DNA of 35,200 nucleotides, taken from assembly GCA_030611085.1 (NCBI GenBank), contig JAUWQI010000015.1, forward strand, positions 1 through 35,200, given 5' to 3'. The notes under the pieces are model-generated. The model made no database searches. It was not told the origin of the DNA and worked only from the letters and a program-made list of their open reading frames with translations. Shown here piece after piece: positions 1 to 35,200 of the stretch (positions are counted from its first letter, which is position 1; each line of letters opens with the position of its first letter). Source of the stretch: Dehalococcoidia bacterium (GTDB taxonomy: Bacteria; Chloroflexota; Dehalococcoidia; GIF9; AB-539-J10). The position numbers and the translations under genes were made by a program.

Positions 1-431
1 AGTTCTGAGTGGTTATTTCGTATCCACGCCTCAACCTGCTGGCGTATTTGTTTTGCCAGTTCAACCATCTCCTGTGCTTCCTGCTCAGTAACTACGCCGG
101 GGCGCTCGTAGTCGCTAATATTTCGTTTGCGGCGTAGTTTATGAAGCCTGCGGATGATGCGTTCTTCCAGCTGCAGAGTAAAAGAAAGAGATTGGATAAC
201 ATAATAGTGGTAAGCTTCTCGACTTGCTCTGTACCCGGCAGCAGCTAGCGCTGCAGCGGAAGATTGCAGGGCAGCATTATGCGCCATATCCAGCTTACCC
301 GCATTGCTTAGCCCAGCGACCTGGCAATCCTTTAGAGAGCGATCAGCTACTGCCAGTAGCTCAGCAATTTCACGAGATGTCGGCTTATGTTCCTTTAACC
401 AGCCTTTTTCCAACCAGAGACTGAAGCTCAT
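1..431 (-). CDS. HEPN-domain protein, probable HepT-like toxin (partial, cut by left edge)
   Basis: The frame is open from an ATG at 431 to the left edge, giving 143 visible codons. The protein begins MSFSLWLEKGWLKEHKPTSR and continues as an all-helical, Ala/Leu-rich chain. Near residues 110-123 is the run LHKLRRKRNISDYE, the arginine-rich stretch typical of small HEPN proteins. It overlaps the end of the upstream nucleotidyltransferase gene by 47 bases on the same strand, so the two are translationally coupled. In HepT/MntA systems the HEPN partner is an RNase toxin and the MNT partner neutralises it by nucleotidylation. That role is inferred from the pairing, and the C-terminus is not visible. 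Confidence 0.75.
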   Translation of the reverse strand, partial: MSFSLWLEKGWLKEHKPTSREIAELLAVADRSLKDCQVAGLSNAGKLDMAHNAALQSSAAALAAAGYRASREAYHYYVIQSLSFTLQLEERIIRRLHKLRRKRNISDYERPGVVTEQEAQEMVELAKQIRQQVEAWIRNNHSE

Positions 432-1017
432 TCTCATCCCCGACTACGAATATTTTATCGCCTGATAATATATCACTGATAAAGTAATGGTTTTCCGACA
501 ATCTCTTATTGAACTCTGACAGCGTATACACCACCGGGTTCAATTCACGGTTCAAAGTCCCTTCTGCAGTTGAAATAAGATCAACTACTTCACCAAAGGT
601 GATATTTCCTACCACGAGCAGGTCTATATCACTGAACCTATTCTCGGTTCTCTTGGCTACTGAGCCGAAGATAAAAGCTACCTGTATTTTATCTGCCACG
701 GTTGCAAGAGATTGCCTGATGACATCAGCAACGCCGAAGGTTTTCCTGACGATACTTTTAAGCTCGTTGAAGATAGGGCATTTGTCATTTGCCCGGTAAT
801 AGACCTGCCTGCCCCGCGCTGTGCGTCGGATAATCCCGGCATCAGAAAGCCGTTTCAGTTCTCTTTGCAGGGCGCCCAAGCCTACACCAGCGTCTCGAGC
901 AATCTGACGCAGGTAAAAAGCCTCATCGGCATGGCTGTAAAGCAGGGACAAAACTGCCCTGCGAGTCTTGCCGAACAGGAACTCAGAAAGATTACTGCTG
1001 TTGACTGATGTACTCAT
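385..1017 (-). CDS. HTH-MNT nucleotidyltransferase, probable MntA-like antitoxin of a HEPN/MNT pair
   Basis: The 210-residue protein has an N-terminal winged helix of ArsR type (about residues 12-80, with LRQIARDAGVGLGALQREL as recognition region). A minimal nucleotidyltransferase follows, with G118-S119 and D130-x-D132, the GS...DxD signature of MNT proteins. A longer frame starts at 1107, but its extra 30 residues overlap the promoter-like region, so the ATG at 1017 is preferred. The family transfers nucleotides to a target, often the cognate HEPN toxin. The fused HTH suggests the antitoxin also represses its own operon. The HEPN gene follows with a 47-base overlap. Confidence 0.8.
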   Translation of the reverse strand: MSTSVNSSNLSEFLFGKTRRAVLSLLYSHADEAFYLRQIARDAGVGLGALQRELKRLSDAGIIRRTARGRQVYYRANDKCPIFNELKSIVRKTFGVADVIRQSLATVADKIQVAFIFGSVAKRTENRFSDIDLLVVGNITFGEVVDLISTAEGTLNRELNPVVYTLSEFNKRLSENHYFISDILSGDKIFVVGDENELQSLVGKRLVKGT

Positions 1018-1100
1018 TATGGCTACAATTGTACCCTTTTTAGTTACGGTTTTCAAGGTTTTCTTTGCATAAGGAATCATGGCAACCATTGACAAAAAAT

Positions 1101-1129
1101 TTGACAAAATGATTTTTTACATCTATTAT
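1101..1129 (+). promoter_or_regulatory. sigma70-type promoter, antisense to its neighbours
   Basis: TTGACA lies at 1101-1106, then a 17-base spacer, then TATTAT at 1124-1129. A second TTGACA sits at 1089-1094. The promoter points rightward, but the genes on both sides are on the minus strand. It would make a transcript antisense to the DUF3800 gene. The same AT-rich stretch also holds a minus-strand TATAAT (1125-1130) that could serve the MNT gene. Confidence 0.4.
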
Positions 1130-1200
1130 AGTATAGGATTTACCTGAGCCTGAATTGTCACCGTATGGTGTGCGTGCTGTAAAGCTAGGACTCAGGTTTT

Positions 1201-1830
1201 TTATTTTGGCCACAGTTGCACACGTATCTCCCTATGGTTAATGATAGTCCTGTACTGGTCAGCGTCGGTTTTAGTGCCGAAACTCCTGTGAATTGCTCCA
1301 ACTATCATATCAGCTAGCTGGAGCAGATTATTCTTCCTCGAATCCTGGGGTTTTACCCTACGGATGAACCTCTGTCCAGGGTTGTTCAGGTGCTTCTTAA
1401 AGTACCTCTCGAGTTGTTTACGGAAGTCCTTGCTTCCGCTACCATCTATGATCACTGTAGCGTTATTAAGGAACGCCTTGGCGTTTTCAAAGACCAGACT
1501 GCAGGAATATTTGTAGAAAGAGTCTTTATACTGAAATCCTTTTCCCCATAATTTGTTCGGGTCCTTGTCTATGACAATTCCATAGTAGAAGAATTGATAT
1601 GGGGCGATGGCTTCCAGGAATTGTCTTCGAAAATCTCGTCGACACTTGTTGAAATGAAATTCAAAGCGTGGATCCAAACGCATCTCCCGACGCAGCAGAG
1701 TTATCCTGTTATCAGCAGCTTCTGCCTCGTCGTTATCCTCGAAGATAACCAGTGCAATTACAAAATATCTGCTTGAACCCTGGTCTATCTTAAGCCCTGG
1801 ATCCCCCGATTCGTCAACGAATACTAACAC
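1201..1830 (-). CDS. DUF3800 family protein
   Basis: The 209-residue protein starts at a GTG and opens with VFVDESGDPG, the hallmark of DUF3800. A second conserved acidic block (FHFNKCRRDFR) and a C-terminal NNLLQLADMIVGAIHR follow. The family is predicted to have an RNase H-like fold with acidic catalytic residues (D6, E7 and D174 region here). It is frequently found in defence islands and mobile DNA, but its biochemistry is not settled. The length is normal for the family. It lies downstream of the DUF3644 and membrane-segment genes on the same strand with a 164-base gap. AGAAGG about 12 bases upstream may act as the ribosome binding site. Confidence 0.8.
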   Translation of the reverse strand: MLVFVDESGDPGLKIDQGSSRYFVIALVIFEDNDEAEAADNRITLLRREMRLDPRFEFHFNKCRRDFRRQFLEAIAPYQFFYYGIVIDKDPNKLWGKGFQYKDSFYKYSCSLVFENAKAFLNNATVIIDGSGSKDFRKQLERYFKKHLNNPGQRFIRRVKPQDSRKNNLLQLADMIVGAIHRSFGTKTDADQYRTIINHREIRVQLWPK

Positions 1831-1994
1831 CTGCTATGCTCGCCTTCTAAAACTTGCTATCTCCATCGTGCCATTTTGCTGTCTTTCTGGTGGTGCTCTG
1901 ATATTTTCCTGACAATATTCCCTATTCTGTTTTTATCTGTGCCTGGCTGCTCAACTTCTGTGCGCACTTACACTTCCCGCTTTCTTGAGCCTTT

Positions 1995-2558
1995 CTATCT
2001 TGACCGCCGAGCGGTCTCTATGACTTTGACTTCCTTGATTTTTATTTCATCCCTTGCAATTCTGATTACATCCTTAGTAACCACATCAGAGGGTCGCTCT
2101 CTTCTATCATCTTGTCCTTGTTTAAGAAGATACTCGTCTTCTAAGCCTGCATTTCCTATTAGGCGCTCTACTTCTAATCGTAGCTGTTCATTTCGAAGGA
2201 TTTTGTATTCCCTGTCTAAACTCCTGTCTCGTATCATTCTTAATAGTTCTACAAAGGCTTTTGCAGCTAAAGGTAAGGCTAATGCTGCCGAGATTATTAT
2301 CCCTATCTCAATAGGGGATTCTTGTTTCAAATAGTAAGCCTTCAAAAGTTCGTCCTCTTTCAAAGGTCTTCCGCCCCTGTGAAAGAAATAGGAACTCCAA
2401 GCAGTGGGGCGATACTTCGGCGAAGCCAAAATGACTAACCTATCATGCAAGTAGACCAAATGCCTTAGCAAGCTGGCAATATTCTCCAAGGGAGGCTCTT
2501 TCCCCACGTCACCTTGTAAAACTATTCTGAAAGGTACTGTTTCCATTTTATCGCTCAT
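1995..2558 (-). CDS. Unknown protein with one predicted membrane segment
   Basis: I do not recognise this 187-residue protein. It has a soluble N-terminal part, then one hydrophobic stretch at about residues 84-105 (IEIGIIISAALALPLAAKAF). A charged, probably coiled-coil region follows (residues 106-140), and the tail is rich in Arg and Asp. AAAGGAG lies 11 bases before the ATG. Its position between a DUF3644 HEPN protein and a DUF3800 protein, all on one strand, makes it part of the defence island. A membrane-anchored effector or scaffold is one possibility, but the sequence does not prove it. Confidence 0.65.
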   Translation of the reverse strand: MSDKMETVPFRIVLQGDVGKEPPLENIASLLRHLVYLHDRLVILASPKYRPTAWSSYFFHRGGRPLKEDELLKAYYLKQESPIEIGIIISAALALPLAAKAFVELLRMIRDRSLDREYKILRNEQLRLEVERLIGNAGLEDEYLLKQGQDDRRERPSDVVTKDVIRIARDEIKIKEVKVIETARRSR

Positions 2559-2659
2559 TCTAAATCAAACTCCTTTTATGTGGATCTCACCTTAACCAGC
2601 CGATTCCTCACCAATTCATTGGACTCTACCAGCATAAGCATCTCCACTATCAAGACGTC

Positions 2660-3703
2660 CTACTTGCCCAAAACTGTGCGATATTTCTCATCATCCTGGA
2701 GTTCAGCGATAAGGAATTCGACCCACTTCTTTGTGTAACCGTAGTCCTTATGAAGATCGTCGTACTGGCAGTATTCGGTCTTACACTGTGCAGGATTATT
2801 GCTATCTTTTGGAGGTCTCACTTCATAGTAACGCCAACATTTGACATGATGATGACTTGCGCTAAATTTCTTTTGCGGTCCCAATGCTTGCGCTACTTGT
2901 TTTGCTACATCAGACGGCTTGATGTTATTTAGATTCGCAACGGGAATGTGTTTTTCCTTCACAAGAGCCGTCACTTTTTCATATGCTGCCATCTGCGCAG
3001 GATCACCTAAGTCATAATGTATAAATTCAATAGCAACTGAATCTCGTGAGCGGTGACTGCCGATATTGGGAAGTAAGAAAACTCTATAGCTATATGCCAT
3101 GTCACCAAAGATATCATCGCTGAGTGCGCTGCGAAACTTTTCTATAAAGCTGGTAACATCATCTGCGAGAGGCTTCATTAATTGCCGTATCGACTTGTCT
3201 TTCTCAGTCTGCCTCATGCATGAAAACTGAAGGGAAATAGCAAGGCTTTCATTCAAAGCATACTTAGCTCCGAATTTTTTCTCTATCATCTCCTCGAAGT
3301 TGAAAAGGAGTGCCTGGCATTCGCCGAAGATATGAATATCCAACTCTGGTAGTTCCCTATGTTCAATCTTATTGCGGAGCCCAATGAAGAATCTTAGGTT
3401 CTGCGCTACAGCGTTATCAGAGCCTTTCCAATATTCTCCAATGCAGTCACTGAGATCCCATGCTTTCGGTTCCCCATCAATCCTCACGAAGCGGCGCGAA
3501 TTCTTTTTTCGGTAGTATGGTTTTATTCCCTGCCTGTGGAAAATCGCTAGAAAAAGAGATGTCCACGCAATGTGCATGAGTACGATGTACGCTCTTGAGC
3601 GAAAGACAGTGCTTGGTCTGTTATATGTTTCTACCGCCAGAAGTGCAGATTCTCGTGCCTTATTCAGCAGGCTTCTCACTACCCTGGGCAATCCTCTAGG
3701 CAT
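2660..3703 (-). CDS. DUF3644 (HEPN-superfamily) protein
   Basis: The 347-residue protein matches DUF3644 by the run ARESALLAVETYNRP (residues 17-30), then SRAYIVLMHIAWTSLFLAIF. It also has R110-N-K-I-E-H115, the R-x4-H motif that forms the RNase centre of HEPN domains. The C-terminal third (from about residue 285, ASHHHVKCWRYYEVRP) looks like a separate nucleic-acid-binding or winged-helix module. AAGAAGG precedes the ATG. It starts 58 bases after the stop of the type IIG-like enzyme on the same strand. By analogy with latent RNases kept next to restriction systems, it may be a second-line abortive-infection RNase. That role is inference. Confidence 0.8.
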   Translation of the reverse strand: MPRGLPRVVRSLLNKARESALLAVETYNRPSTVFRSRAYIVLMHIAWTSLFLAIFHRQGIKPYYRKKNSRRFVRIDGEPKAWDLSDCIGEYWKGSDNAVAQNLRFFIGLRNKIEHRELPELDIHIFGECQALLFNFEEMIEKKFGAKYALNESLAISLQFSCMRQTEKDKSIRQLMKPLADDVTSFIEKFRSALSDDIFGDMAYSYRVFLLPNIGSHRSRDSVAIEFIHYDLGDPAQMAAYEKVTALVKEKHIPVANLNNIKPSDVAKQVAQALGPQKKFSASHHHVKCWRYYEVRPPKDSNNPAQCKTEYCQYDDLHKDYGYTKKWVEFLIAELQDDEKYRTVLGK

Positions 3704-3761
3704 TATTATTTACCTTCTTCCTGATATGTCCTGCCTTATTGCATTTACATGCTGCTCGTCT

Positions 3762-6700
3762 CTATCGCCCATAAAGGTTCGCCACTTTCTTATCTATCTC
3801 CTTTTCCAGTTCCTGCAAGCGTGCCTGAGCCTGGGGCGGCAGCGGATAGCCATGTTTCGCATAGAGGGCAAGGATTTCGTCTACCAGCGCCACGATTGCT
3901 GCTTGCTCCTCCGCTGTGGCGGGCGCGATAGGTAGTGGCTTCCAGTCGTCGGGATAGAGTTGTATTTTGTGCCGTCGTCGCGTTGCCAGCCACTCTTTGG
4001 CAAAGGTAGAATTCATCACCGCCAGCAGGTATTTCGGGGCGAACTGTCGCGACAGTTCCTCCAACTCCTCACGGAACACGGTGGCTGGGGCTTCGTTGTA
4101 CCTCACCTCGTTCCGGTACCTTGCCGTCTTCTGGATAGACTTGTTTCGCACCCCTTTGAGGTAGTGCCAGGGGGCAAACGAAAAAATTCCGTCAGTGTGG
4201 TAGAGTCGCCCATTGTCGTAGGCAACCTTTGGCTCAGGCGACACCTTCACCGCAATCAGCTTTTCAGCGGTCTCGTAGATTTCAGGAAAAGTCTTGCGAC
4301 GGAACATAGCGGGGGCACGTTTTGTCCCCCACTCCAAGAAATGAACGTGCAAGGCACTCCACTTCTCCACGTCCTTGCCCTGCACAAACGGTTTTGGATG
4401 CTTGGCGTCTCTCACATCCGTTATGAGGTGGGTCGTCTTGAACAAACTTTGATACCTGCGCTCATCTGAATTGACAACCATTCCTACTGTGATATAGCAA
4501 ATTCTCTCCAAAGAGACCATCCCTGTCGTCGCGTTCAACAGCTTCTCAACGCTTTGCTTAAACAAATACCTGCCGAGTTCAGATTGTGAAGCAGTAGACA
4601 GAACCTCAGCGTTTTGCTCAAAGTCCTCTTGTTTTTCTCCCTGGCGGCGAACGCGGATGGGTTGGCAGTTGTTATCAGGGGCTGCTTTGGCAAAGTGGAC
4701 GATGGTGTTGTTGATGCCTGCCTCAAACAGTGGGATATCGGTGCAGAAGTCAATGCGCTCGATACGGGCGTTGCTGAGAAAGAACTCGTGTGATTTGCGA
4801 GTGTATTTGGCCGCATTGTAGGCGTCGGAAATGATAAACACCATGCGCCCACCTGCATGCAGCAGTTGGTAAGCGCGTTCCATGAACGGCAAATACAGGT
4901 CCCACTTCTCGTAAAGCGTTTGGTAGATGCCACTCCTGAGAAGTGTAGAGCGGTAGTCCTTCCACTCAGCGATAGCAGCCCGACGTTCGTCTGCATCATT
5001 GAGGTGCTTAAACTGTGCGTCGGCACGGACATAAGGTGGATTAGCCAGCACGATGTCGAAACCGCCCCCAGTGAACGCCTCGGCAAACTCAACCGGCCAA
5101 TCAAAACCGATGACCGTATTCCCACCGTGAGTCCAGTCGGAGATTTCCCCTTTAAGAACGTTGATTTGCTCCCGCAGTGTCAGCTTCTCGCCACCGTGCG
5201 CTGTCATATAGGCAGCCTTCAGACGCAAATAATCCTCGATCTGGTGCTGGCGAAAGCTGCCCTGCATCTTAGCGGAAGGGTCAGGAGCAGTCAGACTGTC
5301 GCCGTCCTCTATCTTGAAGTCCAGGTTGGGTAGTGGTGGTGGGCGGTCACCCTCAAATTCCACCGCCAGCGAGAGCCATAGACGCAGCCTGGCGATGTTG
5401 ACAGCGAAGGGGTCCATGTCCACGCCGTAAACATTGTTCTGAATGATTTCCAGTTTGCGCTCATAGGCGGAAATAGGGTCGAGGTTCCTTGTAGCAAAGA
5501 GGCATGTTCGCAAGTCCAGTAGCTCATGCAGCATGCCCAGTAGATACGCGCCGCTGCCGCAGGCAGGGTCGCATGCCTTGACACTACGGAGCGTCTCCAA
5601 AACTGCTTCAGGGTCTCGGAGCTCTGCTGGGTCATGTTCCTCCACGAATTGCTGTATGGCTGAGGGTGATTCATTGCGGAGAGTTGTTTCCAGATAGCCT
5701 TTCAACGCCTCCCGACCCATAAAAGAGACTACTGGCTTAGGTGTGTAGTAACTACCTGTTTCATGTCTGCCAGTAACCAGTTCTTCAAAAACCTTGCCCA
5801 GCATTTCAGGGTCAACGGCAACCTCGACATCCAGAGGTGTGCTCTCGGTAACTGTGAAATTGAATCGGTTAAAAAGGGCGTTGAGTATGGGTTTGATACA
5901 CTCATCGGGCACAACGATTTCGGGGTTACGGTCGTCGTCGTCCTCCTCGAACAGTCCGCCATTGAGATAGGGTACATCGCCAATCAGTTTTTTAAGCACA
6001 CCGTTTCGATTGATGTCTACGATATTGACCTCGTTGGGGGTATTGAGCCCAGTGAAGAAGAGAAGCTTTAGCCGGTCACTATAGAAATTCGTCTTTGAGG
6101 ACGCATCCTGCCCAGAAGCCTTCCATAGCGCAGAGAGATAGTTTGTTTGCAAATCGAATTTCAGCCAGCCTTTCTTCTGGACAAAAGCGATAAACATCAG
6201 GCGGTTAAATAGCCGCTGGGTAAAAAGCCTATTGTGGCCAGGATCATCAAACCCTTCAATGCGCTCTTCAACTTCCTCAAATATTTCGCGATATGCCTTG
6301 AAAAACTCCCGTGTTACTGCCTCAACATCAAAGGCTTCATCGTGAACCTGTTGGATATCAAGGGGAAATATACTCGTAAGGTCAGGTCGTATTCTCTCTA
6401 AGTCAAGTTTTGCTAGCCGCTCGGTTGCTGTGCGCAGACGCTCATCGGGACCAACTGTGATACGCCGAAAGAGCCGGCGCTTCTTAACATCTTCATCATA
6501 TTTAATATTAACGAAGTGCCATTGCTGCTGCTTGCTGTCTGAGAAAAGACACAATAAATAGGGATGTTCTTGAAGTAAACGATTGACTACCGGTCTTTCG
6601 TCACCAAGCAGCAGACGGTCTGAATTGAGGCGAGCATAAATAATCTTAAAGTCGTCATGACAAGCTATGACCTGGGGGTCTTCAGCTAAAGCGCTGGCAG

Positions 6701-6845
6701 CGGCTCCGCTCCAATCCTTCCGACTTAGCAGGTCATGGGCAGGGTCATAGTTGAGCTCGGCAAACAGTTCCCGCGTCTTGTCCAGGCTCTGCAGATTGCG
6801 CAGGATGTCATGTACTCTTGCCTCAGTATCACTTGCCATCTTCAC
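3762..6845 (-). CDS. Type IIG-like restriction-modification protein with N6-adenine methyltransferase domain
   Basis: The 1027-residue intact protein contains the AdoMet-binding motif DPACGSGAYL (about 426-435) and the catalytic NPPY (602-605) preceded by FDIVLA, defining an Eco57I/TaqI-class N6-adenine DNA methyltransferase. SYYTPKPVV (365-373) is the usual lead-in. A C-terminal target-recognition domain of TaqI type (about 760-1000) ends in a helical tail with LDEILALYAKHG. The N-terminal 230 residues could carry the nuclease, but I could not place a clear PD-(D/E)xK set, so cleavage is unproven. The start is GTG 6845 or ATG 6839. It heads the minus-strand defence island. A BREX/PglX-like role is less likely because no other BREX genes are nearby. 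Confidence 0.85.
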   Translation of the reverse strand: MKMASDTEARVHDILRNLQSLDKTRELFAELNYDPAHDLLSRKDWSGAAASALAEDPQVIACHDDFKIIYARLNSDRLLLGDERPVVNRLLQEHPYLLCLFSDSKQQQWHFVNIKYDEDVKKRRLFRRITVGPDERLRTATERLAKLDLERIRPDLTSIFPLDIQQVHDEAFDVEAVTREFFKAYREIFEEVEERIEGFDDPGHNRLFTQRLFNRLMFIAFVQKKGWLKFDLQTNYLSALWKASGQDASSKTNFYSDRLKLLFFTGLNTPNEVNIVDINRNGVLKKLIGDVPYLNGGLFEEDDDDRNPEIVVPDECIKPILNALFNRFNFTVTESTPLDVEVAVDPEMLGKVFEELVTGRHETGSYYTPKPVVSFMGREALKGYLETTLRNESPSAIQQFVEEHDPAELRDPEAVLETLRSVKACDPACGSGAYLLGMLHELLDLRTCLFATRNLDPISAYERKLEIIQNNVYGVDMDPFAVNIARLRLWLSLAVEFEGDRPPPLPNLDFKIEDGDSLTAPDPSAKMQGSFRQHQIEDYLRLKAAYMTAHGGEKLTLREQINVLKGEISDWTHGGNTVIGFDWPVEFAEAFTGGGFDIVLANPPYVRADAQFKHLNDADERRAAIAEWKDYRSTLLRSGIYQTLYEKWDLYLPFMERAYQLLHAGGRMVFIISDAYNAAKYTRKSHEFFLSNARIERIDFCTDIPLFEAGINNTIVHFAKAAPDNNCQPIRVRRQGEKQEDFEQNAEVLSTASQSELGRYLFKQSVEKLLNATTGMVSLERICYITVGMVVNSDERRYQSLFKTTHLITDVRDAKHPKPFVQGKDVEKWSALHVHFLEWGTKRAPAMFRRKTFPEIYETAEKLIAVKVSPEPKVAYDNGRLYHTDGIFSFAPWHYLKGVRNKSIQKTARYRNEVRYNEAPATVFREELEELSRQFAPKYLLAVMNSTFAKEWLATRRRHKIQLYPDDWKPLPIAPATAEEQAAIVALVDEILALYAKHGYPLPPQAQARLQELEKEIDKKVANLYGR

Positions 6846-6902
6846 AATTCTGGCTTAACAGGTATTAAACTAGATACAAATTCAGGTTAATAACTACTTA
6901 GT

Positions 6903-6931
6903 AGGTTATCCTTATCAGCTACCCGTGTCAA
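6903..6931 (-). promoter_or_regulatory. Possible promoter of the defence island
   Basis: On the minus strand TTGACA (6926-6931) is followed by a 17-base spacer and TAACCT (6903-6908). The -35 is perfect and the -10 weak (4 of 6). A start about 58 bases upstream of GTG 6845 would result. Confidence 0.4.
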
Positions 6932-7037
6932 GAGATAGCGATGATTGCGATAAGAATGGCCCAGCACAGGAGCGCCTTTATACATTTTGTGGAAAGCTAA
7001 CAGTGGGTTAAGCTTGCATTTCCTGTGCGAACTAGTA

Positions 7038-7110
7038 CTTTGTTCAGTCCCGAAGTGCCCATTCTGGACTGATAACATTTACCACAATCTCGCCCGCTTT
7101 ATTACTTCCT
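7038..7110 (-). pseudogene. Diverged fragment of a DUF2851 locus
   Basis: On the minus strand this segment reads GSNKAGEIVVNVISPEW, resembling GRGKVGEIIVNVVLPFA of the DUF2851 protein encoded at 12378-13859. The DNA also aligns at most positions. The distal part (words GTTATC, GCACTTC, GGACTGAAC) resembles the 30 bases found just past the stop of that gene (12322-12352). No start or complete frame remains. Confidence 0.4.
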
Positions 7111-7138
7111 AAGCTGTGGTTCTTTGGTAAGGCTTCAG

Positions 7139-7264
7139 TCACGGGGTCATATCCGTTGACCGCCCCCCCGGACACGGTTTGTTAATACCATCTTGTTTTG
7201 AGCCGAGAGCCAGGGCAACACGCAGCTTACTATCCATAGCTTCCATATCAGGCTGGGGCAGAGG
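7139..7264 (-). pseudogene. PemK/MazF-family toxin remnant, copy 1 (C-terminus only)
   Basis: The minus strand encodes PQPDMEAMDSKLRVALALGS and a few more residues before stopping. The 61 bases 7190-7250 are identical to 8975-9035 in the longer remnant. Everything upstream of the last 40 codons is gone, and the sequence runs into the oppositely oriented COG2865 fragment. Confidence 0.6.
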
Positions 7265-7583
7265 AACCATAAAAATAGTGGAGAAATGCTTGGAACAAGG
7301 ACTTCCTGAGCCTGACTTCAAGGAGGAATTCGGAGTTGTTACTGTGCAGTTTTACAGGGATAGATGGAACGAGAAAAATCTCAAAGAGTTAGGATTGAAC
7401 GAGAGACAAATTAAGGCAGTGATGTATGCGAAACAAAAAGGAAGCATAAACATCTCGTCTTTTAAGTCTTTAGTTCCTGATGTTTCAGAAAAGACACTAT
7501 ATCGTGATTTACAAGAACTGATAAACAAAGGGATTTTGAGAGAACTCGGTGAGAAGAAAGGGAGAAGGTATGAACTGCTATAA
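7254..7583 (+). pseudogene. C-terminal fragment of a COG2865 (AlbA-like ATP-binding/winged-helix) regulator
   Basis: From 7254 the frame reads WGRGTIKIVEKCLEQGLPEP, the end of the ATPase-like part of COG2865 proteins. It then gives NERQIKAVMYAKQKG and a C-terminal winged helix (SEKTLYRDLQELINKGILRE). Full-length members have about 400-500 residues, and only about 110 remain here. The 5' side is replaced by the PemK remnant, so the piece has no natural start. It could still be translated from an upstream ATG at 7179, but that would be an accidental fusion. Confidence 0.65.
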
Positions 7584-7828
7584 CAGACATTTATCGGACA
7601 TTTCCGACATATTTAGGACATTTATTGGACATTACCATTGGCATTTACTTGGCGATTTTGGCGGTTAGTTGGTGATTCAGAGATGAAATCTGGAACAACT
7701 CATAAAGGGCTTAAAAAAGATAACGAGTAAACATAATAGCCATGATGGCCTGCCCCCCCCAAATAGGACCACCTTAAATGCGAGACTCCTGTAAAATAAG
7801 AACAGCTATAAAACCCCCAACCGATAGT
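7584..7828. other. Gap without a gene
   Basis: Beyond the GACAT repeat this stretch has no convincing frame. It holds a run of eight C at 7753-7760. Confidence 0.5.
7586..7633. repeat. Short phased GACAT repeat
   Basis: GACAT occurs at 7586, 7597, 7606, 7617 and 7628, mostly 11 bases apart, right after the stop of the COG2865 fragment. The spacing is close to one helical turn. Confidence 0.5.
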
Positions 7829-8245
7829 TCATACCGCCAAGCCTCGAATCACCTTTAGATTATCGAAGGGATAATGCTCCACATTATTGGTTAATAGCGG
7901 ACAACCGAACTGCAAAGCTGTCGCTGCAATGACGGCGTCGGCAATGCCTATGGTTAACCCTTTTGAGCGAAGCTCACTAAGCATCCTGCCTGCCCGCCGA
8001 GCAATAGGCACATCAACGACAACTGACATGAGCCCATCAAGAAAAGCATTAGTCGCTCCCTCTTCACCAACTTTCATCCCCTGATATATCTCAAGATGAG
8101 TAAGGGTACTTATCGCCAGAAGCCCTTCCCCCGCCCAGTGCTCAAGCAGCTTTTGTGCATAGTCACGCCGTCTCAGAAAATCAATAGCAACATCAGTATC
8201 CACAAGGCATGAAATGCTCTTCACCCGGCTACTTTGCACCGACAT
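7829..8245 (-). CDS. vapC: VapC-type PIN-domain toxin
   Basis: The 138-residue PIN-domain protein has the acidic set of a VapC ribonuclease: D16 in CLVDTDVAIDFL, E52 in THLEIYQG and D103 in GIADAVIAATAL, with the closing LLTNNVEHY. These residues bind the metal used for RNA cleavage, usually of tRNA or rRNA. The ATG at 8245 lies inside the end of the antitoxin gene (17-base overlap). A GTG at 8224 is an alternative start. The order antitoxin then toxin with overlap is the classic vapBC arrangement. The specific RNA target cannot be read from sequence. Confidence 0.88.
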   Translation of the reverse strand: MSVQSSRVKSISCLVDTDVAIDFLRRRDYAQKLLEHWAGEGLLAISTLTHLEIYQGMKVGEEGATNAFLDGLMSVVVDVPIARRAGRMLSELRSKGLTIGIADAVIAATALQFGCPLLTNNVEHYPFDNLKVIRGLAV

Positions 8246-8522
8246 CTCTCAACCGTGACAGACGCTTACTATCTGCTTCCCTAACGGAGCGGACATAGGC
8301 AGTGGAGTCCTCGGGATTTACCAGGTCAGGATGACTCTCATCCTTCCAGGCACCAAACCCTTTCTCCAGGGCTATCTTCTGTTTGCGGTATGCCATATAA
8401 TGCTCCAGCGCCTCGGTGAAAAAAGAGCTCACCTCTCCCTGAGATACCACCAACCGTATCTCACCAGCCAGTTCCTTAGGAAGGGTGACCGATACCTTCT
8501 CTGTTCTTCCTCTTCTACCCAT
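8229..8522 (-). CDS. Ribbon-helix-helix antitoxin of the VapBC-type pair
   Basis: The 97-residue protein starts MGRRGRTEKVSVTLPKELAG, a ribbon-helix-helix DNA-binding segment of CopG/ParD kind. A charged C-terminal half (SHPDLVNPEDSTAYVRSVRE) probably wraps the toxin. The start at 8522 is chosen over 8585 because GGGAGGAAGAG lies just upstream and the longer form would begin inside the promoter/operator. It overlaps the PIN toxin gene downstream. Repression of its own promoter through the palindrome at 8557-8579 is likely. Confidence 0.85.
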   Translation of the reverse strand: MGRRGRTEKVSVTLPKELAGEIRLVVSQGEVSSFFTEALEHYMAYRKQKIALEKGFGAWKDESHPDLVNPEDSTAYVRSVREADSKRLSRLRDVGAK

Positions 8523-8556
8523 TCTCTTCCTCCCAATATAATATGAATTGTGGCAT

Positions 8557-8601
8557 GTATTATGGTATACCAATAATACTACCACTGGTCTTACAAGTCA
8601 A
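8557..8601 (-). promoter_or_regulatory. Promoter with palindromic operator for the VapBC-type pair
   Basis: The minus strand has TTGACT (8596-8601), a 17-base spacer and TATTAT (8573-8578). The -10 lies within a near-perfect palindrome at 8557-8579 centred on GGTATACC, with arms GTATTAT and ATAATAC. An operator over the -10 is what an autorepressing ribbon-helix-helix antitoxin would use. Confidence 0.7.
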
Positions 8602-8947
8602 TAACTAATCTATGTTTTGTCAAGACTCATTAGAAATGTCCCCTCTCTAGTGACTTCATACAGGCCTGCTCCCCGAAAACAGGAAGTCTCTCATTGTAGA
8701 TGGTACTAATATTGGGGGCACCCCAGATGCTTAATTGGCTAAAGGGCATTCGCAGCATCTTCCCTCACGGCAGTAGTTTCTGAAGATATGAATCAGCCCT
8801 TGCTGCTGGCAAGCTCTTCATGAGTTTTCCACCCTTTCCATTGAGGCAGTCGCACCTTAAGGAAATGGTCAGAAAACAGGCCTCGGTTTTGAAACCATAA
8901 TCCTGACTCACCGGATAAGCCGGGGTTCTCTAGCAAGGTTTCAGGCA
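8602..8947. other. Gene-free stretch made partly of copied gene scraps
   Basis: No credible coding frame was seen. It contains the 89-base copy of the DUF2851 gene end (8726-8814) and an 18-base match to the M16 peptidase gene (8857-8874). The rest is unassigned. Confidence 0.55.
8726..8814. repeat. 89-base perfect copy of the DUF2851 gene 3' end
   Basis: Identical over 89 bases to 12373-12461 and in the same orientation. In the other copy it covers the last 84 bases of the DUF2851 coding region plus 5 bases past the stop. Here it has no upstream coding sequence. Confidence 0.9.
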
Positions 8948-9240
8948 TTAACTCAGATTCCTTTTGTTGATGCTATCTTGTTTTGAGCCGAGAGCCAGGG
9001 CAACACGCAGCTTACTATCCATAGCTTCCATATCAAGTTGAGGCATAACCCCAAGCCTTTGGGCAATCATACCTTGCTTTATCGTTCTGATAATGCCGGT
9101 TGCTACAGAGGGGAAGAGTAATCCTGCCCCTTGCCAGTCTTTGATAAGATAGTCGCCTATCAACACTCGCTCCGTTTGGCTGGTGATAGCTGCAATAATA
9201 GCTTCCTGTCGCCCGTGATGATAGGCATAGTGTTTATTAC
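8948..9240 (-). pseudogene. PemK/MazF-family toxin remnant, copy 2 (5'-truncated)
   Basis: The minus-strand frame is open from about 9240 and reads YHHGRQEAIIAAITSQ, then GDYLIKDWQGAGLLFPSV, then IKQGMIAQRLGVM, to a stop at 8948. This is the middle and C-terminal part of a PemK/MazF endoribonuclease toxin. The N-terminal strand and its start are missing. The frame breaks where the HigB promoter region begins. An ATG-like start at 9166 would give only 72 residues. A working toxin is unlikely. Confidence 0.65.
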
Positions 9241-9269
9241 TAAATTATCGAAATATGATAAGTTAGGTA

Positions 9270-9298
9270 TTGACATATTCTATATAACGGATTATAAT
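9270..9298 (+). promoter_or_regulatory. Consensus sigma70 promoter of the HigBA-like operon
   Basis: TTGACA (9270-9275), 17-base spacer, TATAAT (9293-9298): a perfect match to consensus. The expected transcription start, 6-8 bases further, falls on the GTG at 9305, so the first mRNA would have essentially no leader. Confidence 0.8.
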
Positions 9299-9304
9299 GT
9301 AAAT

Positions 9305-9604
9305 GTGGAGGTAATATTTGCTACTGAAGACTTAGACCGTTTGGAAGGTGATGGGTCTTTTACGGCTGGACTTAACCAAGCGTTAGTAAAAGCATACCGC
9401 AATAGAATCAATATTATCAGGCAAGCTGTTGATGAAAGGCTCTTTTATACTATTAAATCTCTTCACTTTGAAAAGCTGGAAGGTAAACGAAAACATCAGC
9501 ACTCTATGCGCTTAAACAATCAATATAGACTGGTTGTTGAATTGGTCAAACGCAAACCGAAAAAGAAAGCCGTTAGGATAATAGAAATCACAGATTATCA
9601 TTAG
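9305..9604 (+). CDS. HigB/RelE-superfamily toxin (leaderless GTG start)
   Basis: The 99-residue frame reads (V/M)EVIFATEDLDRLEGDG at the start and NQYRLVVELV, then KAVRIIEITDYH at the end, the fold and closing motif of HigB/RelE mRNA interferases. The open frame extends back to 9131, but homologous proteins begin MEV or similar, and the perfect promoter at 9270-9298 places the RNA start at 9305. I therefore choose GTG 9305. No upstream ribosome site fits it. The HigA-like antitoxin gene begins 18 bases after the stop. Toxin-first order is typical of higBA. Confidence 0.8.
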   Translation: MEVIFATEDLDRLEGDGSFTAGLNQALVKAYRNRINIIRQAVDERLFYTIKSLHFEKLEGKRKHQHSMRLNNQYRLVVELVKRKPKKKAVRIIEITDYH

Positions 9605-9622
9605 AAAAAGGAGGAACCTGAT

Positions 9623-10771
9623 ATGATGACTGCTATGAAGGAGAGAATACCGGCCGAAGGCTTCCTACCTGGAGATTTAATCAAGGAGGAGTTGGAGGAA
9701 AGGGGTTGGACACAAGAGGACTTAGCAGAAATACTAGGGCGTACTACTAGCGCCGTAAATGAGATAATTACTGGCAAAAGAGGTATTACGGTTGATACTG
9801 CAAAGGGTCTAGGAGAAGCACTTGGAACTGGGGCACAGTTTTGGCTTAACATGGAATCAGCTTATCGTTTGTCTTTGGAAAGAACTAGGCCTGAATCTGT
9901 ATCTCGCAAAGCAGTTTTGTACGAAATAGCGCCAATTCGTGCCATGATAAAGAGGAATTGGATTGAATCCTCGACAAATATTGAAGTTCTGGAGCAAAGG
10001 CTGCGTGAATTTTTTGGAACTTCGGATTTGTCTCAAATTCCGCATTTGAACTGTATGGCTAGAAAGTCTACAGAGGAACTTACATCAGCACAAAGAGCTT
10101 GGCTATTTCGAGCAAAAAATCTTGCTTTGGCCGTTCATGCAGAAAAATACACAAAAAGTCGTCTGAATATGGCATTGGAACGATTGATGGATATGAGAGC
10201 TAACGAGGCAGATATTAGGCTAATACCTAGGGTCTTAGCCGATGCTGGTATAAGGTTGCTTATTATTGAACCTTTTCCTCAGTCTAAGATAGATGGCGCT
10301 AGTTTTTGGGTCAATGGGTCACCAGTCATAGCATTATCGCTTAGGTATGATAGGATAGATTCTTTTTGGCATACGTTGATGCATGAGATAGGACATGTAA
10401 AGAACGAAGATGGATTAATTGACAACTGTATAATTCTGGATACCGATTTGTTTGATGAATACAATGATGGTAAACCCTACGAAAAAGCGGCGGATGAATT
10501 TGCGGTTAATTTCTTAGTTCCACAAAAAGAATTGAACGATTTTATAGCTCGTATTCAACCGATATATTCTAAGTCCAAAATCGTGGGCTTTGCGAATAGG
10601 ATAAAAGTTCATCCAGGCATAGTGATAGGACAATTACATCATCGAGGTAAGGAACAGGGTGGTCTTGATTATTCCCATAGTCGTGAGATGCTGGTTAAAG
10701 TTAGACATCTTATTACAAGAGCAGCGACGACCGATGGATACGGACAAATATTGTCTTTGAATCCAAGTTGA
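9623..10771 (+). CDS. HigA-type XRE antitoxin fused to an ImmA/IrrE metallopeptidase domain
   Basis: The 382-residue protein has an N-terminal HigA-type helix-turn-helix (about residues 12-90: WTQEDLAEILGRTTSAVNEI and GTGAQFWLNMESAYRL). A linker is followed by an ImmA/IrrE-like zinc peptidase with H254-E-I-G-H258. AAGGAGG precedes the ATG. The XRE part should bind the operon promoter and the toxin next door. ImmA/IrrE peptidases cleave XRE-type repressors, so one chain may carry both the repressor and its protease. The following unknown gene starts 9 bases after the stop. COG3093 plus COG2856 fusions are known, but their regulation is poorly understood. Confidence 0.88.
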   Translation: MMTAMKERIPAEGFLPGDLIKEELEERGWTQEDLAEILGRTTSAVNEIITGKRGITVDTAKGLGEALGTGAQFWLNMESAYRLSLERTRPESVSRKAVLYEIAPIRAMIKRNWIESSTNIEVLEQRLREFFGTSDLSQIPHLNCMARKSTEELTSAQRAWLFRAKNLALAVHAEKYTKSRLNMALERLMDMRANEADIRLIPRVLADAGIRLLIIEPFPQSKIDGASFWVNGSPVIALSLRYDRIDSFWHTLMHEIGHVKNEDGLIDNCIILDTDLFDEYNDGKPYEKAADEFAVNFLVPQKELNDFIARIQPIYSKSKIVGFANRIKVHPGIVIGQLHHRGKEQGGLDYSHSREMLVKVRHLITRAATTDGYGQILSLNPS

Positions 10772-10780
10772 GGTGAGAAC

Positions 10781-11245
10781 ATGACTTACAATGGACAACT
10801 ACAGAGGCTTGTGAACAAATACATCGAAGCTGGCGAAATATGGCCTACAACCTCGCATAAACTAGCTGCTTGGGCTTTGAATAATAAGTTGTGGGCACCC
10901 CAAAAGAGTGAAGTTATAAATATATGTGCAGAGCAGATAGCTCGTGCTATGCGAGAGGAATATATAGTCGACCCACAAGGTCGTAAGGTAAGAGCGAAGC
11001 ATGCTGCCAAAATCGAACAGGCAGTCTTATGGGATGATATTAGAACAGCGAGTCGTGAACACATGCAGATAGCATTGCAGCAGAGAAGGCAGCAAATAGT
11101 TGGTGATTGCCACCAGCTCAAATTGGACGTAGACAGCTACAATGAAAATAAGAATGACGGTATACCAATCCAGATGGTATTTGATTTTACTATCGATTTG
11201 ATAGAGATGGAGATGGAGAAGAAGCCAGAACTAGCCAAAGCCTAA
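10781..11245 (+). CDS. Conserved unknown protein of a HigBA-like operon
   Basis: The 154-residue soluble protein has no family name I can give with confidence. It contains AAWALNNKLWAPQKSEVINI (a possible small helix-turn-helix), the block AMREEYIVDPQGRKVRAKHA and a central REHMQIALQQRRQQIVGDC. Its tail DSYNENKNDGIPIQMVFDFT is distinctive. GAGGTG precedes the ATG, nine bases after the HigA-ImmA stop, so it is the third gene of the operon. The residue pattern looks selected, not random. It might be a chaperone, adaptor or substrate of the peptidase, but nothing in the sequence decides this. It converges with the next gene without any gap. Confidence 0.7.
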   Translation: MTYNGQLQRLVNKYIEAGEIWPTTSHKLAAWALNNKLWAPQKSEVINICAEQIARAMREEYIVDPQGRKVRAKHAAKIEQAVLWDDIRTASREHMQIALQQRRQQIVGDCHQLKLDVDSYNENKNDGIPIQMVFDFTIDLIEMEMEKKPELAKA

Positions 11246-11536
11246 CTAATCTCTTTTTCGCCAACGAACACTTGCTACTAATTTAGCTATTTCTTTGCGT
11301 TGCTCAGGTGTTAGCTTTTTAGCCCTAGCTTTACCACCCTTCAATCCCCCAAGGTGCCCTAATGCCACAGAGTCAAATTTCTTTTCTTTATCCGCGTTGA
11401 CTTGCTCTGATTCAGTCTTACTTTGCCCTGTAGCTTCTTGTACTACATGAAAAGCTGTAACCCTGAAGTCATGCTCTTTCTTCCTCTTTTTTTCTCTGCC
11501 ATACTTAAATGGTAAATCGCCGCTCAAGCATTTCAA
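11246..11536 (-). CDS. Small basic protein, GGLKGGKARAKKL type
   Basis: The 96-residue frame ends with GHLGGLKGGKARAKKLTPEQ and RKEIAKLVASVRWRKRD, a conserved lysine/arginine-rich tail seen in many small unnamed bacterial proteins. A middle segment, FRVTAFHVVQEATGQ, precedes it. The only start is a TTG at 11536, just behind a stop, with no clear ribosome site. The 5' end may be eroded. DNA or RNA binding is plausible from charge. It abuts the convergent gene at 11245 exactly. Confidence 0.55.
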   Translation of the reverse strand: MKCLSGDLPFKYGREKKRKKEHDFRVTAFHVVQEATGQSKTESEQVNADKEKKFDSVALGHLGGLKGGKARAKKLTPEQRKEIAKLVASVRWRKRD

Positions 11537-11617
11537 AATAATACACTACCGAATTTTCTCATATTCTATGCGCAGGTATTTATGTCGTCACATATAACGA
11601 GCACCACATCTCCTCGC

Positions 11618-11899
11618 TTATATTCGGTCATAGGCTGCATCCTTCTCGTTGTCCCAAAGTTCTGCCAGAACAGGGTCAGCCGAAGCCGATAAAGCCAGGA
11701 TAGAATCAATGTCCTTGGCATCCTTTAGTGCCTGAGGTGCCTTATCCAGGTCTTCCTTACGGAAGCGGCGGTGGCGCTCCCTGCCAATTCGGAAAGCAGG
11801 CAACCTTCCCTCCTTAGTCAATTTATAAATAGTTCTCCTGGAAACACAAAGGTACTCAGCAGCCTCTTCTATGGTAAACCATTCCTTTGTAATTATCAT
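11618..11899 (-). CDS. Excisionase-type MerR-like HTH protein, possible orphan antitoxin
   Basis: The 93-residue protein begins MIITKEWFTIEEAAEYLCVS and contains RRTIYKLTKEGRLPAFRIGR, a winged helix of the excisionase/MerR family. The C-terminal DPVLAELWDNEKDAAYDRI matches the toxin-neutralising tail common in small antitoxins. AAAGGAGG lies 7-8 bases before the ATG. No toxin gene overlaps its 3' end, where one would be expected, and no integrase is nearby. It is therefore either an orphan antitoxin or a small regulator. Confidence 0.75.
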   Translation of the reverse strand: MIITKEWFTIEEAAEYLCVSRRTIYKLTKEGRLPAFRIGRERHRRFRKEDLDKAPQALKDAKDIDSILALSASADPVLAELWDNEKDAAYDRI

Positions 11900-12112
11900 G
11901 CAACCTACCTCCTTTGAAGTGTACCATACATATCACCGAGACTACTCTAGCACATAGAGGCGAATAAGAGCAATATTGTATACCCGTCCACACAATTAGT
12001 GACACATCACTTATTGTCATTACTATCCAGATTGCTCCATCGCAAAGTTACGAATCCTATCATTTATCAACCCCCACCAGCTAAAAATTTAATATAATAG
12101 CCTTCACATCCT

Positions 12113-12133
12113 GGTCGGGGACAAGCCCCGACC
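12113..12133. repeat. Hairpin repeat, CGGGGACAAGCCCCG family
   Basis: GTCGGGGACAAGCCCCGAC folds into a perfect stem. A second copy lies at 17997-18018. Confidence 0.75.
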
Positions 12134-12144
12134 CTACGACAAGG

Positions 12145-12261
12145 GAAATCCTAAGCACGAAATGCTAAACAATATCGAAGCTCAAGATCTTAATGACCAA
12201 AATGTGAGAGTTTTGAATTTGATATTTGTTTAGGATTTAGACATTAGAATTTAGAGTTTAG
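12145..12261. repeat. AT-rich dispersed repeat (CTAAACAATATC...GATATTTGTTTAG family)
   Basis: Left half words CCTAAGCACGAAAT and CTAAACAATATC are roughly inverted in the right half as GATATTTGTTTAGGATTTAG. Related copies lie at 18311-18400, 23464-23672, 29335-29443 and 34202-34291, always between genes. Confidence 0.65.
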
Positions 12262-12273
12262 CTGTCAACAGCC

Positions 12274-12297
12274 GTAGTGGCGGGGTTTATCCCCGCC
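12274..12297. repeat. Hairpin repeat, GTAGTGGCGGGG family
   Basis: Stem GGCGGGG / CCCCGCC with loop TTTAT, preceded by GTAGT. Copies with decayed stems lie at 17964-17987 and 18114-18137. Confidence 0.75.
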
Positions 12298-12377
12298 TTA
12301 TGCTCGCTGTGTTTGGTTCAGTCCAGAAGTGCTCGCTTTGCACCGATAACACAATTCTGGAGTTATCATAAGGATGC

Positions 12378-13859
12378 TTAATTGGCTAAAGGGCATTCGC
12401 AGCATCTTCCCTCACGGCAGTAGTTTCTGAAGATATGAATCAGCCCTTGCTGCTGGCAAGCGGTGAAATCAGCCATATCTTCAAGGCAAAGTTGCCTCGC
12501 CATATGACGCGTTATCTCATTCTCAGCCAGCTTGGGGTAATTGAGGTAAAGATAGAGAGCCTTTTCCTTTAGCTCCATATCCTCAGCTATTTCTCCCCAG
12601 GAGAAAGCAAACGGCAATACCACATTGACAATAATTTCGCCCACTTTACCCCGTCCTAGGAGAGCTGAATTTTGGGTATTTGCCCTAACATCAAAATCAA
12701 AGTGATTCCGCCAGTAGCCATCACCATCCACAATCAAAGCACTTTCCAGCACACGATGCCCCGCTATCAAAGACGCTTCCTTCACTAGCTGTAACACCCC
12801 TCTCAATAGTCCTCCCTTGTAATAGCATTGTAGAAGGTAGCTTAAAGCTACAATACGCCGCACCGGAGAATTATTGGGGTATATATGAGAAAAATTCCAA
12901 TCACTTTCCCTCATGGCTTTAGCTTCTTTACCCACAGACCGCCATACTTGCTCTAGCTCCCTTGTTTCCTCTGCCTGACAAAATTCTCTTCCTAATCGTT
13001 GAGAGGGCAATAGACCGGCTGTGCCCAATAACCACGCCTGCTTTAGAATTAAACTTCCTCCTGGCTCTACGCTCTCTATAAAATCGAGGGATACTCTGTA
13101 AGCAAGTTCTTCAAAGGGCTTCATGTTTTTGGAATAACCTGAAGCTCTCATCATGCTTTTCCAAAGCACCTGATTTGCTTCCTCTCGCTGTAACTCAACT
13201 TGGGAAATAGCCGCTTTTTGTCTGAACCGCTCTTCACCAGCGATATTCAACAAGTTCCACAAAGTTTGTAATTGCTTCGCTTCCCCTTCGCGAATAGATT
13301 CGATTCGCTCACTACATGGTTTACCCTGGGCGAGATTCTTCGGTCGCTTTGCTCCCTCAGAATGACAAGGAGCGAAGGACTCAGAACGACAGGAGGCGAA
13401 GGGCTCAGTGCTTCGGCTCACCGCAATGACATTGTGGTGCAGCATCTGGGAGCAAGGAAGCTGGCAGTAAGACATCAAATAAGCCTGGTGCTGTAGTTCC
13501 TTTGATAAACATAACAGCGGAACCAACTTGCCATTTTGCTTTAGGATAACCGAATCGCAATCATGCCAACCAACCACATGAAGAATCACATTATTATATT
13601 CCGCATTGCTATGATGGCTATGGCTATACCAATCGCTGGACTTAACATGAATTTCTACATCCCCTCTCTTTAAATTGGATTCATTCACAATAACCGCATC
13701 CCGAAAATCAGGACCACTATCACCATTAAGCCTGCCAGGATAAATTATCCTGATGCGTTCACCTTCTTCAGTGGTCAGCTCCTTTCCTAATAGCTGCTGC
13801 CACATTAAGGCTACCTGCCTTTCGGGAAGTTTTATCCGATTTCGTGTAATCACTGGCAC
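12378..13859 (-). CDS. DUF2851 family protein with a repeat-derived insertion
   Basis: The 493-residue protein has the DUF2851 start (KLPERQVALMWQQLLGKELT, YPGRLNGDSGPDFRDAVI, GDVEIHVKSSDWYSH) and the typical C-terminal CX2-rich end (NYCREGRCCECPLAN). The function is unknown. Residues about 144-197, between QLPCSQML and LWNLLNIAGEERF, are encoded by nested dispersed repeats (13271-13430). They include the peptides VIAVSRS and CHSEGAKRPKNLAQGK. Without them the length fits the usual 420-450 residues. The start is GTG 13859. It follows the XRE gene by 45 bases on the same strand. Its last 84 coding bases are duplicated at 8726-8814. Confidence 0.85.
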   Translation of the reverse strand: MPVITRNRIKLPERQVALMWQQLLGKELTTEEGERIRIIYPGRLNGDSGPDFRDAVIVNESNLKRGDVEIHVKSSDWYSHSHHSNAEYNNVILHVVGWHDCDSVILKQNGKLVPLLCLSKELQHQAYLMSYCQLPCSQMLHHNVIAVSRSTEPFASCRSESFAPCHSEGAKRPKNLAQGKPCSERIESIREGEAKQLQTLWNLLNIAGEERFRQKAAISQVELQREEANQVLWKSMMRASGYSKNMKPFEELAYRVSLDFIESVEPGGSLILKQAWLLGTAGLLPSQRLGREFCQAEETRELEQVWRSVGKEAKAMRESDWNFSHIYPNNSPVRRIVALSYLLQCYYKGGLLRGVLQLVKEASLIAGHRVLESALIVDGDGYWRNHFDFDVRANTQNSALLGRGKVGEIIVNVVLPFAFSWGEIAEDMELKEKALYLYLNYPKLAENEITRHMARQLCLEDMADFTACQQQGLIHIFRNYCREGRCCECPLAN

Positions 13860-13904
13860 AAAAAAATTTATCTTCCCACCAATGTCTTGAACCTCAGCGC
13901 ATCA

Positions 13905-14132
13905 TCATACATATTCTTTCCCAGCTTTGTACTTAAAGCCGCTGCGCTCAGCAACTATACTAAGCAAAGTAGCTGAAGCTCCCCGAGGCTGATACATCCC
14001 CGTTTCCCATTCGCTAATGGTTTGCTGCCTTGTACCCAATTCCTCAGCAAGCTTTGCTTGAGTCAACCCTAAATGCTGCCTCAGTGCTCTTATATCATCT
14101 TTGTTCCATTGCCTTCTTTTGCTCCGCTTCAT
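13905..14132 (-). CDS. XRE-family transcriptional regulator (leaderless start)
   Basis: The 75-residue protein is a bare Cro/CI-type helix-turn-helix: WNKDDIRALRQHLGLTQAKL, then AEELGTRQQTISEWETGMYQ. It has the AE...QQTISEWE recognition helix expected. The ATG at 14132 is only 7 bases from a TATAAT (14140-14145), so the mRNA should lack a leader. A TACAC/GTGTA inverted repeat (14144-14159) in the promoter is a good candidate for autorepression. The DUF2851 gene downstream is probably co-transcribed. Confidence 0.82.
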   Translation of the reverse strand: MKRSKRRQWNKDDIRALRQHLGLTQAKLAEELGTRQQTISEWETGMYQPRGASATLLSIVAERSGFKYKAGKEYV

Positions 14133-14139
14133 CGTCTAA

Positions 14140-14167
14140 ATTATACACGATTTAGTGTAAAAATCAA
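14140..14167 (-). promoter_or_regulatory. Promoter and operator of the XRE gene
   Basis: Minus strand: TTGATT (14162-14167), 16-base spacer, TATAAT (14140-14145). The inverted repeat TACAC-6-GTGTA (14144-14159) overlaps the spacer and -10. The predicted start coincides with the ATG at 14132. Confidence 0.65.
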
Positions 14168-14208
14168 AGCAATATTTTGCCTCTAATAAACGCTCTCAGG
14201 GAAATTTG

Positions 14209-14236
14209 TTGCACTTTAAAATCTTTGTGTTATAAT
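14209..14236 (+). promoter_or_regulatory. groESL promoter
   Basis: TTGCAC (14209-14214), 16-base spacer, TATAAT (14231-14236), directly followed by the CIRCE operator. Confidence 0.75.
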
Positions 14237-14238
14237 AA

Positions 14239-14265
14239 TTAGCAATCTCGATGCCAGAGTGCTAA
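14239..14265 (+). promoter_or_regulatory. CIRCE operator (HrcA binding site)
   Basis: TTAGCAATC, nine bases, GAGTGCTAA: the CIRCE inverted repeat with a single mismatch in the left arm. It covers the transcription start of groESL, where HrcA represses in non-stressed cells. The hrcA gene itself is not in the window. Confidence 0.9.
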
Positions 14266-14299
14266 AATAAGCTAAAATAAATTTAAGAAAGGGGGGAGT

Positions 14300-14593
14300 A
14301 TGGCCAAGATAGAACCTTTACAAGATAGGATAGTAATCAAAGCTAGTCCTAAAGAAGAAGTAAGCAAAGGGGGGATAGTCTTACCAGATACAGCTACGGA
14401 GAAATCTCAGGAGGGAAAAATCCTTGCTGTAGGTCCAGGCAAACTATCTGAAGATGGCAAACGCATAGCTATGGAGGTGAAAGTGGGGGACAATGTCATT
14501 TATTCTAAGTATGCCGGCACTGAATTTAAGCTGGATGACGAAGAAGTAGTTATTATGCGTGAGAGCGATATTCTAGCTAAAAAGAGTTCATAA
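14300..14593 (+). CDS. groES: Co-chaperonin GroES
   Basis: The 97-residue protein starts MAKIEPLQDRIVIKASPKEE and has the mobile loop KGGIVLPDTATEKSQEG (about residues 22-38) that docks on GroEL. GKILAVGPGKL and the C-terminal EVVIMRESDILA follow. The length is normal. A strong purine-rich ribosome site (AAAGGGGGG) precedes the ATG. It forms the lid of the GroEL folding chamber in the cytoplasm. It is transcribed with groEL (15-base gap) from the CIRCE-controlled promoter, so it should be induced by heat and protein stress. Confidence 0.97.
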   Translation: MAKIEPLQDRIVIKASPKEEVSKGGIVLPDTATEKSQEGKILAVGPGKLSEDGKRIAMEVKVGDNVIYSKYAGTEFKLDDEEVVIMRESDILAKKSS

Positions 14594-14608
14594 AAGGAGG
14601 TAATATAG

Positions 14609-16228
<1,620 letters not shown>

Positions 16229-16257
16229 CCCTTTGTAAGGGGCGAGGAATACCCGAG

Positions 16258-16275
16258 TTGCCCAATTTATTGGGC
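16258..16275. repeat. TTGCCCAATTTATTGGGC hairpin
   Basis: A short palindrome TTGCCCAATTTATTGGGC between groEL and its terminator. Related hairpins occur at 18052-18069 and 18256-18305. Confidence 0.6.
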
Positions 16276-16299
16276 TTATAAAGGCGAAGATAATAAAGG

Positions 16300-16324
16300 A
16301 AGAGCCGCCTGTTAGGCGGCTCTT
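16300..16324 (+). terminator. groESL terminator, possibly bidirectional
   Basis: Stem AAGAGCCGCC (16300-16309), loop of five, GGCGGCTCTT (16315-16324), then a short T-rich stretch. On the other strand the flank is also T-rich, so it can stop transcription of the convergent M16 peptidase gene as well. Confidence 0.8.
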
Positions 16325-16372
16325 CTGATTTAGCTGCAATTACTGCTCTTTAGTACTCGGGATATCCCCCCC

Positions 16373-17629
16373 CTAAAGGGACAGGCTAGATGAGGGATAC
16401 TTCTTGACTGGACCCACTATAGCTAAGTTAAGTTTATTGCTGATCAAGACCTCCTCAGCCACTCGTTTCAGGTCATCAACTGTAAGAGCATCGACTATAG
16501 AAATGACCTCATCTTCGCTAAGAATATGCTGCCTCAATATTTCCTGGCTACCAAGCCATAAAGCCACATTCTGACTATCCTCAAGCCGCAATTGCAACCT
16601 TCCTTTCGACAGTTCCTTCGCTCTGGTGAGCTCACTTAATGTAACTCCCTGCTTAAGTTTAGATAACTCTTCCAGGATAGCAGCACCAGCGGTCTCTACC
16701 TTCCCGGGGTCAACACCAGCATAGACAATAAATGAGCCCGCGTTAAGGAAATGGTCAGAATAACTATGAATATCGTAGGCTAACCCTTTATGTTCCCGAA
16801 TCTCCGTAAATAGGCGGCTGCTCATCCCTCCACCAAGCACTGTGCTAAGCAAGTCGAGGGCAAAACGCTGCGGGTGGAACTGAGAAAATCCATGAACCCC
16901 AAGGCAAAGATGCGCTTGTTCATTATCCCTGTGTTCAATGCGTAACCCTGGTGCCATTTGCTCATTAGTTACCTTATAGCCAGTCGTTAGCTCCCTGACA
17001 GTCCATTTGCCTAACAACCTATCGATTTGAGCTATTGCTTCCTCAGGTTGTATATCACCAGCAATGCTAACCACAGTATTATTGGGCATATACCTGCGAG
17101 CAATGTAGTTCAACATCTGCTCCCTTGTTATCGATGCTACAGTTTCCTTACCTCCGATAACCTCACGCCCCAGAGGCTGTCCCGGCCACAACATTTCATC
17201 TATAAGCATGCTTACCCTTTCACGGGGAAGGTCCAGATTCATATTGATTTCCTCCATAATAACCTGACGCTCCTGCCCTATATCTTTGTCATCGAAGCGG
17301 GAATTAAGCAATAAATCAGCTAATACATCCAGGGCAATGGAGAAATGGGAGCTAGCAACTTTAGCCCAATAAACGGTTAGCTCCTTATCTGTGCCACCAT
17401 TGATTATTCCTCCAATGCCTTCGATATCCTGGCTTATCTCCTTAGCCGTTGGCCGCCGCTTTGTGCCCTTGAAAAATACATGCTCGGCAAAATGGGAGAT
17501 ACCTGCCTCTTCTTGAGCTTCATAGCAAGAGCCAGCTCCCACGAGAAAAGCAATACATACTGAACGGCTATGAGGCATAGCGCTGGTGATGACTCTCAGG
17601 CCATTATCGAGTACAGTCTTGTTATACAT
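16373..17629 (-). CDS. M16 family zinc peptidase (processing-peptidase type)
   Basis: The 418-residue protein begins MYNKTVLDNGLRVITSAMPH and contains the inverted zinc motif H46-F-A-E49-H50 with the third ligand E126 in QVIMEEINM. These mark an active pitrilysin-family peptidase related to the mitochondrial processing beta subunit and to YmxG. The C-terminal half has the second, inactive domain (SVLGGGMSSRLFTEIREHKG). Only one M16 chain is present, as in the bacterial homodimeric type. It is convergent with groESL. The substrate is unknown. A role in peptide turnover fits the family. Confidence 0.92.
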   Translation of the reverse strand: MYNKTVLDNGLRVITSAMPHSRSVCIAFLVGAGSCYEAQEEAGISHFAEHVFFKGTKRRPTAKEISQDIEGIGGIINGGTDKELTVYWAKVASSHFSIALDVLADLLLNSRFDDKDIGQERQVIMEEINMNLDLPRERVSMLIDEMLWPGQPLGREVIGGKETVASITREQMLNYIARRYMPNNTVVSIAGDIQPEEAIAQIDRLLGKWTVRELTTGYKVTNEQMAPGLRIEHRDNEQAHLCLGVHGFSQFHPQRFALDLLSTVLGGGMSSRLFTEIREHKGLAYDIHSYSDHFLNAGSFIVYAGVDPGKVETAGAAILEELSKLKQGVTLSELTRAKELSKGRLQLRLEDSQNVALWLGSQEILRQHILSEDEVISIVDALTVDDLKRVAEEVLISNKLNLAIVGPVKKYPSSSLSL

Positions 17630-17963
17630 TATTTCGACTTTATCTGGCTGCTAGCTATCAGCTAACTACTGACGCTGTCCGCTGAATGCTCCTCAGCCAA
17701 GCTTCTATCTTTTAGTACTACTACCATTCTATCACAGGACTATAGTTTAAGTAAGTGAATGCTCGTTCCAATCTCTTTCAACAAATCTCAAGATTTGCTA
17801 ACAGGGTTGCCTGAAATCCCTTTGCTCAGGCTCATTCTTCAATTAGAATAAACTGTTACTGTACTCACCCACCCGCTCAGTGACACTCTATCTCCTCCCA
17901 TTGTCATTGGGCGCAGCGAAGCTTGAAAGCAAACCCTGACATAGGATTGCCATATCTTCATAC

Positions 17964-17987
17964 GTAGTGGCGGGGTTCATCCCCACC
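17964..17987. repeat. Hairpin repeat, GTAGTGGCGGGG family
   Basis: GTAGTGGCGGGG, TTCAT, CCCCACC: same layout as 12274-12297 with one stem mismatch. Confidence 0.7.
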
Positions 17988-17996
17988 TCATGCCCC

Positions 17997-18018
17997 CGGT
18001 CGGGGACAAGCCCCGGCC
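17997..18018. repeat. Hairpin repeat, CGGGGACAAGCCCCG family
   Basis: CGGGGACAAGCCCCG flanked by GGT and GCC. It is the second copy of the element at 12113-12133. Confidence 0.7.
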
Positions 18019-18022
18019 CTTT

Positions 18023-18074
18023 GTAGTTGCTTGATTTATCAAGCCGAACCCTGCCCAATGAATTGGGCAACTAC
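18023..18074. repeat. Composite palindromic element
   Basis: Outer arms GTAGTTGC and GCAACTAC enclose two smaller hairpins, GCTTGATTTATCAAGC and TGCCCAATGAATTGGGCA. The same architecture with other inner stems recurs at 18256-18305. Confidence 0.7.
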
Positions 18075-18113
18075 ATATTTAAACATTAGCCTGCTGCCAT
18101 TTCAATACACTTT

Positions 18114-18137
18114 GTAGTGGCGGAGTTCATCCCCACC
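18114..18137. repeat. Hairpin repeat, GTAGTGGCGGGG family (decayed)
   Basis: GTAGTGGCGGAG, TTCAT, CCCCACC. The third copy of the element. Confidence 0.6.
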
Positions 18138-18255
18138 TCATACTCACCAGGAAAAATTGCTTGCTGTCCGCTAAATACTCCCAAGCATAGTACCTTTAGG
18201 TGATAGTCAAATTGTGAAACTTATGTTAACTTCAATTATCAAGGTGGTTAAAAAT

Positions 18256-18305
18256 GTGGTTGCCTAATTTATTGGGCAATAAAACCTGATGAATCAGGCA
18301 ACTAC
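18256..18305. repeat. Composite palindromic element, second copy
   Basis: Outer arms GTGGTTGCC and GGCAACTAC enclose TGCCTAATTTATTGGGCA and CCTGATGAATCAGG. Confidence 0.65.
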
Positions 18306-18310
18306 GTAGG

Positions 18311-18400
18311 GATAAATCCTAAACAATACCAAACCACTAATGACCAAAATTCAAAAGGGAAAAAGTTTTGATATTTGAATTTGGAATTTAGAATTTAAGG
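18311..18400. repeat. AT-rich dispersed repeat
   Basis: Contains CCTAAACAATACC, CACTAATGACCAAAATTCAA and TTTGATATTTGAATTTGG. Same family as 12145-12261. Confidence 0.6.
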
Positions 18401-18469
18401 TTGTTGAAATGCCCGAAATTGAACGGAAAAAATTAAACATCCTGGAAATGAAAACAGGAGGATTTGAAT

Positions 18470-20887
18470 ATGAAAGATAAACCTTCTATTAAAAGAATGT
18501 TAGACAAAGATGTTGGTGAGTTATTAAAAACGGAGCGAAGCCAGCGTAGGCAGATGGAGGATTTGTATACCGCCTTAGCGAATAGTTCACAGGTTGGCAT
18601 TTACATTGTCCAGGATGGAAAGTTTCGCTTCGTCAATCCACAGGGGCAGAAATACACAGGCTTCAGCCAGGATGAATTGCTGGGTATGGATTCTTTGAGG
18701 CTTATCCATCCCGAGGATAGGAAAATGACGAGGGAAAGTGCCATAAAGATGTTGCAGGGAGAGCGCTCTTCCCCCTATGAGTACAGACTTATTACTAAGG
18801 ACGGGAAGGTAAAGTGGTTCGTGGAGAAAGTCACACCCACACAGTATGGTGGAGAGCGAGCAACTCTAGGAAGCTACATGGACATCACCGAGCGAAAGCA
18901 AATGGAGGAGGAACTTAGAAAAGCTAGAGAGCAAGCCGAAACTGCCACCCGAGCTAAAAGCGACTTTCTAGCGAACATGAGCCATGAGATAAGAACCCCA
19001 ATGAATGGAATCATAGGTATGACGGAGCTGGCATTAAACACCGCTCTTACCACAGAACAGCGGGAATACCTGGAGATGGTGAAATCTTCGGCAGATTCTC
19101 TTTTAGGACTCCTCAATGACATACTGGACTTCTCCAAGATAGAGGCACAAAAACTAGAATTGGAGGAGATAGATTTCGACCTGGTTGGCCTGGTAGAGAA
19201 GACAGCAGCAAACTTAGCTTTAGAAGCTCATAACAAGAACCTTGAGCTCCTGTACGATATTGACCCCGAATTACAACCGGGATTAAGAGGCGACCCCCTG
19301 AGACTGACACAGATATTGGTAAATCTACTAGGGAATGCCATCAAGTTCACCGATAAAGGGGAGATAGTCCTTAAAGTAGAGGAGGCAGAATCAGTGCAAG
19401 AAGGCAAGGTCAAACTTCATTTCAGTGTCAAGGATACTGGTATAGGCATTCCTGAGGATAAGCAATCCAGGATATTTGAGACCTTTACTCAGTTGGATGA
19501 CTCAACAACTCGAAAATATGGCGGAACAGGACTTGGGCTGAGCATCACAAAGAGACTGATAGCGCTAATGGGCGGCGAAATCTGGGTCGAGAGCAAGGTA
19601 GGAATTGGCAGTACATTCCACTTTACTGCATTATTTAATATCCAGGACGAATATATGTCCATCTCCACACTAGAGGAAATCAATTTAAGTGGAATGCGCG
19701 CGCTCATTGTAGATGATAACAAAACAAATAGGCTCATATTGCACAAGATGCTCCAATCCTGGGGTATGAATCCATCGGCAGTGGGGAGCGGCGAGGAATG
19801 CCTGCAGGAACTAAAGAGAGTGAAGAGAACGAACCAGAAATATCAGCTTCTCTTGCTGGATTGTAACATGCCTGAGATGGATGGCTTCCAGGTTGCAGAG
19901 AGGGTGAAGAACATTGATGGATACCAGAACCTGACCATAATGATGCTAAGTAGTAGTGACTATAATAGAAATAAACAGCGATGTGCTGAGCTGGGAATAT
20001 CTTCATATCTGCTCAAGCCAGTACGCCCTTCGGCTTTAATGGATGCCATTACGGATATATTAGGGAAGAGGATGCCCCTCCCTGTCATTGTGAGCGAAGT
20101 GAAGCAATCTCATGTTACAAAAGAGGGATTACCAGAATTGAAAATATTATTGGCAGAGGACAACGCAGTCAATAAGAAACTCGCCACTAAATTATTGGAG
20201 AAACTCGGCCAAAATGTGGTGGCTGTAGAGAATGGGTTGGAGGTGTTAGATGCATTAAATAAGGATGAATATGACCTCATTTTGATGGATATCCAGATGC
20301 CCAAAATGGATGGCGTCGAAGCCACCAGAAGGATACGCCAAGCAGAAAATAAAGATAAGCATATCCCCATCATAGCTATCACGGCTCACGCTATGCAGGG
20401 CGATAGGGAAAGTTTCCTTGAAGCAGGCATGGATGATTATCTTTCCAAACCTCTGCATTTCGACCAGCTCTTCGAAATAATCAGGCGATACAGTCAATAC
20501 AAGAAAGGCTCTCTGATGCAAGATAAAGAGGATAATTTACTGCTGGACATTGAGGAATTCAAGAAACGCGTCGGTGGAGACGAGAACTTAATGCACGAAC
20601 TGTTTGAGATATATGCTGATGAGTGTGAGGAAAAACTCAACCGCATAAGAATTGCCGTTGAGGAAAAAGATAGCGAAAAACTGGAAAAATCTGCCCACAA
20701 CCTTAAAGGGGCTTCGGCAAATATTTCAGCCAAAGCAGTTTATGAGACAGCTTATGAATTGGAGAAGATAGGAACCTCTAAAGATATGTCCCAGACCACT
20801 GACGCTCTTAAAAGGCTGGAGAATAATCTAAGCAAAACCATAGAACAGATAAAAGCTGTCAGTTCCCAGCTTTCAGCAGTTAGCTGA
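18470..20887 (+). CDS. Hybrid histidine kinase: PAS, HisKA, HATPase, two receivers, Hpt
   Basis: The start is ATG 18470, with AGGAGG eight bases upstream (a TTG lies at 18464). Domains in order: PAS sensor (about 29-145), HisKA with phospho-His H172 in NMSHEIRTPMNG, HATPase (about 270-390, with the boxes DTGIGIPEDKQSRIFETF and YGGTGLGLSI), receiver 1 (D464), receiver 2 (D607) and a C-terminal Hpt domain with H743 in AHNLKGAS. There is no membrane segment, so sensing is cytoplasmic. The receiver-receiver linker (539-548, VIVSEVKQSH) is a dispersed repeat read in frame. The last residues (AVSSQLSAVS) also come from a repeat related to 21883-21948. A BarA/EvgS-type phosphorelay to the next gene is likely. 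Confidence 0.93.
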   Translation: MKDKPSIKRMLDKDVGELLKTERSQRRQMEDLYTALANSSQVGIYIVQDGKFRFVNPQGQKYTGFSQDELLGMDSLRLIHPEDRKMTRESAIKMLQGERSSPYEYRLITKDGKVKWFVEKVTPTQYGGERATLGSYMDITERKQMEEELRKAREQAETATRAKSDFLANMSHEIRTPMNGIIGMTELALNTALTTEQREYLEMVKSSADSLLGLLNDILDFSKIEAQKLELEEIDFDLVGLVEKTAANLALEAHNKNLELLYDIDPELQPGLRGDPLRLTQILVNLLGNAIKFTDKGEIVLKVEEAESVQEGKVKLHFSVKDTGIGIPEDKQSRIFETFTQLDDSTTRKYGGTGLGLSITKRLIALMGGEIWVESKVGIGSTFHFTALFNIQDEYMSISTLEEINLSGMRALIVDDNKTNRLILHKMLQSWGMNPSAVGSGEECLQELKRVKRTNQKYQLLLLDCNMPEMDGFQVAERVKNIDGYQNLTIMMLSSSDYNRNKQRCAELGISSYLLKPVRPSALMDAITDILGKRMPLPVIVSEVKQSHVTKEGLPELKILLAEDNAVNKKLATKLLEKLGQNVVAVENGLEVLDALNKDEYDLILMDIQMPKMDGVEATRRIRQAENKDKHIPIIAITAHAMQGDRESFLEAGMDDYLSKPLHFDQLFEIIRRYSQYKKGSLMQDKEDNLLLDIEEFKKRVGGDENLMHELFEIYADECEEKLNRIRIAVEEKDSEKLEKSAHNLKGASANISAKAVYETAYELEKIGTSKDMSQTTDALKRLENNLSKTIEQIKAVSSQLSAVS

Positions 20888-20913
20888 CCACTGACAACCA
20901 AAGGCTTAAGAAA

Positions 20914-21843
20914 ATGAAGATACTTATAGCTGACGATGACAGGGTATCCCTACTATTGCTCCAGAAGCTTCTAGAGGCGGAGAGCTATGAAGTAGTAACT
21001 GCTTCGGATGGAAAGGATGCTTGGGAGAAATACAAAAATAGCAATGTGTCAATAGCTCTCCTTGATTGGATGATGCCCGAGATGGACGGCATTGAGCTCT
21101 GTCAACAGATACGAGAACTAGAGTCATCTGAGAATGAGAGCTACTGCTACATAATCATGGTCACTGCCAAGACCGAAGCCGAAGACATCACGAAAGCTAT
21201 GGAAGTCGGTGCTGACGATTTTGTCTCCAAACCCTACGACAAGCAAGTACTCACTTCACGCATCAGGGCAGGTAGGAGAATAATCGAAGGCAGAGAGAAG
21301 CTGAAGCAGTTATCCATAACCGACGAATTGACCCAGCTATATAACCGCCGCTACCTCTTTGGCTCGCTCAAATTAGAGCTCTCCCGCTCGCAACGCTATC
21401 GCTACTGCTTATCTCTGGCAATACTCGATATCGATGGATTCAAAGCTTACAATGACACTTATGGGCATCTCCAGGGCGATGAGTTGCTAAAATCCTTCGC
21501 CAGTATCATTAAGGCCGAGACCAGAGAATCGGATATAGCTTGTCGCTATGGAGGCGATGAGTTTGCCATTATAATGCCTGAAACAGACGCCGCTCAAGCG
21601 AGGAAGGTTGTCTGCAGGATTAGCTTGGAATTAGAAAACTTGAACAGGGCGCAAAAAATGGCAACCAGGGCTCCCCTGGGGCTGAGCGCTGGAATAGCCC
21701 AGTACCCCCAGGATACCGCAGACGAGGAGCAGCTGGTATTCCTGGCCGATGCCGCTCTCTATCAGAGTAAGAGGCTGGGAAAAGCCAGAACAACACTAGC
21801 ATCGGAGATGGAGAGCTTTCCCAAAGTGTTAAGTACAAACTGA
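20914..21843 (+). CDS. Response regulator with GGDEF domain, PleD-type diguanylate cyclase
   Basis: The 309-residue protein has an N-terminal receiver (DDD at 7-9, phospho-acceptor D51 in LLDWMMPEMDG, K at SKPYD) and a C-terminal GGDEF domain with the intact signature at 213-217. The inhibitory site R204-E-S-D207 sits five residues before it. It should make cyclic di-GMP when phosphorylated and be inhibited by its product. It follows the hybrid kinase by 26 bases, so the kinase's Hpt domain is the natural phosphodonor. No cyclic-di-GMP receptor is visible in the window. Confidence 0.94.
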   Translation: MKILIADDDRVSLLLLQKLLEAESYEVVTASDGKDAWEKYKNSNVSIALLDWMMPEMDGIELCQQIRELESSENESYCYIIMVTAKTEAEDITKAMEVGADDFVSKPYDKQVLTSRIRAGRRIIEGREKLKQLSITDELTQLYNRRYLFGSLKLELSRSQRYRYCLSLAILDIDGFKAYNDTYGHLQGDELLKSFASIIKAETRESDIACRYGGDEFAIIMPETDAAQARKVVCRISLELENLNRAQKMATRAPLGLSAGIAQYPQDTADEEQLVFLADAALYQSKRLGKARTTLASEMESFPKVLSTN

Positions 21844-21882
21844 ACCACCTTCACCCATCCGGCTACCAAAATAGCAGCTTCC

Positions 21883-21948
21883 CGTTTTCAGCTACCAGTT
21901 CTCAGCTATCAGTTTTCAGCCATCAGTTTTCAGCTATCAGTTTTCAGC
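21883..21948. repeat. 14-base tandem repeat AGTTTTCAGCTATC
   Basis: About 4.7 units of AGTTTTCAGCTATC with few mismatches, between the GGDEF and lysA-like genes. Related sequence forms the 3' end of the histidine kinase gene (20859-20900) and lies near 17648-17672. Confidence 0.85.
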
Positions 21949-21997
21949 TTAATTCTGACCACTGATTGCTGCCTGCTCTTTTTTATTGACTCCTTTT

Positions 21998-22029
21998 GTC
22001 ATTCTGAGCCCTACGGGCGAAGAATCTCA
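21998..22029. repeat. GTCATT-type dispersed repeat, intergenic copy
   Basis: GTCATTCTGAGCCCTACGGG followed by CGAAGAATCTCA. An intergenic member of the repeat family that is found inside five genes here. Confidence 0.8.
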
Positions 22030-22113
22030 AAGTCACATTTCTTACTATTTAATAAACAATCCCTTATTGCTTTTCTTGACTCGCTCAGGGATTACAAGCT
22101 ACCATATCCGAAA

Positions 22114-23457
22114 TTGAACACAAAAAAACTACCCAAACTCTCCCTATTTCCCCTGACCGCCGAGGTAAGTAATCAAGGTCACCTCTGCATTGGCGGCTGC
22201 GATGTTGTTGACCTGGCCAAAGAATTCAGCACGCCGCTCTACCTTTTCGATGAATTTACCCTGCACCATAAGTGCCGTGAATTTAAATCTGCGTTTGGTA
22301 AGTATTATCCCGATACCCTGGTTATTTACGCTTCTAAAGCTTTCCTAAATAAAGCTTTGACTCTCATCCTTAAAGAAGAAGGACTGGGACTTGATGTTGT
22401 CTCCGGGGGAGAGCTCAGCATTGCCCACTCAGTAGATTTCCCCATGGATAAAGTTTACTTCCACGGCAATAATAAGGCGCCAGAGGAGTTGGAGCTAGCT
22501 TTAGATTGGGGTATTGGCCGATTTGTAGTAGATAACCCTTACGAGCTTGAATTGCTTAATAAATTAGCTGCGGAGAAGGGGACTAATCAAGACATCCTGC
22601 TTCGCATCACCCCAGGGGTTGACCCTCATACTCACCAATACACTACTACAGGGACACTAGACAGCAAATTTGGTTTTCCTTTGGCTACAGGGCAGGCTGA
22701 AGAGGCGGTAAAACAAGTTATGTCAACCTCTAACCTTAGCCTTTCAGGCTTTCATTTTCATCTCGGTTCCCCAGTATTCCAGGTCCAGCCTTATGAGCTC
22801 GCTATAGAGCTTGTTCTTCGCTTCGCCCGGGAAATGAGTGAGCAATTTGGCTTTACTCTCAGTGAACTTGGCATCGGTGGCGGTTTTGCTGTTCCATATA
22901 CCCTGGACTCTAAAGTGCCCACAGTAACTGATTATGCTAAGGCTATAGCGAGCAAGTTAAATAGCCTTATTCCTGCACTTTCCCCTCTCCCTCCAGAGGA
23001 GAGGGTCACTTACCCTCGGCTTATCATTGAGCCAGGGAGGGCAATTGTAGGGCAAGCTGGAATAGCGCTATATACTGTGGGAGCAATAAAGAAGATACCT
23101 GGCATAAGAAAGTACATTTGCATTGATGGTGGCATAAACGATAATATCCGTCCCGCTCTTTATGGAGCTAACTACGAGGCTCTAGTAGCTAATAAAGCTT
23201 TAGATAAAGAAGAAGACTCAGTTACCATTGCGGGCAAGCTTTGCGAATCGGGAGACATTTTAGTACAGGATACCACTTTGGCTTCAGTTTCTCCCGGCGA
23301 TATCATAGCTATACCTGTTTGCGGTGCTTACTCCATCCCCATGTGGAGCAACTATAATGCCTTGCCTAGGCCTGCAATAGTTATGGTAGAAAAAGGCAAA
23401 GCACGCCTTATCAGACGCCGCGAAAGCTATCAAGACTTGATGAGGCTGGATGTATAA
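22114..23457 (+). CDS. lysA: Diaminopimelate decarboxylase-like PLP enzyme
   Basis: The 447-residue fold-III PLP enzyme has the Schiff-base lysine K75 in VIYASKAF, the glycine loop GIGGGFAVPY, EPGRAIVG for phosphate binding and C377-E-S-G-D381 for the active site at the dimer interface. It fits LysA, which makes lysine from meso-diaminopimelate, though some relatives act on other amino acids. The apparent start is a TTG at 22114 without a clear ribosome site, so the true start is uncertain. Residues about 290-298 (SPLPPEERV) come from a CCCTCTCC/GGAGAGGG hairpin inserted in frame (22982-23005) just before PRLIIEPGR. Confidence 0.85.
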   Translation: MNTKKLPKLSLFPLTAEVSNQGHLCIGGCDVVDLAKEFSTPLYLFDEFTLHHKCREFKSAFGKYYPDTLVIYASKAFLNKALTLILKEEGLGLDVVSGGELSIAHSVDFPMDKVYFHGNNKAPEELELALDWGIGRFVVDNPYELELLNKLAAEKGTNQDILLRITPGVDPHTHQYTTTGTLDSKFGFPLATGQAEEAVKQVMSTSNLSLSGFHFHLGSPVFQVQPYELAIELVLRFAREMSEQFGFTLSELGIGGGFAVPYTLDSKVPTVTDYAKAIASKLNSLIPALSPLPPEERVTYPRLIIEPGRAIVGQAGIALYTVGAIKKIPGIRKYICIDGGINDNIRPALYGANYEALVANKALDKEEDSVTIAGKLCESGDILVQDTTLASVSPGDIIAIPVCGAYSIPMWSNYNALPRPAIVMVEKGKARLIRRRESYQDLMRLDV

Positions 23458-23463
23458 TATACA

Positions 23464-23672
23464 TAAACTCTAAGCACGAAATTATGGCAAATTCTAAATC
23501 CGAAATCCTAAACCCTAAACAATATCAAAGCACTAATGACAAAAATTCAAAACAATTTGCCAAAGGTAAAAAAGGGGTGGAGAGGAGGAATTAAATAAGT
23601 TCATTTTGCCCAAAGGGCAAATTTGGTATTTGAATTTGTTTAGAATTTAGAGCTTTAGTATTAGGATTTTAT
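23464..23672. repeat. AT-rich dispersed repeat, long copy
   Basis: Fills most of the gap between lysA and holB. Words CTAAGCACGAAATT, CCTAAACCCTAAACAATATC and CACTAATGACAAAAATTCAA are followed by roughly inverted words TTTGAATTTGTTTAGAATTT. HolB translation starts directly at its right end. Confidence 0.65.
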
Positions 23673-23677
23673 ATTAG

Positions 23678-24688
23678 ATGTGGCAAGTTCTGGGACAAGA
23701 TAAAATTTTAGCTCTGTTGGACCACAGCCTTGAGAAGAATACTATAGCTCATGCTTATCTTCTCGTGGGTCCACATCATATAGGCAAAGGAACCTTAGCC
23801 ATTAATTTAGCCCAGGCCCTAAATTGTAGCTCGCACAAACCACCTTGTGGTCAATGCAATTCCTGCCGCCGAATCCTCGACCACAAACACGCTGATGTTA
23901 CCTCTACAGGCTTGGATTCCAGAACAGAGATAGGCATTGATGACATACGAGAGCTTCAGAAGTTAGCTAACTTGCCACCGTACGAAGGCAAATGTAAAGT
24001 GTTTATCATTGAGGATGCTGAACATCTGTCCACTGAGGCAGCTAACTCCTTGCTCAAGATATTAGAAGAGCCCCCACCTAAAGTAGTTTGGCTTTTGTTG
24101 GCTGCCGAAGAAAGGCAACTGCTACCCACGATTATCTCACGATGCCAGCGGCTGGAATTGAAGCCCCTGTCTTTAATGCAAGTTCAAAAAATACTCACCA
24201 GCTTTTACAATGTTGATCCAGATAAAGCAGAATTTTTAGCTCATCTATCTCGTGGTTGCCCTGGCTGGGCAATATCAGCTTTAACAAGTGATGACATGCT
24301 ACAGCAGCGAGCTCAAAGGGTAACCCTGATATCCTCTCTAACAACCGCCAGCTTGGAACAGAGATTTGCTTATGCTCAGGAAATAGCCACCCAGCTTAGC
24401 CAGAAGCGCAAGTCCGCGGCAGCGATAATGGCAGAGGTAATGGAGGTTTGGCTCGGGTGGTGGCATGATTTGATGCTTATTAAAGGCGGTTGCAAAGAGG
24501 CTATTATCAATGTAGACTATGAAATGGCTCTGGAGGAACAAGCCAGGAGCCTGAGTTTAAGCGATATCGAACAGTTCCTTGTCGGCTTACGCTCATTGCG
24601 GGAGGAGATTTCTAAGAATGTTAATCCCCGCTTGGCATTGGAATCGTTGATGCTCAATATGCCAAAAGGAGAGACTACCCATGCCTGA
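23678..24688 (+). CDS. holB: DNA polymerase III delta' subunit
   Basis: The 336-residue clamp-loader protein opens MWQVLGQDKILALLDHSLEK and has the RuvB/HolB-type HAYLLVGPHHIGKGTLA. The zinc cluster C50, C57, C60, C63 follows, then EDAEHLSTEAANSLLKILEE and the SRC motif in TIISRCQRLELKPL. The P-loop is the altered form usual for delta', which does not hydrolyse ATP. It belongs to the clamp loader that places the sliding clamp at replication forks. Its end overlaps the PSP1 gene by 8 bases, so the two are coupled, a common pairing in Gram-positives and Chloroflexota. Confidence 0.93.
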   Translation: MWQVLGQDKILALLDHSLEKNTIAHAYLLVGPHHIGKGTLAINLAQALNCSSHKPPCGQCNSCRRILDHKHADVTSTGLDSRTEIGIDDIRELQKLANLPPYEGKCKVFIIEDAEHLSTEAANSLLKILEEPPPKVVWLLLAAEERQLLPTIISRCQRLELKPLSLMQVQKILTSFYNVDPDKAEFLAHLSRGCPGWAISALTSDDMLQQRAQRVTLISSLTTASLEQRFAYAQEIATQLSQKRKSAAAIMAEVMEVWLGWWHDLMLIKGGCKEAIINVDYEMALEEQARSLSLSDIEQFLVGLRSLREEISKNVNPRLALESLMLNMPKGETTHA

Positions 24689-25316
24689 GATAATCAGAGT
24701 CCGTTTCCAGCCAAGGAACAAGTTATTCTACTGTGATGCTGGAGATATACCCTTGCAAGTTGATGATTATGTAATGTTAGATGCTGGCCACGGTTTAGAC
24801 ATAGCCAAAGTCATCTCTCTTGAGGCTCAAGTCCAACCGAGTGACCTAAGCGAGCCATTAATGACAGTAACGCGTCAGGCTCAGACGGAGGATTTAGAAA
24901 AAGCCCGGCAGAAGCAAGAAGAGGAAGCATTAACTGAGTGCAAGGAAATGGCAGCTACGCTCAGCTTAAGAATGAAGCCCTTAGTGGCTCACTACGACAT
25001 CGATAGTGGTCACATAACTATATTCTTTAGCGCTCGAGCGCGAGTCGACTTTCGAGGATTGGTTCAGAAGTTGGGCCACAGTCTGGAAACGCGAGTTGAG
25101 TTAAAACAAATAGGACCGAGGGATGCGGCTAAATTGCTAGGTGGCGTAGGTAAGTGTGGTTACCCATTATGCTGCCGAAGCTTTCTTACTGGCTTCGCTC
25201 CAGTATCTATTAAAATGGCTAAGGAACAGGGTTTAGCCTTAAACCCCATGAAGATATCAGGTGTCTGCGGGAAACTCCTCTGCTGCCTGGCATATGAATG
25301 CAAAAAATCAGGGTAA
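24681..25316 (+). CDS. ricT: PSP1-domain protein, RicT/YaaT-like
   Basis: The 211-residue protein has the PSP1 C-terminal domain with its cysteine pattern GGVGKCGYPLCCRSFL and GVCGKLLCCLAYEC. In Bacillus the homologue joins the RicA-RicF-RicT complex, which binds Fe-S clusters and steers RNase Y. Whether the complex exists here is not known, because no ricA or ricF was seen. It overlaps holB by 8 bases and runs into the convergent HNH gene by 9 bases. Confidence 0.88.
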   Translation: MPEIIRVRFQPRNKLFYCDAGDIPLQVDDYVMLDAGHGLDIAKVISLEAQVQPSDLSEPLMTVTRQAQTEDLEKARQKQEEEALTECKEMAATLSLRMKPLVAHYDIDSGHITIFFSARARVDFRGLVQKLGHSLETRVELKQIGPRDAAKLLGGVGKCGYPLCCRSFLTGFAPVSIKMAKEQGLALNPMKISGVCGKLLCCLAYECKKSG

Positions 25317-25808
25317 ATATTTTTGCCATTCACTATGATTGCCAGCAAGATGATAAGGAATAAAAGAACCGTCATTGCGAGGCGGGCGAGGCTGGCATAG
25401 CAGCCTCATTCCAGCCTCACTTGGCGCATATCCGCCTTTGCGGCGATTGCATGGAATGCAAGCACTAACCACATTCTCCCAACTATGTTCCCCTCCCAAC
25501 CGCCGTGGGATAACATGGTCTAAGGTAAGTTCCTTTGTCTTTCGCCCACAATACTGACAGCTATACTGGTCGCGATTAAATACCTCGAATCTAGTTAATT
25601 TCTTTTGAAGGCGTGGGCGCTTAATCATATAAGCAAGACGGATTACCGAGGGCATCTGGAAAACCTCGTGGGCAGAATGAATCTCCCCTCTGCTATTTTC
25701 CAGCACTTCAGCTTTGCCGAGAAAAACCAAAACTATAGCCCGGCGCATAAGACACAAATTAAGAGGCTCATAGCCTTGATTAAGAACTAAAACTGGAGAA
25801 TTTATCAC
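25308..25808 (-). CDS. HNH endonuclease family protein
   Basis: The 166-residue protein contains RDQYSCQYCGRKTKELTLDH, with the two CxxC pairs completed by SACIPCNRRKGG, and the HVIPRRLGG core of an HNH nuclease. The conserved start LVLNQGYEPLNLC and the C-terminal NHSEWQKYLP are typical of a small housekeeping-like HNH family next to replication genes. Near the C-terminus a GTCATT-type repeat (25371-25413) runs antisense to the gene and encodes RLLCQPRPPRND. Because homologues also have a basic proline-rich stretch there, this may be a replacement and not a pure insertion. The substrate is unknown. Confidence 0.85.
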   Translation of the reverse strand: MINSPVLVLNQGYEPLNLCLMRRAIVLVFLGKAEVLENSRGEIHSAHEVFQMPSVIRLAYMIKRPRLQKKLTRFEVFNRDQYSCQYCGRKTKELTLDHVIPRRLGGEHSWENVVSACIPCNRRKGGYAPSEAGMRLLCQPRPPRNDGSFIPYHLAGNHSEWQKYLP

Positions 25809-25877
25809 AACTCTACACTCTACTCTGAAGTTGGATTATTCTAGCAATCTCATCCTCCAATTGCAATAACTCGACAT

Positions 25878-27344
25878 TCAGGAATAGCGCTCTTGGGGAA
25901 TGTTAGTCCTCCGTCTAGGCTTTATATCGCCACGATAGTCCGGGGTGGTGATGTTAAACATTACACTTAGCCTCGGGTCTACCATTCGTGAACCAATCCG
26001 TGGCTCAACCTCATCAGGGGAAAGGCATGTGGTAACCACCGTTGGTAGCTTGGCATTATAGCGATAATTGATTAACTGATATAACTTTTCCTGAGCCCAG
26101 GGCGTAGCTGCTTGCTCGCCAAAATCATCGAGCACTAACACGGGGCTTGTTTTAATTTTCTCGAAAAACTCATCATAAGATATCTTGCTCTCGGGGCTGA
26201 AGGTAGAGCGTAAATGGTCAAGAAGATCAGTAACAACGACAAAAAAGACTGGCTCACCTTGCGCCCGGCGATAATTAGCAATAGCTGCTGCTAGATGAGT
26301 TTTGCCACACCCGTTAATACCTTGGAATATCAACCAGCCGTCTGGAGAATGAGCAAAATCCGATGCCAGCTTAAAAGCTTGCTGTAAGTTTTGCCGTTGC
26401 TCCAGGGAAAGATTTAATCGCTTGCAGTCAAAATTATCAAAGGTCATATTCCGTAATAACTCTAACTGTAAAGGAGATTGTTCCGCTTCCTCGTAGCTAA
26501 TAGGTGAAATCACACATACTTGACAAAATTCACTATCGCCTAGTTTGGCGCGTAGGCGTTCGTCAAGTTTTCCCAAAGGTACATCAGTGGTAATCACAGT
26601 TGCCAGCTTGGTGTTATAGCGATAATTGAAAAGCTGCTCTATTTTCTCTTTAGCCCAGGGAGTAGCACTTTCCGGAGTAAGGTCATCAAGCACCAGCAAA
26701 GGCACATTCTTTACTTGCTCAAACAGCTCATCATAAGTAATGTTGTTCGTGGGATTAAAAGCCGTGCGGAGATGGTCTAGAAGGTCAGCAACACTGATAT
26801 AAAATGCCGGCTCTCCTAAGTTAAGACGGTGATTGGCAATAGCACAGGATAAATGTGTTTTGCCACACCCGCTAGGACCAAGAAGCATAAGCCACCCACC
26901 AGGATTATCAGCAAAAGTTCTAGCGGCTTGGTAAACAGAAGCTAAATGTTTTTGAGATTCTTCGCGGAGTTTATCCTGAGTGAGATTCTTCGATTGCTTC
27001 GCTCCCTCAGAATGACGAGCAGGTTTTCCCAGGGGAGATAAATTGTCAAAGGTAAATCGGGATAAGGAACCAAGATTGCTATACTTCTCTAAATATCCTA
27101 ATTTCTCCTTTTGTAGGCGTCCTTGCCGACAACGACAAGGCACAACTCGGCTGAAATCAGGCTGCCCCGAATCTAGAAGAGGATGAACGAACCCCGCCCC
27201 CTTGCAAATAGGACAGATTTCACTTTCACCTTGATTCTCTCCCTCGTTGGGAGAGAGAGAGCTATCTTTTGACCAGGTGTCCGTATTTGCCCTTGATATA
27301 TTTGTCGGGGTCAATCTTTTTAGTACCTTTTCTATACTCTCCAC
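25878..27344 (-). CDS. DnaC/DnaI-like protein with two tandem AAA+ ATPase domains
   Basis: The GTG at 27344 is the preferred start (a TTG at 27386 opens the frame), giving 488 residues. A zinc-binding region comes first (CPIC at 44-47, CRC at 70-72). ATPase domain 1 has Walker A GPSGCGKTH (156-164) and Walker B VLDD (218-221). Domain 2 has QGINGCGKTH (341-350) and VLDD (404-407). The two domains are clearly related (AIAN..R...GEP.F, VADLLDHLR, YRYN.KL.TV..T), so they arose by internal duplication. DnaC/DnaI ATPases load DnaB, encoded two genes upstream. Repeat-derived peptides lie at about 26-40 (SPNEGENQGE) and 110-131 (HSEGAKQSKNLTQDK). Confidence 0.88.
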   Translation of the reverse strand: MESIEKVLKRLTPTNISRANTDTWSKDSSLSPNEGENQGESEICPICKGAGFVHPLLDSGQPDFSRVVPCRCRQGRLQKEKLGYLEKYSNLGSLSRFTFDNLSPLGKPARHSEGAKQSKNLTQDKLREESQKHLASVYQAARTFADNPGGWLMLLGPSGCGKTHLSCAIANHRLNLGEPAFYISVADLLDHLRTAFNPTNNITYDELFEQVKNVPLLVLDDLTPESATPWAKEKIEQLFNYRYNTKLATVITTDVPLGKLDERLRAKLGDSEFCQVCVISPISYEEAEQSPLQLELLRNMTFDNFDCKRLNLSLEQRQNLQQAFKLASDFAHSPDGWLIFQGINGCGKTHLAAAIANYRRAQGEPVFFVVVTDLLDHLRSTFSPESKISYDEFFEKIKTSPVLVLDDFGEQAATPWAQEKLYQLINYRYNAKLPTVVTTCLSPDEVEPRIGSRMVDPRLSVMFNITTPDYRGDIKPRRRTNIPQERYS

Positions 27345-27960
27345 TTTCTTTACCTTCGCTAGCCCACCTCTCAAGAATGCGCGCAATGTATTTCCAGCTC
27401 CGTTTGTTCATCATAACCGCTTCCTTAAAAGCTTCATCAATCCATTGAGGTGGATAAAGTTTCTCAGCCTCCTTAAGTTCCTCAGCAATCATCGGTGTTA
27501 TTATCCCTATGTTTTGCTCATAGAGGGCAAAGATATTTCCCTGATGGGATTGCTTCGCTTCCCCTTCGCTCCACTCAGGGCTTCGGCTCACCGCAATGAC
27601 ATTACTTTCAGCAACAGTTTCCTTATCCAATTCTGTGTTGATGAAATAAACCTCCTCAGACTTGCCTTCTATGGTTAAAGTTCCCTGTAAAATGGTGCCG
27701 TGTTCCATAGCTAAGCTTAAGGCATGATGAAATGCCCCTTCTTCCATCTCCATTGGAGCACTAAAGGACAATAATTCTCTATGTGTAACAAAGCGAGAGT
27801 ATCTTCGCTTATGATTAAGTAAGTAAAAGACATACAGCGTTACTTTGAGTTCAGCTATATCCTGAATTTTAGGCATTATGTGAGTAAAAAAGACTTCAGG
27901 CAGGGAAATGAACTCCGCCTTTCCTGAGTGAAGCAAGGACTCGCGCTGCCTATTCATCAT
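27262..27960 (-). CDS. DnaD-domain replication initiation protein
   Basis: The 232-residue protein resembles DnaD/DnaB-type primosome proteins. It has an N-terminal winged helix (FISLPEVFFTHIMPKIQDIA, LKVTLYVFYLLNHKRR) and the C-terminal DnaD domain ending in WIDEAFKEAVMMNKRSWKYI and ARILERW. It starts in a 4-base overlap with the dnaB stop and overlaps the DnaC-like gene by 83 bases, so all three are tightly coupled. Residues 120-140 (VIAVSRSPEW and SEGEAKQSH) are repeat-derived (27541-27603) and lie in the linker between the two domains. Confidence 0.87.
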   Translation of the reverse strand: MMNRQRESLLHSGKAEFISLPEVFFTHIMPKIQDIAELKVTLYVFYLLNHKRRYSRFVTHRELLSFSAPMEMEEGAFHHALSLAMEHGTILQGTLTIEGKSEEVYFINTELDKETVAESNVIAVSRSPEWSEGEAKQSHQGNIFALYEQNIGIITPMIAEELKEAEKLYPPQWIDEAFKEAVMMNKRSWKYIARILERWASEGKESGEYRKGTKKIDPDKYIKGKYGHLVKR

Positions 27961-29330
27961 GTTCTGACCTCTTGCTCCAAACTATCAAACTTGGCAATCT
28001 CACTTAGAAAGCGCAGCTTAATCTGCCCCAAAGGACCATTGCGGTGTTTGGCTATGTTAATATCAGCAATACCACGGGGATAGGGTTCCTTCTCGATATC
28101 GTGCACCTTGCTCCAATCCTCAGGGCTGTAATACATATCATCCCGGTAAATAAAAAGAACCACATCAGCATCCTGCTCAATACTGCCACTTTCGCGCAGG
28201 TCAGAAAGCTGAGGCACATGGGAGGGACGCGATTCGGGAGCTCGACTCAGCTGCGATAGGGCTAAAACAGGCACATCCAGTTCCCTGGCTAAGGTTTTTA
28301 AGGAACGAGTTATGTTGCTGAGCTCCTGGACCCGGGTCTCATTCCTGCCATCACCTTGTATCAGTTGCAGATAATCAACGATAATCAAGTCGACGCTCCG
28401 CTCGAAGTGAAGTCGTCGTGCTTTACTCCTTATATCTACGGTGCGGATCTGGGGAGAATCATCGATATAAATCGATGTCTCGGATAGGATTCCGCTGGCT
28501 TCCATAATCCTTACCTCATCTTGTTCATTAAAACGCCCCAGACGAATACTTCTGGAATCTACCCCAGACTCGCTAGCCAAGAGACGCTGAGCCACCGCTT
28601 CCCGAGACATCTCCAAACTGAATAGAGCAATGCAAGCTTTTTGGCTAATGGCAGTATTCCTGGCAATATTTAGAGCTAAGCTAGTCTTGCCCAGGCTAGT
28701 CCTGGCAGCTAAAATAATCAAGTCAGCCCTCTGCAACCCCCCCAGGAAGTCATCTAAGGCGGGAAAGCCAGTTAGAACATGAGATATTTCACCTTCTCGT
28801 GGCGCAGCAGGTTGTCCTGCCTCCTCAAAATATTGACCCAACACCTCGCGAATGGAAACGAAGTCTCGAGAGCCCCGCCTGGTTCGTATTTGAAACAGAA
28901 CATCCTCAGCTTTATTGAGACTACTTTCCACATCCGGTCCAGCCTCATAGCCAATAGCGGCAATTTGCCCCGCAGCGGCAATTAATCTTCGCATTACTGC
29001 CGTATTGGATACTATCTGAGCATAATACTCCACATGGAGGGATGTGGGCACGATAGATATTAGATGAGATAGGTAGGCAGCTCCACCAATCCCCTCTAAC
29101 TTATTCTGACGCAGTAGCTCGTGAGCTACTGTAATCTGATTTATAACTTCATCTTGGCGCTGGTAAAGAGACAGGCAAGCTTGGTAAATCACCTGATTCG
29201 TTTCCACAAAAAAATCCTCGGGCTTAAGGGAAGTAGCAACTTTTAATACAGCATCAGGGTCGATAAGCAAAGACCCGATTACTGCTTCCTCAGCTTCAAC
29301 ATCATGCGGCGGTAATTTTTCTTGTGCCAT
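27957..29330 (-). CDS. dnaB: Replicative DNA helicase DnaB
   Basis: The 457-residue protein begins MAQEKLPPHDVEAEEAVIGS, the standard DnaB N-terminal domain. The RecA-like motor has Walker A AARTSLGKTSLALN, the ALFSLEMSREAVAQRLLASE block, IIVDYLQLIQG and SDLRESGSIEQDADVV. The length is normal, with no intein. It unwinds DNA at the fork as a hexamer. It sits downstream of rplI, as in many bacteria, with an AT-rich repeat between them, and leads directly into the dnaD-like gene. Confidence 0.97.
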   Translation of the reverse strand: MAQEKLPPHDVEAEEAVIGSLLIDPDAVLKVATSLKPEDFFVETNQVIYQACLSLYQRQDEVINQITVAHELLRQNKLEGIGGAAYLSHLISIVPTSLHVEYYAQIVSNTAVMRRLIAAAGQIAAIGYEAGPDVESSLNKAEDVLFQIRTRRGSRDFVSIREVLGQYFEEAGQPAAPREGEISHVLTGFPALDDFLGGLQRADLIILAARTSLGKTSLALNIARNTAISQKACIALFSLEMSREAVAQRLLASESGVDSRSIRLGRFNEQDEVRIMEASGILSETSIYIDDSPQIRTVDIRSKARRLHFERSVDLIIVDYLQLIQGDGRNETRVQELSNITRSLKTLARELDVPVLALSQLSRAPESRPSHVPQLSDLRESGSIEQDADVVLFIYRDDMYYSPEDWSKVHDIEKEPYPRGIADINIAKHRNGPLGQIKLRFLSEIAKFDSLEQEVRT

Positions 29331-29334
29331 TCAA

Positions 29335-29443
29335 CTAAAATCAAAAGTCAAAACTTAAAATGACAAGTCAAAATGCAAAACTCTTTATTTTCGCTCTGTA
29401 ATTTTGATTTTGTTTAGTATTTCGAATTTCGTGCTTAGAGTTT
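29335..29443. repeat. AT-rich dispersed repeat between rplI and dnaB
   Basis: Words TCAAAACTTAAAATGACAAG and CAAAATGCAAAAC on the left, TTTTGATTTTGTTTAGTATT and CGAATTTCGTGCTTAGAG on the right. Same family as 12145-12261. Confidence 0.6.
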
Positions 29444-29464
29444 ACCCCTATTTATTGCTTCCCT

Positions 29465-29938
29465 TTACTTATTTTCCTGTTCAACGATTACTCTAATTCG
29501 TGACTTAATATCTTTAGCTAACTTAACGATTACTTCATAATTGCCCGCCTGGCGTAAAGGCTTATCCATATCTATGTTTTTCTTATCTATGAGATTCTTC
29601 GCTTCCGGCTCGGAACGACATATGATTTGACTTAGCTCCTCAGCTATATCAGCAGCAGTAATAGAGCCGAATAAGCGGTCTTCAACGCCGATGCGAGCCT
29701 GAAGGTGAATTTCAGTGCCTTCAATTTGCTTAGCTAGCTCAACTAGCTTAGCTTGGTCAACAAACTCCAAAGCCCTTTTCTTCTCAATCCTTGATTCCGC
29801 TTCTTTTATAGTTGCTGGTGTAGCCACTAAAGCTAAACCTTGAGGTAATAGAAAATTCTTGGCATAACCTTGAGACACCTCCATTACCTCACCAACCTCC
29901 CCTTTCCCAGAAATATCCTTCAATAAAATGACTTTCAT
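29465..29938 (-). CDS. rplI: Ribosomal protein bL9 with a repeat-derived insertion
   Basis: The ATG at 29938 is chosen because AAAGGAG precedes it and the protein then begins [20 protein letters not shown], the exact bL9 start (an open frame extends to 30004). [13 protein letters not shown] and the C-terminal domain [14 protein letters not shown]...IDKKNIDM confirm it. The length is 157 residues, where 147-150 is usual. The extra residues are at about 107-116 ([10 protein letters not shown]), encoded by a GTCATT-family repeat at 29591-29619 that lies in the C-terminal domain. bL9 binds 23S rRNA and supports fidelity of frame and translocation. Confidence 0.95.
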
Positions 29939-30034
29939 TCTCTCCTTTCTGTAGAGGCGCAGTTTCAGCTTCGCTCTATGGGCATTGCACAGGCCTGAAG
30001 ACACTGCCTACAACCCCGCTAAGGATGACACTCC

Positions 30035-30949
30035 TCAATTTAGAAACCTCTCTGCAGACAAAGCCGCTGTGGCACCATCGCCAGCAGCAGTTATCGCCTG
30101 CCTCACTGAGTTGTGGCGGATATCTCCGGCAGCTAATATTCCCGGTATCCTCGTTTCCATCAACTCATTGGTGACTATGTAGCCTCCATCATCTAAAGGC
30201 AAAACCCCACGCAGATAATCAGTACCTGGTTCCAATCCAACAGCAATAAAGATGCCCGCCACTTGTAATACTGATATTGTAGCATCCTTCATCTTTTTTA
30301 GCTTAAGTTGTTTCACTGCTCCATCGCCCTCAATTTGAGCTACCACTGTATCCCAGATAAATTCTATCTTTGGCTCAGCTTTAGCTTTCCCTTGGAGTAT
30401 CTTACCGGCTCTAAGCTGATTACGGCGATGAATGACTAATACCTTAGAAGCAAACTTGCTCAGGCAAAGTGCTTCAGTGATGGCAGCATCTCCACCACCT
30501 ATTACAGCCACAGCCTTGCCCTTAAACAAAGGACCGTCACAAACGGCACAATAGGAAACGCCTCGACCTGTAAACTCATCTTCCCCCAACACTCCCAGCT
30601 TGCGGAACATTGAGCCAGAAGCAATGATTACTGAATCAGCAACAAAATCACCCTCATTGGTGCTAACTAGATTGTGCCTCTGGTGAGGTGCTAAAGCGAT
30701 AACCTCAGCAAGCAAAGTTTTCAATCCATAATTGCTAGCTTGCTCATGAATAAGTTGCCCTAATCTAATGCCCGAAATGCCTTGGGGAAAGCCAGGATAG
30801 TTCTCCACTTGCTCAGCGTTAGTTATCTGCCCGCCGATTACTCCCTTTTCAATAAGCAGAGTATCAAGCTTTGACCTGGCACAATATAGCCCGGCAGTAA
30901 GTCCAGCAGGTCCGCCACCAATGATGACTACTTGATAACCCCTGCTCAT
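30035..30949 (-). CDS. trxB: Thioredoxin reductase
   Basis: The 304-residue flavoprotein has the FAD-binding GGGPAGLTAGLYCARS, the redox pair in CAVCDGPLFKGK, the NADPH-binding VIGGGDAAITEALCL and the C-terminal GILAAGDIRHNSVRQAITAA. Length and motifs are those of low-molecular-weight TrxB. It uses NADPH to reduce thioredoxin. Its ATG overlaps the activase stop by 4 bases (ATGA), so the two are translated together. The linkage to an Fe-S activase suggests a redox role, but that is inference. Confidence 0.94.
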   Translation of the reverse strand: MSRGYQVVIIGGGPAGLTAGLYCARSKLDTLLIEKGVIGGQITNAEQVENYPGFPQGISGIRLGQLIHEQASNYGLKTLLAEVIALAPHQRHNLVSTNEGDFVADSVIIASGSMFRKLGVLGEDEFTGRGVSYCAVCDGPLFKGKAVAVIGGGDAAITEALCLSKFASKVLVIHRRNQLRAGKILQGKAKAEPKIEFIWDTVVAQIEGDGAVKQLKLKKMKDATISVLQVAGIFIAVGLEPGTDYLRGVLPLDDGGYIVTNELMETRIPGILAAGDIRHNSVRQAITAAGDGATAALSAERFLN

Positions 30950-31911
30950 TTACCTTCTATCCTCTCCCACATATCACAGCGCCCTCCCCACCTGGCCAAA
31001 ACCTTACCATTAACAGAAATTTGAGAGATCTCGCATAGATTAGGGCAAGCTTTGCAGATAAAAGAGGATGTTTTATATTCTGTTTCGCTAATACCAAATC
31101 CTGCAAAACTTGTTTTGCCATGATTATTTTCCATTTCTTCTTTAACCAAAAAAGCAGCTCCTATAGCACCCATAAGTTCATTATGCGGAGAAATATAAAC
31201 TTCCGTGTCGAAGGTTTCATTAAATGCCCTAACTATTCCCTTATTGAAAGCAACGCCACCTTGAAATGCCATTTTAGGCCGAATTTCCTTGCCTAAAGCA
31301 ACATTGTTGAGATAGTTACGCACCATTGATTGACACAGACCATAGATAATATCATCAATGGGATAGCCCATTTGCTGTTTATGAATCATGTCTGATTCAG
31401 CAAACACAGTGCACCGTCCCGCAATACGTGCCGGATTCCCACTTCTCAAAGCATGCCCTCCAAAATCCTCAATTCTTATATTTAACCTTTCAGCCTGATG
31501 TTCAAGAAAACTGCCAGTGCCAGCGGCACACACTGAATTCATACCAAAATCAATAACTATACCATCACGAATTATGATGACCTTGCTATCTTGCCCTCCA
31601 ATTTCAAAAATAGTTTGCACATCGGGCATATAATGCATAGCAGCAACAGCATGAGCGGTAATTTCATTTTTCACCAGGTCAGCACCAAGAATGACACCAG
31701 CTAAATATCTGCCACTCCCCGTAGTGGCTACGCCACAAATTTCAGCCTCAGGTGGCATCTGCTCTTTTATCTCTTCCAACCCCTCTTTTACCATGTCGAC
31801 TGGATTACCTCGAGTTCGTAAATAAATGGATGCTAGTGTATTAAGACTTCCATCTATTAAAGCTAATTTAGTAGTAACTGAACCAACATCAACGCCAAGA
31901 TAAGTTTTCAT
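30946..31911 (-). CDS. 2-hydroxyacyl-CoA dehydratase activase-type ATPase (BadF/HgdC family)
   Basis: The 321-residue ASKHA ATPase begins MKTYLGVDVGSVTTKLALID. It has the two cysteines that hold the bridging 4Fe-4S cluster (NSVCAAGTGSF, AGRCTVFAESDM) and the adenosine motif FQGGVAFNKGIVRA. A C-terminal tail with CKACPNLC and GRCD could bind another cluster. HgdC-like activases inject an electron, driven by ATP, into dehydratase D-components, and D-component-like proteins are encoded upstream. The true substrate is unknown. It is coupled to trxB by a 4-base overlap. Confidence 0.9.
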   Translation of the reverse strand: MKTYLGVDVGSVTTKLALIDGSLNTLASIYLRTRGNPVDMVKEGLEEIKEQMPPEAEICGVATTGSGRYLAGVILGADLVKNEITAHAVAAMHYMPDVQTIFEIGGQDSKVIIIRDGIVIDFGMNSVCAAGTGSFLEHQAERLNIRIEDFGGHALRSGNPARIAGRCTVFAESDMIHKQQMGYPIDDIIYGLCQSMVRNYLNNVALGKEIRPKMAFQGGVAFNKGIVRAFNETFDTEVYISPHNELMGAIGAAFLVKEEMENNHGKTSFAGFGISETEYKTSSFICKACPNLCEISQISVNGKVLARWGGRCDMWERIEGK

Positions 31912-31913
31912 AT

Positions 31914-32123
31914 TTATTCTACCTTTCCCAGAGATGTTCCACCGAAGCTTTTAAGCTTACTCTTATTAGACTCTTTTATACTTTCTTGTAATTCTAAAAC
32001 TTTTCTTTGCTTTAGGCTTAAAATGGGGTGAAACAAAATGTAGCCAAGAGCCATAAGAACAAGAAATATTATTAGCTGTTTACTTTTGATAAATTTGCCC
32101 AATACTTTAGATTCTTCTTCCAT
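31914..32123 (-). CDS. Small membrane protein between dehydratase-type genes
   Basis: The preferred ATG at 32123 has AAGGAGGAGAGGG just upstream and gives 69 residues, MEEESKVLGKFIKSKQLIIF onward. One membrane segment spans about residues 19-36 (LIIFLVLMALGYILFHPI), followed by a charged helical tail. The family is not recognised. It sits 3 bases from the activase gene and overlaps the D-component-like gene upstream, so it is in the operon. A membrane anchor for the complex is possible but unproven. Confidence 0.65.
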   Translation of the reverse strand: MEEESKVLGKFIKSKQLIIFLVLMALGYILFHPILSLKQRKVLELQESIKESNKSKLKSFGGTSLGKVE

Positions 32124-33207
32124 TCCCTCTCCTCCTTCTGAATTCCAATAAATCCACAAAAGCCTCGAGCCTGGTCAACATACCTTGCTTACTCTGCTGC
32201 TCATCGCAAATAACAGCAAGTACTGGTATATCTTCCTTGGTCGATGGCATAATATTTTGAGCTACTATTTCAGGCATACAGGTAAAGGGTGCTAGATGCA
32301 TTACTCCATCGTATCCATTACGGGCATAAAGGACTTTCTCACCTACTGACTCCCAGCCATCACCACCAACATCATGGTCAATATAGGGATTAGCTAATCT
32401 ATGAACCTTCCTCCATTCACTTATACCCAAATAGTTAAGGAAAAGGCTATATTTCACCCAACGGGAAAGGGTTATCGTCCGCTCAATCTCCACTCCCAAC
32501 TTGCCTAATTCTACCTCTATGTCCATATTAGCAAAAGGTTCTATAACAACATAAATTTCACCGACTATACCTACTTTAAGCGGATCAGTTTTGGAGTTCT
32601 TAGAAACTCGATTTAACCTATCAATATATTCTTTAGTTATGTTTTTAACTTCCTTGCGTTCCATTGCTTCATCAATAGCCTTAATGGCTTCTCGATAAAT
32701 CCTGTTGGCCATTCCTTTCTCAATCTCTACGGCTCGCGTTTTCCAAACTACCTTCTCTATCTTATCCAAAGCAAACAATTTGCTCATACCAAAGGAAAAC
32801 GCCGAAATAACTTTGTGCCATGGAGCATCATTAGACACATTTTTTATAAGCTTCATAATGCTCAAAAGCTTGTGGTGACTTACATCTATAGTGAGGAATT
32901 GAGCATTATAACCTAAGTCATGAAGCATTTGTTCCTGCCCTTTAGCGTAGTAGCCTAATCGGCAGATGCCAGTGCCTCTTGCTTGAACTAAGGTATCTGC
33001 CCCTAATTCACAAGTTTCAATCAAACTTCCTAAGGTAAGTTTGTATGGTAGGCAAGCCTCAGTTGGGGAGTATCTAACTCCGAGGTCTAAAGTTTTCTGA
33101 GTCATTGGCGGCGGAATTATTAGATCATTATCACCAGCGCCCAACCTATGAACCATGGCCTTCACAGGTATATAAACATTACCCCATTGAGGTATACCTA
33201 CCCTCAT
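32107..33207 (-). CDS. 2-hydroxyacyl-CoA dehydratase D-component-like protein (DUF2229/COG3580 type), second
   Basis: The 366-residue protein starts MRVGIPQWGNVYIPVKAMVH and has cysteines in YSPTEACLPYKLTLG and ARGTGICRLGYYAKGQ, then FTCMPEIVAQNI, the likely cluster ligands of a dehydratase D-component. GEIYVVIEPFANMDIEVEL and the C-terminal EQQSKQGMLTRLEAF are typical. GGAGGA precedes the ATG. It overlaps the previous paralogue by 4 bases. With the activase it probably forms an ATP-driven radical or electron-transfer pair. The reaction is not known. Confidence 0.82.
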   Translation of the reverse strand: MRVGIPQWGNVYIPVKAMVHRLGAGDNDLIIPPPMTQKTLDLGVRYSPTEACLPYKLTLGSLIETCELGADTLVQARGTGICRLGYYAKGQEQMLHDLGYNAQFLTIDVSHHKLLSIMKLIKNVSNDAPWHKVISAFSFGMSKLFALDKIEKVVWKTRAVEIEKGMANRIYREAIKAIDEAMERKEVKNITKEYIDRLNRVSKNSKTDPLKVGIVGEIYVVIEPFANMDIEVELGKLGVEIERTITLSRWVKYSLFLNYLGISEWRKVHRLANPYIDHDVGGDGWESVGEKVLYARNGYDGVMHLAPFTCMPEIVAQNIMPSTKEDIPVLAVICDEQQSKQGMLTRLEAFVDLLEFRRRRGNGRRI

Positions 33208-34181
33208 ATCTTTTTCCTCCGTTTAACCATATCAAGAAAAGCTTCTAAACGAGTAAGCAATGCCCCTTCACTGCTATGCTCATCTAAACTAAGGGGCAAA
33301 AAGGGGATTTTAAGTTCTTTGGCTCGATGCTGCACAAAACTTACCATCATTGAATCAGGACCACAACCAAAGACAGCGAGATTAATAATACCATCGACTT
33401 TTTCTTCTAAATAATATTCTCCTGCGCCAATAATTTCATCTTCAAATGACCAGTGGGTTTCACCCACAAGCTTTCTTGCAGCGATGGCTAGTTCCCCCTC
33501 AGGTACCATTTCTGGGACGAGAACCTTAGCTCCCATTGACTGCAACCGGAAAATTAGGCGATGGTTAATATAATCATCATAAACAACATAAGGGTGCCCA
33601 ACAACAGCAACCGTTAGTTCTTCCGGTGGGTCCAAACTAGGGGCTGGAGCACAATCCTCTCCGTATATCCTATCGATAGCCTGAATAGCTGTAATTTTCT
33701 CATGAGACATTTTCCTCCTATAAGCCAAATTGCCTTCCCACGCCTCTTCAACCGCTTTTTTAAACTTAACTGGATTGGAACTAAAATAGCGCCCCAGCTT
33801 ATAAATATTGCGATATAAATAATAGCGTCCTTTTTCAAGATTTATCTCAGGGTCAAGAATAGTAGGGCATTCGGGAATTAATGCTCTGACCATATTAGGT
33901 AAACCAATAATTTTAGAGCAATTATAGGTTTTCTCGCCCAAGCTAGTAATAGCGGGAACAAAAACATAGTCACACTTGCCTATCAAGGAAATAACATGCC
34001 CGAGAAAAATCTTTACTGGCAAGCAAGTATCGGCAACTGCCCGTGAAACACCAAAATTTAATATCGCCTTATTCGTTAATGATGATATTACTACCTCTGC
34101 TCCTAATTTTTCAAAAAAAGTTTTCCAACCAGGGTAATATTGGTAGTAAGATAAGGCTCTAGGAATGCCCACTTTAATCAT
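33204..34181 (-). CDS. Acyl-CoA dehydratase activase-related protein (DUF2229 type), first
   Basis: The 325-residue protein starts MIKVGIPRALSYYQYYPGWK, the conserved DUF2229 opening. It has ADTCLPVKIFLGHV, YNCSKIIGLPNM and VFGCGPDSMMVSFVQHR, with cysteines in the positions used for an Fe-S cluster. The end DEHSSEGALLTRLEAFLDMV parallels the next gene, so the two are distant paralogues. In many anaerobes these units are joined with the activase in one long chain. Here they are split into separate genes. It heads the minus-strand cluster behind the promoter at 34296-34324. Confidence 0.85.
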   Translation of the reverse strand: MIKVGIPRALSYYQYYPGWKTFFEKLGAEVVISSLTNKAILNFGVSRAVADTCLPVKIFLGHVISLIGKCDYVFVPAITSLGEKTYNCSKIIGLPNMVRALIPECPTILDPEINLEKGRYYLYRNIYKLGRYFSSNPVKFKKAVEEAWEGNLAYRRKMSHEKITAIQAIDRIYGEDCAPAPSLDPPEELTVAVVGHPYVVYDDYINHRLIFRLQSMGAKVLVPEMVPEGELAIAARKLVGETHWSFEDEIIGAGEYYLEEKVDGIINLAVFGCGPDSMMVSFVQHRAKELKIPFLPLSLDEHSSEGALLTRLEAFLDMVKRRKKI

Positions 34182-34201
34182 AGCCGCAAAACTTCCACTT
34201 G

Positions 34202-34291
34202 ACCTTAAACTCTAGTTCCTAAGCTCTAAATTTAAAACCTTCATGTGTTGATTATTGGGATTTTGAATTTTTATATTGTTTATCATTTAGA
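34202..34291. repeat. AT-rich dispersed repeat in the leader of the dehydratase-type operon
   Basis: Words CCTTAAACTCTAGTTCCTAA and GCTCTAAATTTAAAAC, then TTTTGAATTTTTATATTG and TTATCATTTAG. Same family as 12145-12261. It would lie in the 5' leader of the operon mRNA. Confidence 0.55.
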
Positions 34292-34295
34292 TACT

Positions 34296-34324
34296 AGTAT
34301 AGTATGCACTTGAAGCCCTTGCAA
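34296..34324 (-). promoter_or_regulatory. Promoter of the dehydratase-type/trxB cluster
   Basis: Minus strand: TTGCAA (34319-34324), 17-base spacer, TATACT (34296-34301). The leader to the ATG at 34181 would be about 108 bases and include the AT-rich repeat. Confidence 0.55.
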
Positions 34325-34562
34325 ATAGCTATTATACTTCGTGCTTAACTCAGATTTCTAGGCTATGGCAAGGGAAAAACTTAAAGGAAGATCTCTCAAG
34401 GATTTAATAAATGTGGCTCAGCTGCTGAAAGTATTGCTGGGAGTGGCGTGTCTGGAGTGGATAAACCTTGCAAAGTCCCAGAAAAAACAGCGGTATTTCC
34501 TATTAAAGCTAAAAGATGTTTTCCCTACCGATGTTTTTTCTAGGAGAAGGTGGCTCCGACCT
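34325..34562. other. Stretch without a supported gene
   Basis: A 77-codon plus-strand frame (34365-34598) exists, but it lacks a ribosome site and any recognisable motif. I see no RNA gene. Confidence 0.45.
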
Positions 34563-34769
34563 TCAACTGTGAGCTGTGCCTGGCTTTGGCTTGTCTAACT
34601 TCAACCTGCCACAGTTCACACAAAGAAGGCCAATACGACGGAAAGTGCAAAGGTTATCGGTGTCTCGAATGTAAACGACCCTCTGGATGCCATGTGGATT
34701 GCCTTTAGGACAGTTGCGGTGTAGCTTAACTTTCATGCCACCCATTGTATACGATACTGGAAGAGCCAT
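34563..34769 (-). CDS. Small zinc-ribbon-like unknown protein
   Basis: The ATG at 34769 has GGAAGGG about 11 bases upstream and gives 68 residues. Within it, MKVKLHRNCPKGNPHGIQR and VVYIRDTDNLCTFRRIGLLC lead to CVNCGRLKLD. Four cysteines (C-P-K-G, C-T-F, LLC-V-N-C) could hold zinc. The chain looks like a real conserved small protein, but I cannot name it. A cysteine-rich frame on the opposite strand covers the same bases and seems to be its shadow. Confidence 0.5.
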   Translation of the reverse strand: MALPVSYTMGGMKVKLHRNCPKGNPHGIQRVVYIRDTDNLCTFRRIGLLCVNCGRLKLDKPKPGTAHS

Positions 34770-34897
34770 CAAGTCTCGTTCCCTTCCTGAAAAAATGTTT
34801 GCAATACCTTTTAAAAAATAAATTGAAATACCGAGTAAAAAATCTAACATTTTTTCCGTGTAACCGTGAAACCTGCCGAAGGCACGGAGTGAAGCGA

Positions 34898-35030
34898 CCT
34901 TCCACGGCAACCTTGTTGCCCACGGAAGCCGAATGAGAAGTGGCTTGGCTGTCTCTTCTGGTGGTAGGGCTTCTCATTGGGCTGGAGCTTCCACGCAAAC
35001 CCTGTTTGCCGTACTGGCTACAGCTGGATT
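34898..35030. repeat. Cluster of imperfect hairpins
   Basis: CTTCCACGGCAAC with GTTGCCCACGGAAG (about 34899-34928), AATGAGAAG with CTTCTCATT (34932-34979), and ACGCAAAC with GTTTGCCGT (34993-35013). The first and third are alike. The set lies next to the transposase remnant. Confidence 0.55.
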
Positions 35031-35067
35031 CGGCAAAGCTTGTTTCAACACTGGCTACAGCTGGATT
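35013..35067. repeat. 18-base direct repeat ACTGGCTACAGCTGGATT
   Basis: Exact copies at 35013-35030 and 35050-35067, separated by 19 bases, inside the transposase remnant frame. Confidence 0.9.
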
Positions 35068-35200
35068 TAGGCTGAGGTATATGCCTTTGAGTTCTTCTTT
35101 AACTTCCTCCGGAATCTGAGCTGATTCCATCAATCTCTGATACGGTGTCTCAGGAACATCATATTTCCTTTTTACCTTGCCACCTATTCTCTCTTTACTG

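Follow-up and report, generated by a model that had tools for sequence, protein, structure and literature searches.

The window analysed here, a stretch of 35,200 nucleotides, is the entire contig C8 of a Dehalococcoidia MAG (1,160,811 bases, 30 contigs, 83% complete; G000, referred to below as the own genome). Two palindromic elements and a solitary hairpin lie in it, the second palindrome upstream of a gene for a PAS/histidine kinase/response regulator protein (Table 1). The first-pass annotation described the two palindromes as composites with constant arms and variable inner hairpins. The arms that it named, GTAGTTGC...GCAACTAC for copy 1 and GTGGTTGCC...GGCAACTAC for copy 2, match the DNA exactly, as does the solitary stem TTGCCCAATTTATTGGGC at 16258-16275. 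The constancy of the arms stands; the free variability of the inner hairpins does not, as only two fixed types occur, apart from compensatory variants, and an element almost always has one of each, joined by a short linker that falls into classes. Folded as single-stranded DNA, copy 1, copy 2 and the stem at 16258-16275 reach -11.5, -8.4 and -5.8 kcal/mol, and for each of the three none of 200 dinucleotide shuffles folded as well (z of -4.95, -3.25 and -4.13, respectively).

Table 1. REPINs, REPs, repeats and the adjoining gene in the window
Feature	Position	Strand	Remarks
Second-family REP	12274..12296	+	2 mismatches
Decayed REP, type A, singlet	16254..16275	+	CGAG replaces GTAG; downstream of Cpn60 gene
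Second REPIN family	17964..18018	.	REP GTAGTGGCGGGGTTCATCCCCAC (+), degenerate partner GGTCGGGGACAAGCCCCGGCC (-); adjoins REPIN copy 1
REPIN copy 1, whole	18023..18074	.	
REPIN copy 1, REP type B variant	18023-18044	+	GTAGTTGCTTGATTTATCAAGC
REPIN copy 1, linker			8 nt between the two REPs
REPIN copy 1, REP type A	18053-18074	-	GTAGTTGCCCAATTCATTGGGC
Second-family REP singlet	18114..18136	+	
MITE-like carrier of REPIN copy 2	18240..18442	+	left end CAAGGTGGTTAAAAAT (4 mismatches to GAGGCTGTTTAAAAAT), right end AAATTAAACATCC
REPIN copy 2, whole	18256..18305	.	
REPIN copy 2, REP type A	18256-18277	+	GTGG foot; then linker
REPIN copy 2, REP type B	18284-18305	-	
Dispersed AAATCCTAAAC...TTTAGAATTT repeat	18306..18403	.	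between REPIN and right half of carrier; approximate limits, by eye
PAS/histidine kinase/response regulator gene	18470..20887	+	start codon 27 nt after carrier right end

The second-family REPs on either side of copy 1 (17964-18018 and 18114) are exactly those that flank the RAYT L046 of genome G027. The dispersed repeat occupies the same slot in locus L274 and also follows other REPIN copies; in the form AAATCCTAAAC...AATGACCAAAATTCAAAAG...TTTAGAATTT it was seen beside REPINs in several genomes.

A family of unlike GTAG hairpin pairs

The constant arms are two facing copies of GTAGTTGC, each of which opens a hairpin. Read from the GTAG, the unit occurs as type A, GTAGTTGCCCAATTTATTGGGC (CCAAT), or type B, GTAGTTGCCTGATTYATCAGGC (CTGAT), both with variants. 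The pattern GTAGTTGC-N18..60-GCAACTAC has 41 perfect-arm copies in the own genome and none with the reversed control; single units GTAGTTGCYYRATNNAYYRRGC with at most two mismatches number 141 (71+70; control 0), and most of them, among the 100 of the 141 that were listed, lie in doublets. All 49 own-genome doublets, which were drawn from the 41 perfect-arm places and some of the 100 listed single-unit places, proved to be A+B under a classifier that also accepted AA and BB. In relatives A+B was found in 69 of 70 doublets of one set and in 36 of 36 of another; after removal of duplicates the rule holds for 150 of 151 distinct copies from 17 genomes. Equal units would give an outer stem of 22 uninterrupted base pairs, whereas A+B gives 9, and section 14 of a 2013 paper (PMC3733652) carries the suggestion that unlike pairs may escape nucleases that cut hairpins.

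The stems covary. Among all 113 distinct GTAGTTGC 22-mers, none of which was dropped, 55 pair at 6-7 of the 7 stem positions, compared with 30 of 2260 shuffles that pair at 6 and none at 7. Several pair types are seen at five of the seven stem pairs, the compensatory ones at stem positions 9-13.

The arms pattern was matched in 22 of the 100 genomes searched, the own one included. Eight genomes have at least five matches: G000 with 40 (a count that holds for the gap setting of this search, 41 being found with N18..60), G014 with 22, G017 with 18, G005 and G019 with 17 each, G026 with 14, G003 with 12 and G027 with 5. Genomes with one or two matches are not claimed as carriers because the reversed control also gives chance matches, one each in G009 and G059.

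The copies in G014 show where the doublet ends. Eleven of them, which share the linker TTTCCC, have exact GTAG/CTAC borders in varied and largely unrelated flanks, about half of them lying in one kind of repeat. Absence of common borders, which the first-pass annotation had named as the observation to count against its reading, does not apply, since the copies share exact borders. For the REPIN by itself the comparison of genomes yielded no clean empty site; the candidate offered by G026 and G003 is ambiguous and may be a deletion scar, because G003 keeps the GTAG and seven unrelated bases that are not explained.

The palindromes of the window are copies of a REPIN family, a kind of element that is itself already known. 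The GTAG tetranucleotide stands at the foot of a short palindrome, the inverted REP pair recurs as a unit far above chance, the copies have common borders in unrelated flanks, and in relatives a cognate RAYT is flanked by the same REPs (G026, G021 with a broken gene, and B_CHL_03). A RAYT in the same genome was not found in the own genome at 83% completeness; its presence is not strictly defining, since REPIN sets without a RAYT have been published for E. coli (PMC8049555).

It is very improbable that the palindromes instead belong to the neighbouring genes as terminators of transcription, or as RNA elements of another sort, and multiplied vertically. They are intergenic and fold stably, and one terminator-like site does overlap REPIN copy 2 on the - strand. 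Against this explanation, terminator-like sites are not in excess (3 found, 1.9 expected), Rfam gives no match, near-identical copies with common borders occupy dozens of unrelated loci, and one insertion has an empty site (see below). A residual regulatory role of the palindromes may nevertheless exist.

The cognate transposase in relatives

No RAYT and no Y1_Tnp (PF01797) was found in the own, 83%-complete genome; the Y1_Tnp domain is present in 14 of the 61 genomes searched. A close RAYT occurs only in G026, where it adjoins an A/B REPIN and is cut by the contig end, and in G021, where it is 71% identical and its reading frame is broken. Of the eight genomes that have five or more doublets, seven are without a close RAYT; most of these seven are 73-94% complete, one 68%.

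A scan of genome contigs turned up 98 relatives, of which 80 were kept, and an intact gene was among them. In the Dehalococcoidia genome B_CHL_03 a RAYT of 139 aa (L146:3001-3417) has an A/B-type REPIN on each side, the downstream one starting at the stop codon of the RAYT gene itself. The protein belongs to the Y1_Tnp family (44.2 bits, cut-off 23), and its best NCBIfam model is REP_Tyr_transpos (NF047646), at 68.4 bits, below the curated cut-off of 80. Its best PDB match is TnpArep (4er8), with which the HxH motif (HuH) and the catalytic Tyr region WQPxxxEHxIRN align. The alternative that the palindromes form the termini of an IS200/IS605 insertion sequence or of its derivatives, for which the name PATE-like is in use, is likewise very improbable. 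The transposase is indeed a Y1_Tnp and matches the IS200 model weakly (34.7 bits, cut-off 55), but the REP-associated model scores higher, the hairpins have a GTAG foot and lie as inverted pairs to either side of the gene, and the own genome showed no IS200-type transposase.

A tree of 37 RAYTs contains a clade of 21 rows, supported at 98/97. GTAG hairpins with an ATTYAT loop (or its complement) lie within 800 bases of 20 of these 21 genes and of 0 of 12 outside the clade; L176 had no hairpin, and the comparison left out four long-branch rows (L046, L048, L049 and L050). These four, too, are flanked by GTAG REPs, which are of other kinds and again form unlike pairs. RAYT genes across phyla are flanked by GTAG hairpins of the present kind. 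This association points to a RAYT that acts on exactly these REPs, and together with the G014 borders we infer from it that the family has RAYT-type mobility.

In many of the RAYT genes (L145-L224) the reading frame itself also contains GTAG-REP hairpins, which are often of the same type as the flanking REPs; examples lie at nt 117 in L147, L149, L151 and L154 and at nt 123 and 316 in L160. Such hairpins are found on the + strand at nt 70-170 in 23 of 80 genes and anywhere on the - strand in 37 of 80, with a density of 2.40 per kb in RAYT genes and 0.27 in 229 other long ORFs. The hairpin is kept while the residues that it encodes change, and in this clade it precedes the HuH motif. REPs inside RAYT genes have been reported before, for TnpA-REP subclass 2.4, where section 12 of that report places them mostly between HuH and Y (PMC6006769).

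The two close RAYTs share a locus, between or beside genes that, by their sequences, we take to be AmrS (radical-SAM) and AMMECR1. In G021 the RAYT lies between the two genes, and in G026 it lies beside AmrS, with the contig ending inside it. In the own genome this gap is occupied by two REPINs, with no RAYT. It contains REP remnants in G028 and, by eye, remnant-like stretches in G071 and G068, and it is compact in G017, G014, G031, G008 and others. Loss of the RAYT from the own-genome gap is plausible; alternatively, given the compact gaps in relatives, only the REPINs may have been received. At AmrS in G000, AmrS in G026 and the RAYT of B_CHL_03 the GTAG foot overlaps a stop codon. Insertion of REPINs at GTAG stop codons was considered and rejected, as 16 of 271 REPIN ends lie there against 5.2% of control GTAGs, which is no enrichment.

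A MITE that carries the doublets

Oriented with type A first, the own-genome copies have a common GTTTAAAAAT before the GTAG, with T at -1 in 90% and A at -6 in 88%. The larger unit reads GAGGCTGTTTAAAAAT-REPIN-AAAAATTTGGGG...CAAAATTAAACAGCC and is most commonly 132 bp long; its ends are GAGGCTGTTTAAAAAT/AAAATTAAACAGCCTC, and the REPIN sits in a fixed slot. The unit has the features of a MITE, being short and gene-free with terminal inverted repeats GAGGCTGTTTAA/TTAAACAGCC. Target-site duplications of at least 5 bp (5-8 bp) flank 25 of 48 rows, while 1,000 re-pairings of the flanks averaged 1.5 such rows and never gave more than 6; the other 23 rows are without a 5-bp duplication, as is the copy in the window. 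The 48 rows, 16 of them from the own genome, have distinct flanks, and they are not all independent events because a few are orthologues in related genomes (L063/L282, L064/L296, L308/L315 and L278/L334). At one site G003 is empty where G017 and G026 have a MITE, with the AT-rich target repeated on both sides. In 31 of 48 rows the right end is followed, at 19-28 nt, by a stretch resembling a ribosome-binding site and an open start codon; for the left end this is so in 1 of 48. The carrier in the window is enlarged by another repeat and shows no target duplication.

In the own genome 39 of the 49 doublets have a left flank like the MITE end, where shuffled flanks would lead one to expect 3.7%; the MITE right end lies within the stretch examined in 13 of 49. 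To judge by the 39 left flanks, a second transposition system probably brought in many own copies as its passengers, in place of a transposition directed by hairpins. The first-pass proposal of a non-autonomous element moved by a hairpin-recognising transposase is therefore right about the kind of element, which has common borders and a cognate transposase in relatives, and incomplete in two respects: the TnpA/REP-type transposase that is flanked by the same hairpins was found in relatives and not in the own genome, and the left flanks of most own copies resemble the end of a larger, DDE-type MITE.

We consider it very unlikely that the doublet is a mere internal part of this MITE family, immobile by itself, with the hairpins belonging to the structure of the MITE. 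The left flanks speak for such a reading. So does a right-end search of the own genome, which is unbiased in that it did not require a REPIN beside the left end as the 48-row search did (that search cannot count REPIN-free MITEs for this reason): among its 14 matches, 11 have a full doublet and 3 have remnants or clusters (L269 of this set is the copy at C17:21201), so none of them is a MITE without a REPIN or remnant. Three observations stand against such a reading, and the first two already contradict it. In G014, 17 of 22 copies lack either MITE flank and have borders at exactly GTAG/CTAC, so that not all REPIN copies are MITE passengers; RAYT genes across phyla are flanked by such hairpins with the MITE absent; and the scaffold itself occurs with other contents, with another REPIN family in the g6 genomes and with a REPIN-free interior in a unit of the same MITE kind in G082. 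In G019, G027 and G005 the same MITE ends enclose a different REPIN, GTAGTGCGAGGC.../GTAGTGCGACCC..., a type that is also found on the flanks of the G031 RAYT (L049).

Further arrangements were seen. Loci L393-L395 and L401-L404 of G019, G027 and G005 combine the MITE scaffold with a second REPIN family of the GTAGTGCG type; L404 has both REPIN families fused inside one scaffold, and L401 has two scaffolds in tandem. Copies in G003, G017 and G026 (L341, L349, L391 and L392 among them) are REPINs with GTTTAAAAAT and AAAATCCGGAG flanks inside another repeat, which has TGTCATTGC...GCAATGACA-like ends and is possibly a third scaffold.

An autonomous element with the same ends exists in a relative. 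G038 has a complete IS of 1,582 bases (L410 527-2108), whose left end, a criterion of the search, is identical to that of the MITE at 16 of 16 positions, and whose right end, which was not a criterion, is identical at 15 of 16. It encodes a transposase of 407 aa with a DDE_Tnp_1 domain. The best of 8 models is NF033551 (IS1182), at 187.9 bits; as this is below the curated cut-off of 270, the element is called IS1182-like. Among 84 genomes a full-length close copy is found only in G038, broken copies occur in G011 and G025, and three other genomes have distant relatives only; the search gave no candidate IS1182-like transposase in the own genome. The shared ends, target duplications and empty site argue for DDE transposition of the MITE, a second vehicle whose support is independent of that for the RAYT.

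In G000, G017, G019 and G026 the distance from a REPIN to the nearest contig end is in many cases no more than about 200 bases, and the IS ends L400, L407 and L408 stop at contig ends. It is therefore probable that MAG assemblies break at these repeats, and transposase genes may be hidden by them; the absence of a RAYT and of an IS1182-like transposase from the own genome is accordingly uncertain at 83% completeness.

Two possible vehicles

We hold with good confidence that the palindromes are REPINs, A+B doublets of GTAG units with a cognate RAYT in relatives, and that many REPIN copies spread inside a MITE mobilised by an IS1182-like element. In single-stranded DNA each unit folds as GTAG-TT-7-bp stem. 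A RAYT of the matching clade (TnpA-REP, a HuH/Y1 single-strand endonuclease) would bind the GTAG and the hairpin, nick beside the hairpin and copy or move the doublet; the own genome appears to have lost this enzyme, or never to have had it. The REPIN-bearing MITE of ~132 bp would be mobilised in trans by the IS1182-like DDE transposase. It prefers AT-rich sites just upstream of ribosome-binding sites, and the REPIN hairpins for that reason land in leaders or core promoters, where they might affect gene expression.

Much of this has precedents. REPINs and head-to-head GTAG REP dimers have been described with the GTAG foot, the 7-bp stem and the inverted doublet, dispersed and mainly intergenic, with a cognate RAYT (Bertels and Rainey 2011, PMC3116915; Di Nocera 2013, PMC3733652), and some GTAG families are exclusive heterodimers, namely GTAG-3 of enterics and GTAG-24 of P. 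aeruginosa (PMC3733652). What sets the present family apart is its new sequence, found in Dehalococcoidia, with an ATTYAT loop and the A and B stems; its abundance where no RAYT is detectable; and its frequent position inside a MITE. E. coli BIMEs (REP Y/Z pairs) with TnpA-REP share the unlike REP pairs, the GTAG guide and the HuH/Y1 enzyme, but E. coli REP stems are described as bulged, while the REPs here are short perfect palindromes (PMC8266576). In GTAG-15 of Anabaena variabilis, REP dimers regularly lie inside a palindrome that is not found without them, according to section 7 of the 2013 paper, a section that gives no explanation of the kind proposed here (PMC3733652). In the present case, by contrast, the palindrome is identified as a MITE: it has target duplications, an empty site and a related autonomous IS, and its REPIN cargo is exchangeable. 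The MITE resembles an IS1182-like IS in its ends and through the DDE_Tnp_1 transposase, and differs in that this transposase falls under the NCBIfam IS1182 cut-off and the interior of the MITE is a REPIN. Earlier work has thus put on record REPINs themselves, pairs of unlike REPs, the loss of RAYTs and the occurrence of REP dimers in palindromes (PMC3116915; PMC3733652; PMC8049555; PMC8266576; PMC6006769; PMC2817692). A MITE that carries REPINs as exchangeable cargo was not reported in the literature searched, which covered papers outside subscription, and on this ground such a cargo role of REPINs in a DDE-type MITE appears to be new.

Our results suggest, with about even chances, that REPINs have two vehicles, the RAYT and an IS1182-type MITE that takes at least two unrelated REPIN families in one slot and sets them 19-28 nt before start codons. 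REPIN theory has replication proceed only via a single-copy RAYT, and REPINs should therefore fade after the RAYT is lost. The RAYT-poor carrier genomes, with their large MITE-borne share, offer a testable second route of spread, and one by which hairpins could be delivered repeatedly to gene starts. If two vehicles do operate, REPIN populations could go on spreading once the RAYT is gone, the MITE would deliver hairpins in finished form to 5′ leaders or promoters, and the unexplained palindromes around cyanobacterial REP dimers would also be accounted for. The close match between RAYT clade and REP loop over many phyla is, in addition, a natural set for learning how the enzyme reads its hairpin.

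Follow-up and report, generated by a model that had tools for sequence, protein, structure and literature searches.

An in-frame, repeat-derived insert in the ribosomal protein bL9 of a Dehalococcoidia bacterium

The invasion of reading frames by palindromic repeats is best known from the obligate intracellular Rickettsia and Wolbachia, and in-frame REP/RPE insertions have been described in these genera and in other bacteria (PMC3733652, PMC2229807, PMC3767692). The CGTC-tagged REP superfamily, in which the unpaired tag at one end reads CGTC, TGTC or CCTC, includes RPE-4 and RPE-6 of Rickettsia conorii, and its repeats have been reported from five phyla, Chloroflexota not being among them (PMC3733652). 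Different RPE types can occupy one site in orthologues, ATGAC is frequent in the repeats, and biotin ligase is a target shared by the elements of Rickettsia and Wolbachia (PMC3767692). In the literature, no report of the CGTC REP superfamily in Chloroflexota was found, nor a description of such a repeat in Chloroflexi or Dehalococcoidia, nor a bL9 case of the Rickettsia palindromic elements (PMC3767692, PMC3733652). The repeat described here and its peptides gave unrelated primer-type matches only.

The window (the whole stretch of DNA that was analysed, 35,200 nucleotides) carries rplI, which encodes the ribosomal protein bL9 (Table 1). The protein passes the cut-off for both Pfam domains, PF01281 (Ribosomal_L9_N) and PF03948 (Ribosomal_L9_C), the gene is present in single copy, being the sole bL9 match in the genome, and the order of a trxB-like gene, rplI and dnaB is conserved. 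In a preliminary description, residues 107-116 of this 157-residue protein were proposed to be encoded by a dispersed repeat. The proposal is borne out, as these ten codons form one complete 30-nt unit, TGTCGTTCCGAGCCGGAAGCGAAGAATCTC, in frame and without counterpart in relatives. The extra residues are therefore best explained, with high probability, as one copy of a small non-autonomous CGTC-like hairpin REP inserted in rplI.

Table 1. Coordinates of rplI, of repeat units and of the genes that carry them in the window.
Feature	Position	Strand	Support
rplI, bL9, 157 aa	29465..29938 including stop (coding 29468-29938)	minus	PF01281 and PF03948, gene order
REP unit in rplI, codons 107-116	29591-29620	minus	26/30 to a genomic copy; absent from 58 other bL9
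DUF2851 gene with REP unit	12378..13859	minus	PF11013, E=6e-63
REP unit in the DUF2851 gene, in frame (CHSEGAKRPKNL)	13332..13367	minus	PF11013 matched in two stretches
DnaC-like double-AAA ATPase gene with REP modules	25878..27386	minus	NF005992 and PF01695
REP unit and adjoining module, in frame, in the DnaC/IstB-like tandem ATPase gene	26954..27017	minus	NF005992 and PF01695
Stem-perfect REP unit upstream of lysA	21997..22028	plus	outside conserved domain
AT-rich repeat copies	12146-12181, 18300-18335, 23465-23531, 29401-29446	both orientations	

The 1.16-Mb genome contains 93 copies of the motif GAGATTCTTCG, which ends the rplI unit, and the same motif written backwards gives 0 and 1 matches on the two strands. 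A complete unit consists of TGTC, a 5-nt arm, GA, an inner stem with its loop, GA, the complementary 5-nt arm and CTC. The stem is thus laid out as 5 bp, GA/GA and 2-4 bp, with a 3-nt loop in the predicted folds. When both arms were left free at two positions, the variable stem positions were fully complementary in 85 of 89 units, against 67.7 expected with independent arms. RNA folding returns the same hairpin for the genomic stem types. The folding energies of single units are unexceptional, so that the argument for a hairpin is carried by covariation and not by energy. A wider scan, which covered 275 kb of stretches from this genome (overlaps are counted twice in this figure), detected 103 units in which the 5-bp outer stem is perfect, against 0 in two controls, and five outer stem types were seen (ATTCT, ACCCT, ATTGC, ACTCT and ATCCT). 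The tag of the stem-perfect units is TGTC in 100 and CGTC in 3, under a pattern that itself requires C or T followed by GTC; a search with the right arm alone, which is independent of the tag, also recovers units whose 5' end is usually TGTC. Pairs within 100 bp are head-to-head in 20 cases, tandem (head-to-tail) in 1 and tail-to-tail in 0.

The distribution of the repeat in the class is patchy (97 of 245 genomes), and the present genome has the most copies within its family. In a plasmid collection, similar units of 26-31 nt were found on only a few cyanobacterial and alphaproteobacterial plasmids. No match to PF01797, the RAYT/Y1 tyrosine transposase, was found in the 83% complete genome. 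With no candidate transposase found, we infer the movement of the repeat from its distribution, and transposition would be by an enzyme acting in trans. An exact unit was also observed in 82 stretches of contigs classed as viral in IMG/VR (L182-L261), which are too few and too scattered to point to a viral vehicle.

Several characters are shared with the described CGTC REPs, namely an unpaired CGTC/TGTC tag at one end, a short unpaired 3-nt tail, a stem that begins with AT in most units here, complementary stem variants, a predominance of head-to-head pairs, the lack of a dedicated transposase and intragenic in-frame units (PMC3733652). However, CGTC-1 to CGTC-4 have stems of 8-9 bp, loops of 4-5 nt and CCA-like tails (PMC3733652), whereas the present units have the interrupted stem and the 3-nt predicted loop given above and a CTC tail. 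Since stem and loop lengths differ and Chloroflexota is not among the reported phyla, the repeat is termed a CGTC-like variant and is not assigned to a named family. The likeness to RPE-4, RPE-6 and RPE-7 lies in the in-frame position within conserved genes, including those of DNA polymerase, a tRNA synthetase and biotin ligase, and with the RPEs are further shared an ATGAC/GTCAT motif, solvent-exposed positions and recurrent or diverging inserts at one orthologue site (PMC3767692, PMC3733652). BirA, the biotin ligase, is targeted in this genome as in Rickettsia and Wolbachia (PMC3767692). Unlike these three elements, the present repeat belongs to a different phylum, and the insert in bL9 consists of one 30-nt unit. 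RPE-1 and other coding MITEs are likewise non-autonomous, have some frames open and occur as in-frame fusions in conserved proteins, but they are about 100-150 bp long and have terminal inverted repeats (PMC2229807). The GTAG-type REPs that go with RAYT transposases are also short palindromes with intragenic copies, but the tag here is TGTC and no Y1 transposase was found in the genome (PMC3733652).

For the bL9 segment, the best identity to 71 other 30-mers from genomic copies is 26/30, whereas 21/30 was the most that any 30-mer reached in the controls, which comprised 200 codon shuffles of this gene and 76 further bL9 genes; this rules out chance. The ten repeat codons occupy the place of three in sister genera (for example GGT TCC TCC in L023). 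The ten repeat-encoded residues announced in the preliminary description are thus present, but the net gain relative to the relatives is seven residues and not ten. Nine nucleotides of host sequence are absent at the insertion site, so the insertion was not clean, and a deletion or replacement has to be postulated as a separate event. Full-length bL9 of the same family has 7 residues fewer over the matched span, and a search of the phylum gave mostly the same 7-residue difference among the matches listed. In an alignment of 59 distinct sequences, of the kind proposed earlier, the insert is absent from all 58 others, and nearly all of them have a loop that is shorter by 7 residues.

The usual bL9 has a short turn between AEELSxxI and IDKKxI. 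The compared span has 8 residues in 60 of 64 sequences (rows L264 and L265 being left out of this count), 7 in two, 13 in L266 and 15 here. It could be argued that the loop grew by ordinary indels and that its resemblance to the repeat is coincidental. Natural growth at this site does occur, as in L266 (G366, from an unrelated genus of the class) the loop at the same position is longer by five residues of unrelated sequence, ASAAVPDSS. This is an independent lengthening, and it indicates that the site is permissive, though a loop that is naturally long across Chloroflexota, which had been named beforehand as the finding that would speak against a repeat origin, was not encountered. A coincidence would have to account for 26/30 over a complete unit, when 276 controls reach at most 21/30, and for the use in bL9 of the same frame as in most other repeat-bearing genes, and it is extremely improbable.

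The bL9 gene is not alone in carrying the repeat. A survey in which 91 anchored copies were viewed in sequence context showed that in this genome at least 18 conserved genes, bL9 and at least 17 others, contain units in frame. The interior targets are bL9, a DnaC-like ATPase, DUF2851, CarA, PyrK, HypF, TruA, DNA polymerase I, BirA, TilS, FtsY, HisG, HisC, MtaB (two sites), a radical SAM protein, FolC, a GlmM-like mutase and ProS. The remaining units are intergenic, precede the starts of genes (lysA, CoA-transferases, Nudix, aldolase) or fall at the C-terminus of CMP kinase; in the stop-to-stop frame of lysA, the unit falls at residues 51-62 and the domain runs from residue 109. Comparison with the orthologues of eight relatives confirmed the HisC insert, an insertion of about 37 aa in TruA and one of up to about 42 aa in ProS, and PolA, BirA and most of the others were called insertions from their place inside conserved domains. 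The ProS loop holds VILSEAKNL in G001 and other modules at the same place in G007, G008 and G040. In the HisC loop, G001, G003 and G020 have peptides of the CHSERSEES type, and the present genome has a longer composite. Either such a shared site is a hot spot that was hit repeatedly, or an old insertion expanded there.

Some neighbouring observations concern the repeat-bearing genes themselves. The DnaC/IstB-like ATPase has two tandem AAA domains (internal repeat 26269-26358 and 26827-26916) and stands beside dnaB in relatives too. A HisG-like ORF of 526 aa (L099:761-2338, G000 contig C17) contains two HisG stretches with a REP composite between them, and may be a tandem duplication whose halves were joined across the repeat. 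In a sister genus, REP-derived peptides were seen at 1050-aa open frames in G001 (contig C100, about 5147) and G003 (contig C45, about 2047), one of which has stops in the matched frame; in-gene units are therefore probably not confined to this species.

The bL9 insert is known from one genome only, a draft of 1.16 Mb that is 83% complete. An assembly or binning artefact is thus to be weighed, since short repeats can create chimeras in an incomplete draft. Yet the bL9 copy differs from every other copy found (best 26/30), it is in frame, bL9 is intact on both sides and the gene order is conserved, and similar in-frame inserts recur in many genes here and, in sister genera, at the sites in proS and hisC. 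Given a diverged copy and many parallel cases, an assembly error is unlikely, and an artefact of either kind is judged highly improbable. The insert is repeat-derived, in frame, absent in relatives and one of many parallel cases.

Structure prediction of the 157-residue protein, which had been suggested as a check, kept the bL9 fold. The AlphaFold model has a mean pLDDT of 83.8, and the top Foldseek matches are bL9 structures (1div, TM 0.82 and 0.86). The insert appears in the model as a small extra helix (111-116) and sits in the stretch of lowest confidence, with a mean pLDDT of 74 for residues 101-110 and 69 for residues 111-120. E. coli without L9 grows and has been studied (PMC4399890). 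The dispensability of bL9 in E. coli fits with tolerance of the insert. The preliminary description had regarded an expansion inside a core ribosomal protein as unusual. The insertion itself stands, but it is not peculiar to bL9, given the other genes affected, and "core" overstates the constraint.

The most likely reading is that the repeat is a selfish element, which a peripheral protein tolerates at a turn exposed to solvent. A unit would have inserted at the turn between a helix and the next strand of the C-terminal domain of bL9, where it would stand for three codons and add seven residues net. Because the frame used has no stop codon, the gene would stay open and the peptide become a surface loop, and the insertion would be tolerated because the turn is exposed and permissive in length and bL9 is peripheral. 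After insertion, the palindrome would decay and the reading frame remain open. In rplI, the outer stem is without pairing and the family hairpin is not adopted (RNA folding; DNA parameters); the bL9 hairpin is decayed and the reading frame is kept open. The insert-bearing bL9 is presumably translated and incorporated into the ribosome, and the inserted peptide is presumably neutral, without benefit.

An alternative is that the peptide was co-opted and is selected for a changed bL9 function or ribosome contacts. The decayed hairpin and open frame would suit such a role, and so would the choice of frame among the in-gene sites. The CHSE...KNL frame accounts for about 15 of 20 sites, whereas 5 would be expected with four equally used open frames (binomial tail 4e-6; a by-eye count that mixes nested modules and is indicative only), though this bias may only reflect tolerance of hydrophilic peptides. 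The peptide is found in no relative, so that selection on it is unmeasurable, and co-option is considered quite improbable.

With at least 18 cases, one of them ribosomal, in a small Dehalococcoidia genome, the phenomenon is extended to Chloroflexota. The proS and hisC genes offer a natural series, in which one loop is empty in some related genera and bears a short or a long insert in others, so that insertion, expansion and decay can be followed step by step. It is possible, if somewhat doubtful, that CGTC-like REPs in Dehalococcoidia keep rewriting conserved proteins, a ribosomal protein included, in that units enter in frame at permissive loops, more units nest or accumulate there, the hairpin decays and the peptide stays, which would make them a general and continuing source of variation in protein length among bacteria outside the Rickettsiales. 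Annotators should be aware that peptides like CHSEGAKRPKNL and VILSEAKNL, which recur, derive from the repeat.

Other repeats were observed in the window. Two identical 89-nt direct repeats (8726-8814 and 12373-12461), 3.6 kb apart, bracket several ORFs, the second lying at the 3' end of the DUF2851 gene, and they may mark a recent duplication or transposition. A second dispersed repeat, AT-rich (AAACTCTAAGCACGAAATTC...CCTAAACAATATCAAAGC), is intergenic and present in both orientations (Table 1). Upstream of lysA, a 14-bp unit (CAGCTATCAGTTTT) is found in four head-to-tail copies at 21875-21944.
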